From Obelidium mucronatum (taxonomy: Eukaryota > Chytridiomycota > Chytridiomycetes > Chytridiales > Chytriomycetaceae), in contig JAIVFH010000007.1 of NCBI GenBank assembly GCA_025765595.1, forward strand, positions 124,001 to 188,000: a DNA stretch of 64,000 bases. The letters are read 5' to 3'. The translations under genes were made by a program, and so were the position numbers. Below, piece after piece: positions 1 to 64,000 of the stretch. Positions within the stretch are counted from its first letter, which is position 1. Every line of letters starts with the position of its first letter. Under the pieces are notes generated by a model. The model was not told the DNA's origin. It made no database searches and saw only the letters and a program-made list of their open reading frames with translations.

Positions 1-372
1 CATCACCCATTTCAATCTTAATGGGATCTTCCCTTTACTCTTCGCGATATTTTCATAAAACATGCTTATCGTCCTATCTTGACACACCCTCAATTACATG
101 CTGTAGCACCTGGCCGCCCGAAGCACCTTAACAAGGTTAAACCGTTGATAAGAATCACCGCCATTCCATTTTCATCATTTCCTTAGCTCCTTTATTGGAG
201 CATTGAAAGAGGGTTCAAGGGATGCTTTGGCCCCACCTTACAAAAACAGTTAATTGGTCTGTTGGCTTGACTCGGCATCAAGAACAGAAAAATCGAGCAG
301 GAAAAAAATAACTCCACAAAACTTGTTGTTAATTGACCATTCACCTCTTCCCCCCCTTCTATTCCTACCTCT
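1..372. other. Upstream region of the lyase-PKS gene
   Basis: No convincing gene is seen here. A 123-codon frame on the minus strand (192-563) overlaps the start of the lyase gene and resembles no family I know, so I treat it as chance. The stretch just before 373 is C/T-rich, as is common ahead of fungal start codons. No clear TATA box or operator was recognised. The region should contain the promoter of the gene that starts at 373. Confidence 0.4.
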
Positions 373-2690
373 ATGAAGAGTTTCTTTGCATCCCTTGCTG
401 CCAAAAGCAAGTCCAGCGAGCGGGGACCCAATTCACCCTTGTCTCCGCCTCCTTCTCCATCGCTAAGGCCAAAGAGCCTTGCTCCAACAATCAAGACTGG
501 CAGGAAGGAGGTCATGCTTGCCTTGAATGGCAACAACGAACTGACCCAACTCGCTCTATTCAAGCGCCTCCACGATCAGTGGGATGAAGCCGTACTTGAA
601 GGAGTGAATATTGATGCTGACCATCGCATCAACCTCTCTGCCTTCCTTGCTGTCATGCACGGCTCTGCCAGCCTTGAAATTTCCGACCGCGAAGCCCTTG
701 ACCTGGCCCTGCAAGAGTCCATAAACATCTTAGCCAAGCGAGACAACGATGTCTACGGGGTAAACACCGGCTTTGGCGGGAATGCCGACATGCGATCAGA
801 CGATGCTCAAGCTGTTCAAGTCGGTTTAATCAAGCACTTGAATGCGGGTATGTCGAATCATATACACGATGCAACGATCACAAGAGGCGCGATGATCTTG
901 CGTGTCTTGTCGATGTCACGTGGCGGCTCTGCTGTCAGATTGGAGCTGATTGAGACGCTCATCAAGCTCATCGATGCGCATGTTTCTCCGTGTGTTCCAC
1001 TTCGCGGCTCTATTAGTGCCAGTGGAGACCTTATGCCCCTCTCGTATGTTGCCGGTTTGATCAGTGGTCGCTTCCAAAACGAGGAGAAAGCCGCAACAGG
1101 TTGACTTCGTCTTTTCTTCGATTCAATGTTTTCGCGATGTTTACCGTTTTTTAACACTGTGTTAATTAGGTCCGAAGGGAGAATTCCTCACTGGAAAACA
1201 AGCCCTTCAACTTGCGGGTGTCCCAGAGCCCATCACTTTTGCTGCCAAAGAAGCACTGGCACTGGTCAATGGAACATCCTTCTCTTGCTCTATGGCAGCC
1301 TCGTGCGTCCTGGAAGCCCATGTAAGTTGTGCCTCCTGTCAACAGTCAACAGCCAATCACTCAATTACAAACATCAACCCCCATCCAGTCCCTTGCCCTC
1401 CTGACTCAAGTACTCACTGCTTTTAGCACCGAAGCGCTTGCTGGGCATGTCGATGCCTTCGACCCTGCTGTGGCCAGGCTAAGACCACATCCTGGCCAAA
1501 CTGAGCTCTGCAACAACATCAGCTTCCTCCTTCGCGACTCTCAGCTTGTTGGAAACGACCGCTCAATCCTGGCGCCCCTTCTCTGGCGCAGAACTATGCC
1601 GCAAGACCGCTACAGCATCCGAACCGCTCCCCAATGGCTCTGTCCACTTGTTGAATGCCTGACTCAAGTCACAAAAACACTCGAGATTGAAATCAACTCG
1701 GTCACTGACAATCCACTCGTCGATGTGGAAAACAAAGCTATTCTTCACGCTGGAAACTTCCAGGCACTCTCTGTTGCTGACACCATGGACCGCCTGAGAC
1801 TCCAGCTTCACAATGCAGGACGTTTGATCTTTGCCCAGCATTCCGAGCTCATTAACCCGGCACTCAGTCAAGGACTGCCCGCGAATTTGGCGTGGGGTCA
1901 TCCGGGAACCGACTTTGGATTCAAAGGACTCGATGTCTCCATGGCATCGTATCTTTCAGAGCTGGGTGACTTGGCGCTGCCAATGTCTGTCCACGTACAG
2001 TCTGCAGAACTCCACAACCAGGCCGTCAACTCCTTGGCACTCATTTCGGCACGCAAGACGGCTCGCGCTATCGAGATTCTCCAAATGATGAGCGCGTGTT
2101 TAATTGCCTCTCTCTGTCAAGCTGCGGATCTTCGAGCCTTGGAATCAAACATCAGCAAGAGAATTCGTGAAGTTATTATCCGCTCATTAAAGTCGCTGCA
2201 AATCAAGACGGATTCCCTCGTTGACGTTGTAATGAATTCTTTCGCTTCAAAGTTGTTGGAACACCGCGAGATTGGATGGGCTGAGCGTATCGACTTGGCT
2301 ACAAACTACGCTGTTGGAATCGTGGTTGCTTCGCCAGATTGCAAGTGTACCATCACTAAACTGCAAACTTTTGGCGAACTCCTACGTCGTGACGTGTTGA
2401 ATGCTGTTCATGCTGCTCAGCAAGAGGCTGGCACTGGTCACGGGGACCGCGTCCTTTCGTCATCAGCAAAGAATGTGTACTTGCATATTCGTAAAACCAA
2501 GAAAATGTAAGTTTCGTGTGCCTTTCTTGTTTTGTCAACACATTTCTAAGGATTCTGTCTCGCCACAGTCCGATGTACAAGGATGCCAAAGAATTCAACG
2601 TGGGCCGTATGCTGGACCAAGTTCTTTCCTTTGTGCAAAACCGCCAGGAGTTGGATCAGGTCATCCTGGACTGTTTTGAGGGAATTGATG
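373..2690 (+). other. Domain: aromatic amino-acid ammonia-lyase, predicted tyrosine-type
   Basis: Family hallmarks of phenylalanine/tyrosine ammonia-lyases are present. The Ala-Ser-Gly triad that cyclises to the MIO cofactor lies in GSISASGDLMPLSYVAG (ASG codons 1018-1026). The catalytic-loop motif VYGVNTGFGG is at about 754. Active-site segments PQDRYSIRTAPQW, EINSVTDNPL and HNQAVNSLALISARKT follow. At the substrate-selectivity position, plant PAL has Phe-Leu (LIRFLNAG); this domain has His-Leu (LIKHLNAG, His codon 835-837), the pair found in bacterial tyrosine ammonia-lyases. The domain therefore probably makes p-coumarate from tyrosine, possibly cinnamate from phenylalanine as well. About 700 residues matches fungal PAL length. 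The first 50 residues are Ser/Pro/Lys-rich and may be a disordered tail; no signal peptide is obvious. Confidence 0.9.
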
Positions 2691-5600
2691 GACCAGCTCT
2701 TGCAACCTTCAACCCACGCCAATCTGGTGACTATAAACACGATTCCCCTGATTCAGACAGTGATTCAGTCACTGCACGTGATTCGCTATCATACGATCAC
2801 GTTGTCATGTACGCGCCACCTCTGCCCAGACAACGCAACGGATCCAAATCTGCGAACTCTGGCCAAGGGTCAAAACAGACCGCTTCTAAGCTGAAAGACT
2901 CTGTTTCTCTTCCTATGAAGCAAGGAAAGATGAGTGTTGTCGAAAAGGCGGCTGATTCTCCATCAGTATTGGAATTGGAACCTCCCATTACCTTTTCCCC
3001 ACCTCCACCACCGGCGGTTGTCGAAGCAGCTACAGCACCAGCAGCACAAGTACCAAACCCTGACGCCGACGCTGTGGCCATTGTTGGTATTGGTTGCAGA
3101 TACCCCGATGGCATCGAGTCCCTTGATGGCTTTTGGGATGTATTGGTGAATGCCAAGGATCTCATCACTGATATCCCCACTCAGACTCGTCAATCGTTTA
3201 AAAAAGTGCCGCCGTCCGTTCGCGGAGGATGGTTATCCACCGAAGTTGTTGAAGAATTCGATTGTGGCATGTTTGGAATGTCTCCCAGTGAGGCAAAATG
3301 CATGGATCCACAACACCGTATTATTATGGAAACAGTGTACAGTGCGCTTGAAGATGCGAATATTCCTGCCGATGCCTTGAGAGGAAGCGATACTGGTAAG
3401 TGTTTCCGTTTTGTAGACACTATTCAGTTCTCAACAGATTGTTAAATTACATCAGGTGTGTTCATTGGATGTCGTCCAACTGGTCACGACATTCGCATGA
3501 ACGACTTATATGCGTCCAAAAACCTTCCACGATACACAGCCGTTGGATCTGATTTGACTTTCTCGGCGAACCGGATCTCTTTCTGGTTGGACTTGAAAGG
3601 ACCATCGTTTAGTTTGACATCGGCTTGCAGCTCTGGAGGAGTTTTGTTGGATCTTGCTCTTCGCTCGCTTATTCAAGGACAATGCAAGACTGCCATCGTT
3701 GGAGCCATGTCTGTTATCAGTCACGACACAACGTTTGCTGTGCTTGAATCCGCTGGTAAGAAGTTTCGCTTGACTTTCTGTGAAATCCTCATTAACATTC
3801 CGTGTTCAAACTGTTAGGTATCCAAACTGTTGAAGCCGGACGTTGCGCATCCTATGACAAAGACGCTGATGGATATGTTCCAACAGAGTCTTCTGTTGTT
3901 TTCATTGTCAAGAGACTCGATGAGGCCGTCAAGAGCGGAGATCGCATTCTGGCTACAATCTCTGGAATCTCTGACCGCCACAAAGGAAAAGAAGGCCTTG
4001 GAATTACATACCCATGCAGCGAAGCCAACACTGATGCCATCAACGAAGTCTTGACACGAGCAAACTGGACCACGGATGATGTGGACTTTATCGAAGCCCA
4101 TGCTACTGGAACCAAGACTGGTGACCCAGTTGAAGCGGCTGCCATTGCCAAAGCATTCAAGAGCGGATTGCGAACCGAACCAGTCCAGATTGGTGCCGTC
4201 AAGTCTATTGTGGGACACACTGAAAACGTGGCTGCTTTGACTGCGATGGTGAAGGTTGTCCTTGCGATGCGTGAAAACTGTGATTCCACCTACACTGCTG
4301 GACCCACTGAGACTGAACCCGGCTGTTGAAAAGTCATTCAAGACCATTCCAGCTGTGATTCCTACAAGTCCCGTTTCGTGGCCTGCTGCGGCTGTGGATA
4401 AGAAATCGTTGGTGTTGGCTGCTGGTTTGGGAGGTTCAGTGATTGCTGTTGCGTTGAAGGCCGCTCCAGCTCCAGCCGCTGTTGATTTTGGGGCCTTGAA
4501 CGTCTGCAAAGTGCTTACCATCTCTGCTGCGTCAGCCACATCTTTGGCTGCGCTTCGCGACTCATATGTTGCGCTCATCTCCAAAGCGCCCGAGGAGGAC
4601 CTTGCGAGAATTACCGTGTCTTCCAACCTGGGTCGCCAGCACATGCGCCAGCGTCTTGCTCTTCCAGCGGAGAACAAGAAGGCATTGCTAACGGCTTTGG
4701 ATAAGTGGGTTCCAGTTAAGGCTCCATCAAAGAAGCAGCCTATTGTGTTTGTATTCCCAGGACAGGGATCATTGGACCTCAAAGCGTGTGCTGAATTATT
4801 CAAGAACGTTGTTGCATTCCGCTCTTGTATTGAGGTATGGATTTCTTGGATGACTTTGCTTAGTGTATCTAATTTGTTATGTTCAGGAGTGTACCGCTGC
4901 TCTCAACGAGCTCAAGTTCCCATCAAATATTCTGGACGATGTGTTCAGCGGAGCGTCAGAAGTTCGTGGAGAATACGAGCAAACAGTGCTCTTGATTCTG
5001 CAGTACTCGATTGCCAAGACTATGATCAAGATCGGTATCGAGCCCAGCTGTGTTGTTGGTCACAGTTTCGGAGAAATCGTTGCCACTACTGTTGCTGGTG
5101 GTTTGTCTTTGAAGGACGCGATTGTGCTCACCCACGAAAGACACAAGCCCATGCTCAACGCTGAATCCGCTGGTGTTATGGCGTCCATCTTTGCATCGCT
5201 GGAAGTTGTCCAATCTGCCATTGATGAAAGCGGGGCCCTCGTTGATGTTGCCGCTCATAACGGGAAAGAACAACACGTCATTTCTGGAGAAGAAGCGGAG
5301 GTTGAAAAGGTGTCGGAATTCCTTGCCAAGACGGGTATCCAGTGCCGCCGTTTGCCAAACATCATTGCCTTCCACTCTCGCCGAGTTGCGGCTGCCTCTG
5401 TCTCATTCCAAGCTGCCATGAAAGGAAAGTACAGCTGTGATGGAATTCAGGTTCCGCTGGCGTCTTGCTTGACCAAGACTCTCATGCCGATTGGATCCGC
5501 CATTCCGTTGAAGCACTGGGTCGACCATATTGTGAGCCCGGTGCTGTTTGCAAGTACCATATCTGCAATCGATGCCGAATACAAGAACGCCATTTACATT

Positions 5601-8600
5601 GATATCGGTAGCGGTTCTATTGGCTCACTTGTGAGACGTCACTTGACCACTCCAGGAGCTGATCGTCAATATCTCGGCGCCTTGTCTTCAATGGGCGCTG
5701 TTGTTGCCAACGTTTACACACGAGGAGTCGAAATCGACTGGCGTCAATTGCATGGTGATGCTCTTCCACGATCTGCGCTGACTGCTCTTCCACTGTACAA
5801 ATACTCACGTGTACCAGTCTGGGACGATAACGTGGGTGTAAATGCGTTGAGATTGCAGGAAGCAGCGGAAAAGATTCCCATGCAAGTTTCTGCTCCAACA
5901 TCTCAATCCAGAATCGCCGTTGTGGGAATGGCGGTGCGTATGCCTGGTGGAGTTGTCACTCTTGATCACCTTTGGAGAGTGTTGAAATCGGATGGTGCCG
6001 TTGCCGGTTCTCTTCCTTTGGACAGAATCGAATACCTATTCCAAAACCCGCAAGCTCGCAAGATAAAAGCTGCTTTTATCGATGAGGCGTTCATGATGGA
6101 TTTGGGAATGTTTGGAATTGCGGAAAGTGATGCACACCGCATTTCTCCACGATTGAGAGTTCAGTTGGAAACTGCATACAGAGCTGTGGAGTCTGCGAAC
6201 ATTATTCCGTCTGAAGTGGAGCCGTACCGCGCAGGAGTATTCAGCAACACTGCAGCTGGTTCTCATGATTTGTACTCCAACTACATGGCGTGGGAAGGTA
6301 TTGTAGAGAAGACGATCGGTGCGAATGGCCTATTTGTTCCGGAAGAAACTGGTTTTATCGCACAGAAGGTAATAGTTTCCAAGTTCGATCTTAATTGACA
6401 CTCTTTATTCAGGTTGGCTTCAAAACCGCCTACAACTACGCCATCAATGGATATTGCGAAAGCTCCATCACCATGCTTCAATGTGCCAGTGACGCTTTAC
6501 AGAGAAACCGTGTTGACGTTGCCTTGACAAATAGTGTTCGCCTCTTTGAAGTCGAAGGGCAGCTCCAGCAGGACTCGAACTTCAATGTTGTTGGAGGAGG
6601 TCTTGTAGGAGAGGCTTCTGTTTCCCTCGTGCTAAAGCGGTATGAAGACGCCGTTCGCGACAAGAACCATGTATATGCTGTACTTGGGGAAGCAACTCTT
6701 GCGAACGACTATGACCGCTCGAATGCGCGTGCAATGGCCACCTTTGAATCCGCCAAGGCATCTGGAATTGAACCCAGAGACATTGATCTCATCCTCTGGG
6801 GACCTACAGTTCCACGCCCAGGAGACGTTCGTCTGTTCACTGATACGCTTACTGACACGAACGGCATTAATGCTTCTTACGCACTAGCTCAATTCGGAAA
6901 GATTTTCCAAACGGGTGGTATTTTTGGTGTCGTTGCATCTAGTTTGATGATGCAGAACAGTGAGATTCCATCGTCTGACCCATCCAAGTTCCCAGCCATG
7001 TACTCAGCTGCCCAGCTCAAACAGATGAACGTCAGAACAGAAGGAGTAGAGTGGAGTACGAAGCCAGACGGCTTGCACAGAAATGCTGTTGTTGCGGTTG
7101 CTGGTCTCCATGGACCGACTGCTGCTGTGACTGTTTTGGAAAACGTCGCAATTGAAGGAGCCACTGTCATCCACCGTCCCCGAGATGTTGATCTGCTTGT
7201 AATTTCGGCAAATTCTTTGAAGTCTCTGGCTGCTCTTTGCGCTGATTACTGCGACTGCATTACTGCAAATGCTCCGATCTGGCCTGCTTTCTGTCAAACC
7301 ACACGTTTGTGCAGAGTTTCATTGAAATATAAGGTGTATTTTTTTGATTATAATCTATATTCTTCCATTTGCTGATTCCATATTTTCGATGTTCAGATTG
7401 CTGTCACTGGAACGACCACTTCACAGTTAAGCACCAAGTTGAAGAGGATGTCTCAGTCTATCTCTTCCAACGCGTCCAAAATTCAAACGGCTCTCATTGT
7501 TGAAGAAAAGCTCTTCGTTCCTCGGCCAAATCGCCAGCACATGGAAGCTTGATCAAAACCTTGCCATTTCGTCATTCAATGGAACACAAGTTCTGGAAGC
7601 AATCATCCAAAGTCTTGGATTAAAAGCTCAACTGGTCTCAATAGCTGCGTTGTCGACTGTGAAAAAGCCAGAAAACACACTTGTTGTTGGTGCTGGAAGC
7701 CCCGTTCACCTCGCTCGTGTGCGCTCGGCTTTACCAAAATCCTCCCGCTTTGTCGGCATTGTTGAAAAGATGGCCGTTGAGGAGGTGTTTGCAGCTCTCT
7801 ACGAGTTTTCAACCACGGCAGTGTTCAAGGGTTATGATGATCTGTTGGAGATGCCTCGATTCACACCTGTGCAACTTCCACTGTATGTGTTTGACCGTCA
7901 AGTTGTCAAAATGCCAGTTGTTCCCGGAATGATGGACCTGAACCAAATTGCAGAGTCCGAATATATCCCAACGACATTCAAGAATATGCCAGGCACCTTC
8001 GACCCGGTTGTACACCCAGTTCTGTTTGCTGCAAACGATTGGATGGTGGACCACAAGCTGCGCAACGGAAAAGTCATCCTCCCCGGAGCGGCACTGCTGA
8101 ATATGGCGCTTTTGGCTCTGCCAGCATCATCCTCTGTTGCCTCTCTCACTTTCGTTCGTGCCGTTTTGCTGAATGACAACAGCGATTCTGAGTTTGTTAT
8201 TATGCCAACTTCTGGCGTTGATTCGTTCTCTATTTCACAAGAGAAAGACGTGTACTGCCAGGGTACATTCTCTTCGCAGGCAACCTCGCCGAATGTGGTC
8301 AATATTTCCGCCAAGCTGGCAGCTTATCTTGCAGACGGCGAAGAGCTCGACCCACAATCTTGGTACAGCAGAGAAGAAGGTGCGATTGCGTACGGTCCTC
8401 GCTTCCAGAACGTCAAGATCCTTCGCTCATATGAGGATGGACTTGCTTTGGCGCGTGTTGACCTGCCTGCCAACCTATCCATTGGAGACTGGATCGTCCA
8501 CCCGACTCTGTTGGACGCGTGCTTCCACATGATGGCGATTGTTTCCACGGACGGTGCTCTTCCAGTTGGTGTCGAAAACGTCTGGGTATCCGATTCTGTC

Positions 8601-11600
8601 AGAAATGGAAAGTTCCCGACTTCCGTCTGGTGTCTTCGATCTCCTGTGGAAATGGAAAATGAACTTCAAACTGGAAACAGACTTGAAATTTTCGATGCCG
8701 CTTCTGGCGACTGTGTGATGGTTGTTGGTGCGTTGGTGGTCCAAGTTCCTGGAGGAGCTGCGAAACCCGAGCCGCTTGTTTGGACCAACAAGTGGACGCC
8801 TTTGGAAGTAACTGAAACTGCCGAGTCTCAGTCGATTTGGCTCTTGGTTGGCGACAATACGGAAGTGATGGATAAGCTTTCTCAAGAAACAAAGTTTGCT
8901 CGTGTTATTAAGGCGGATGATGACGTGTCTGCGATGATTGATGCAATTCCTTTCACTGAGTGGAGTCAAGGTGGGTGTATATTTATTCTTGAGGGTATTT
9001 TCCGGTTTATTGACTTTTGATACCTGCAGACCATGCGACGACTGTGCAAATCGTGTACTGCGGAAGCCTTGTTCCAGCCCTTGACGCTGCTACGGCCGAA
9101 GAATGGTGGAAGCACGGCGGCTACACGCTCTTCTTGAAGGTGTGGAATGAAATGACATCCAAGAGAGTCAAGTCGGTTCAGTCTATTGGTGCTGTGATTG
9201 TTACCCCGGCGCTCAACACTGACAACGGAGCTGTATCTCGCGATGCTGCTCTCACCGGGCTTATGCTGAACGTTCGACTGGAGCTGCGCAGTTCGGCAAA
9301 GGTTCTCTACTTGAATCCAGATAACTTGGCTCTGTCAATGGTGCAAGCGTCGTCCATCTTGAAGCATCCACAAGATTATGATTCTGGTTCATACTCGCTC
9401 GGCGGTTCGAGATTGGAGACCCTCAAGTTTGTTGCCCTTGAAAAGGCGCCAAGAAAGCAAAAGAGCGCCAAGCAGCTTTCGATCTTGGTGACTGGTGGCG
9501 TTGGAGGCCTGGCTAAAGCGCTTGCCGACCATTTCATTGCGCAAGGCCACAAAGTCACACTTGCCGGTCGTAGAGATGTGACTGATGAATCTGTTCAAGC
9601 AGCTCTCGCCGACATCAAGGACGACCGCGTCAGCTACATTAAGTTGGATGTAGGAGATGCTGTTCAAGTTGGTGCCGCGCTCAAGATGGGCAACTTCGAC
9701 GGTGTCATCCATACTGCTGGTGTTCTCGAGAACGGGCTGTTTGCCAACGTGACGGACGCGGTTCTCAAGAAGATTGGAAAACCAAAGGTAGAGGGAGCCT
9801 TGGCTATTCTAAACGGTCTCCCCAAGGATAAGCCATGCACGGTTGTGTTCACATCCTCCGTTGCTGCTGCTATCGGTTCGTTTGGACAAACCTGGTTACG
9901 TGATGGCAAACTCCGTGATGGACGCTCTTGCTATGGAGTACTCCAACACTGTGCCCAACTTGTGTGTGCGCTCTGTACAGCTTGGCTTGGTCGACGGTGT
10001 TGGAATGGCCGTCTCTGCAGCGGATACCCACACTTCCGGCGAAGTAACTATCGGCAAGAACTGACACGGTGGACATTGTTTCTTCAATTCTTTTGTCGCC
10101 ACTTGGATTCGCTCCATGTGTCATTGCTGCACCCTTGGGCAAGTTCTTGAAGTCGCTCGAAGCTCCTGCCGCCGCCAAACCTGTGATTACAGAAGCATTT
10201 CACTAAGGAGGACGTATTGGCGTTCATTGCCGAGCAGATGATGATTCTGATGGGCTTCGACGGAGACCTCGATGCCTCCGCTAGCTTCTCTGAATTAGGA
10301 GTGGACTCTGTGTCTTCCGTCAGTCTTCAACAAAGCGTTGAAAAGAAGTTTGGTATCACTGTTCCGCTTTTGGATCTGTTCCAGCTTACTTCCGACTCTC
10401 TGGCTGAAGAAATCTCGGAACGAATGATGGAGGCGTTGAGCAGAGAAGAAGAGCAGGAACATGAGTCCAACGGTGAGACTTTTAGTGGTGTGTTTGTTTT
10501 GTTTTGAGGACTAAATCGATGTTATTTTAAGATGCTGTCGTTTCTGCTGAACCGATTGCTGAACAAACTTTGGAGAGCACCAATGTCGGCGTTCTTAAGG
10601 AATTATGTAAGCCATTGATTGCTTTGATTTTTATGTACTCATCTGGATATTGTACTGCTAGTGCTCAAGAATGACATCTGCACAGTGCCTGATATGCTTG
10701 CTCACCACATGAGTCTTCGTCCAAATAATCCCCTGATCCAGTTGTCTGCTGATCCACAAGACTACATCTCGTTCGACAAGTTCGATAAACTGTCGAATGC
10801 AGCCATGAGTTTGCTTGTGTCCGCGTTCGATGGAATCGACTTGTCGACTCCCCCTGTTGTGGCCATCATGTCGGGAACGTGCCCAGAAGCCATGATTATC
10901 ACCATGGCGGTCTGGAAACTCGGATGGACGACTGCCATGCTGAACCCAAAGACTTCCGTTGAACTGCTGATTCGCCAGGCTCAGGCCTGTCACCGATTTC
11001 TGCTGTTGTGGCCTTTGACGAACGAGACATTACAGCCGCTACCACGGTCTCAGGAACGTTGGCCTCTCCACTGTTAATGGTGGATTCCGAAAAACTCTTC
11101 CATCCAGACGGAAAACTGAGCGATGTGTCTTCTGCCAAGCTCCCAGTCACGGCCGACACTCCGCTCTGTTTCCTCTTTTCTTCATCTTCTGTTGACGGAA
11201 CTTCTATTAAGGCGGCTCGACTTACTCATGGACAAGTGCTTGAAAACTGCAAGACCCGCGACTTATTGTGGAACATGCAGTCTCGTCATGGAAGAGTTCT
11301 GACTTGGTTGCCATTCTCGCATGTGATGGGACTGATTGTTGATTTCGTCAACAATGGTCTTGTCTCGGGTATGATGCTGTGTTTGAGACCCTCAAGAGAC
11401 CATCCAGCGACGCCTGACTTTTTGTTGGACGATGCCCTTACCATGAAACCCACCTTGATGTACACTGTGCCATGGGTGTTGGACTCCTGGGTGTCCACTT
11501 TTACTTCCGGAAAGGACTCTGCCAAGGTCGATGCTTCTTTGGACGTTCTTCGTGGAATGAAGGCAGTGATTGCGGGGGGTGCTCCTCTTCGACCAGCCAC

Positions 11601-12389
11601 CAGAAAGTTCTTGGTAGCAAAGGGCATTCATGTTGTTGAAGGAATGGGTGCAACCGAAGCTGCTGGAACCATCCTGACAGGTGTTCCTAAGTCTGGGCCC
11701 GGCCCAAGACGAGGAAGGTTGGATGACGCCTTTGCCTGGATTCCAAGTGACTTTGGAACCAGCGGCTGGCTGGCCATCTGAAAACATGGGAATGCTGGCA
11801 GTCAGCGCTCCTTCGGTATCCAAGCATGTTGTTTCTGCTCGTTCGGGAGAGAGTTGTGTGGGATTGGTTCCAAAGGACTTGTTGGCAGAGGATGGTCCTC
11901 TTCCGCACGGGCGATATTTTTGAGAAGAGAGTTGTAAGTCTCGGAGAAGGATCGGAGTTGGAGGAGTTCCGCTTTATTTCTCGAGCAGACGATGCAGTTA
12001 TGTTGAGGTGAGTTTTTTTTGACTATTCACAATACTCCTGACATCAAATTCTAATCTGCTTTCGACATTTCAGCACTGGTTTCGCTGTCGCTCCAAGGAT
12101 GCTGGAAGAAGCTCTTGTTGCTGACTTTGAGGAAATCACAGCCGCTTGTTTGCTTGGCGATTTTGGCGGAACCCCTCACCTGGTTCTTCAAGTCAATGCG
12201 GCCCAGTCTCTTCCATCTGGTGTTGAAATGGTGAAAAAGATTTCCTTCGACTGTGAGGAAATGTGCTCCAGAATTGCAGCTCAGGTGGAATCCGATGTTG
12301 TTGTCCTGGGATCCGACTTTGCTATTCCCCGCAGTGCCAAGAACACAATCTTGCGCGGTCTTCTTCGATCTACACTGTTTCAGAACTAG
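373..12389 (+). CDS. Aromatic ammonia-lyase / type I polyketide synthase / adenylating enzyme fusion (megasynthase)
   Basis: One multi-exon gene of about 3,700 codons. Order of domains: MIO-type aromatic amino-acid lyase (residues about 1-705), a Ser/Pro/acidic linker (about 705-830), KS, AT, decayed KS, remnant AT, DH, KR, ACP and a C-terminal ANL adenylation domain. The lyase-KS junction is continuous: the intron at 2507-2568 joins the lyase frame to a single open exon (2569-3395) that holds the lyase tail, the linker and the KS start. Introns read by eye are 1100-1169, 1322-1388, 2507-2568, 3396-3455, 3756-3817, 4835-4886, 6369-6412, 7334-7396, 8971-9028, 10473-10531, 10606-10661 and 12008-12073. 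Eight single-base frame corrections are needed, at about 4275, 7507, 9889, 10058, 10199, 10986, 11696 and 11899; most sit at short homopolymers. Known chemistry suggests a phenylpropanoid-primed polyketide; the actual product is unknown. Two or three separate genes are possible but less likely, because no stop codon or promoter-like gap separates the parts. Confidence 0.85.
3070..5830 (+). other. Domains: ketosynthase and acyltransferase (active-looking)
   Basis: The KS begins with AVAIVGIGCRYPDG and keeps the three catalytic sites: Cys in LTSACSSGG (codon about 3626), His in EAHATGT, and His in KSIVGHTEN. This marks a condensing domain with all its active residues. After a KS-AT linker, the AT starts with IVFVFPGQGS and has the serine-nucleophile motif GHSFGE (about 5058) and the AFHS segment near the second catalytic His. 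Substrate choice (malonyl or methylmalonyl) was not settled. A one-base frame correction is needed at the four-A run 4274-4277, just before the usual IPPTL segment. No ACP follows the AT, so this unit must use the ACP at the far end of the protein or one in trans. Confidence 0.85.
5905..7920 (+). other. Domains: decayed ketosynthase and truncated acyltransferase remnant
   Basis: A second KS fold starts with RIAVVGMAVRMPGG. It keeps a Cys at the nucleophile position (INGYCESSITML). Where an active KS has EAHGTGT it has LWGPTVPRPGD, and where an active KS has the GHxE motif it has GKIFQTGGIFG, so both catalytic histidines are gone. It is followed by a short region whose end reads like the C-terminus of an AT (LPLYVFDRQ, about 7880-7905) but which has no GHSxG motif. 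This looks like a duplicated KS-AT unit kept for structure. A one-base correction is needed at about 7507. The 6369-6412 intron in this part is only 44 bp. Confidence 0.75.
7960..8770 (+). other. Domain: dehydratase
   Basis: A product-template/DH hot-dog fold region. The first catalytic histidine is in WMVDHKLRNGKVILPG (about 8043-8090), which matches the family motif HxxxGxxxxP with one extra residue. The second half has the catalytic aspartate in HPTLLDACFHMM (about 8500-8530). Both residues are retained, so dehydration of beta-hydroxy intermediates is plausible. It lies between the AT remnant and the KR, the usual order in reducing type I PKSs. No methyltransferase or enoylreductase domain was seen between DH and KR, so partly reduced (unsaturated) chains would be expected. 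Confidence 0.75.
9460..10472 (+). other. Domains: ketoreductase and acyl carrier protein
   Basis: The KR has a Rossmann nucleotide site (LVTGGVGGLAKALA, about 9486) and the catalytic Ser (FTSSVAAAIG) and Tyr/Asn (GYVMANSVMDALA). The Tyr lies in a frame reached only by removing one base of the AAA run at 9888-9890. Further one-base corrections at about 10058 and 10199 carry the frame into the ACP. The ACP (10205-10440) has the phosphopantetheine serine in ELGVDSVSSVS (about 10306). Three corrections in about 310 bp is the densest cluster in the window; because all three are +1, the net change is a multiple of three. Confidence 0.8.
10662..12389 (+). other. Domain: C-terminal adenylate-forming (ANL/AMP-binding) domain
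   Basis: An ANL superfamily domain follows the ACP after two short introns. Visible motifs are a loop resembling the ATP P-loop (FLFSSSSVDGTSIKAARLTH, about 11170-11230; the usual Gly-rich form is altered but a Lys and the LTH ending remain), LTWLPFSHVMG, VEGMGATEAAGT, FRTGDIF (about 11901), ISRADDAVML, and an end segment IPRSAKNTILRGLL carrying the Lys expected near the C-terminus of the C-subdomain. One-base corrections are needed at about 10986 (missing base), 11696 and 11899. Known ANL domains activate carboxylic acids as acyl-AMP for loading on a carrier. Here the likely acid is the lyase product, which is inference. The gene ends with TAG at 12387-12389. Confidence 0.8.
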
Positions 12390-12578
12390 AGAGAGTAGAC
12401 GATTTTCTTTGTGTTCAATTTGATTTATTTCAGTTCTTTGTTGTCCTTATACTCTGTTCCATATGATTTATTTATAGAAGTGTGTAGAGAGTAAATAAAT
12501 GTACTTTTAAGTTTGTTGCTAGATAGCAGAACTGGGTGGGGTTTTTTCTGGTGTTTTAATTAAGTTCATTGAATTGTG
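12390..12578. other. Short spacer between the megasynthase and Rac1 genes
   Basis: A/T-rich 3' end of the synthase gene, with a GTAAATAAATG segment near 12490 that could serve as a polyadenylation signal, followed by the Rac1 promoter. No open reading frame of interest is seen. Confidence 0.4.
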
Positions 12579-13791
12579 ATGTCCATGTTGCCATCTATCA
12601 AATGCGTCGTTGTTGGTGACGGGTTGGTATTAAATGCTTTGCAGAACCAACTTCTTTCTCTACTCGGGATCGCTTGTTGAAGGATGAGGTGGCCACTAGC
12701 CCTCTTGATCAAATTGATGGTCATGGAACAGCAACAACGACACCCGCCTTCAGCATCGCCGCAACCTCCTTTCGCTGGATCGGTTGCTTCAATACCTGGT
12801 TGATCGGTGGGATGCTGGCTTGGAGGACTGGCTGGAGGAAATCAAAGTTTGGAGAGCTTGTAGCATCTGTCTTAAAACTCAATCAACCGATTGGGATCAG
12901 TCGATACAGTTACTAACCATCTACTTTTTCAAAACCTCTTTTTGTGGGCGATAGTGCTGTTGGCAAAACATGCTGTAAGTAACGTTTTATTGGCTTCGTG
13001 TTAGACTGTGTCGCTGATCGCAATGCCCCTCCACCCAGTGCTTATCAGCTATGCCACAAACACGTTTCCTGCGGAGTACATCCCCACAGTGTATGTTGTG
13101 CTTGTTGTTGTGCATGCGCAGCATTTTCCTTCGTGCAGATCACAAGCCTAAATTGGTTCTGAAAAATCAAAACAGCTTCGACAATTATTCAGCGATTGTG
13201 AAAGTCGACGGAAAGCAAATCAACTTGGTCTTGTGGGATACCGCTGGACAGGAAGACTACGACCGTTTGCGTCCCCTTTCGTACCCGCAGACAGACGTGT
13301 TTTTGGTTTGCTTCTCGCTTGTGAATCCATCGTCTTTCGAGAACGTGAAAGCAAAGGTTTGGAAGAATTTTTCTATCGTTATTGTCTGCGCTATCTTGTT
13401 TCACACTAAACATACTTTTAATTAAATAGTGGTATCCCGAAATCAGCCACCACTCCCCCAACTCCCCCATCATTCTGGTTGGAACCAAACTGGATTTGCG
13501 CGATGACCCAGAAATTTTGAACCGTCTTCGAAGCCACCGAATGTCTCCCGTCACTCATGAGGACGGCAAGAGGGTCGCGCGGGACATTGGCGCCGTGAAA
13601 TACCTTGAATGCTCCGCCTTGACGCAAAGAGGTTTGAAAAACGTGTTTGATGAGGCAATCAGAGCTGTGTTTTCACCGGCGCCTGCGAAGCGATCTGCGG
13701 GAAAGAGCAAGGACTGTGTTCTTTTGGTATGTTATGGCAAGCGTTTCAGCATAAGTCTCAAATCTGACGGGCTTTTTCCTCATGATAGTAA
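12579..13791 (+). CDS. rac1: Rac1-type Rho family GTPase
   Basis: A Rho-family small GTPase assembled from six exons. The G1 motif GDGAVGKT is rebuilt when the 332-bp intron 12623-12954 (TACTAAC branch site near 12911) is removed. Further introns are 12975-13038, 13091-13175, 13357-13429 and 13734-13788. Conserved parts are YIPTVFDNYSA (effector loop), [18 protein letters not shown] (switch II), GTKLDLRDD (G4) and [17 protein letters not shown] (G5). Trp in LWDTAGQ and Trp-Tyr after FENVKAK favour Rac over Cdc42. The protein ends in the CAAX box CVLL; its stop codon TAA is formed only after the last intron is spliced out. A final Leu predicts geranylgeranylation. Likely role: actin and polarity signalling and NADPH-oxidase control at membranes. 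Confidence 0.92.
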
Positions 13792-14118
13792 TTAATGCGT
13801 TCTCTGAAGGACGCAGTTCTCTTTTGTTTGTGAAATTCTTTTGTATGTCTGTCAACAGTTGTTGATTTGTGTGGACCCCAACATTTATCACCATGTATTC
13901 TTGAATATAAGTTCAATATTATCACTTAGTTTTCCCTATTTTTCGACGCCCAAGAAATCCTTCTTCTTTGTGGGATCGAAGGAGACGTTGGTAAAAAGAA
14001 GCAGATCAACCTAACTCTCGTATCACCCGGTTGATAAGATCGATTCAATAGATTTGCGGCAGGATTGGCTGTGGTTGTCGTTTTTTAAGTTACAAGTGAA
14101 AAAATCAAATAATTGTCG
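13792..14118. other. Intergenic region, Rac1 to IFT140
   Basis: About 330 bp holding the Rac1 3' end and the IFT140 promoter. A minus-strand frame here (13673-13894) is a shadow of the Rac1 end. No RNA gene or repeat was recognised. Confidence 0.35.
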
Positions 14119-17100
14119 ATGTGGGTGGAACGCGTTGTAGATGGATCATTCAGCGTGACTGCCGCACATGCTGTTTACAGTATTCTAGCAGCCGCAAACA
14201 AAGACGATGGATCAGTTTCTATTTTGTCTGAGGATCATGGTCAGTCCTGAGCCAATTTGCTCGCGTCTTGACTCTGACTCTTGAGTGATTCTAAACTTTA
14301 CGGCACACTCGAAGGATCAACAATCCTGAGTACGTCAGTGCAGCATCGCGAATCAAATGTGGTTAAGTTGCTTGTGGCATCCGTCAAAGAGGCTTTTGGC
14401 TGTAGGCTGGTCAACTGGTGAATGGTTTCTTCGGCTGATGATTCTTTGATTGGATGGGTGTTGAGACCTTGATTTTTAGGCACCGTCGGTGTGTGGTCAG
14501 ACACGGAAGAGGTTTTGAGAGAGGGAACTTCGCATAGCGCGGAAATTACGTGTTTGGAGTGGAATTCCACAGGGACAAGATTAATCAGTTGTGATGAGGT
14601 ATGTCCAAGTATTAAAGCAACGCGCGGATATATTAAGCTTCATTTCAAATACTAGGAAGGGGAAGTATTTGTCTGGAAAGTTGATTTGCGTGGTAAAATC
14701 AGCTCCATCTGCCAGTACCGACTCAAGGGATCTGTCTCGCAATGTTTCTTCCGCCGATCGATGGCAAAAACTGATAACAAGTGAGGGTTTCTTGTTTAAA
14801 TCTTATCTATTCTGTCAAAACTTACTATTCTTCGCCAGAATTCCAGAGTGTTCTTCTTTCTTTCTCTCCTGCAACTCTCTTGGAAAAATATTTTATGCTG
14901 ATGACTATGGGAAGATGCAGCGAATCTATTTCAACGACCTCAAAGATCCTTTCCATGAAACTGATGGATGCAAAAGACGAAATCGGCATCATAACTGAAG
15001 ACCTGATTTATTCGCAATACAGTCTCTCAAATGACGGAAAGATGAATGTAGAAACAGAAGTGAAAATAAGCACAGCAGGTTTCAATGATCCCAAGGTCCT
15101 GAAGATCAGTTGGATTGATGATGGCGGGATTATCGCCATCGTTTCTGGATCGTCAAAAATTCGAGTGCTAGATGTTGTTAATGAAGAAAGCACGATGCTC
15201 ACTTGCGGTTCGTTCTTTTTCGTAGGATTAAGGTTTATTGCTTTGGAGAATGAAATTTGTTTTTTTAACATATTCAGGGAAAGAGGATATATCCATAAAC
15301 TCAATCACATACTGTCCCGCGAAAAGCTTGTTTTGCGGTAATATCAAAATCAGTGGCGGCTTTTTCGTTTGTTTTTTTGACACTGATGTGATATTCCAGC
15401 GGGATCTACGGCGGGCTCTTGCTTCTTATGGAAATACCAAGTACCCGCTCCTCAAAAGTCGAAATCTAAAGCTGATATCGACTCATTGGCACAGAGATGG
15501 CAGGTGTGTTGAGAATTCGATAACTAGTTTTGCTTGTCTAAGATGTTGTAGATGCTGGTCAACCTGTCGGTAGAGGAAGCCCCAGAATCAATTATTTGGG
15601 GTGAGCGATAATTTAAGTATGAAAATGTTTCCAATATCATAACACTGAAGTTTTTAGGGGGATCTGGTACATCACTGATTGTCAGAGCAAAGTCATGCAT
15701 CAAGATATTTGAAGAGGAGAAAGTTTGCTGTGCTACTTATCAGGGCTACTCAATTCTTCAATTATCTGCGTCGGTTCTCCGTATTTTCAAGGCAGATGTA
15801 AGATTTAAGGTTGTTTAAGTTGGTTCAAAGTACTTATTGGCAAGCGCGACAGTCCATCCTTGAAATAGATGTTCAGGAAAAGGTGAAGAGGGTGGCTATT
15901 TCATCAAATGTATTTGCAGTTTCTACAGGAAATAGTTTACAAGTATTTGATTTCCCAGAAGGTTGTTTTTTAAGATGTCTTCATGTTCCAACTCACATCT
16001 TTGGTTGCATTTTCTTAAGACTTGACATCAGCGCGACTTCAGAGCTCGATTAACTCCGATTCTAGCTTGATCTGCATCGATGGCCAAAATGTGTTTGCTG
16101 CTTATTCCCAAAAAGTGGATATTTTCAACATGAATGGCTCCTTGAAAAGTACAGTGACAGTCGGGAATAGAGACGGAACTATTCGCTATATAGCTGCTTC
16201 AAATAACACAATAGCTATTGTAAGCGGTTATGATTCCTTTTCTTCGGGAACTTTTATTGACGTTTCATTACTTTTAGGTCACGTCCAAAGAGATTTTGAA
16301 AATGTACGATCTAACTCGCCGAGAACCACGATTTCTTACGTCAAAATCGTCACAGTGAGTTTTGGAATAGTCGGACGGAGGAAACTTTCCTCTGTAATTT
16401 ATTTACTCGATAGAGATAGTGTCCCAAATTTGAAGGTGATTCAAACCATGGCGTTGAATAAATCAGGAACGTTGGTTGCGTATACCGGGATTGCTGAATC
16501 TGAGGGTGAGCTGTAAAGGAAGATTTGTTCCAAGGGGAAGATTTTAAATGAATTTCGAATCCAGAGATATGCAACTATATTCTCATTTACAGCTTGGAGA
16601 AAGACTTTTTCTTCAACTACGACATGCGCGAGTTTAATACTAATGTGGGTTTTTTTTGGAGAGATCCTTATACTTACACCTTCTATTTTTCTAGCCAGTG
16701 GCGATCAGTTGGGGATGTGTTGACCAAAGAATCCTAGTTTGCGAAACAAGCAACGATGAGGTGGTTTTTTTTTTCGTGTTCAAAATCGCTGTACTCAACA
16801 TTTTCCTTGTAAGATCTTCACATTCTTTGTATCATACGAACATGGGATCATATTCCACGACCGTTATATGAAACCATCTGATGCAGGTCCTTTGATCGGA
16901 GTATCTATGCCGTTTCACTACTTTGTTTCAGTTAAGTTCAGTACCGACGGTACTGTACAAAGCTAAAGGTCAAAAAATAGGCTCCTACAGTATCCACAAC
17001 GTCCATCATTATCAAACCAGCTACAGACTTTATTGGTTTGGAGTATGCAGAATCTCATGTTGTTTCGGCAATCATTGAATTTTGCTATCAAGTGGATATT

Positions 17101-19680
17101 GACAATGTGGATGAAGCCTTCAAGGTATGAGAATTACAACTCCCTTGTTAAGTTTCTCAAATCGCGTAATTTACTTGCTACAAAGGCTTTGAATAAGGTT
17201 GAGAATGAACGCGTTTGGAAGAACTTGGCAAAGATCTGCGTTAAAAAGAGGAGAGTTGACGTGGCTACCAAGTGTCTGGCAAACATAAAACACGCAAAGG
17301 CGATTGGCGCTTTGCGCAGAGTGGATAACGAGTATTCTCTTGACCTGAAAGCAGCCGTTTTAGGCATATTCTTGGGTAATAAGCAATCGGCAAACTGAAA
17401 AAGTCTAAGTTTTACATAGATATGCCCGAAGAAGTCGAGGAAATTTACGAGAAAGCCAAGCGTTGGGATTTATTAAATATTTACTATCAGGTTTGATTTT
17501 GGACGCATCGATTCGGGTGCATGTATCATAGAGCTTACCTATTTTCTCTTTCCTTCAGGATTGTGGACAATGGGAGATGGCTTTAGAAGTAGCAACTACA
17601 CGTGATAGAATTAATCTTCGGACAACTTATGTCAAATTCGGCCGTTATCTCATGGACATTGGGGATAGAAGTGGAGCTATTGCGGCTTTTGAGAAGGGAC
17701 AAGCGCTATGGTACGGATTTAACGTTTGTACGTAATATTTTTTAACATATGTCTTAGCTCTCAAGTCCCTCAGCAAATCTTTCAATCCGAAACAGAACTC
17801 AAATCGTATGCCATTGACACACGTGATAAGGTTTTTAGAGATTTCCAGTATATGAATTTAATTCAACAACGAAAAACAGTCTCTGAAAAAATGGTGGGCT
17901 CAATACGAAGAAAGTCGCGGAAATCTAACTGAAGCGGCTAAATTCTATGAAGAGTCTGCGGATAGCCTCTCCATCGTTCGCCTCCATTGCGCTAACGGAA
18001 GAATTGGAAAGGCCATTGAATTTGCAAACAAGTCAGGGAAATCTGCTGGATTTTACCACATTGCACGATACTACGAACGAGAAAACAAGATTCCTGATGC
18101 GATTGAGTTCTATGGTCAAGCAAAATGTTATACGCAGGCGATCCGCCTCGCGAAAGAACACAACTTGATTAATCAACTGATTAATTTGGCTTTACAAGGG
18201 ACAGAGGCATCTATGCTAGATGTTGCAAAGTGTGTTAATAATCTTTTTTTTCTTGTTTAATCACTTGGTAGGCTAAATCTTTTTACCTTCTAGCTACTTG
18301 GAGCGTATTGGAGGAAACATTGACAAAGCCATCACACTATATCACCGCGCCGGGCAAACTTCGAAAGCAATTGATCTCTGCTTTCAAATCCGAGAATACC
18401 ATTTGCTGGATGAACTAGCGTCGACGCTTGGTCCTGGCACAGACCCCTGAACTACTTCACAAATGCGCCCGCTTCTTCATGGACAATGAGCAATTTGAGC
18501 ATGCAGTCACCCTCCTTACAACTGCCAAACAGTACCGCGATGCGCTTTCACTGTGCGTCGCCAAAAATATTACAATGACAGAAGACTTGGTTGATAGGCT
18601 GGGTGGATCAGGAGAGGACAGTGATGCTGATCCAGAATTTTTGAATCGGGTGGCTGAATTATGTATGCAACAGAAGCTGTATCATTTAGGCATGCAAAAA
18701 GTTCTCTCAGGTGAACCATCATGAAGTTGTGCTTAATATATTGCACGAAAGGTCTAAAAGCTTATTATTCAGGCCGGCGATAAAATTAAAGCCATGAAGT
18801 GTTTGCTCAAGTCAAATGATGTGGAACGAATCATATTCTTTGCCAGTTTAGTTTTATCTATTCGCGCTTGTTAATTGAAACTGACGCCGATATCTTTCCC
18901 ACGAAATAGATGTGTCCGGTCCAAAGCAGAAGGAGATATATGTTCATTGCAGGCCAATTTTCTGCAAACACTGGACTGGAGAAGCAACTCGAACGTTATG
19001 AAAGCAATAATTACTTTCTATTCAAAGGTAATTCCTTTTCATTAGTACAATAATGCATTCTTACGTTTGAATTTTCTCACAAAACAAGGCTCGTGCTTGG
19101 GAATCCCTATCTGGATTTTACGACTCATGTAGCCAAGTTGAAATTGATGAATATCAAAACTACGAAAAGGCACTCGGAGCTTTAAAAGAAAGCGCCAAAT
19201 GTTTCAGCAAGGCAAAAGAATCGCCGCAAACAGAAGAACGCTGTCAAGCTTCTTTTAACACGAATTGCATACATTGAAACATTTGTTACGGCTCGAGCAA
19301 GTAATGATCCAGCTGAGATGGTCGGAATCTGTGAGCAGTTGTTGGGAGAACCCGGAATCGATGTTAGTTCTTATTAAGCTTTCGGCAAATTTCTTCTTTC
19401 GACTAAAGTGGGAATGTATTCCAGAGAGCCATTCGAGTTGGTGACATTTTTGCGCTCATGATTGAGACTCATTTTTCACATGGAAATATGGCCAAAGCGC
19501 GTGAGTTGATGGTTGAGATGCAATCACGAATTTCATCCATGAACTTGGAGTACTACTTGGATGCAAGTATTTTGCGGTCATTGAGAAATTCAGATCCGTC
19601 CTTGGGGGTTTCAGGTTCTCGGTCTTCGCGACAAAGATGGCGGTGATGGCGATGAAGAAGAGATTGAAGAGGATTATTGA
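14119..19680 (+). CDS. IFT140: Intraflagellar transport protein IFT140 (IFT-A complex)
   Basis: A large multi-exon gene. The N-terminal half is WD40-like (for example [13 protein letters not shown] and [18 protein letters not shown], 14490-14598). The C-terminal half is TPR-like and closely follows IFT140: [122 protein letters not shown]. Exons are short and spread over 5.5 kb. The last exon needs one base removed from the GGGGG run near 19605, after which it ends in an acidic tail ([11 protein letters not shown]) like that of IFT140, with stop at 19678-19680. IFT140 acts in retrograde transport and membrane-protein entry in cilia. Its presence supports a flagellated life stage. Exact N-terminal exon limits are uncertain. 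Confidence 0.88.
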
Positions 19681-19767
19681 TAATGTACTGTCAAAAGAGC
19701 ATTTGATATAACAATATTTTTTATTCAAAATTTACCAGAAGATGTGTACGCAAATATTAAATAATTT

Positions 19768-21800
19768 TCAGAGTGAGCTCCTAATTTGGCGTCTCATCCA
19801 ATCACAGGTTTTGTTGAGAGAATACAATTCCAAGTCAAACACATTAAATCCGCGTTCAGGACGCTCAAAATACGCTGGATCGGCATATTCTTTGGTCCCA
19901 ACAAATGAATAAACCACCTCGTCATCTTTCTTGGGAAATTCCGCCATCAAGTCGCAATCCAGAACTACAAGACGGTTTGTCGTGGAATCAATTGCCAAAT
20001 TCTTGGGTTTCAAATCTCGATGACAAAAACGATTCTCAGACAAAAATTCAACATACTGCTCCAGTTGGATTATTAGAGACTGCCAAGTAACCGACGATAA
20101 GCAAGGAACCGACCCATACACATCTTCCAAAGGCGTGAATTGCCGAAATACAATAAGGTAGATTCCTCCGTCTGATTCCAGCAAGTTCCAATGGATCCAC
20201 TGTCACATTTCGTTCATCGGCGCGCATCAGTGGAGATTTGGATAATCGCTCAAGAAATTCCACTTCTGTTTGGGATCTGGATATTTTGATGACCACCTTT
20301 TCAGCCGAGTCACGTTTTTGTCCAAACAGAAAGTTGGAAATCGAGAATTCGCATTCGGGATGCAGTGTGACCAAATCATATCTGGACTGTAGTGTTTGTA
20401 ACCCCTTGTCATTGTTTACATCAATAACAGTCCCACTTCCTCCCAGATTGAGTCTTTTGTTGGCTTCCTTCAAAGAGGGCTGATTGAGGATGTCTGGGTA
20501 TCTCCAATCTTCCGCTTTAAATCCGACACAACGTTGGCAGCCAAAACACCATCGACCTCAGCTAAATGTTCGCGCGGCAAGTTACGCAAATGAAAAGCTA
20601 AAAGACACATGTCATAAGCAAGACACCGATCGTAGCGATACGCACGCTGGTACGCGAATCTTGAGTCACCGTTTTTATAAAAGATGAAGAGATCAAAAAA
20701 GGTTTCAGAAGCAATCAGGAAAGGACATGAAAACTGATCGTGCTTCAGAATATTAAGACATGGCTTCCCAATTTATACGAGACATGGTAAGCGAGTTTGA
20801 CTGTATCGGTGCTGAAGAACGCATTTGCTGTATCAAGATGGATTTTTTCTTCTCCGAGCAGCCAGTAGAATGCATTCTCCAATCCTCTCACAGATATATC
20901 AGACACCGGCTTCAAGTGAAAAGGAACATCACCATCTCGAGCCTTAAAATTCAAGGGAAAGTAGAACTCCTGAAATAGGAAAGATCCATGCTTGTTATTC
21001 GCAATAAGTACAATTCGAACAGTACTCTTTTAGCAGCATACCTTGTTTCTATTATAGCCCGATGTAGCCGCACGAGCAAATGACTCGTCGACAACAGGTG
21101 CGACGACAACGGCAGCCAAAGCAAGTTCAGAAAGATGAGACGGTAATGTGCCTTTTTGATTCAAGGATATGGTGTAGTACTGATTGATCTCTTGGTCACT
21201 TTCAAAAAGTGAATCACCTGTGTCAGCTTCAATGTCCCAGATGAGCCTATAAACGACAGTCCTCCCGCGGACCTTGTATTTTCCAAATACTGCAGTTGAT
21301 ATTTCCCTACCGTCGATGGTTTTACAGCTTCTTCGCTTCTCCAGGGTTACTTTGAATGAGTCCATTCGAATGTGAGGACAGTCTTCAGGCATCATGAATA
21401 TTCCATTGAGACCCAAGTCACTCTGAGTAAACAACAGCCTGCTTGAACATTCAAACACAACGCCCGTCTTTGGGAGTTCTGCTGTGCCATTTGAATCATC
21501 GCGAGCCCGTGCTGGAACCACAACGACAACTGGGTCGAGGCTCAAACAGCCAAGACCCTGCAGTGACTCATTGACCGCAAGGGCTTCTTTTGCGCTAAGC
21601 GATGCTTCGTTCTTGAAGACCTTAAGGCCCGAAGCAACAACTTGCTGTGGCTTCAACAGACTTTCATTCTTATTCCACACAGCCGTCTTAAAGTCATCAA
21701 CATCCCACGCGGGCATTGGCATAACTTTGCTCGATTCTGTATTTGGCAAGGCGCTGTGGTCAGGGTGGACAAGGCGGTACCAGATTGGGTGGGACATCAT
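19768..21800 (-). CDS. Crinkler-like protein with a C-terminal kinase-like domain (frame-disrupted)
   Basis: Read on the minus strand from MMSHPIWYRLVHPD. The first 100 residues resemble the Crinkler (CRN) N-terminal domain as seen in chytrids: WDVDDFKTAVWNKN, SGLKVFKNEA and a domain end in SLDPVVVVVP. After an intron near 21035-20970 come ENAFYWLLGEEKIHLDTANAFF, DRCLAYDMCLLAFHLRNLP and LNLGGSGTVIDV, then a protein-kinase-like end with HRDLKPKNLAID (catalytic loop) and VLDCDLM where DFG would be. The kinase region stops soon after VGTKEYADPAYF, so its C-lobe is short. Three single-base frame corrections are needed, at about 20775, 20523 and 20187. Either this is a decaying family member or the sequence has indels. 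CRN proteins of oomycetes and chytrids can act in host cells or in inter-organism conflict; the role here is not known. Confidence 0.65.
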
Positions 21801-21883
21801 TCGTTCGTAAAAAAAAATGTTATGAGGTTGTGAGGGGTGTGAAAACCGCACTCAGATCGTTATGTAGGGGAAACCCCACTTTT

Positions 21884-23516
21884 TTAATCAAATTGTAATC
21901 GCTTTTCCAGTATTTCATAAACCATTCGTCTCCTTATATAGGGCATTTGTTTCTGCGAAAAGTCAAACTCTGCATTCCGACTTCGATACTCTGCATACAT
22001 GCATGTAAACACACCACAATCGAATCCGTTCAATTGCCCAGGGACTTCCTATAAAAAAATTGGAGACGCGGAGTGGTGCATGGGTCAGAAAAAAACAACG
22101 TTGGTCGTCAACTTTTCAAACCTTAGGACAGTAGTTTGTCCACCCTTCCAAATTAAAAGGAACCTTCTTTTTATCCAGACTCTCCTTTTCCAAATAATCC
22201 CGATAGTGTCGAAAAAGCTCCTCATTGTTTCCGTGTAAGCTATCGTAGTATTCAATCCGCTTGTCCCGAAAGTTGATGACACTGCAACACCAGTGCATGC
22301 CCAAGTGTACAGGAATAATGACCATATCAAGCGCAAAGATGTCAAACTGTTTTTAGTGAGTTGTCGTTCCCTTTAGAAAAAAACCGCAATATGCAATTCA
22401 AAAAAATATATATGGAGATAAAAAAACCTTCTTTGACCATCGTTTGATTGAATTATATCCGCTTTTTTGAAGCGTCGAGTAAAAAAACGTGTTGAAGAAA
22501 TGAATCTTCGGGTATTCGCCACGAGGATTGCGTTGTGATCGTTCCATCAGCATTTGGCCGTAAAAGTTAATGATCTTCAACACAAAAACCAAAAAAGGAA
22601 ACAATTACAGAAAGCACTTTCAAAATTAATAAAATAACATACTTCATCGTTCAACCAAGTTCCAGGTAACAACGTCCTAATGTCTGCACGCGTCATATCA
22701 ACATTGAAACCCTTGACAACTGGATCGGGTCCTCGACCGAATGCATTGTCCACAATCTCTTCAGCGTTTGGTGACAGTTTGGGGAAAGAATCCTTCTTGC
22801 TCTATGACAACAAAAAACACCAAATCAAGGTACAACGAATCAGAATAATTGTGGGAAAATGGAAAAGCCTCCCCACCGCCTTGGCGATTTCCTCCAACCT
22901 CAGTTTTTCGGTCTAAAATGTAAAAAAAAAAAAAAAAAAAAAAAAATATTGATATTGGCCGGTTTTAAGAATGGTATTTCACAGAGACGTTGTTCAATCT
23001 AAAATTCCTCACCTTTGCAGCTCGTTCTTGTTCTTCTTTGATAATCTTTTGATAGAATGGTGATTGGGCAAGTTGGTTGTGACTTTGCTGAAGATGAGAG
23101 GCAGACAATGGCGTTCTGCTTTTTTACGATGGGGCCGTTGTAAATATTTTTGATCAATATTCAGCATATTTCTGATGTAGAAGCAGGGGGGCCTCTCAGT
23201 TTCAATGTACGTACTGCAAGTTTATACTGTGTATCCGACGGGCGATAGCAGCCAGCCCAAAATCATCGGATATTATCTCAGTAGTTTCTGACTGATGTTT
23301 GTTACTGTTGCTTTGGTTCACTTTGACAGTATGGGTCATAGCTTCCTTGTAGAGGGCGAAACCCTCGTACTGGTCAATCGGCTGTCGCGGCTCAGTATCC
23401 ATCTCTTCAAATCCAGTTTCAGAATCAGAGCTTGAATCTTCTTCTTCTTGGCCTTGGCCTTGGTCATAAAGATTGTGGCGCTGGAGCATGCCTTGCAAGT
23501 TGCGAACACTTGCCAT
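21884..23516 (-). CDS. Ulp1/SENP-type SUMO protease (peptidase C48)
   Basis: A minus-strand gene with several introns. The start at 23516 (MASVRNLQGMLQ) leads into an acidic, Ser-rich N-terminal region. The catalytic part reads TLLPGTWLNDEV (about 22660), INFYGQMLMERS, PKIHFFNTFFYSTLQ, MVIIPVHLGMHWCCSVINF (catalytic His; 22325-22270), IEYYDSLHGNNEE (catalytic Asp) and QLNGFDCGVFTCMYAEY (catalytic Cys; about 22025). It ends QKQMPYIRRRMVYEILEK with the stop at 21884-21886. His, Asp and Cys are all present, with the oxyanion Gln as expected. Family role: SUMO precursor processing and deconjugation at the nuclear envelope or nucleus. The 3' end lies only about 80 bp from the start of the Crinkler-like gene on the same strand. 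Confidence 0.9.
22922..22946 (+). repeat. Poly-A run of 25 bases
   Basis: Twenty-five consecutive A on the plus strand (T on the coding strand), located in an intron of the Ulp1-like gene, where it could serve as a pyrimidine tract. No target-site duplication or retroposed gene is visible beside it. Confidence 0.9.
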
Positions 23517-23772
23517 TTTTTTTTAAGTTATTATATATCTGTTGTTATTGAAAGAGTTTGTTTTAATATTTAAGTCTTTGAATTGATTTTTATCCACTCT
23601 ACGTAAGTAGTGGATTTGGATGTGAAGGAATATGGGATCGCAATACAGGATAAAAAGCCAACCCTTCTCCCTTTTTTTTTCCTCTCTGTATAAGATCCCG
23701 AAAGTCAATACAAAACCGTATTCCAAAAGATCGCGCCTTTTCAACCCACGGAAAGATCCCATTCACACAACT

Positions 23773-24000
23773 TTACAAGCAACTCCCAACTCCAAAGGAA
23801 CAGTTCCAGAAAGTAGATTCTGATCCAACTTCAACACTTTGATGCTTTTTAAAATTGTCCCATATGCTGTTGGAAATTGGTCCCTGGAACCGATTCCCAC
23901 TTAAATCCAGGTACCAAGTTTTCTTGGAAGCGAATACGTGATAAGCCGCAGAAGCCAGTCGAGCGCCGGTTACTGCCACGACAACACGTGGAAAAGACAT
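23773..24000 (-). pseudogene. Leucine-rich-repeat relic
   Basis: A 75-codon minus-strand frame containing TWYLDLSGNRFQGPIS, which has the plant-type LRR spacing (LxLSxNxFxGxI). Only about one repeat is recognisable, with no start context, domain or continuation. It lies between the Ulp1-like and vasohibin genes. It may be a leftover of the LRR family seen at 48.5 and 60.8 kb, but this rests on one short motif. The remaining part of 23517-24032 holds only A/T-rich sequence. Confidence 0.35.
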
Positions 24001-24032
24001 CGAACGATTTCATTTATTATTATATAATGACT

Positions 24033-25114
24033 TTACTTCAGCATAATCTCAGTTTTCGACTCAACAACAACGCAATCCGCGCTTCCTCCAACCAACACTT
24101 TGCTTGGCCATGGAAACCCTTCCACTTTGCTGGTATGGTCGTGGGAAACCAATCCACCCAATTTCACTTTCATTAACTTGTGCATATTCCTTTCATACGA
24201 CTCTCGAAACTCTTGGACGAGCTCTTCAATCGACTGGAAATATATAAATAGAAATACAAGAAATTATGACAAAACATGGGAAACAAGTTTTTTGTTGGGG
24301 TAACTGAACTGAAAACTGTAACGGCTTGTCCATCAAATCGTGTCGTCGCGAGAGACCCAGAGATCCGTACTTGTCCTTGTATTTCACAACAAGAACAATG
24401 TGTCGATATGTCTGATCGTTGCACTTTGTTTTAAAACTCAAGGCTGTGTGTTTTTTTTTTCTTCAATCTTAGGCGAATTCTGACTCCAACTCTCGTGTTT
24501 ACAGTTTTACCATATCGATCAATCTCGAAAATCTCATTGGTCAGATGAGTTGCAACAACAACAGCCTCAAGACATTTGATGGGAAGCCCAAATCGACAGA
24601 TTTCTTGGGCCAGTTTCATCAAGTCTTTGGAGCTGGCGCCTTTTCTTATACTGAATACAGAGCCAAAGTGATTGTAAGACAGGGATTTTAGATAGGTTTC
24701 TGATTTATATAGAATGAAGGGGCGATTAATTTTCAACTATTGTACAAATACATCTAAACATTTTTTTACTCAACGAATATCATTCAACTTGACTTCTACA
24801 CTTGTCGAAGAATCCAGCTTTGGTAGCTTTGGAATAGGAAATAGACTTGGAAGCGTCCTTGTTTCCTTGGATTCTGTCCGTCAAGAATTGCATCGATTCT
24901 CGCGTTTCTGGTATTCCTGCTGTTCGATTCTGTTCCCGCTACCATCCCTGGCGCTGTCTCCTGGCACTTCGCGAAAATCTTCGTCGCTGTTATACCCGTC
25001 GCTATCGTATTCTTCCCTCTTCTCCCCTGATGCGGGTAGTAACTCGGTTTCAAGGGACTTCCAGACTTTTGAATAAAATTGATCAAAGTGATATGGACTT
25101 TGTTTCTTTTGCAT
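24033..25114 (-). CDS. Vasohibin-family tubulin tyrosine carboxypeptidase
   Basis: Minus strand, several exons. The N-terminal part (from MQKKQSPYHFDQF) is acidic and Ser-rich. The segment LPSLFPIPKLPKLDSSTSVE resembles the conserved vasohibin region just before the core. The core reads YLKSLSYNHFGSVFSIRKGA, LPIKCLEAVVVATHLTNEIF, TYRHIVLVVKYKDKYGSLGL, SRRHDLMDKPLQFS, LVQEFRESYERNMHKLMKVK and LGGLVSHDHTSKVE. The catalytic triad known from human VASH1 is kept: Cys in PIKCLEAV, His in YRHIV, Ser in GLSRR. A frame correction or small intron is needed near 24885. Stop at 24033-24035. Vasohibins remove the C-terminal tyrosine of alpha-tubulin, usually with the small partner SVBP, which was not seen here. 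A flagellated organism gives a clear use for this activity. Confidence 0.85.
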
Positions 25115-25224
25115 GTTTTTTTTTTGAATGAAGAAAATCAGGTGCTAGATTTACACTTGATTCAGGTTTAAATATTGTTTTTTTCTTTATTTCTTTTCTT
25201 TTTATTTTCAAATCAAAACAACAA

Positions 25225-26747
25225 ATGGATCCCGATGATTACAGCAACGATATGGTCGACCACGACGAGGAAGACTACTATGGCGACAACAACGATGACG
25301 ATATCGACGTGGAAGATCCCGAAGATGAGGATGATGAAGACAATCAGTTGAGGAATCAAAAAAAGAAAGCGAGAAACTACAAAAGAAACTCATGCTTTCA
25401 CAATTAGAGACGACTGAAGTTATGATGGGACTCAGAAGACCTGATGCCGTGCAAGGCTTCTTTCTGCACAAGGAGCCCGTCTACACGGTCTCAATGCATC
25501 CTCTGCAAGACTCGATTGTTGTGTCGGGAGGTGGCGATGATGCCAGTTACGTGTGGAACAGTGAGACATTCGGAGGTTATTAAACAGTTGACTTGTAAGT
25601 GGCTGTTAGTTTTAAGTTGTGTCTCCATCGTTTCGTTTGTTGAATGGTTCTTTGATCTTTGGAAAAGCTCATTCCGATTCTGTTGTTGCATCTGGATTCA
25701 GTTTCGATGGCCAGTATCTAGCCACAGGTGGTATGGATGGGCGGTTGTTTGTGTACAAGTCAACCACTGGAGAGCAGATTCTTGAACTGGATGGACCTGC
25801 AGAAGTGACAGTTACTGGTTTTTTTTATGGTTTTTAATAGTATCTTATGAAAACTGATGCGTTTTGGTTTCTTAATAGTGGTTAAACTGGCATCCTCGTG
25901 GGAACGCCTTACTTGTGTGGATCCAGCGATGGAACTCTCTGGATGTGGTGCGGCAGTCTCTTTTTAACAGATTCCTGTACAACGAAATTAATTGCTACCT
26001 TTTTTTGTTATATATGCGATTAGGGCCGTTCCATCTGGTCAATGCATGAACGTGTTTACAGGACACAGTGGCAGCATCTCGTGTGGCCAATTCAGCCCAG
26101 ACGGGAAATCAATCGTCAGTGGAGGAGAGGAAGGGAATCTATATAACTGGGATCCGCGAACTGCTGCCGTGAAGCAAGTCTTTAGAGCAGATGATGCACG
26201 GTTCCTGAATGGAAGCAGTGTGACGAGTGTTGGGGTCCATGGAGATAGCCAGGTTGTTTTAGCGGGAGGACAAGATGGAACGGCTTCATTAGTTCACTTG
26301 GGGAGCGGAAAGATTCTGGGAAGTGTTTCAAAGGCGGAAGATAGTATTGAAAGTATTGGGTTTTCGTCACAGTTGAGTTTTTTTTATATCTGTTATTTAT
26401 ATTTGGATTATATGTTAATCAACAAAATCCAAATAAGTCTGCCAATTGCATCGGTGGCGTCAATTGATGGAACGATCGCACTCTGGGATATCACTGCAAT
26501 GCGACTCCGTCAAACATTCAGACACCCGAAAGGTGTGACAAAGACCATCTTCCTCAAAACGAAACCGTTGCTGCTTTCGGCTTCCTTAGATAAAACAGTG
26601 AGGTTGTGGGATTTAAGGACGGGTACGTTCCAGAGATCGTTTTACGGGCATTCTGGACCGATTCTGGATATGAGTATCGGAGCAAGTGAAACGAGTTTTG
26701 TCACGTGTGGAGAAGATGGAAGTTCTCAAGTATTTTTAATTGAATAG
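25225..26747 (+). CDS. WD40-repeat protein of the AAMP/Sqt1 family
   Basis: Begins with a very acidic leader (MDPDDYSNDMVDHDEED, then Asp/Glu runs), followed by a beta-propeller. Propeller segments are HKEPVYTVSMHPLQDSIVV, AHSDSVVASGFSFDGQYLAT, GHSGSISCGQFSPDGKSIVS, VTSVGVHGDSQVVLAGGQDG, ASIDGTIALWDITAMRLRQ, LLLSASLDKTVRLWDLRTG and GHSGPILDMSIGASETSFV. The acidic leader plus this repeat order matches human AAMP and yeast Sqt1. Sqt1 is a chaperone for ribosomal protein uL16 (Rpl10) in 60S subunit assembly; AAMP has further roles. A frame correction is needed at the seven-A run at about 25361-25367. Introns interrupt at about 25590, 25815, 25945 and 26372. Part of the first exon has been copied to about 30290. 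Confidence 0.85.
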
Positions 26748-26930
26748 AATCAAACTCTTGCGGTTCATCGCCTTTAATTGTTTTTTGGTTTTGATGATGT
26801 GATGTCACTGGATGAAGGGGAAAATATCAGGAAAATATGGACCCATTGAGACCCGTTAACAGGACAATGCAGCTATAAAAAACGAGTAGCTACCATTTCT
26901 TACAGATCTATAAAAGAGACTTACTTGAAA

Positions 26931-27198
26931 ATGGCCTTCACGTCCCGAATCACTGTCCAAGACTTACTCCCAGTTCTCGATGCAACATGCGCGAGCATCC
27001 CAGACTTGGACCCCACCCAATCTGGATTAACAGGGTTCATTCAAATGTACACGGAAACACGAATGCAGCTTGTTCATTCTGTTGTTGAACGATGGAATCA
27101 GAGTATCGACTTGTTTATGGGTGTTGGAGACATTCACCCGTTGGATCAAAGTGAGCTTTATCATTAAAACTTGACGCAATCGTCGATGATGTTAAATG

Positions 27199-27236
<38 letters not shown>

Positions 27237-27658
27237 GCGTTGTAGCACCAGAACATACTCAGGCTATTGCTAAAATCCACAAGGGACACATGCATTTCTT
27301 GTTAAAGACATTGACACTTTTCGAATACAAGGCTGTTTTGGTGATTCGATTCCATGCGTCTTTGATAGCGCGCGTAAATCAGCATAATGGAATGGATGGA
27401 GGCCGTGCCGGGGTTGGAGGCCGAGAATCAACTAATGAAAGGAAAGTCCAAAAAAAGCGACTTTTTTCTTAACTAACTGTGGGCCATTCGTTTCTTACAA
27501 ACAGACATCCGGCCTCAGTGACCCGTGCCCTTGAAGCCAGTTTCACCAGCAATGCCTATGTTTCGCGGCAAGAAAGAGACCGCCTGCGCAGCGTGACTGG
27601 CTTGACGGCAGTCCAAATAATGATTTGGTTCACGAATAAGCGCAGAAGAATTCGTTGA
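26931..27658 (+). CDS. Homeodomain protein
   Basis: Starts at MAFTSRITVQDLLPVLD; a TATAAAA-like box (TCTATAAAAG, about 26907-26916) lies just upstream. The first 150 residues are predicted helical and match no family I recognise. The C-terminal exon, reached by splicing out an intron that starts GTCC at about 27446 (acceptor ACAG at about 27506), encodes HPASVTRALEASFTSNAYVS, RQERDRLRSVTGLTAVQIMI and WFTNKRRRIR, then stops. This is the second half of a homeodomain, with the recognition-helix motif WFxNKR. The full homeodomain N-arm is short and poorly defined. A one-base correction is needed near 27390. The first intron contains 36 consecutive T. It could be a mating-type-like HD factor or another developmental regulator; the sequence does not decide. 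Confidence 0.6.
27200..27235 (+). repeat. Poly-T run of 36 bases in an intron
   Basis: Thirty-six uninterrupted T in the first intron of the homeodomain gene, ending a few bases before the acceptor GTTGTAG. It is far longer than a normal pyrimidine tract and would be prone to slippage in sequencing and replication. Confidence 0.9.
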
Positions 27659-28253
27659 AATACGAATAAATATTATGCCTTTGGACCAAAAACCATTCCC
27701 AATATGATTCTCAAACTCATACTCAATACTATTGCCATGCATCGGACGAAACCACGCTTCTAGATGCACTATTTCCACAATTTGAGCCAAACTCAGCTGG
27801 CCCAAAATTTCAGCAGGTCAGCTGGTCTTTGCAATTTTAAACAGTCGGAATCATCTCCTACCTTCAATCGAAAGAAATTTGGTGCCCAATCGTAGTGGTT
27901 TGTGGATCTCTACAAAAAAAAACAATGTTATTTCTTTCAGAAGCCAAACACAAGTTTGAAGCTCAGTTCCAGGCAGTATTCATTCGAACACTGAATATGC
28001 GATCTTGGCCGAAGCTGGCTAGTTGGGCAATGCAGGCCACATCACAGGTATCAAGGTTATGCAAGATGCAATAATTTCAGTGCTTTTAAGGCGATTGGAG
28101 AGCTCCAAGATGGTTGGTGCTGATTTTGATGAGAGTGTCTTTTGCTTTTTTTTTTGAGCCAGAGTTTATTTGTGCTGAACACACAAAGACACACAATACA
28201 GCACACTGCTAATAAATAAAATCAAACCCTAGAATTCGTCTCTTATTTTCCAA
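27659..28253. other. Region between the homeodomain gene and the first LIM gene
   Basis: No clear plus-strand gene. On the minus strand a short exon-like stretch at about 27905-27850 reads STNHYDWAPNFFRLK, ends at a GTAGGA donor-like site, and could join the frame at 27805-27660 that contains VEIVHLEAWFRPMHGNS and EYEFENHIGNGFWSKG. This may be a small or fragmentary minus-strand gene whose end overlaps the homeodomain exon. I do not recognise its family. A T-run and ATAAATAAAATC just before 28254 belong to the LIM gene promoter. Confidence 0.3.
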
Positions 28254-30394
28254 ATGCCGTCACTGGATGGGTCGAAGAGCCAAAACGGAAGCAGCTCTGA
28301 TCTTGCAACATCCACTGTGAGAATATGCGCATGCTGCAAGCAAACTGTCCCTGGTCAGAGCGTAAGGGCACTGGGACTTTTCTACCACGTGGAATGTTTT
28401 AGATGCAAGGTATCACAACCTGACCCAACATGCCCTCAAAACCAAATCTCTAAGCTTGACTGAACAAAAAAAAACTGTTTTCAGGAGTGCTCGATTCCTG
28501 TTGCAGACAAGTTCTATCCGCTTTACGCTCCGGAAGATGAACAGAAACTGAATCCAACGCTGTACTGCGAAAAACACTACTTTGCCCTCCACGGTCTTCT
28601 GTGCGATAAATGCGGCTTTGCGCTAAGAGGCCCGCACATCAACGCCTTGGGCAAGAAGTTCCACTTGGATCACTTTGGCTGCCATGTTTGTCCCAAAGTG
28701 TTTCGCCAGCACGATTCGTACTATGAAAGGGAAGGAAAGGTGTGTTGCCCTGTGGTGTTTATTTTTGCCATCTATGTTGGGAGTTTGGGAGGGACATGTA
28801 ATACAAATCGCCTGGAGGGACAAACGGTTAGCCACGCGTCAGCAAATACGTTGGTTCGGTTTTGAATGCTGTCCGGATAGTAGAGAGAAGCTATCCGGTG
28901 GTTGTCCTTACAATCGGGAGTCCATCCAAGCACCCAAGCACTCCCTATCCACCAAAAAAAAGTTTCACATCCAACCACATGTTTTAATTGTAATTAGGTG
29001 TATTGTCAATTCCATTACTCGGTTCTGTTTGCTACTAAATGTGGCGGTTGCCAAACCGCTGTACTCAAAAAGTTTGTTGAAATGAAGAAAGAAGGAGTTT
29101 TGTATCAATGGCACCCTCAATGTTACATGATTTACAAAGTTTGTATGCTTTATTATTTTATTACTTGTTGTGTCGACCTGACCTCTCAATTTCCCATCTA
29201 GCTGTGGCGTGTGAAAGCAAACTTCCAACATGGAAATACGGCCATCGATGAAGCAAATCCAGAAGGTTTGGTTCCTATATTGCGAGATTGAAGGCATTTA
29301 ATGCTTTGGTAAAACAAAAAAAACGAACAGCCGAAATCAGTCGTCAAGCTGTCACACTCGCGAAAGTTGATAAAATCATCAGTGTTGTTTCCACCTTTGA
29401 GGATTCTAGTGCAAACGTAATTGGAGACATGATGTCCCACCATTCTTCTCGCCGGTTTGCGGAAGTTTGTTTGGATGGATACCGTTTTATTCAATACGTA
29501 GATGCTCTCTTTCAAGGTCTTGAAACGATTGATGTGGAGCTGATAAATGCTGCAAATGGGGGAGAAGAGACTGGTATTTTGGCAACAAGGCAAGGCCCTA
29601 GAAAGTTGACAAAATTGATTATTCGCTTCTTTTCTTTGCTGAGTCAATCCGGATCGATCGATGGAACAACCATTACTGATGAAAATGACAGAATCAATTC
29701 TGGATTGGCTACTATTCTGAAATCCTTGATTCGCTTGGCGTTGAATGGAGCCTTGAAAATGGTACTGGATATATTTTGGTTTTTAGATGACGGAGCAATT
29801 CTCAATTCGCGCACAAATATTTATTAGGAAAGGACATATGGATCTAAAACATGCATCATGGACTTTTTGAGTGGGCTGTCGAATCTGGAAAAGGCTAGTG
29901 GCGACGCGGCGTCAGTGGTTGACACATTTGCACTTCTCACAACCACAAGTAACAAGAACCGAACTGACGTTTGCGCGAAATGTCATAAATCAGTGGAAGA
30001 AGCTTGCTACAAAACTAGCGATGATTCATTTTGTTGGCATGCAGAGCGTGCATTGGATTGTTTCCCGTGTGCTGTTTGTTCAAAGTACCTTGGCGATCAG
30101 TCTGCAAGTGTAGACTTGGCAACAGGGCTTTTGTATTGCAGTGCGCATATTCCAGCTGGGGTTAGCGCAAGAGGCGGAATTAAGCGGGTTTCTCAGCTGC
30201 AGCAGTTTTCTTTCCTTCTGCGGTGCTCTTTGGGTCAGCTGTCTAATATTCTACAAGGACGATTTGAACGTGGTTTTTCTGTTTTTGGGTTGGATTTCGA
30301 TGATTACAGCAACTTTATGGTCGATCACGACGAGGAAGGTTGCTACAGCGACAGCAGCGATAACGATACCGTCGTTGAAGATCCCGAAGATTAG
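28254..30394 (+). pseudogene. Truncated LIM-domain gene copy 1, running into an AAMP exon fragment
   Basis: A near-identical copy of the first two thirds of the LIM-RhoGAP gene at 30.5-34.0 kb. It keeps LIM modules: VRICACCKQTVPGQSVRALG, LCDKCGFALRGPHINALG, ATKCGGCQTAVLKKFVE and VCAKCHKSVEEACYKT. It also has the helical middle region. It has no RhoGAP domain. Compared with copy 2 it lacks 21 bp (in frame) near 29695. Its last frame (29858-30394) passes directly from LIM sequence (about 30270) into the acidic AAMP leader and stops at 30392-30394. Introns are conserved in both copies. Exons and splice signals look intact, so a shortened, chimeric LIM-only protein could be made. I call it a pseudogene because of the missing catalytic half, but it might be a new gene. 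Confidence 0.75.
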
Positions 30395-30450
30395 GATGAT
30401 GAAGACAGTCAGTTGAAGAATCAAAAAAAAAGGAAACGAGAAACCTAGAA
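30290..30450 (+). pseudogene. Copied first-exon fragment of the AAMP gene
   Basis: The sequence matches the acidic leader exon of the AAMP gene at 25232-25400 with scattered substitutions: DDYSNFMVDHDEEG here against DDYSNDMVDHDEED there. A G-to-T change makes a TAG stop at 30392-30394 where the AAMP gene has GAG. The fragment ends in an A-rich segment directly upstream of the second LIM-gene copy. It marks a breakpoint of the duplication that produced the two LIM copies. Confidence 0.85.
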
Positions 30451-30538
30451 ACTCAGAAGAATTTGGTAAAAAATCAAATAAATAATAAATAAAAAATCAA
30501 GCCCGAGAGGATTCGACTCCACCAAATCTATTTTCCAA

Positions 30539-33500
30539 ATGCCTCCACTGGATGGGTCGAAGAGCCAAAACGGAAGCAGCGCTGATCTTGCAACATCCAC
30601 TGTGAGAATATGCGCACGCTGCAATCAAACTGTCCCTGGTCAGAGCGTAAGGGCACTGGGACTATACTACCACATGGAGTGTTTTAGATGCAAGGTATCA
30701 CAACCTCCCCCCTGACCCAACATGCCTTCAAAACCAAATTTCTTATCTTGACTAACCTAAAAAACTTTTTTCAGGAGTGCTCGATTCCTGTTGCAGACAA
30801 GTTCTTTCCGCTTTACGCTCCGGAAGATGAACAGAAACTGAATCCAACGCTGTACTGCGAAAAACACTACTTTGCCCTCCACGGTCTTCTGTGCGATAAA
30901 TGCGGCTTTGCGCTAAGAGGCCCGCACATCAACGCCTTGGGCAAGAAGTTCCACTTGGATCACTTTGGCTGCCATGTTTGTCCCAAAGTGTTTCGCCAGC
31001 ACGATTCGTACTATGAAAGGGAAGGAAAGGTGTGTAGTCCTGTGGTGTTTATTTTTGCCGTCTATGTTGGGAGTTTGGGAGGGACTTGTAATACAAATCG
31101 CCTGGATGGACAAACGTTTAGCCACGCTTCAGCAAATACATTGGTTCGGTTTTGAATTATGCCCGGATAGCAGGGAGAAGCTATCCGGTGGAGGAATCGT
31201 CTTGTCGTTACAATCAGGAGTCCATCAAAGCGGCACACTCGCCCAGACACTTACAACAAGTCCCCTGCACAAAAAAAAAGTTTCACATCCAACCATATGT
31301 TGTCATTGTAATTAGGTGTACTGTCAATTCCATTACTCGGTTCTGTTTGCTACTAAATGCGGCGGTTGCCAAACCGCTGTACTCAAAAAGTTTGTTGAAA
31401 TGAAGAAAGAAGGAGTTTTGTATCAATGGCACCCTCAATGTTACATGATTTACAAAGTTTGTATGCTTTATTATTTTATTACTTGTTGTGTTGAACTGAC
31501 CTCTCGATTTCGCATCTAGCTGTGGCATGTGAAAGCAAACTTCCAACATGGAAATACGGCCATCGATGAAGCAAATCCAGAAGGTTTGGCTCCTTTATTG
31601 CGAGATTGAAGGCATTTAATGCTCGGTAAAAAAAAACAAACAGCCGAAATCAGTCGTCAAGCTGTCACACTCGCGAAAGTTGATAAAATCATCAGTGTTG
31701 TTTCCACATTTGAGGATTCTAGTGCAAATGTAATTGGAGACATGATGTCCCACCATTCTTCTCGCCGGTTTGCGGAAGTTTGTTTGGATGGATACCGCTT
31801 TATTCAATACGTAGATGCTCTCTTTCAAGGTCTTGAAACCATTGATGTGGAGCTGATAAATGCTGCAAATGGGGGAGAAGAGACTGGTATTTTGGCAACA
31901 AGGCAAGACCCTAGAAAGTTGACAAAATTGATTGTTCGCTTCTTTTCTTTGCTGAGTCAATCCGGATCGATCGATGGAACAGCCATTGCTGATGAAAAGG
32001 ACAGAATCAAATCTGAGATGATGCAGTCTGTGGCTGGATTGGCTACTATTCTGAAATCTTTGATTCGGTTGGCTTTGAATGGAGCCTTGAAAATGGTACT
32101 GGATGTATTTTGGTTTTTAGATGACGGAGCAATTCTCAATTCGCGCACAAATATTTCTTAGGAAAGGACATATGGATCTGAAACATGCATCATGGACTTT
32201 TTGAGTGGGCTGTCGAATCTGGAAAAGGCTAGTGGCGACGCGGCGTCAGTGGTTGACACATTTGCACTTCTCACAACCACAAGTAACAAGAACCGAACTG
32301 ACGTTTGCACGAAGTGTCAGAAATCAGTGGAAGAAGCTTGCTACAAAACTAGCGATGATTTATTTTGTTGGCATGCAGAGCGTGCATTGGATTGTTTCAC
32401 TTGTGCTGTTTGTTCAAAGTACCTTGGCGATCAGTCTGCAAGTGTAGACTTGGCAACAGGGCTTTTGTATTGCAGTGCGCATATTCCAGCTGGGGTTAGC
32501 GCAAGAGGCGGAATTACGCGGGTTTCTCAGCTGCAACAGTTTTCTTTCCTTCTGCGGTGCTCTTTGGGTCGGCTGTATTCTATTCTACATGGACGATGTA
32601 AACTTTTTTTTTTGTTTTTGGTGTTGTGCTTCTGTGTCTTTCTCATTATTTTTTCTTATTATGTTAGACGCCAAGTTTGACGTTATTGAATCTAGCTCGG
32701 AAGATATCACCCGATCCTCCCCCGACCTCCAATCCAAGCAGCAGCAGCAAGGGAGCTCCAACAATTTACTTCGCCCGCCAATAACTCCGCCGGATGAAAT
32801 CAGCCCAAGTGACGACGATCAACACGCGCCTCTCGTCATGCAAGAGTTCCAAAAACTCCCCCGTCAAAACCCATCAATTAAGAACATGGCAAGCAACGAA
32901 ACAGATCCCAGCAGGATTCTGAGTGAGCAAGGTGCTCTAGATCGAATTCACATTCGAAAAGAGGCTGTAGTTGCATTGGAAAAGATTTTGGGAAGGAGGT
33001 TGCCGGAGTTGGGGATTGAGAGTGAGAGCAGGACGAGCGTGTGGAGTCGGTTTATGGGGAATAAAAAGGGTGTTTTGGGCAGTAATGGTGGTGTTGGGAC
33101 TTTGGGGGGGAAGAAAGGTATTATTTTTAACTTTTTTTTTAATTTTTTTTTAATTTTCTTTTACCGCTCAAACAGGAACTTTTGGCGTCCCATTGGCCAC
33201 GCTTGTTCTGGAACATGGTGTGGAGACAGCAGTTGTTGCAAGGAAGTTACTCTGTCCGTGTTCCAAAGTTTGTAGAGGTGTGCTTGCAAAAGCTGAATGG
33301 AATGGGTGAGTGATGAATATTATTTCTGTCTTGAAAAAAAGCATTTAAAAATTCGTCCTCTCAAGATTTGACGACGGAGGGAATCTTCAGAAAGAATGGA
33401 AATATTCGTCGATTAAAGGAAACAGCCGAACAGTTTGACCAGAACCCAAATCTTGACAAGCTAGATGAAGACAATGTGCTTCAAGTGGCTGCCTTGCTGA

Positions 33501-34027
33501 AAAAGTTTTTCCGGGATATGCCAGATCCTTTGTTGACATTCAAGCTTTACTTTTTATTTGTTGCGTCTCAAGGTATGACGAAAAAAAACCTCATACCATT
33601 CCATTGCGCTCACATTTTTTTTTCTGTTTATTTCCAGAATTTGAAGACTTGAACAAACGGAAGCGAATCTTGCATTTGGCGTTATGTCTCTTACCGAAAC
33701 CCAATCTTGATCTTCTTCAAGTCTTGCTGCAGTTCTTGCGACAAGTTTCTGAAAAAAAAGACGGCAATAAGATGGATATCCCCAATTTGGCAACTGTAAT
33801 GTGTCCGAATATTTTATACGAAAAGCCAAAGAATGCAAATGTGGCCCCAGGTGGGGATATGCCGCAGTTGGCCCATTTGTCTATTCGAGCAGTGCAGATG
33901 CTGATTGTTTATCAAGATGAGTTTAGCATGGTGAGTAGTTATTTCTCTTGATATTGAGGGGTTTTTTTTTGTACTGATTAATTCCGTTCAGATCCCTGAT
34001 GAAATCAGCATCACAAGTGATCAATAA
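30539..34027 (+). CDS. LIM-domain RhoGAP (LRG1-like), copy 2, complete
   Basis: The complete member of the tandem pair. The start MPPLDGSKSQNG leads into three LIM modules (CARCNQTVPGQ; LCDKCGFALRGP; ATKCGGCQTAV), a helical region, a fourth LIM (VCTKCQKSVEEACYKTS), a Ser/Gln-rich linker, a predicted helix, and a RhoGAP domain. GAP landmarks are TFGVPLATLVLEHGVET, VRVPKFVEVCLQKLNGM, TEGIFRKNGNIRRLKE (arginine finger), LLKKFFRDMPDPLLTFKLY and LATVMCPNILYEKP. The order LIM-LIM-LIM-RhoGAP with GIFRKNGNIRRLKE matches yeast Lrg1, a GAP for Rho1 that limits cell-wall glucan synthesis. One extra base near 33240 breaks the frame just before the GAP core. Introns include 29xxx-equivalent sites shared with copy 1 and a last one before IPDEISITSDQ. 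Stop at 34025-34027. Confidence 0.85.
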
Positions 34028-34411
34028 CTTTTTTTGTTTTGCCTTGTCAATGTTTCCTCATTTTCTCCTTGTTTGTTAGTTTCTTAGCTTGTACCTGTTT
34101 TTTTTTCGTTTTTTGCTTTTTGTTTTCCTTGGCTCTTCCAGTTTTTTTTTACCCCCGTACATCGCCTCGTTTTAGAGCGGGAATGGGATGAATCACAAAG
34201 TTGGTTCTTTGTATCTGTGAAAAAATATAGCGATATTATTCATTTTTTTTCCATTATCCTGGACGGCATATTGTTTAGCTGTGTCTTTTTATTCACCCTA
34301 CTGTACTGATTAAAAATAACAGGATTGACATTCTTTTGTGATTGTTTGTAGGGCCTCAAGTGTTGTAATACCTGGTAAACAAAAGAACAAGAAAATAAAA
34401 CACTTGCACCA
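34028..34411. other. Intergenic region with converging 3' ends
   Basis: T-rich sequence downstream of the RhoGAP gene (+) and the condensation-like gene (-). An AATAAA near 34394 may be a polyadenylation signal. No coding frame of interest, RNA gene or mobile element is seen. Confidence 0.4.
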
Positions 34412-36690
34412 TCAAAACCCTGGAAAAAAAATTCCGAAATACCTCGAAATCAAGCGCCCAACCGTCAATGTCTTTTTCGCTGATGAATTAAGCCCATCCA
34501 AAGTGGTTTGGTACTTTGACACCCATCGTTCAACAGTTTCTCTCTGAAGCCGATCCTTTCTGAATTTAAACACACACCTAACGACACCCAAATCCTCCAC
34601 AATTATTAGTTTCGCGTCGTACGTGGATAATCCGTTCACGCTCCACAGTCTTGACCCCTTTTCCGAGTCAACCTCAAGCAAGTCTGCCGCCACAGACAGA
34701 CCTGCTTCCTTCCACATTTCCGTCTGCTGTTGCTGGTAGAACGCGAATCGCAGCGGAAAATCGAATGCAAGTCCCAGCTTGGCCGCAAACTCGCCAAACG
34801 ACGCCCTCGGTGCAACAGATGCCATTTTCTCAAGGGTCTGCATAATCGACTCGACGAGGTCCGTAAACGAAAGCGCGGAACCATTCATATTCGCCTTGAC
34901 AGGAACTGTCTCTGAAACGAGACCAATCGTGAGAAAGTTGTTGCTGTTGTTCAAGGATTGCGTGATTCCAATCAGGAACTGGTCTATCCCTGACACGTGT
35001 TTCATCATGACGAATAAGCAGGCGAGATATACTGCGGGAGTATAAGTTTCGGTTTTGTCTTTGCCTGTTTGGTCAAAGCGGGTTTTTTCAAGTTCTAGAC
35101 AGAGGGTTTTGATTTTGTTGGCTACTTGCTTGTCTATTTCGAATTGAGTATAGCCCCATATATCGCGGCCGCTATCGAGGGGGTTGTCGTTTTTGAGCGA
35201 GAGTCCGAGGACTGGAGAAGGTGTTTGTTTGTTGTTGCTCCAGGTTTGCTTGACGGTGCGAGAACGGATTTCGATTTCTTTTTTGAGGCTGCAAAATCAA
35301 GTTTGAGTTGATTTGATGCTCACAGTCCCCCCAAATAAAACAGAAGAAGAAGTTCTACTCACGCAGTATGTGCAGCAATCTGTGTCCTCAGCTTTTCACC
35401 CAGATCATCACTCTCTCGTTGAAGCCGCATTATTTTCCGCTCAATAGACGATTTGACTTTATCCTGCGCAAATAAACCCTCTGAAACTTTAGATTTCAGC
35501 ATTTCAGAAAGTGCAAGGAGTTTCCTTCTGTCTTTCCCGAGTAACCCAATCGCAATGAGACTGTCATTATCAATGGCAGAAACATCTCCAATTGTGGTCC
35601 CACCAAGTTTAGATTGAACCTCTGCAGATATCTCATGACGTTTCAATAAACCCTCCACATTCTCATCCACAGCAACGTCTTCTTCCCCAAAAATCTCAAA
35701 GAGTATCGCTGCTTTGGCGGCTTTCGTGATTTGAATCTCTTGCTTTGTGACTGGATCCAGTACAGTTTCAACTTGTGGACTATATGAATCAATATCGAGG
35801 CGCTGTTTTCTGAGAAACATGAGTTGTGAATCTTGGGTTTTTTTTCTTGTTTCCAGGGCTGATATTTCTGAGGCTTGTTTTTCTAGGTCAGAGAGGAATA
35901 GAGTGCGTTGTTTTTCGAAACTGATGCGGTCGTATTTTTCAAAAGATAAGGGGGGGTCTGTTCCGTCCACGAAAATTTGGCTCCAAAACAGGGGAAACGC
36001 TGCTGCTTCGTTGTTGTTGTCGACTGCGTTGGCGTCGGATGCATATGCTCGAGCAAATTCGGGGAATGGTGTCACTTCTTTTGATTCATAGTTTTCTAGA
36101 GGAAGTGTATCCCAATCCACTTTGGTCACCCCGTTTGTGTAAAGGCGGATGATTTCATTTGATATAAAAGTAGCGGATAGTTGGTCCATGAGTACAGCTG
36201 AAAAGGACAAAGTAAACCATGGAGATATCAAGGCACTTTTTGATAATGACGTGAAATACTTGCGGAGGCTGACATTTGTCAAGTTGGGTTTTCCAAATCG
36301 AATCCAGAAACTCATCTGTTTTGTCAGAGAAGAGTTTATCGTCTTGATTCCGTCCGAATCATATAATTTGTATGAAAAAGTGTCGACAGATGGATGATGC
36401 AGTCGAGCTGGACCGAATTCGAATCATTCTCAACAAGCCGTAACCGAAGACATGGATACGTGGTTGCGACTTTTCTCACACAGTTGAGAAAGTATTCTTC
36501 AACAATGACTGGATTTAGGATTCGATGACACTGTATAATGCATAAAGAAGGATCAAGTAGTTTTTTGGCAAAGTTGATGGCTTCTAGAGCCATGATTTTG
36601 GAATACAATGCGCGTTGATGCGGTGTGAGTGGGTACAGAATTGAGTCGGTTTTAACGTCACGAGTCGTTAAATTGGATCCCTTTGTAAGT
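34412..36690 (-). CDS. Condensation-domain-like protein split by a coiled-coil/SAM insert
   Basis: Minus strand, reading from ILYPLTPHQRALYSKIM (about 36645), the usual start of an NRPS condensation domain, through VATTYPCLRLRLVEN and then VLMDQLSATFISNEIIRLYT at the place of the HHxxxDG active site. The motif is FSAVLMDQ here, so both active-site histidines are missing. The fold continues FPLFWSQIFVDGTDPPLSFE. About 200 residues follow that do not belong to a condensation domain: a Lys/Glu-rich coiled coil and a SAM-like segment (IGDVSAIDNDSLIAIGLLGK). The condensation fold then resumes after an intron (about 35360-35290): YTPAVYLACLFVMMKHVSGI, DQFLIGITQSLNNSNNF, LVSETVPVKANMNGS, FDFPLRFAFYQQ. 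The start codon was not found and probably lies in a short upstream exon. Function unknown. Confidence 0.65.
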
Positions 36691-36786
36691 TTTGTTGAGA
36701 GGTTGTGTTATCATTTTCTGTTTCCGAGATTCTGAGTGGTGTTGTTGTTTAACATTATTGTTTTTTTTTTAAAAAAAAAGGATACA

Positions 36787-37182
36787 TCACCCTCTCGGAG
36801 CTGAAGTCTGCTTGACGAGAGTCTTTCGAGGTGTTTTTGGCGAAGCTGAGCAATTTCTTGGGGATCGAGGAGTCGAAGGCAAAAGAGACCCCGCTGGAGC
36901 CTTTTCGCTGCCAGTATTTTCAGTGACCGAGAGGAAGCTTTTAGTGCGTCGGGGCATTGTTGGTGAGGGTAAAGAGCTGACAGACAGTGGTGGCAATGCT
37001 GCCACTGAAGGAGCTTTTACGTTGGTAGTGGACATTGAACGCGATGTTTTTGGACGCGTTTTCGTCCCATTTGATTCGCTTTGCGGCAGCGGCAGGGTTA
37101 GCTTCGAGGCTGAGAGGGGAGCCAACTGAGTCAAGGCGGTCGAAGAGGACTTTGCTGCGAGCTTTGAAGGATCCACACTCAT
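36787..37182 (-). CDS. Small Ser/Thr/Pro-rich basic protein, unknown
   Basis: A 131-codon open frame on the minus strand from MSVDPSKLAAKSSSTALTQL. The composition is Ser, Thr, Pro, Lys and Arg rich, with repeated SP/TP sites (STPRSPRN, SASPKTPRK) like targets of proline-directed kinases. It looks disordered and nuclear or cytoskeletal, with no domain that I recognise. It may be one exon of a larger gene or stand alone. The opposite strand also has an open frame (36812-37129) but with a less natural composition. Confidence 0.4.
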   Translation of the reverse strand: MSVDPSKLAAKSSSTALTQLAPLSASKLTLPLPQSESNGTKTRPKTSRSMSTTNVKAPSVAALPPLSVSSLPSPTMPRRTKSFLSVTENTGSEKAPAGSLLPSTPRSPRNCSASPKTPRKTLVKQTSAPRG

Positions 37183-37290
37183 TTATTTCTTCACAACAAT
37201 GCGCCATGGTTTCGCGTCTTTGTTTTAAAGAGAGAAATTTCAATATATTGTCGACGTTCTTTACTGTCTTGACGCTGTTTTAATCTTAAC

Positions 37291-37835
37291 TTGTGGAGAT
37301 TTATGCAATGGAGGGAACAGACGCCCAGTTTTCATTTTTCCACACACGCTGGCCGGAAGGCCGACGTCGAGCGCGAAATGCAGACGCGAGGGCGAGTATT
37401 CGGTGGCACCGCGACCGCGCGATCGTCGCGTGCATTCTGGCTGCCCAGTCCGGACGTCGTCGCTTGCTCTGAGTTTTCTGACTCTGGAACGCTTCATTAT
37501 GGAAAATCAGTGCTCCACGTTGCCGTCTCGGCCGGAAAACCTCTTGCTGTCAAGCGAATCGTGAATGAATTGTCTAAAAAATCAACACCACTTGACTGAC
37601 GCAATTGAGGCGAGAGATGGATTCACGGGCGACAATTTATTGCACATGCTTGCACGAAACACGAATCTCGATGCCAAGACATTCAAAGACCTCTTTGCCT
37701 ACCTGAAATCGCTGAGACCAGCCATGATGAACGAAAAAACAAAAAAAAAAATATGACACCTCTCAGGCATGGCTTTTTTCTCCAGAATGTTAATATTTTG
37801 GAAGGAGTCAAAGATTCCGTGTGGGGGGTATGATT
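37291..37835 (+). CDS. Ankyrin-repeat protein (small or partial)
   Basis: Two overlapping frames join if one A is removed from the six-A run at about 37575-37580. The joined reading contains HYGKSVLHVAVSAGKPLAVK and GDNLLHMLARNTNLDAKTF, with ankyrin spacing (LHxA...G...V). A second homopolymer (37739-37751, mostly A) interrupts the frame just before MTPLRHGFFLQNVNILEG, which looks like a third repeat. The N-terminal part is Arg-rich and less certain. No other domain is visible. The end lies close to the Polo kinase 3' end on the opposite strand. Confidence 0.5.
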
Positions 37836-37870
37836 CACAGTCTATTAAAATTATTAAATAATAATTTATT

Positions 37871-40991
<3,121 letters not shown>

Positions 40992-41053
40992 TTTATTTTT
41001 ATTTGTTTATTTTTGTGTTTTATTTCAGAAAAGCAGAACTTTGAAACAAAAAC
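40992..41053. promoter_or_regulatory. 62-bp shared promoter of Polo kinase and SNX3
   Basis: The start codons of the Polo-like kinase (-) and SNX3-like gene (+) are divergent and separated by only 62 bp of A/T-rich sequence. The two genes must share core promoter DNA, and their 5' untranslated regions must be very short or overlapping. Confidence 0.6.
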
Positions 41054-42032
41054 ATGTCTCGCAATTGGCCCGAAGGTAACGGGACTGGTGGCGCAACTCT
41101 TGCGGTTGTTTAACTCTTGCGTTTTTGATTTGGCTTTAGGAATCGCAAAGATCGACTTTAGAGAACAGGTGAACCTGTGACGCAAATCGTCATGGCAATG
41201 CGCAACTCAACATACACTTGCAAACAATTCTCAGACGGCTGAAGAGAGATATGGAATCCCGGAAAACTTTCTGGAAATCGAAGTGAGAAACCCGCAGATA
41301 CAAGGGACAGGACGCTCGCAGTTTGTGGACTATGAGATTGTGTGCAAGGTGGGTGGGGGGGCGCCATCAACCATCGTGTTTCAACTTGAAATCAAGCTGC
41401 TCACCAGTCAAGCAATCAATCAATCAATCAATCAATCAATGAATCGATTCTTATTTCCCCGTGATGGTTTTTTTTTTAGACAAACATTCCTGCTTTCAAA
41501 ATCAAGAATTCCGTTGTTCGCAGACGTTACTCTGACTTTGAATGGTTCAAAGACGCTCTTGAACGAGAGTCCACAAAGTATGCTCTTCTCAGAAAATGTT
41601 TTTGGTTGTGATGCTCCATGTGGGCGTGGTGGTGTGGAAATGGATGTCATCTGGAGAAAGGTTGAAACTAACTTCCCTTTTTTTTGATTCTATTTATTCC
41701 TTTAGAGTGAATATTCCTCCGCTCCCAGGAAAAGTTTATACAAACCGATTTTCTGACGAAGTGATTGAGTCGCGTCGTGTTGGATTGGAGCGATTTCTTC
41801 AAATGTGAGTTAAATGATTTGTTTATCTTTATTGCATTTGTACTAATACTGTAGTTTGCATCCTTTTGTGATTGTTCTTGCTTAGTGTTGCTGGTATGAT
41901 GCATTCGTTGTTTTTTTTTGTTCGACCTATTCGCTCACTCACTCTGAAGGCCATCCCTTGCTTCAAACGGGATCACAAATATTGGGTGTGTTTGTCCAAG
42001 ACCCCAACTTCAACCGAGAGAATTACCGATGA
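41054..42032 (+). CDS. Sorting nexin SNX3/Grd19 (PX domain)
   Basis: Starts [18 protein letters not shown]. After short introns the PX domain reads [102 protein letters not shown]. The RRRYSDF motif is the PI3P-binding site, and the small size with PX alone fits Grd19/Snx3. Stop TGA is at 42030-42032. The protein recycles cargo from endosomes to the Golgi with retromer. Introns lie at about 41350-41478, 41578-41704 and 41805-41948; the first holds a CAAT repeat. Confidence 0.9.
41413..41440 (+). repeat. (CAAT)7 microsatellite
   Basis: Seven perfect tandem CAAT units in an intron of the SNX3-like gene. It could vary in length between strains. Confidence 0.9.
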
Positions 42033-42521
42033 AGATTTTATTAAATAAAAATGTAGCTTTTATTGCCTTAAATTGCACCAATTAACCTGAGAAATTTCGT
42101 GCTGGTCCGCTTGGGATTGCGGGCTTACAGAACAGTTAAATAATTCGTTGTGCCGCATTCTTAGAGTCAGTTCTTTTTGTTGAGTCTTTCCGTTGCTCAA
42201 GTTTTGCATAGAGACTTGTTTACTACTTGGTTTTTCTGACAAATCTAATTTCCAACCCCTCCTTTTTCGCCCAGTTGCGAGGAAAGAAATAGTTTCAGGA
42301 GGGCACTTCTGACCCAAACCATTCGTTTCATTTTTACGTAAGCGCGTGCCTTTGGATTTGGTTTGCACCTTTTCTTTTTTTTTTTTGGAGATCAGCCTGG
42401 CGTGCCCCTTTTGTGTTGCGTGCCCTCTGAAACAAAAAATTATTGACAAAAACAGATATAAAGCCACAGCTGTTCTAAAAAAAACCATCACGAAAACAGC
42501 AGCTGAGCAGCAATATCAATC
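42033..42521. other. Upstream region of the MFS transporter gene
   Basis: About 490 bp of spacer. A 143-codon minus-strand frame (42060-42491) starts with a hydrophobic, signal-like segment (VALYLFLSIIFCF), but the rest is Lys/Ser/Gln-rich with no family match. It begins only 31 bp from the MFS start. A long T-run at about 42375-42387 may be a promoter element of the strongly codon-biased MFS gene. Confidence 0.3.
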
Positions 42522-44207
42522 ATGTCAACAATGGACAAGCTGTTTCCCTGGCTTTACTGCCGAGCAAAAGCGTAACTTGCTCTTTTACACAATTGGTATC
42601 ATGTGCTACAAGTTGGGTTTGGAGTCGGCGCTTGGTTCTGTGAAGACTATGGTTCGTTTGCATTATCTTGCACATTACAGGGAAAGTTTCCATTCACAAT
42701 ACTAACTTTGTTCCCCTTCTTTCAGATGACCGAACGTTTTAACTCCAACCCTGCAACAAGTGGAAACGCTTTTGCCACTATCGGTCTCCTTGAAGGTCTT
42801 AACCAGCTCTGCCAATCTCTTGGTTCCATTGCTGTTGCACCTCTCATTTTCCGCTTCAAAACTTCTCGTGTTCTTGCAACTGCCATCACATTCTTTGCTG
42901 CCATCACTCTAGTCTTCCTCATCATGGAACCAGCTACTGGCGGTCAAATCGTTAGCTACATTACCAAGAATGGAAAGGAAAGCCCAGACCCCAAAACTTA
43001 CGGATCCTGGACTCCCTACATCCTCTTCCCCCTCTTCCTCTCCATCGGAATCGCCTACGGTATCATTGAACTCATTCGTCGTGTCATTCCGCGAGACATT
43101 GTCGGTGGAGATGCTGCCAAGCTCAAGAAGATGGATGCAACTGTCCACATTTGGTACGAAGTTGCTGGTACTTCAGGCGCCTTCTTCTCTGCCTTTATGA
43201 TTCAAAAACTTGGTCATGTTTACGCAATGTGTGTTTGCCCAGTGCTTTTTATCGCCGCCGCCGCTGCCTGGTACCAAATCACCTCTCCAGAACGTAAGAT
43301 CTCTGCCAAGGTGGCAAACGTAAAGCGTTCTGCTCTTGGTGCAATGGGTCACTACGTGGTCGTCTACTTCTCCTCCATTGTCACTGGTGCCCGTATCATC
43401 TTCAGCTCCCGCAAGTTCTTCTGGTTAATTCCAGGTTACACTATCGGTCTGGTTTTCCACAGATACTTGGAGAACGGTATCGCACCAAACTTTTCCAAGA
43501 TTGTTCTCGGAGATGCCTCGTATGCCCAGATTATGAACGGTGGTTCCAACTTTGGTGAACTCTGCGGTGCTTTCATTGTCTTTATTTTCAACACCCAAAT
43601 CCACACTCCAATCCCATGGGTTCGTTGGGATGCCCTCGTGTTGAACTTGATTTGGTTGATCCCTGGTCTCGCTTACCAGCTCTTGTCTACTGGTACAAGC
43701 CCAAACACGTTTGCATGGATGGTTGCTGCTCTCTTCATGTTTATTTCTATGGGTTGGGCTGCTGGTGATGTTTCTCTTGCCGCTTACATTCAATCCTCCC
43801 TCGAACACGAAGAAGATGATGAAGAATCTACTGAAGAAGTTTCCCCCTTGGGTGCCGTCATGGCCTTCCTCTACTCTTCGTACATTGCCTTGTACTTCTG
43901 CCTCAACTTTGGTCTCGGTAAATACTTGGACACTTTTGCAAACAAGGTCAAGGCCATCAAGAACGACAAGCTCTTGGCCTACAGTACTGGTATTGAGCCT
44001 TTCTACATGATTGCCGGTGTCATGTTCTCTGTTGGATGTGTTATCATTCTTGCCGGTACTTTCATTCCAAAGGGTTCCTTTGCCATCAACCCAACGCTCA
44101 AGGATATCGAAGAACCAGCGTCTGATGCCGAAAAGGCTGCGGAAAAGCGTCACGAAGAAGAATACGCGCACGAACTTGAAATTGTTAAGGTCCCAACACA
44201 AAACTAA
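42522..44207 (+). CDS. Major facilitator superfamily transporter
   Basis: Starts MSTMDKLFPGFTAEQKRNL once one C is removed from the CCC at about 42548; without this the frame ends after 17 codons. After an intron (about 42650-42725) one exon runs to 44207. About twelve hydrophobic segments are visible (for example LCQSLGSIAVAPLIF, LFLSIGIAYGIIELI, AAAAAWYQI, FFWLIPGYTIGLVF, LVLNLIWLIPGLAYQLL, PFYMIAGVMFSVGCVIILAG), with a central acidic loop (EHEEDDEESTEE) and a hydrophilic tail rich in Glu and Ala. Codon use is strongly biased to C-ending codons, unlike most neighbours, which suggests high expression. The substrate is not predicted; the family in fungi is poorly studied. Confidence 0.75.
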
Positions 44208-44319
44208 ACGGAGCCTGAAAATAATGCATAACGGTTAAATTATTACTAATTTACTTACATTCTTACACTTCATAATAAATTTCTAAGTCTCTCATTTTAA
44301 CTTCAGTCTTTTCTTAAAA

Positions 44320-45906
44320 ATGACAAAACGTCTTTCTCTTCGCCGAGCATCAATAATGGCCATCATATTAGCCACTTCAATAATAGCGATAATACAATAC
44401 TATTTGCCCGAACTGCCGCCGGAGGATTTAAACGAGAGTTTCCATGTTCCAGTAAAGCTGTCAAAGTAAAGTGGCAGGTCTTTTCGTCACAACTCGAGAC
44501 AAACTGTGTTTTAAACCACCCAGATAGATATACCGCATCAAAAAAACATTCAAAATATTCTCTACCCTTTCAGGATCATCGCGAAGGGTGAGGCGAGACT
44601 TTTGTTGAGCCAAAATGCCAAACCTATGCCTTTTTTTTCATGGCCACAGGCTTTTTGCGAATTTATGGGTTCAAGAGATTAAGCCTGGAAGCCATTCCGA
44701 AGAAGAATCAATTTCTGGCAGCAGTGGATTGATTCAGTGGAAACCATTATCATCATTGCAAAAAGTCCAGGATTCTTCATCTGAACGCCACAATAAACTC
44801 GACCCGTCGCGGATACAAAATCATGGATTTTCACGCGACTTTGTGGATCACCATTTTGAATCTTTATCTCAGAGAATCGCTGTCCGAAGCCTGAAAGATT
44901 CCACCAACAAAGCCCCATCGACGAGAGACATTCCGCTTCATCATTTCCTTCTCCAACAACCTGAAAACCTCATCAACACCATGCTTAGAAATCAGTCTCT
45001 TGCTGCAAAAGACTTTCAATTGTTATCAAGAGTCGCGAAATTCGATACCAAATATTTCCAAGAATCTGGAGTCGACATGAAACTGGATTCTCGGTTCCTG
45101 GAAGAGCAAGAAGAATCTACCAACGCCACATCTTCCTCTAGTACCACATACTATAAACGCCGATATGATTATGATATGATGCACACTAGTTTAGTCTCAC
45201 TATTGCGCGTTTGGTCAAATTTCTGTTCGGAACGAGGATTTGTTTGGTGGATTGCGCATGGACCGTTGTTGGGATGGCTTTGGAATCAAAAGTTGCTGCC
45301 TTGGGATCCAGATTTAGATATTCAGGTTTCTTTGACGCAGTTGATTCAGTTGATTCCATTGTAAGCATTACGCCCTGCCACGCCTTTTTTTTAATCTCTC
45401 ATTCCTTCCTATTCTCTCAAGCAATCAAACTATGATGAATGATCGCTTCCTACTAGACATGACCCCGAATATATACTATCGCCTTCCACAGTCCATGAAC
45501 GCGATTGACGCCCGCTTGATTGATACGAAAACCGGATTCATGCTTGATATAACCGCATTGGCCGTCACAAACTCTGCAGAAGAGCCAACGAAGATTAGCT
45601 GTAAAAAACCACATTCGTATTCATATGATTCAATTATGCCATTGTATGAAACAGAGCTTGAAGGAATTCGAGTTTATCGACCGAATCACGTGCTTGGGAT
45701 ATTAAAGGTTTTGTTGGCCATTTAAATGTATATCAGGGTGGAAAGGTTGTTTTTTTGAATGCTCTCTTTGATTTGTACAGGATGAATATCAGGAATCGTC
45801 CATGACCACCCCTACGTATATGCCACCATTTTCTAAGCAAACATATGTTTGGCATTATTCCAAAGAAGAATGGGTTCTCCAGAAACAAGGCAAGCGTGGT
45901 TCATAG
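44320..45906 (+). CDS. LicD/MNN4-type membrane protein (phosphotransferase-like)
   Basis: Starts MTKRLSLRRASIMAIILATS, a basic N-terminus with one hydrophobic segment, as in type II Golgi membrane proteins. An intron (44466-about 44650) leads to a long exon. Its core is WWIAHGPLLGWLWNQKLLPW, then DPDLDIQ (Asp motif), and further exons with DRFLLDMTPNIYYR, NAIDARLIDTKTGFMLDIT, and WHYSKEEWVLQKQG near the end. The motif set AHGxLLGWxWNxxxLPWDxDLD is typical of LicD and yeast Mnn4. Family role: transfer of phosphocholine or mannose-phosphate to glycans in the secretory pathway. Stop at 45904-45906. Confidence 0.8.
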
Positions 45907-46010
45907 CTCCCCAAAAGACAGACTATTGCGAAGATCTCAAGACTCAAACGTGGGCTTAAAAATTAAAACTGATTTATTGAATGTATACACTGTCACTCTG
46001 AACTCTTTGT

Positions 46011-46540
46011 TTATGAATACACTTTGATCACTGACGCAATAACAGCACCCAAGACTGAAACATGTGTCGTAACCACACCAATACCTCTGCCAATCCCGGA
46101 ACCGTTGTATTTCGCGTTCGACAAGGTCCACCAATGCGCGATTCTTCCAACAAACAAAACAGCCAACAATGCATGCAAAGTTTTTGAATCAACCTTGTTG
46201 AGTTCTGCCACAGCAATGGCCAATAAAGCGAGAGGAACGTTCTCCACAAAATTCAAGTGGGCGCGAATATGGTATTCGAGTTTGGAGACGGCGGTCGATA
46301 ATTCGTGGATTTTTTGTGTTTGGTTTGGGTGTTGAGCGATGAGCGCTTCAAGTTCTTTTGTTCCGTTCCCAACGGAAATCAAGTATTTGACTCGTGTGAT
46401 CATGACAGGCACTTGAAGGGTGACATTGAGCCTGTGGCATGTTAAACAAAGTTAGACAATTACACAAAAGAGTTTGCTGACAGAACTTACGCAAAGAAAG
46501 GGACAAACCAAACGCCAGTAACAGGTAAGAGAGAAGCCAT
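46011..46540 (-). CDS. MAPEG-family membrane protein
   Basis: Minus strand, two exons. The first starts MASLLPVTGVWFVPFFA (46540-46493) and an intron of about 60 bp follows. The second starts LNVTLQVPVMITRVKYLI, ending KVYS with stop at 46011. Four hydrophobic segments are visible. HLNFVENVPLALLAI matches the conserved Glu-Asn-x-Pro motif of eicosanoid and glutathione metabolism membrane proteins. Likely ER membrane; the reaction (glutathione transferase or peroxidase) is by family only. The gene is small and has no linked pathway partner here. Confidence 0.8.
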
Positions 46541-46917
46541 AGTTTTTGTTTTCTGAAGAATATGAGACAAGGATTATGTGGAAGTGTTTAGAGTATTCTA
46601 TTTAAATATGTACATTGTTGACTTTATATCGTGGGAAAGTTCAATTCGTCATCAACAAAATTTGTCATCGCGCTTTGACATCTGCTTCGAAATCGAAATT
46701 TGAATCACTATCGTTGACCTCATCTCCACGAAGCTTTACAAACATGATCCATCAGCGTTGGGAATTAATTTGTAGAACCTACAACTTTGGTCTCTCGATC
46801 GCTCTCTCCGATCGAGAGACCAAACTTTTTTGCATTTTTCTTTTCGGATGGAGAGTCTTTGAAGACCTGGTGGATTGGCTGCTAGATGAGAAGCAGTTTT
46901 CAAGCTCAATCAAAAAC
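46541..46917. other. Divergent region between MAPEG and bZIP gene A
   Basis: About 380 bp between two divergent start codons. It holds a perfect inverted repeat (46786-46824, listed separately). An open frame continues upstream from the bZIP start codon to 46615, but the sequence before 46918 is not bZIP-like and has no domain I recognise, so the start at 46918 is preferred. Confidence 0.4.
46786..46824. repeat. Perfect 16-bp inverted repeat, 7-bp spacer
   Basis: Left arm 46786-46801 (TTTGGTCTCTCGATCG), spacer CTCTCTC (46802-46808), right arm 46809-46824 (CGATCGAGAGACCAAA); the arms are exact reverse complements. It lies 94 bp upstream of the start codon of bZIP gene A. In DNA it could bind a dimeric factor; in RNA it would form a strong hairpin in the 5' leader. 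Confidence 0.85.
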
Positions 46918-48431
46918 ATGTCTGCACCCAACATCGTCGCCAACGAGTCACAGATGAGCCATCGCTTCACTGATACGTATAATCCCCAAAGCGGACGAGG
47001 TCGCAAACCATCAAATGGATCAGCATCTTCAAGGAGAGCGGAGCAGAACAGGTTCGGAGACTTTAACACCGTCTTTGGCGAGCCATTGTTAAACAAAGTA
47101 CTACCAAACTTCAACAGAATTCACCAACGAACACTAAGAGAGCGCAAAGAAGCTTATGTCAAAGGATTGAACGCAAAGGTGTTGGCCCGAGGAGTATATG
47201 AAACTCAGTTCACTTACGTTGACCATTGGAATAGATCGAGGAATTGACATCTCTCCTGGTCCCAAATGCCCTTTTCGTGGAATACGAGCGTTTAAAGAAA
47301 CGTGTTTCTGATTTGGAGATGGAACTGTCCTCAACTCGATCAAACCTGTCTGACATATCAAAATCGCCCCCTGAATGCTCCAACTGTGCTGCTGAGAGAT
47401 TCAAGAATGCAATTCTGACTGAGAAAGTTTCTGGCCTGAATCGCCAACTGTCAGACTTGAAAGCAACCAAAGCCCCTTCTCCACAACCACCAGCACCGAG
47501 TGATCTTCCTCCTCTTGAATTTATAGACCCAATGATGATGGATTTTTCTGCCATTTCTGATGATTGGATGGAGGCGCTGTTGAGGGATATCGAACAACCA
47601 CGACAGTTGTTGAAGTCTGCCGAGGAGTTGTATGGCCCGCTTGAAGTCTTATCTTGCGGAATTGCCTTTAAAGGAATTCCATACATCAAGAACTCAAAAA
47701 TGGACATTGTCGATAGACTGGGGCTATTGTTGACAGTATGAGGACAAACTTTCCAGGATTCGGGAATATTCCTAATGTTTTAATTTGAAGGCACAATCGC
47801 AATCAAACTCGCCTGAACGAATACTTGCGCACCAAATGCAGATTTCCACACTCACGCAGCGTATGGTATCCGGCTGTTCGGTAATCGAGCGTCAGAAAGT
47901 CATTGAAGCACTTTCAGTCTTTTTTGAACGGAACAAGAAGCAAACCGTAAGTTCAAAAACAACACCCGTCCAAGAACTCTTTTTAGATTCAAACTCGCTA
48001 ACACCTGATTCCAGGTCTACATGATGCAGTTATCACACAAAGCTCCGGTCATGATGGAACGACCTCCTCTCGCCGTTAATCTTCCACCTGAAGCTATTCG
48101 ACTAAAGGAAATCGCGAAATCAATCCCGTCTCTGAAAGGATCTGAGGAATTAGTAAACGAGATTTGTGGGGTGTTTTGGAACGACAGCAAAATGTACAAA
48201 GAAACACTGTTGTACATGAATGTACTCAGCTATAAGCTTCAAAAGACTATTTGTGACGCGGAAGATATGGAAAAATGGATGATGGCATTTGAGGCGGCAA
48301 AATTGGCGAATCAAAGTCGAATGGTTAGTGTCTATTATTTGGGTTTAAGAAAATGTGTCTATTTGATTTAACACTATCAACAGGACGAGTTGTTAACCGA
48401 AGGGATGAAGGCATTGGATATTTGGGAATAA
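46918..48431 (+). CDS. bZIP-like transcription factor A (ELYGP family)
   Basis: Starts MSAPNIVANESQMSHRFTDT. The basic region is rebuilt by an intron (about 47050-47118): RRAEQNRIHQRTLRERKEAY, followed by a leucine zipper region (LEYERLKKRVSDLEMELSST). The Asn and Arg of the bZIP N-x7-R signature are kept. Next come a CxxC pair (PPECSNCAAERF), a second coiled coil, a Pro-rich linker, and the segment AEELYGPLEVLSCGIAFKGI shared by three other genes in this window. Further shared parts are VIERQKVIEALSVFFERNKK and SIPSLKGSEELVNEI. It differs from the other three in sequence and strand. A nuclear sequence-specific DNA-binding role is expected. Introns at about 47245, 47740, 47948 and 48325. Stop at 48429-48431. 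Confidence 0.75.
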
Positions 48432-48456
48432 AATAAAGTAGAGAAATAGAGAAGAA

Positions 48457-49058
48457 ATGCAAACACTTCCCACCACTTTGACTGGACATATTCCAAACAA
48501 GCTTGAAAACTTGAAGAATCTTAGTTATTTGAATTTGTGTTATAATATTCTCACTGGCCGCATCCCAGAGTCAATTGGGGCCTTGTTGCAACTGACGACC
48601 CTCTCACTTTCGTGAAATCGATTGGAGCAAAACATACCCAACTCGATTGGCCAACTTGAAAGCATATCGACCTTTCGCCTTGCACACAATTATCTGTCTG
48701 GCGTCCTTCCCTGGGAAGGAAATCTGACCCAATTGTCGTTGTTGTGCGTGAACAACAATAGCTTGATAGGAAACATTCCCCAATCATTTGCAAACCTTGA
48801 TCATCTTGTACATGTTCATTTTGAGAATAATCAGCTCTCTGGGCAAATTCCGAGATTCAAAACTTGCAAAATTTGGGGGAGTTGGATTTAAACCACACCG
48901 CACCTTTTGCGAACTGCCTATTGGAATGTGCAATTTGGAAAACATGTATAAACTGAAATTGGAAGGAACAAATTTACTCAAGATGGTGGATCCCAAGTTT
49001 CGCAACTCCGATTTTTCGCATTTGTTGGAGGAGGGTTTCTACACCAAAAAAAAGTGAA
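48457..49058 (+). pseudogene. LRR gene relic
   Basis: Plant-type LRRs are visible: LKNLSYLNLCYNILTGRIPE, SIGALLQLTTLSLS, IPNSIGQLESISTFRL, LTQLSLLCVNNNSLIGNIPQ, LDHLVHVHFENNQLSGQIP. An in-frame TGA at about 48615 cuts the first part, and a frame change follows near 48870 before CNLENMYKLKLEGTNLLK. There is no F-box or transmembrane segment. It is related in style to the F-box/LRR gene at 60.8 kb and is probably a decayed copy. It sits between bZIP genes A and B. Confidence 0.65.
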
Positions 49059-49163
49059 CTTCTATGATTGACCATTGGAACGAAAACATTGGAACGAAGT
49101 GATGTGATTGTTGTTTATCGGTTTTGCCTGCTAAAATAAAAAAGTCTAGTGACTTTGTCTGTT

Positions 49164-50866
49164 TCAGTCGTCATTCTCTTCCCCATCCGATGCCAATTCA
49201 ATCAACAAATTATGCTGAGGGGAAATAAGCGAGTAAGTGAGCACAAGCCAATATTAGATAGATACAATTCTCTCACCAGTGAATTCTTGTTTGGGTCTCT
49301 AGAATAACGTTGAATCTCCATGGCCATTGTAAACTTTGTCTTGTCCTCGAGCGCTTCCAATTTGGCCTCCAATACTTTCTTTGTTTTTACTATTCGGTTG
49401 AAAACTGCATTTCCCTTTCCTACTGGCGTTGGGGTCTTTTGGGACAAGGTCCATTGTCAGCCTTCAAGCGCCAGACTATTGCAAATCTAAACAAACTAAC
49501 CCATAAAAGAACGCACAGCCTGTTTATGACGCCCTCGGAATCTTGCAGAGCTGGTATCGCGAGAAGGGAATCTTTGAAACGTTTTGAATCGGTAGTATCA
49601 ACGAATGAAGAGACTGCAGCAGCGTAGTTGATGTCTTCATCTGTCGGTGTTGAAAGAGTGGCCAAGAGAGAGTTTCGATACTCTGTGTGTCGCTTGTTTC
49701 TACAACAGACCATATCATTAGATTCCACTGCTATCTGCTAAAAAGAATAATTGGCTACTAAACCTTTCCAAGAACATGACGAAAATTTCAATTACTTTCT
49801 GTCGATCCATAACGGCGCAAGAGTCCAAAAGTTTCCCTCGTACTCTCAACATTCGAATCATATGCTTGCGGATCCTGTGAATATCAGCACAACTAGATAC
49901 AACAGTGAATATATCAAAGAGCTCGTCTATAAGTTTGTTGTTTTTGATTGACGGGATGGAGTTGAGGGCAATTCGAGCGAATTCGCATTCGGGAGGGCCA
50001 TAGAGTTCCGTGGCAGACATTGGTGTGTCTTGCGGGACTTGATGATTTTTTTGCTGCTGTTGAAAATGATTCGTTGACGAGGCTTGCAATTGAGTAGCGT
50101 TTCCGTCCATATTACTCCCACTTGAACTACCAACGCCACTACTAGAGCTGCCACCACCACCACTGCCAGATTTACTACCACCAGTTCCATTTATTAAGTC
50201 ATTCCACTCCTGCCCAAAATCACTCGGTGAAGAATTGCTCCCTGTGAGATCAAGATCCATGCTTGTGATCATTGACGGGCCATTCACAAACGACTGCAAA
50301 AATGGCGCCTGGAAAGAGCTCACAATACTCTTCAATGCTTGGTTTTCGTTCAAGAGTTCTGTGACTTTTGATTCGAGAGACTTGATTTGTCCCATACACA
50401 AAAGGGTTTTCAGCTTTTCAACAGAACAGCCCACGCATTCAATCCCAGCCACCATCGCACTTGCTGAAGAGGGAACTGTGGATCTGAAGTCAATTTGGAT
50501 CGAGCTTTGCCGCATGAGCGAGTTTTCAGCGGTAACAGCAAGGAGTTGCTGGCGAAGAAGTTCAACTTCAAGTGTCATTGCTCAAAGGCACTTTTCCATC
50601 GATTATCGCCTTTAGTTCTGCAACTTCTTTTTCCAAAGAAGCAATGTGGTTTGTCCTGCGTTCACGGAATGCTCTAAAAGGTGAATTGGAACTGGCCTAT
50701 TAATTAAAGCACAAAAGGGTCCAGCTGCAGTGATGGTTTACCGCTGAGCCTCCAAGTTCTTCTTGTGCTTTTCATCAGTTGGAACAATGTCTTTTTGCTT
50801 CCGTCCAGCTCTGCTCTTTCCTGCTTTTGAATCACTTGTATTTGCTGCGAGGAGAAGATGGTCCAT
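49164..50866 (-). CDS. bZIP-like transcription factor B (ELYGP family)
   Basis: Minus strand, starting MDHLLLAANTSDSKAGK. The basic region spans an intron: KHKKNLEAQRAFRERR (Asn kept, the following residues differ from the usual RAAQ). The zipper is IASLEKEVAELKAIIDGK, and the rest shares every block with gene C: SSIQIDFRSTVPSSASAMV, ECVGCSVEKLKTLLCMGQIK (CxxC), STELYGPPECEFARIALNSI (with M/SATELYGP), MDRQKVIEIFVMFLER and KTPTPVGKGNAVFNRIVKTK. One base extra near 50583 (ACTTGAAG against ACTGAAG in gene C) breaks the frame. Stop at 49164-49166 with an acidic end (ASDGEENDD). Compared with gene C it adds a Gly/Ser/Asn-rich linker. It is a recent tandem paralog of C, transcribed in the same direction. 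Confidence 0.75.
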
Positions 50867-50954
50867 TTGCAATCACGATTTGCAATTTCCAAAAATAGGT
50901 TTTCTTTATTGTTGTTTGTTAAGTACAGCAGCTACAAAAGAGATCCACGTCATT

Positions 50955-52582
50955 CTAAATCTCGTCATCGGAAACTACTTGGTCTGTTAAATCATACTAG
51001 AGAAGGTAAAGCGCGTTTCCGTCAGAAGAGAATCACAAGTGGAAAAAAATCTTAAGATTACCACAGGATCTTTGAAGCTCTTGTCTCGAGAATATCTTTG
51101 ATTCTCTATCGTCATTGTCCACTTTGTCTTTTCTTCGATCGTTTGCAGCCGTGCAATCAAAGACTTTTTTACTGTGGAAATCCAATCCCACACTTCGTTC
51201 TCTTTCCCGTTGGGACTCGGAGTCTGACGAAAAGAAACGTTACAGATAAGCACTATGCATATATATGATATCTTAATTACCCATAATAATACGGCAAGTT
51301 TATGAATATCAGTTTCAAAGCCCTTCAAAGACGGGATCTCGAGAAGTGACTCCTTGAACCGCAATGAAGCCGCTGTATCCTTGAAATTCACAAACGCAGA
51401 TCGATAGTAGATATCATTGTCGTCCAGCGACGGCAAGTGTGATCCGAGCCACGCGCGATGTTCAGTGTGCCGCTTATTCCGCTCAATAAACATTACAAAT
51501 ATCTCAATTACTTTCTGCCGATCCAACACTGCACATGAATCCAAAAGTTTTCCACGCGCACGTAGTAATCTGATTCGGTACTTTCGGATTCGGTCTACAT
51601 CGACGCAACTGGAGGCAGCGTTGAAGACGTTGAAAAGCTCGTCAATGTATTTACTGTTTCGGATGGATGGAATTGAGTTGAATGCAATGCGGGCGAATTC
51701 GCATTCCGGAGGGCCATACAGTTCGGTTGAAGATATTTGCGTGAGTGGTGTTTCCGCGTGCAGATTGTTGCTGTCAATATTGTTGTTTGAGTTTGTTCCA
51801 AAGATGCTGTTGAGTTCATTGTCAAAATCGCTGGGAGATCGCGTTTGGAATGATCGGGCATCTATTGACTCAATATCCATGGGACCATCGCCATTGTTGA
51901 CGACTGGGGTTTCATTGCCGATGGAAATGGCAGAATCCTCATTGACAGCAGCAGAGGAATTAGATGTGGAATGATTACTATGTATAAAAGACTGAAGATA
52001 CGGATTCTGGTAGGATCCAATAATTGATTTTAGCACTTGGTTTTCGTTGGTCAATTCCGTCAACTTGGACTCTAAGGTTTTGATTTGACCCATGCAAAGC
52101 AAGGTCTTGAGCTTTTCAACTGAGCAGCCAACGCAGTCAATTCCAGCTACCATTGCACTGGCTGAAGAGGGAACGGTGGATTTGAAGTCGATCTGAATGG
52201 AACTTTGCCTCATGAGCGAGTTTTCGGCGGTAACGGCAAGCAATTGCTGGCGAAGAAGTTCAACTTCAGTGTCATTGCTCAAAGGAACTTTTCCGTCAAT
52301 CACAGCTTTAAGCTCTGCCACTTCTTTCTCCAGGGATGCCACGTAGTGCGATCTCCTCTCCCTGAATGCTCTGAATAAAACAGTAATAATGCGCGTGATG
52401 AGTTTGACATGACTCTCGAAAGTCGAAAGTCGAAAGGATTTGATCACAAGCACTCACCGCTGTGCCTCAAGACTCTTCTTTTGCTTTTCATCGACAGGAA
52501 GAATCTCCTTCTGCTTTCGGCCAACTTTAGCCTTTCCTGCCTTGGCACTTGATGTATTTGCAGCAAGAAGAAGCTGTTCCAT
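50955..52582 (-). CDS. bZIP-like transcription factor C (ELYGP family)
   Basis: Minus strand, start MEQLLLAANTSSAKAGK at 52582. The basic region across the intron is KQKKSLEAQRAFRERRSHYV: the invariant bZIP Asn is replaced by Ser (SLEAQR), which could change or weaken DNA contact. The zipper is ASLEKEVAELKAVIDGK. Next are blocks shared with B: CVGCSVEKLKTLLCMGQIKT, ISSTELYGPPECEFARIAFN, LDRQKVIEIFVMFIERNKRH, LEIPSLKGFETDIHKLAVLL and RLQTIEEKTKWTMTIENQRY. The coding frame is open along its length. An intron near 51060-51000 precedes the end YDLTDQVVSDDEI with stop at 50955-50957. Confidence 0.75.
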
Positions 52583-52817
52583 TTTTCCCCAGTTTGATTT
52601 TGCGATTTGGAATTGACTTGAATTTGATGTTGTTGGGGTGGGTATAGCGCAATCTGCACGTGGCGGCCCGAGAAGTGAACAAGCAAAGCGTGCTGATTCC
52701 GCTGATTCCAACTGACAATATCTGATAAGCTCATCCCATGCGACTCGCGTTAATTCGGCTGCTATTGATGCAGTTTTTTGCTGATTTTTAAATCAATCAA
52801 TCAAGTAAGAAACAACA

Positions 52818-54477
52818 ATGGCTGATAAAATCATCGCCGCTGTCATCACCAAGCAAACGGAGCTCTTTGACCTTCTGACTGTGCCGCAGCTGAAGTCTCT
52901 TTGCCGCGAGTGGACTCTGGCTGTGGGAGGAACAAAGACTGAGCTGATTATGCGATTGGTCGAGAAGAGTCCAGTGACCCGCATTGCCGTCTCAGCCAAT
53001 CAAATTCCGGCTCCTCTTCCTGCTGTTGGTTCAACTCCATTGCAGGCGCAAGCAAAGGCCGTCCCTCCTCAGCCTAAACCACCACCCGTCCAGCAACCCC
53101 AACCAACTTCAACAAAGCCAAACACGGGGAAACAGGCTGTCGCGTTTAATGCTGGAATATATCTCCAACACGCTCGTTCAGTCCCAATTTGCTCCCACGC
53201 GGAGCTTCAAACCGCCCTTTTTAATTTTGCATCCACGTCCAAGGATACGCTTCAATCCGCTCTTAAGTCACTCAATGTCAAAGGAATCTCATCGGCAAAC
53301 AAAGAAACTCTCGTATCAATGTTTTGTAATGCAATGGCAGCGCTTCCTGACGCGAATTCCCGTGAAATCTATGTCAAATCTGTCCATTATCCTCCTGCGA
53401 AAGCAAAGCCAATCAATTGGGTTCTCGCGCAATGCCTGCATTACAACCTTCCTGGAGCGACTCCTACGGTATCGCAAAAGAAACTCGTCCAGATTCTTGA
53501 AGATGCCTTTTTCAATGGACATACGCTTTCGGTCCCACCCGCTGTTGCCTTGTTTGTATCAGATTTGGACAGAAAGGAAGCTCAAAAGGCTGCAGAACAG
53601 GAAGCACAAGCAACTATGCGGCGGAAGCTGGAGGACGAGCGCCTTGCCCGCCAAAAGGACCAGGAATACAACAGTTTTGTTCGTTCAGGAAATGATCAGC
53701 AACTCGCTGCCAAATTTCCAGAAAAAGTTTTTTGCAAACTGGAAAGCCACGCAACAGGCGGCTGGCTTCACGCATACCGCGGTGTTTGTGGCGCGGCCCG
53801 AGTCATCTTGGCTATTGGAGAACATATTCCGAGGCGCTTTGATGAATTCATTGGAAGCATCGATTGTCCACAAAGCATGCATCGTGTCGTTCAGTGGTAC
53901 AAATATGGCAACCAAACAAGCTATCCGGAAGGAACAACACGCTGAGGAACTTGAAAAGGAGCAAGCGCTGCGATCGGAACAGGACAAAAAGCGGCAGAAA
54001 CTAGTGTCCCTTCAATCCCGCACCGTTCGGAATCCAAGGGGATGGGATGTCTCTGGTCATTGGTTACTTATCGCCCCTGAAATGGATAATTACAATTCAG
54101 ACAACCAAGAATTCTTTATGGATTTCCAAATTTGCAAGAAACGGGGTGGAATGTATGCTGCGTTTGGGTTTGGGTACTTGACTGGAGTTTTGAAGCTTGA
54201 TTCAACACCGTCGACAACAAAACGTACTGTTAATTTTAACTGGCGTGGTGAGGAAGTGGAATCCACTCATGTCTCGGACGAACAAGTTGGAACGCTGGAG
54301 TTTTCGCAGGATGGGGCCTCTGTTTGTGGAAAAATTTGGACTGACATGGGCATGTCGTTTGTTGAATTTAATGGTGTTCGAGTCGGGGATGTTATTCCGA
54401 GTCGGAGATTCAATGAGGGGGAAACCATCTCATCAACATGGTCATCCTATTTGGATCGATTATCTTCGAGATGGTAG
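52818..54477 (+). CDS. SAP-domain protein with a C-terminal unknown domain (frame-disrupted)
   Basis: Starts MADKIIAAVITKQTELFDLL. The SAP motif is LFDLLTVPQLKSLCREWTLA and GGTKTELIMRLVEKS, a DNA/RNA-binding helix-turn-helix. A Pro/Gln-rich linker follows, then a long helical part with charged coiled-coil stretches (DRKEAQKAAEQEAQATMRRK; EEQHAEELEKEQ-like). A frame change lies between about 53720 and 53930, and the second frame gives RGWDVSGHWLLIAPEMDNYN, MDFQICKKRGGMYAAFGFG, STHVSDEQVGTLEFSQDGAS and a stop at 54475-54477. The C-terminal block is beta-rich and looks like a compact domain of unknown function. Probably a nuclear protein. Confidence 0.6.
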
Positions 54478-54588
54478 CTTTCCATAATGTTTGATTTGCT
54501 TGTTTATATATGCTGGGTTAAAATATATAAGTTGTGTTGAAAAAATTGGAGATGAGTTGAAAATCAGTCTGACAAACACTCTGAACCG

Positions 54589-54891
54589 ATGGCACCCCTA
54601 AAAACACCTGAAGCTATGGGGCTCACCAAAGTAGTTCTTGACGCTGTTCAAGCAGAAAGAGACGCTCTAGCCACAACAAAGCCACCAGTTCCGTCGTTAC
54701 CTCCGCGAACATACCTTGATCAAACCGTGATTCCCGTGTTGATCGAGGGACTCAAGAGTGTGGTAAAAGAGAGGTAAACATAGAAACACTAATAGACCAA
54801 CAGCTCTAAAAACAAATGAAATTACAGACCAGCGAATCCAACGGAATATCTTGGGCTGTTTCTTTTGAAGAACAGCCAAAAGACTGGTTGA
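54589..54891 (+). CDS. DPY30/Sdc1 subunit of COMPASS
   Basis: A small two-exon gene (intron 54773-about 54827). The product of about 80 residues has the Dpy-30 motif: LPPRTYLDQTVIPVLIEGLK, SVVKERPANPTEYLGLFLLK, ending NSQKTG. This motif forms the homodimer that holds Set1/COMPASS through the Bre2/Ash2 subunit for histone H3K4 methylation. Size and motif position match the family. Confidence 0.93.
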
Positions 54892-55149
54892 TGAACATCC
54901 CACCTATTGTCCTGTGAATTCAATAAATATTCTATTATACTTATTTCAGCCAGTTCGATGACTAAATAATGGATCATGATTCTTTTTGGCAGCAAGTTCA
55001 ATGGCTTGTTTGCTGTGGCTTCAAATAAGTTGAAATCGAACATATTTCAATAAAAGGATATTTTGTTCAATGATCATTATTTCAAAGCAAAAGTCTTCAT
55101 AAAAATTGATACGGGTTAAAAATAAGACAACTGAGCTTGTCTGTTTCTA

Positions 55150-58100
55150 TCAATCACGAAGTTTGTCAACTCTTCTTTCGTGCATTTCTTGCTCCACTGT
55201 ATGATCAACTACAAATCGCACGATTTTAACCGTCTTGGTCTGTCCATTACGCAGGGTTCGCGCCACTCCTTGTTTCTCGGCACCAATCGCATATTCTTCC
55301 TTAGCATCGTGGAATGGATGCAAAATAATGCAATGCGTCGCTGACAAAGAACACAGTTCGTTTAGAAACGCGAACCCCAAAAAAAAGAAGACGAATTTCC
55401 TTTACCTTCAGTCAGATTCAATCCACTCACAGAGTCTTTAGCTGAAAGCATCAACACCTTCACCGCTTTTGTTTTGATTTTCACTGGAGGTTCTTCTAGT
55501 TGCACCGCTTTACCTTTCCCCTTCACGTCTTTTTTCGTCTTGACCTTCACCTTCTTCATCTCCTCCTCCAACCCCTCTGCCTCCAGGTCCATATCCCCCA
55601 AATCTCCATCTGACTCAAACTCGCTGTCACTATCGACAAACTCAGTCTTCTTACTCCTTCCTCGTGTAACCCTTTTCGCTGGCGGTTCCTCAAACACCGC
55701 CTTTCGTTTCCCTTTTGTATCGTTCACTACCACAGCCGTAGCAACCTCAACATCTTCTAGATTATCTGCAAGAACCGGCTCAAAATCGCTGTCTTCGTTT
55801 TTTCGAGTGGCGCCTACATCTGTTTCACTATCATCATCGTCTCGAATCACCATGATTGGCTTCCGCTTCCGTTTGGCTCCAATTGGAAGCTCTACATGCG
55901 CGGTTTCTGATGCTGCTGCTGCGGGCAGAGATGGCTGCTTTTTTTTGCGCGTTCCTTTCACGGCTTTCGCTTTACCATCTGCTTCTTCCATTTCCACCAA
56001 AGGCGAAGCTCCATCCAAGGACGAACTACTGCTACTGGACCCAACATCACCGCTCCCGTCTGTGTCGTTAACAATGGACGGAGTCGATAATCCTGCTCTA
56101 AATCTCTTCAGTGCCCCTTCGCGTTGAGCCCATCCACTCTTGAGTCGCGCAGTGGCAATTCCAAACGTGTTTAGAGCTTGGGTCACCAAGTCAGCCAAGT
56201 CAGACCACTGGATAAAGACAATGAATCGGTGAGAGTCACATGCTGCCATTTCACGTTGCAGGTATTGGACGAGCTCGTGGATTTTGGAACCAAACTGTAT
56301 TATATTTTTTTCAGGTTGAGTGATTTTGAAGAAAAAAGATAATTATGGAAAAAATTAATCAAAAAAAAAACCTTATTCGGATCTAATTTATCCTCATCGT
56401 GATCGACGTCAGCATTTTCTGGCGCCTCTACAACGGCAGCAGGGGGCTTCAATTTCATTAGTTGGTCTCTTGAAATGGGTGCCATGCACTGCGGACATTT
56501 CATATTTCGATCGGCCACGCCTTCGGCACACTCCCAACAAAAGACGTGCCCACAGGGAACAAGAGCTAAATCATCACGAGGGATATCATCACTCCAACAG
56601 ACACTGCAGAATATTTTGTTATCTTCAGCCATGTAGCTGTTCAAGAAATTCTCTGCCAAAAAACAATTAAATCGTTCGGATCTCGCAAGAGAAAGAAAAA
56701 AACTCACGGAAAAAGTTGAACTGAGACTGCGTTGACCGCAAATCCTCCTTCATGTCGTTATCATCTTTTATGGCCTTTCTCAATGCCTGTTCAGCCATTC
56801 GTCTGGTATCAACCATTTGGAATGCAGTTTCCGTCAAATACTTCCTCCGAGATTCAATTACAAAGACTTGCTGGGCAATATGCTTTGTGAGGCGTTTAAT
56901 TTTGACTTCCCGGTCCTTTTGAACACGCTCTGTTACTTGTTCGATTGTCAAGGCGTCAGAGCCTGATTCGGGGTTAAGATTATTTCCCTATTTTTCAAGC
57001 CCGGGAAATACAATCAATAAAACACGCAAGAAAAGAAGACGAAAGTAAGGAACAAGCAACAACTCACAATCTGATAGTGATTACAAAGCTTTACAAGATT
57101 CTCCATCTCCTTCTTACTACCCACGCTTGATTTATACAAGGTATGTTCCATGGCCGTCTGGACAACGCGAATCGTTTCATACTCTGGAGGTGGATAGTGC
57201 ACTTCAGGTTCATTCCTTCGAATACGACTCAACAGAAACCGTTTCCAAAACAAAGTCTTGAAACGACTCTCAATATAATAATCGGTTTCCGCTGGTTTGA
57301 TTTTGAGATATGATGCAAAATGGGACACAGTGGACTCGTCATCGACTTTAGGGGTTCCTGTGAGTCCCCACATTGTAGTACCCGTCATCAAATCAAGCTG
57401 AGTTTTGATGGCATTCTTTTTTTCATCCAGTTCGTGGAATTCGTCATAAACGACACGATGGAAATGTATCCAAGAAAAGGCAAACTTGCCCAAAGGACAT
57501 GAATCCACAAATTCTTTGGCCACAGCTTCGTCCTCAAAGTTTTTTCCAGGAGCGTGTTTTTGGAGGAGTCGGTTTGGGGATGTGATTCGATTTGCAATGT
57601 AGTTGTTGTTTGCGAGAAAGTTATATGACACGATGACAATGTCGCACTCGAGGACTTGTTTCAATGAGATGGCTTCATAACTTCTCTTCCCTTTGATTTC
57701 AATCGCGTTGATCTTGGTTCCATAGCACTTTGTGATTTCTGTCATCCATTGACTACTAATGTTGTTGGGTACAAAGATGATGGTAGCGCGTGAAAGGAAC
57801 TTGTTGTGCACTGGATGCATCTTGTACAAGTAGTTAGGCTCTTGACAGGGACGCGTTTGGCAAAGAGCAAGAGTAGTGATTGTTTTTCCGACTCCTGGCT
57901 TATCCTATTAAATTCGTCGTTTCAGAAGACTGAGTTTGTTTCCTTAAAAGAAATGATTATCACTCACAGCAATAATCCCACTTCGGATCGTTGGGTGTGA
58001 TGCTTTGACTTCATCAAATGCCTTCAAGAATCCAGCAGAATTCTGATGAACTTGATGGAGGACAAAGTAATCATCGCCGTCCGTTTTGACGACGCCAGGA

Positions 58101-59137
58101 TAATAATACTCGGAATCAATTCCATCTTCAATATTCTCCATCCAATTCAACGTGCGCCGTTGGTAATCATAGAGCTTCAACATGAAAGGTGGGGCTGGCT
58201 GGTTCGCCATGCTCACATCAAAAGTTCCGGGTATCTTCATGTCTTTGAATGACGGTCTTGTGTCTTCTGTGCCCAACTCATCGATCCACTCTTGGTATGC
58301 ATATTTGATCTTCAACATACGGAATGGCTTGTAGTTGTTGGCTTCGTATGCTTTGTTCAACTCATGGGCGGCAAAGGGTTTGACCAAGGGCTTGAGAGCA
58401 TTTGAATCCAAAGGACAGCGAATTTCCAGATGGAAATCCATCTTCTCGTTAGCAACAGCATCCACATGGAGCCAGTATTTAAGATGATAGTCTTCCTCGT
58501 CTGGCGCTTTGTTGAGGACGTTGGCAAAGGTGTATTTGAAGCACTCCAAAGGCTGCTGCCTGTCCGCCAAGCAGAAGCCTAATTTCTTTCTTCTTTCCTG
58601 ATAATCGGGATATTGATAATACCCTGTTATGGGCTCCTCGAACAAGTCCATAAACAGCTGTACTTTTCCATCTCTTTCAATTGCTTCCTTGATTCCGTTA
58701 GGTTCGTTGTACCAGTCCGCGGTTTGGTTCTTGAGGTAAATAGCGGCCAGGACAGTTGTATCAAGATCATCTTCTTCCTTGGGTTCAATGGAACCAGCAT
58801 TGGAAGAAGTTCCGTTGTTGATGTTGTTGGTGTCTGGACACGGAAGTGGCGAACTTGGGTCCAAAAGCGAATTGCCGCATTCGGGGTTGGGAACGAGAGG
58901 CTTCTGGGGTATTTGAGTTGCCGAGACTGGGTCTTTGTCCGGATCGGACGAGGCATCAGTGCTAGATGAGGACAGGTTCAGGTGTTCGCTAGGAGACTTG
59001 AGTGGATTCACTTCAGGATTCACGCCGGGCTTTGTTGCTGCAAAGGCCGCTTCGCATTTGCCAGCAGAGTCTTCGGCAAGCGGAGTTGTGCTTGGCGATT
59101 GTGGCAAAGGCGTGCTGGACTTTGCGTCTCCAAGCAT
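55150..59137 (-). CDS. SNF2 helicase with RING finger (SHPRH/Rad5-like)
   Basis: Minus strand, start MLGDAKSSTPLPQSPSTTPL at 59137. A Ser/Pro-rich head is followed by a region unique to the gene and then the SNF2 core: motif I DKPGVGKT (near 57900), TIIFVPNNISSQWMTEI, motif II VVYDEFHELD (DEFH in place of DEAH), LTGTPKV. A RING finger CSVCWSDDIPRDDLALVPC with GHVFCWEC and CPQCMAP follows near 56610-56470. The helicase C part has HRFIVFIQWSDLADLVTQAL, VLMLSAKDSVSGLNLTEG, and ARTLRNGQTKTVKIVRFVVD (arginine fingers). Between the motif IV-like segment and motif V there is an inserted stretch of over 200 residues rich in acidic and basic clusters. Stop at 55150-55152. Role by family: chromatin or DNA-damage tolerance E3 ligase. 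Confidence 0.85.
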
Positions 59138-59207
59138 CTTTTTTGTTTGTTTTTCGCAATTCGGACCTTTATTGAACACAATTTTGTGGACCAGCACAAA
59201 TAACAGG

Positions 59208-60572
59208 CTATTCCATCTCCATCCCTTCAAATAGATTGTCCCATTGCTTTCGATTTCCTTCTCGAATGACTTCAATCAATATATTGACCTTGTAAGAGTC
59301 TTCAATTGTATCGCACAACTTTTCCAATTGTTTCCCCAAAATCATTATTCGATGCAACCGATCTTTCCCCTTTCTTTTTGAGACGGGGGTCCAAAAGACC
59401 GCCAAAAATTCATCAATCATTGGTTGAACAGAAGCATCCTGAAAAGCCTTGATGGACATTAGCGACTCGCGAAACTTTTGGGCTTCTTTCGGAATAGAAA
59501 CTTCGCCTGGTGGTATCCATGCCACAGGTTTGGGATTCCTTGCATTATCAAGAAAAGCCGAATCTCGGTGCATCTATACCAGCAAGATCCATGTCAGTAG
59601 GTAAACCCCAGCACACGGCAATTACCCACAATATGGCTTCGGTTTCGATGTAAGAATAGAACGATGGATTCCACAACAGCATGTCGGTCCAAAACACTGC
59701 ACGCGTCCAATACTTTGGCCCTCAAGTACATTGTACGGAAGTTCAACTTCCTGATTTCCTCCCAGTCTTTACACTGGGATTGCGTCTTTGGACATTGAAG
59801 TTAGAGAATTCATTCCATTTGCATGATGTTGCTTACAACAAACGTGCCAAACAGCTTGTCGACATAGACACAGTCGCGTAAAGAAGGTAGAGACTTCATG
59901 GCAATAAGAGCAAACTCAAATTCCATTGGTCCATACAGTTCTTCCGCCGAGGAAGGCGGAGGTTGTTGCAGTTGTGGTTGTGGTTGAAGCTGCGACAAAT
60001 CTGGGTTGCTTCCACCACCTTCACTGCCCGTATCCCCGCTCAAAGACACAACTTCAACTGATGCAAGAAACTGATTAACCGCCAACATCGAACGCAGAGC
60101 CTGGCATTCCAACACCAAACCTGCCACTTTTTCCTCCAACTGTTTCACCAGGCCATAAGCCACCACAGCCTTCATCTTCTCAACGCCACAACTGGCACAC
60201 TCTATTCGATCTCCCTCAGCGCGTACAGGAAAAGAGCTTTTTAGATCAATCGCGACTCGGTTCATTGACAGGAAGCTGTTTTCAGCCTCCAGAGCAGAAA
60301 TGCGATTGTGCAAGTTTTGCACAAAGAACGAATCGAGAGAGTTGGAGCCATTGATGATTGCTTTGAGTTCATTGTTTTCTGCTTCGAGGCGGGTCAGTTG
60401 TGCCTTCTTGCGTTCCTGGAAGAGTCTAGGGGCATTGAATCAAGTTCCGTGAAAAGACTGCATAAAGACAGAACGAAAAAGCGAACCTTTGGCTTTCGAG
60501 ATTTTTGGACGCCTGTGTTTGCTTGCGTTTGCGGCCTTTAGTTGGTGCTGGTGTTTGGTCATCGTCAGACAT
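59208..60572 (-). CDS. bZIP-like transcription factor D (ELYGP family)
   Basis: Minus strand, start MSDDDQTPAPTKGRKRKQT at 60572. The basic region across an intron is KNLESQRLFQERKKAQLTRL; the Asn is kept. Then LEAENNELKAIINGSNSLDS, a CxxC block (IECASCGVEKMKAVVAYGLV), Gln/Pro-rich linker, SAEELYGPMEFEFALIAMKS, and DRHAVVESIVLFLHRNRSH near 59660. The C-terminal block ends with EGNRKQWDNLFEGMEME, stop at 59208-59210. It shares the ELYGP and CxxC blocks with B and C but at lower similarity. Only 70 bp separate it from the helicase gene on the same strand. Confidence 0.7.
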
Positions 60573-60801
60573 GATGTGATTTCAACGATACTTCTTTATT
60601 GGTGATCTGCATCGCAACTTTGCTTAAGAGCATATTACTTTTAGTTACCATTTTATCGAATTGGCGGTTTGTTTTGTGGCTGACACTTCCGGCAACACAG
60701 CCGGCATCAATCGGCTCCTTCCGAAAATTGTTTCTTCCTTCAAAAAGCCATTAAAAAGCCCGCGATACGAGAACCTTCGCCATATTCACAAACACTTCAA
60801 T
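60573..60801. promoter_or_regulatory. Divergent promoter region between bZIP D and the F-box/LRR gene
   Basis: About 230 bp between two divergent starts. No repeat or clear box was recognised. An open frame upstream of 60802 continues to 60661, so a longer LRR protein cannot be excluded. Confidence 0.35.
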
Positions 60802-61734
60802 ATGCAATCGGCAAAACTAGAGATAACATCATCCCAGAGTATATACCAGAACTCGTATCTGCAGGCTCGGATTCCTCCCGAAGTGGTCCAGTCTATTTTC
60901 AGCCACAGTGATGCTGCAGTGGTTCTCAAGTTCAAAAGGCTGTGCCGCCACGTCTACCACTGCCTCTCTGATAGGCGGTTTGCTACAATGAATCTATCCA
61001 TGGTCCTTTCAAAGTCAGAGCACCGCTTCTATCCAAACCCTATACAGCTTGACAAATGTTGGTGGCATTGGCCAGAACCCTATCAGTCCTCCTACGCAAA
61101 AATACGGCTTTCTCATCTTACAGTAATGGATTGGCCCTCTTATTCTTTTACCGGGTCGATCCCAACTGCGATTGGAAGTCTCACATCTTTGACTCTCCTG
61201 ACTCTTGCAAACAACTCGTTGCATGGAGCTATTCCACGCGAGATTGGGTCACTGAAGAATCTTTCCCACCTCAATCTCTCTTTTAATAACCTGTCTGGGT
61301 GTATTCCCTCAGAAATCGGGGACCTTGTAAATCTACAGATCCTGTCGTTAAATAATAACGCACTCAACGGTCCCATTCCTGATGAGATTGCAAATCTTAA
61401 AAGCTTGCGCCTCATTACTTTGGCTCATAACAAGTTGACTGGCTGTATTCCAAAATCAATTGGTCTTCTGGAATTCGTCAATGTGTTGGTTTTGAGCGAT
61501 AATTTCTTTGAAGGGAGCATCCCGGCCGAAATTGGAAATCTTTCCTACCTTCAATACTTATCTTGCGCAAACAATCGCCTTACTGGTGAGATTCCAGCTG
61601 AAATTGCCTCGCTGTCGAAATTAGCGGTTTTGTTAGTCAACAATAACTCTCTGGCGACACAACCAATTGTGCATACGCTTTTGCAGCACCGGTCTTTGAA
61701 ATTATGGAATCTAAGTTTGAATTGTTTGCAATAA
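60802..61734 (+). CDS. F-box-like protein with plant-type leucine-rich repeats
   Basis: A single-exon gene. After MQSAKLEITSSQSIYQNSY comes an F-box-like helix set (IPPEVVQSIFSHSDAAVVLK, FKRLCRHVYHCLSDRRFAT). About seven plant-style LRRs follow: TGSIPTAIGSLTSLTLLTLA, HGAIPREIGSLKNLSHLNLS, SGCIPSEIGDLVNLQILSLN, NGPIPDEIANLKSLRLITLA, TGCIPKSIGLLEFVNVLVLS, EGSIPAEIGNLSYLQYLSCA and TGEIPAEIASLSKLAVLLVN. The repeat type (IPxEIGxLxxLxxL) is best known from plant receptors; the lack of signal peptide or membrane span suggests an intracellular adaptor, perhaps of an SCF ligase. Related relics lie at 48.5 kb and perhaps 23.8 kb. Confidence 0.8.
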   Translation: MQSAKLEITSSQSIYQNSYLQARIPPEVVQSIFSHSDAAVVLKFKRLCRHVYHCLSDRRFATMNLSMVLSKSEHRFYPNPIQLDKCWWHWPEPYQSSYAKIRLSHLTVMDWPSYSFTGSIPTAIGSLTSLTLLTLANNSLHGAIPREIGSLKNLSHLNLSFNNLSGCIPSEIGDLVNLQILSLNNNALNGPIPDEIANLKSLRLITLAHNKLTGCIPKSIGLLEFVNVLVLSDNFFEGSIPAEIGNLSYLQYLSCANNRLTGEIPAEIASLSKLAVLLVNNNSLATQPIVHTLLQHRSLKLWNLSLNCLQ

Positions 61735-61746
61735 TTATAATAAAAC

Positions 61747-62766
61747 ATGTTCACGGCATTTAAGAATGGGAAAATCGGAAAAAAGGCGACTGGTGTCACG
61801 TGCTTCGGCATCCCACCGACAGCTAAAAACATGCCGTACAATTTTCTCTTTGTGAGACTTCCCGAGAACTTCACACCCGCGATGGACCCTCGCTTCTACT
61901 GCCACGATCTCTACAATCAGCCAGCCAATCAGCACCAGGCCCGGCGGAGGTTGGCTGGGCCAAATATAACCTTTTTCGAAAACACTGGATGGAGCCAGTC
62001 TTCACCCAACGCTGGCCCCCTTTCCTTCCAAGAGGCACTGCAAATACTAAACACTCCGATATCGATACCTATGCCGATTTCTATTCAAATCCCGAGCTCG
62101 GGCACCCCCGTACCGCTTTTACCACTTCTACCATATCGTCAGCCACAAACGCACGTCAATGTTCCGCAAGTGCCAGATCAGCCGTCGAGCCCGCTCTCTC
62201 CATCAGCTATTTACGCTTTATTACCAAACTATACTCAAGAGCTTCCTGAGAAGCCATTACTCACACCTGTAAAGCATGAACCCATTGTTCAAGAACATGA
62301 TAACAGCAATACCCAACCACAACTCCCGCTACAGCAGCAACAGCAGCAAGCTTCTCCATCGCCTTCTTCTTCTCCTACCGCATCTGAATACTCGTTTACT
62401 GCCGAGGATCCTCTCACAAACAGCGAACAGGAAACTCCTGAAATTGTTGGTACTCAAAACTTGCACGCACGCCAAAGCCCCCAGCATGATAACACAGCAA
62501 CCTCAACAACATCGTCCATAAAGAGTCCAAAAAGCAGCGTTTCTAAAAGAAGGACAAAGAAGCGAATTGTATCGAAACCTCAAACTCGGGAATTTCAGTG
62601 CCCCACTTGCCATCGAATGTTTCTTCGAAAGCAAGACATGCAACGCCATGAAGTTACACATGATCAAGTTCGGGCGTTTGTGTGTCCTATTCAAGGATGT
62701 GATTCAGCGTTTGTGAGAAGAGATGCTCTTTCTCGGCATATAAAAAGTGGACGGTGTTGCAAATGA
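61747..62766 (+). CDS. C2H2 zinc-finger protein
   Basis: A single frame starts MFTAFKNGKIGKKATGVTCF, with an alternative start at MDPRFYCHDLYNQPANQ near 61880. The middle is low-complexity: Pro/Ser/Gln-rich with a Gln run of at least seven. The C-terminal end has two C2H2 fingers: FQCPTCHRMFLRKQDMQRHE plus VTHDQVRAF, and CPIQGCDSAFVRRDALSRHI plus KSGRC. This arrangement (C-terminal fingers with a disordered activation-type region) is common in fungal transcription factors. The first ATG lies only 12 bp after the F-box/LRR stop codon on the same strand, so the second start is more likely. Confidence 0.8.
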   Translation: MFTAFKNGKIGKKATGVTCFGIPPTAKNMPYNFLFVRLPENFTPAMDPRFYCHDLYNQPANQHQARRRLAGPNITFFENTGWSQSSPNAGPLSFQEALQILNTPISIPMPISIQIPSSGTPVPLLPLLPYRQPQTHVNVPQVPDQPSSPLSPSAIYALLPNYTQELPEKPLLTPVKHEPIVQEHDNSNTQPQLPLQQQQQQASPSPSSSPTASEYSFTAEDPLTNSEQETPEIVGTQNLHARQSPQHDNTATSTTSSIKSPKSSVSKRRTKKRIVSKPQTREFQCPTCHRMFLRKQDMQRHEVTHDQVRAFVCPIQGCDSAFVRRDALSRHIKSGRCCK

Positions 62767-62923
62767 TTTACCTCATTATTCTGTTATTATTTCTTCTTTT
62801 TTCCTATTATTTTTTGTATAAGACTGTAATATTCTTTAACAAGCTCATTGATATTCAAACTGCTATTTCGCATCATTACAAATGTCTCAATGAAAAAAAT
62901 GCACAGAAAAACGAAGATTAATT

Positions 62924-64000
62924 TCACTGGAATATCCCAAACGCAAACTTCCGGTCTTTTTCCAAAGCTTCTGAATACGACATATGCTCATCTTTAGAGT
63001 TGTGCAATGAATTGGAATGGAACAGTTGCTTGAAAAATTCCAATGCTTGATCGCTGCTGGACATGTCGACATCCAATTTACAAGCAATCTGTCTCATGGC
63101 CTCAGTCTCAACTCGCCAAACTTTTGTGTATTCCTCACACGCGTCCTGCAATGGTTCACGAGTCTCTTCTTCCGCCTTCAAGTACTTTGCAAGGCACTTT
63201 TCAAGCTCGCACGCCCCTTCCATAGCGGCATTCACACCTTGCCCAACAGGAGGAAAAGGAGCTGCAGCATCCCCAATCAAAACGCATCGCCCTGCCCAGA
63301 AACTGGAGCAAGACTTTGCCTTCCCCGTTGGCATACACGGTCTCTTGCTAAAAGCGTCAAACGCGTCGTCACTACAGTACTTGATAATATCTGGAAACTG
63401 CTGCACCAACAGACTTTTCGCTTCTTTGGCCGAAGAAAAGGTCCGCGGCCCACTCACTCCAACTTGACAAAACCAACGCGGATCATCTCTCCCTGATTCC
63501 CCATTAATAGCACCTGCAACCATCATCACCGGTGGCCGCGAGAAAATATGCAAATATTCTGGATCCAATTCTTGAGCTTGATCCTTCTTATCCATATGGA
63601 GCATAATGGAATGATTGCTCAACTGTGTCGAGACAACTCGGAAATCAGGAATTTGTTGCTGCAAGGCTCCACGAACAACACTGCCTCCACCATCCGCGCC
63701 AACAACCAAATCAAACTCCAAGACAGTTCCCTCCCCCTCTTCGCCTTTCACAACTTTGAATGACCCAGCACCAACGTTTATGTCCGTGACTTTTGCATTG
63801 AAATGAACAATGGAGTCAAGGGAACACCCCAATTTGTCAAGACGTTCTTGGAGCTCCTTCAAGAGGGCTCTGCAAATATCACCCCGAGAGCCCGTCCAGC
63901 CTTTACTTGGAAACTTTCCATCTAATCCCAAGGTCTCAGACGTTGGGAGGAAGTGAATGTGAAGTCCTTGGAAATGGATCAAGTTTTGGTCAAACACTTG
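62924..64000 (-). CDS. FAD-dependent monooxygenase (partial, cut by window edge)
   Basis: Minus strand; the N-terminal part with the FAD GxGxxG motif lies beyond 64000. Visible are ELQERLDKLGCSLDSIVHFN, FDLVVGADGGGSVVRGALQQ (DG motif), the second FAD contact region GRCVLIGDAAAPFPPVGQGV with NAAMEGACELEKCL, and a C-terminal helical tail ending RKFAFGIFQ (stop 62924-62926). The layout resembles aromatic-ring hydroxylases of the kynurenine 3-monooxygenase type. Substrate is unknown. It is about 50 kb from the lyase-PKS gene, so no functional tie is claimed. Confidence 0.8.
   Translation of the reverse strand, partial: QVFDQNLIHFQGLHIHFLPTSETLGLDGKFPSKGWTGSRGDICRALLKELQERLDKLGCSLDSIVHFNAKVTDINVGAGSFKVVKGEEGEGTVLEFDLVVGADGGGSVVRGALQQQIPDFRVVSTQLSNHSIMLHMDKKDQAQELDPEYLHIFSRPPVMMVAGAINGESGRDDPRWFCQVGVSGPRTFSSAKEAKSLLVQQFPDIIKYCSDDAFDAFSKRPCMPTGKAKSCSSFWAGRCVLIGDAAAPFPPVGQGVNAAMEGACELEKCLAKYLKAEEETREPLQDACEEYTKVWRVETEAMRQIACKLDVDMSSSDQALEFFKQLFHSNSLHNSKDEHMSYSEALEKDRKFAFGIFQ

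Follow-up and report, generated by a model that had tools for sequence, protein, structure and literature searches.

Does a single gene of Obelidium mucronatum, a water-living chytrid (Chytridiomycota), encode an aromatic ammonia-lyase together with a polyketide synthase (PKS) and an adenylating (ANL) domain, and could its product prepare its own starter? The gene lies in a window of 64,000 nt (assembly GCA_025765595.1, contig JAIVFH010000007.1, positions 124,001-188,000 of the forward strand). Coordinates are counted from the first letter of the window (position 1), and the copy within it is referred to as the window copy or C7. The gene runs on the + strand from an ATG at 373 to a stop at 12387-12389. 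Pfam searches over this region revealed Lyase_aromatic, KS, AT, PS-DH, KR, PP-binding and AMP-binding domains, and the domain order derived from the sequence is lyase-KS-AT-KS0-DH-KR-ACP-ANL (Table 1). Once spliced, the first four exons yield 941 residues, covering the lyase, the linker and the beginning of the KS, with zero stops and zero frame shifts. The NCBI model of the locus, P0001 (3129 aa, labeled 'partial'), joins lyase and PKS likewise. As judged from the sequence, the fusion of a MIO lyase, a type I PKS and an ANL domain in a single gene, proposed in the preliminary description, is real: it is borne out by the open spliced frame, the Pfam domains, two further genomic copies (C19 and C624) and three other genera. 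The GT..AG intron said to join the lyase frame to an exon running into the KS holds up as well, both in its coordinates and in the open translation.

Table 1. Features of the window copy.
Feature	Position	Strand	Evidence and remarks
Exon 1: N-terminal extension and first part of the MIO ammonia-lyase	373..1099	+	PF00221 E 2.4e-36; His-Leu selectivity pair; ASG triad 1018-1026
Exon 2: lyase	1170..1321	+	GT-AG joints, open translation, tblastn
Exon 3: lyase core and C-terminal part	1389..2506	+	PF00221 E 1.4e-76 (1326-2507); 89% identity to Siphonaria P0002
Intron near lyase end	2507..2568	+	Same place in C19, C624 and stand-alone lyase gene; spliced out in P0001
Exon 4: lyase tail, linker and KS1 start in one frame	2569..3395	+	Stop-free; PF00109 from residue 167 of 2570-3394
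Linker between lyase and KS1, ~128 aa, Ser/Pro/Asp-rich	2684..3067	+	Translation
KS1, catalytic Cys-His-His present	3068..4278	+	PF00109/PF02801, motif alignment; introns 3396-3455, 3756-3817
Acyltransferase (AT), GHSFGE and AFHS motifs	4740..5610	+	PF00698 E 1.1e-23 (4977-5609); start set by eye
KS2, KS0-like: Cys kept, both catalytic His lost	5907..7190	+	PF00109 E 3.9e-19 (first half); end approximate
Dehydratase (DH), His and Asp motifs present	8031..8687	+	PF14765 E 1.7e-17, PF21089 E 9.1e-6
Ketoreductase (KR)	9482..10060	+	PF08659 E 4.5e-22 (9482-9892); frame changes near 9893, 10057; end approximate
ACP, Ser in GVDS motif	10259..10393	+	PF00550 E 2.5e-10
ANL adenylating domain, in pieces	10649..12386	+	PF00501 E 5.8e-22, 9.5e-6; PF23562 weak, E 0.003, below cut-off

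The same genome contains a second, diverged copy of the fusion on contig C19, of which contig C624 is a partial near-copy. The proposed search of relatives for a lyase and a KS in one protein was productive: the same domain set is present in predicted proteins of Siphonaria (P0002), Podochytrium (P0003, P0004) and Chytriomyces (P0008). The window copy and P0002-P0004 carry the ANL domain at the C-terminus; in P0008 it lies between lyase and KS and is followed by a carrier motif ahead of KS1, the usual loading order. The co-linear proteins have one ACP. The protein search with the PKS region of P0002 resulted in 749 matches among 1981 candidates scored. Among the best 120 of these 749, the four chytrid sequences, counting the query, span its full length (100%), while the others, multimodular PKSs whose names, where given, are bacterial, cover 24-45% of it with identities of about 26-33%; these best 120 do not include P0008. 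Misassembly was rejected as very unlikely, because the second copy and the other genera share the fusion. The chance joining of two ORFs was also rejected, based on the stop-free spliced translation and the comparison of the linker frame with shuffled sequences (see below). The preliminary description knew of no enzyme with this domain set, and our literature search likewise found no published description of a lyase-PKS-ANL fusion. Papers joining ammonia lyase, polyketide synthase and chytrid are apparently unrelated, going by their titles and the first lines of their abstracts, and the one mention of ammonia-lyase in PMC11026467 concerns a separate plant enzyme.

The lyase part of the window copy displays the hallmarks of MIO ammonia-lyases, namely both PF00221 matches and the motifs YGVNTGFGG and SASGDL. 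Its selectivity pair is His-Leu. Of the 11 chytrid sequences covering this site, 9 have the pair (C7, C19, C624, P0002, P0003, P0125, P0126, P0129 and P0130) and the other two have Leu-Leu (P0004 and P0127). The 11 do not include contig C347, which nearly duplicates the P0126 gene and likewise has His-Leu. For the first exon, the top-ranking solved structure, 6at7 (PAL), shares HLNAG, and the next ones, 6f6t and 1w27, have FLNAG. A His89Phe replacement makes a phenylalanine lyase of a bacterial tyrosine lyase (PMC9002059), and the His found here is consistent with the tyrosine-type lyase suggested earlier. The motif can mislead: the flexirubin enzyme FlxA was misjudged from sequence at one of two selectivity motifs (PMC3992019).

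The window copy, P0002 and P0003 retain an intact MIO triad, whereas it is altered in three fused copies (DSG in C19, VSG in C624 and AGG in P0004). The altered triads could mean that the fused lyase is partly vestigial or structural, activity being lost copy by copy and the starter being supplied by a free lyase or by uptake into the cell. Consistent with this, stand-alone lyases with the ASG triad are present in Obelidium, Siphonaria and Podochytrium, and in the lyase tree they nest among the fused ones. Nevertheless, we consider a vestigial role unlikely, given the three intact triads and a lyase exon that is better conserved than any other piece of the gene.

In all five aligned fused proteins KS1 retains the catalytic Cys/His/His, and the AT, DH and ACP motifs are present. 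So are the KR Lys and Ser, while the KR Tyr is found in four of the five, the exception being the window model P0001, in which it is disrupted. The complement of a reducing type I PKS (KS, AT, DH, KR and ACP in one chain) is therefore there, intact in the relatives and interrupted by frame changes in the window copy. The AT motifs we take to be of the malonyl type. Neither an MDR-type enoylreductase nor a thioesterase family appears in the Pfam lists; PF13561, whose family title reads enoyl-ACP reductase, does match, but across the KR stretch. In KS2, both His residues are replaced and the Cys is kept in 5/5 proteins, as in a KS0, a non-condensing KS, and the KS2 profile matches KS chains across the whole domain (E 8e-36). 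Neither this second, degenerate KS nor the frame changes considered below figured in the preliminary description. Among solved structures, the ANL profile matched anthranilate-CoA ligase (E 7e-8), luciferases and feruloyl-CoA synthetase (E 4e-4), and the single-sequence search gave 2 weak matches (E 5e-4). These aryl-acid ligases weakly favor the acid-activating role assigned earlier, but FadD10, a fatty acid ligase, is also among the profile matches. The A3 segment, FSSSSV, presumably departs from the usual A3. AlphaFold models of KS2 (pLDDT 42) and ANL (pLDDT 45) are too poor for fold comparison.

Compared with P0002 by tblastn, the window copy has about eight intron-less frame changes between 4300 and 11905, those in the ANL domain lying near 10990, 11700 and 11905. 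The C19 copy has several, too, and because of them neither copy reads through as assembled. Together with the 'partial' NCBI model, these changes might indicate a window copy in decay, a pseudogene within a family that otherwise functions. However, no in-frame nonsense codon occurs in any of its coding segments, and the segments after frame changes are conserved as well as those before (e.g. 82% at 10996-11703). Moreover, near-identical contigs differ by one-base gaps, 25 between C624 and C19 (three non-overlapping alignments, 8.8 kb) and 4 in 4.6 kb between C347 and C7. Base-level assembly error is therefore a ready cause, although the gaps may also be real differences, and decay appears to us fairly improbable.

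Based on the domain content, we see roughly even chances that the gene encodes, or in the case of the window copy derives from, a single-chain megasynthase preparing its own starter. The MIO lyase would convert L-tyrosine (possibly phenylalanine) into p-coumarate (or cinnamate), and the C-terminal ANL domain would adenylate the acid and load it onto the ACP, from which it would pass to KS1. With the AT supplying malonyl units, KS1, KR and DH could carry out one or more rounds of extension, reduction and dehydration, while KS2, presumably non-condensing, may hold or relay the chain or assist the DH. This would yield an aryl-dienoic or aryl-polyenoic acid. Several observations count against this reading: the frame changes in the window copy and C19, the altered triads, the separate lyases in three genera, the unusual A3 segment and weak single-sequence matches of the ANL domain, and the single ACP of the co-linear proteins. 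The earlier idea of a whole early pathway in one gene cannot hold alike for every copy because of the altered triads and the frame changes in the window copy.

A styrylpyrone-type outcome, also considered previously, would have coumaroyl extended twice without reduction and lactonised to bisnoryangonin- or hispidin-like pyrones, KR and DH being skipped. Pyrone release needs no thioesterase, which counts in its favor. A Hypholoma orthologue that has KR and DH produced weak hispidin-like luminescence in yeast from caffeic acid (PMC9866795), and FnsA, which has DH and KR, makes naringenin (PMC9606254). On the other hand, hispidin synthases have neither KR nor DH (PMC9866795), and the KR and DH motifs, intact in the relatives, are kept across four genera, which argues for their use. 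The styrylpyrone route is thereby weakened and seems to us quite unlikely. Because KR and DH are present with their catalytic residues, a reduced aryl-(poly)enoic acid is the likelier predicted product.

The fungal ANL-PKS hybrids, hispidin synthase with its KR/DH-bearing orthologues (PMC9866795) and FnsA (PMC9606254), take cinnamic-type starters and resemble the chytrid protein in combining an aryl-acid ANL, KS, AT, ACP (and also DH and KR) in one chain. In contrast to the window fusion, the domain lists available for hispidin synthase and FnsA include neither a lyase nor a second KS. In these hybrids the ANL stands at the N-terminus and has a carrier of its own, whereas it is C-terminal in the window fusion and follows the lyase in P0008. 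The lyase-free arrangement starting with ANL-carrier-KS is thus seen neither in the window copy nor in P0002-P0004; P0008 has ANL-ACP-KS after the lyase. FnsA is described as ending in a thioesterase, whereas none was detected in the chytrid fusion. In the flexirubin pathway, the TAL FlxA and the 4-coumarate ligase FlxY start a KS/KR/DH polyene pathway (PMC3992019); the chytrid would have counterparts of this lyase, ligase, KS, KR and DH on one chain. In aryl polyene clusters, a chain length factor accompanies an active KS (PMC8358021), a pairing that loosely resembles KS1 and the dead KS2. However, the flexirubin and aryl polyene systems consist of separate type II proteins, KS-CLF among them, whereas the chytrid protein is a single type I chain that includes an AT. 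P0005 (annotated as a Candidatus Omnitrophota MAG) and P0006 combine an ANL (PF00501, PF23562) with one or two MIO lyases per chain, at 37-42% (lyase) and 28-29% (ANL) identity to P0002. Their Pfam lists contain no KS, and their lyases fall outside the chytrid clade in the tree.

The linker spans 65-136 aa across four co-linear proteins. Its coding frame is open in the window copy, the other two frames having 3 and 8 stops (3 and 11 in C19), and 0.46% of shuffled linkers (n=5000) lacked stops in a given frame. Were the intron near the lyase end kept in the transcript, one further codon would precede termination (Met-stop). The first intron bases give this Met-stop in C7, C19, C624 and the stand-alone lyase gene, and the NCBI model of the C19 lyase (P0128, 632 aa) stops exactly there. 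Even so, two separate proteins, a lyase released by a transcript end or intron retention and a PKS with its own start, are highly improbable given the frame open in two diverged copies, the single-protein models with differing linkers in four genera and the same intron lying inside the stand-alone lyase gene. The predicted protein of that gene continues past the intron, which is therefore an ordinary intron of the lyase tail.

A fuller and more tentative reading, to which we give a real but lesser chance, is that one polypeptide leads from tyrosine to an aryl (poly)enoic acid as a lyase-primed, self-sufficient aryl polyene-type synthase. It would have arisen by one fusion before the split of Obelidium, Siphonaria, Podochytrium and Chytriomyces, with the ANL domain moving later; intron retention at the lyase end could free the lyase, and a carotenoid-cleavage-type oxygenase may act on the product. 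A divergent oxygenase of this type is encoded 606 bp away, a lead rather than proof; the search for a biosynthetic gene cluster covered the next genes only.

Megasynthases normally rely on an external supply of starter acid. In the chytrid fusion, the predicted source of this acid, a lyase that would convert an amino acid to an aromatic starter, forms part of the PKS chain itself. Ammonia-lyases are tetramers and PKSs are dimers, and a tetrameric lyase on the chain of a dimeric PKS poses a structural question. The family also represents a megasynthase in which the starter-loading domain has shifted in position between related genera. To our knowledge, little polyketide chemistry has been described from Chytridiomycota, and the fusion may serve as a natural model for single-gene routes that lead from tyrosine to aryl polyketides.

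The window takes in bases 124001–188000 of contig C7 (574256 bp) in the 48.3-Mb genome of Obelidium mucronatum, a chytrid of the Chytriomycetaceae. The preliminary description had united an ammonia-lyase, a polyketide synthase (PKS) and an adenylating enzyme in one gene, and its coordinates proved correct. Four exons joined via GT-AG introns yield 941 stop-free residues. The 128-residue linker lies in an open frame, against 3 and 8 stops in the remaining frames. Pfam assigned Lyase_aromatic, KS, AT, a second KS (first half), DH, KR, PP-binding and then AMP-binding domains. The NCBI model (P0001, 'BDR26DRAFT_852386, partial [Obelidium mucronatum]') matches this exon, used as the query, at 100% identity.

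Sequence comparison indicates that the lyase-PKS-ANL fusion is not an artefact. A diverged copy on contig C19 (402532 bp) likewise has the order lyase-KS-AT-KS-DH-KR-ACP-ANL, and contig C624 (12305 bp) carries a partial copy of the C19 gene (94–97% identical). The lyase exon served as query against 5.8 billion proteins, restricted to long ones (4150 candidates, eight of them at E 1e-10); because the search requires shared 5-residue words, remote fusions could escape it. Five of the eight also contain KS domains, and their genera, Obelidium, Siphonaria, Podochytrium and Chytriomyces, all belong to the Chytriomycetaceae. Of the remaining three, two come from metagenome-type sources and join an ANL domain to a lyase, and one is a lyase-helicase model of Aspergillus. 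Other KS matches in the genome, among the matches listed, occur only on C223, C10 and C23.

Features of the fused genes, related proteins and neighbouring loci
Feature	Location	Strand	Remarks
Fused gene, window copy	window 373-12389		exons 373-1099, 1170-1321, 1389-2506, 2569-3395
Intronless frame changes, window copy vs P0002	window, near 4300, 7540, 9893, 10057, 10195, 10990, 11700, 11905		
Fused gene, diverged copy	C19:19667-31591		
Frame changes, diverged copy	C19, near 27704 and several sites downstream		some may coincide with introns
P0001, Obelidium			lyase + KS
P0002, Siphonaria sp. JEL0065			lyase + KS; NCBI label UNVERIFIED_CONTAM
P0003, P0004, Podochytrium sp. JEL0797			lyase + KS
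P0008, Chytriomyces confervae			lyase + KS
Carotenoid-cleavage-type oxygenase	C7:122019-123766 (L023:19-1766)	minus	PF03055, E 8e-65; best solved match E 3e-37
Steroid 5-alpha-reductase-type gene	C19:31684-32580 (L028:5684-6580)	minus	PF02544, E 8e-16; directly downstream of C19 copy, opposite strand
Stand-alone lyase paralogue	L029:3303-5884 (about C7:468303-470884)		
Copy of stand-alone paralogue	C347 (L031:8123-9451)		99% identical; ended by contig edge
Fungal type I fatty acid synthase-like ORF sets	C223 (L032), C10 (L033)		two, closely alike (by eye)
FAD-dependent monooxygenase fragment	window 62927-64000	minus	PF01494, E 1e-13; crosses window end

The nine stops in the aligned segments of the window copy are all intronic or just past a frame change. 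One-base gaps separate near-identical contigs of this assembly, and we prefer to read the frame changes as assembly error; decay of the window copy is a live rival.

Catalytic motifs were aligned across the five fused proteins, the window's own model P0001 among them. All five retain the KS1 Cys, His and His, AT GHSFGE and AFHS, DH His and Asp, KR Lys and Ser, the ACP Ser and the ANL A3 segment FSSSSV. The KR Tyr is present in four, the exception being P0001, where a frame change disrupts it; ANL ATEA, TGD and the late Lys occur in all four proteins extending that far. The second KS (KS2) keeps its Cys in all five, with both His substituted, and its profile matches whole KS chains at E 8e-36. 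Neither a thioesterase family nor an MDR-type enoylreductase (PF00107, PF08240, PF13602) appears in the five Pfam lists; the match to PF13561, titled enoyl-ACP reductase, falls on the KR stretch. The MIO triad reads ASG in the window copy and in its stand-alone paralogue, likewise in C347, P0002, P0003 and the further lyases P0125, P0126, P0127, P0129 and P0130; it is altered in the C19 copy (DSG), C624 (VSG) and P0004 (AGG). Of the 11 rows covering the selectivity pair (near-copy C347 left out of the count), 9 have His-Leu, while P0004 and P0127 have Leu-Leu.

Domain order is permuted in Chytriomyces. Between P0002 and P0008, blastp aligned the lyase (459–699 with 1–241), KS-to-ACP (827–3189 with 909–3229) and ANL (3254–3804 with 267–810). 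This segment order places the Chytriomyces ANL and a further carrier (GLDS motif, by eye) between lyase and KS1; the P0008 model is truncated, starting within the lyase. P0008 thus shares the loading order given for hispidin synthase, AMP-ACP-KS-AT-ACP (PMC9866795), and for FnsA, A-T-KS-AT-DH-KR-ACP-TE (PMC9606254), but has a lyase ahead of it. In the KS tree, the KS1s of the five fused proteins form one clade and the KS2s another (P0008 KS2 has a long branch and its placement is unsure), which suggests that the PKS core was probably inherited from a common ancestor.

In a lyase tree of 34 rows, the 11 chytrid lyases form a single clade (support 100/100), separate from the sampled Dikarya, plant and metagenomic sequences; the 20 outside references were hand-picked from 120 among the matches listed. 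Within this clade, the Siphonaria and Obelidium stand-alone lyases group as a pair, and the Podochytrium one clusters with the Podochytrium fused lyases. Grouping all three stand-alone lyases was rejected (p-AU 4e-43), as was grouping the five fused lyases (p-AU 6e-5; both with 13 rows, without P0008); the groups were picked after viewing the tree, so these values are indicative. The simplest history would be a fused ancestor from which stand-alone lyases arose later, at least twice. The Siphonaria stand-alone lyase has an acidic SDSDSVTA tail resembling the start of the window linker. Gene conversion is another possible source of the tree pattern. In P0129 (Nowakowskiella sp. JEL0407, 1219 aa), the lyase is preceded by a FAD-enzyme-like stretch of ~580 aa (by eye). 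This model stops at the residues of the junction intron in related genes and so may be cut short; a PKS may lie downstream.

The carotenoid-cleavage-type gene, one of at least three PF03055-type genes in the genome, sits immediately beyond the window edge and is divergent from the fused gene, their start codons 606 bp apart. The two may share a promoter, and the neighbour might act as a partner enzyme or else form retinal; none was seen beside the C19 copy.

In the proposed chemistry, the lyase would convert Tyr to coumarate, ANL would load it via coumaroyl-AMP onto ACP, KS1 and AT would extend the chain, KR would reduce and DH dehydrate it, and KS2 would be non-condensing. As there is no ER, the chain should remain unsaturated, giving an aryl-enoic or polyenoic acid. 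Flexirubin provides the closest worked-out precedent: TAL and 4-coumarate ligase supply separate KS, KR and DH enzymes (PMC3992019), here joined in one chain. A styrylpyrone is a less likely product, still conceivable because a basidiomycete orthologue bearing KR/DH gave weak hispidin-like luminescence (PMC9866795).

Among the matches listed in the open-licence literature, mostly judged by abstract, we recognised no description of a lyase-PKS fusion. To our knowledge, no described enzyme has this domain set. The section of the FnsA paper naming five characterised fungal NRPS-PKS enzymes leaves a lyase domain unmentioned (PMC9606254). We rate the fused protein as a member of the known aryl-primed ANL-PKS kind, and its lyase-bearing domain set as a novel variation.
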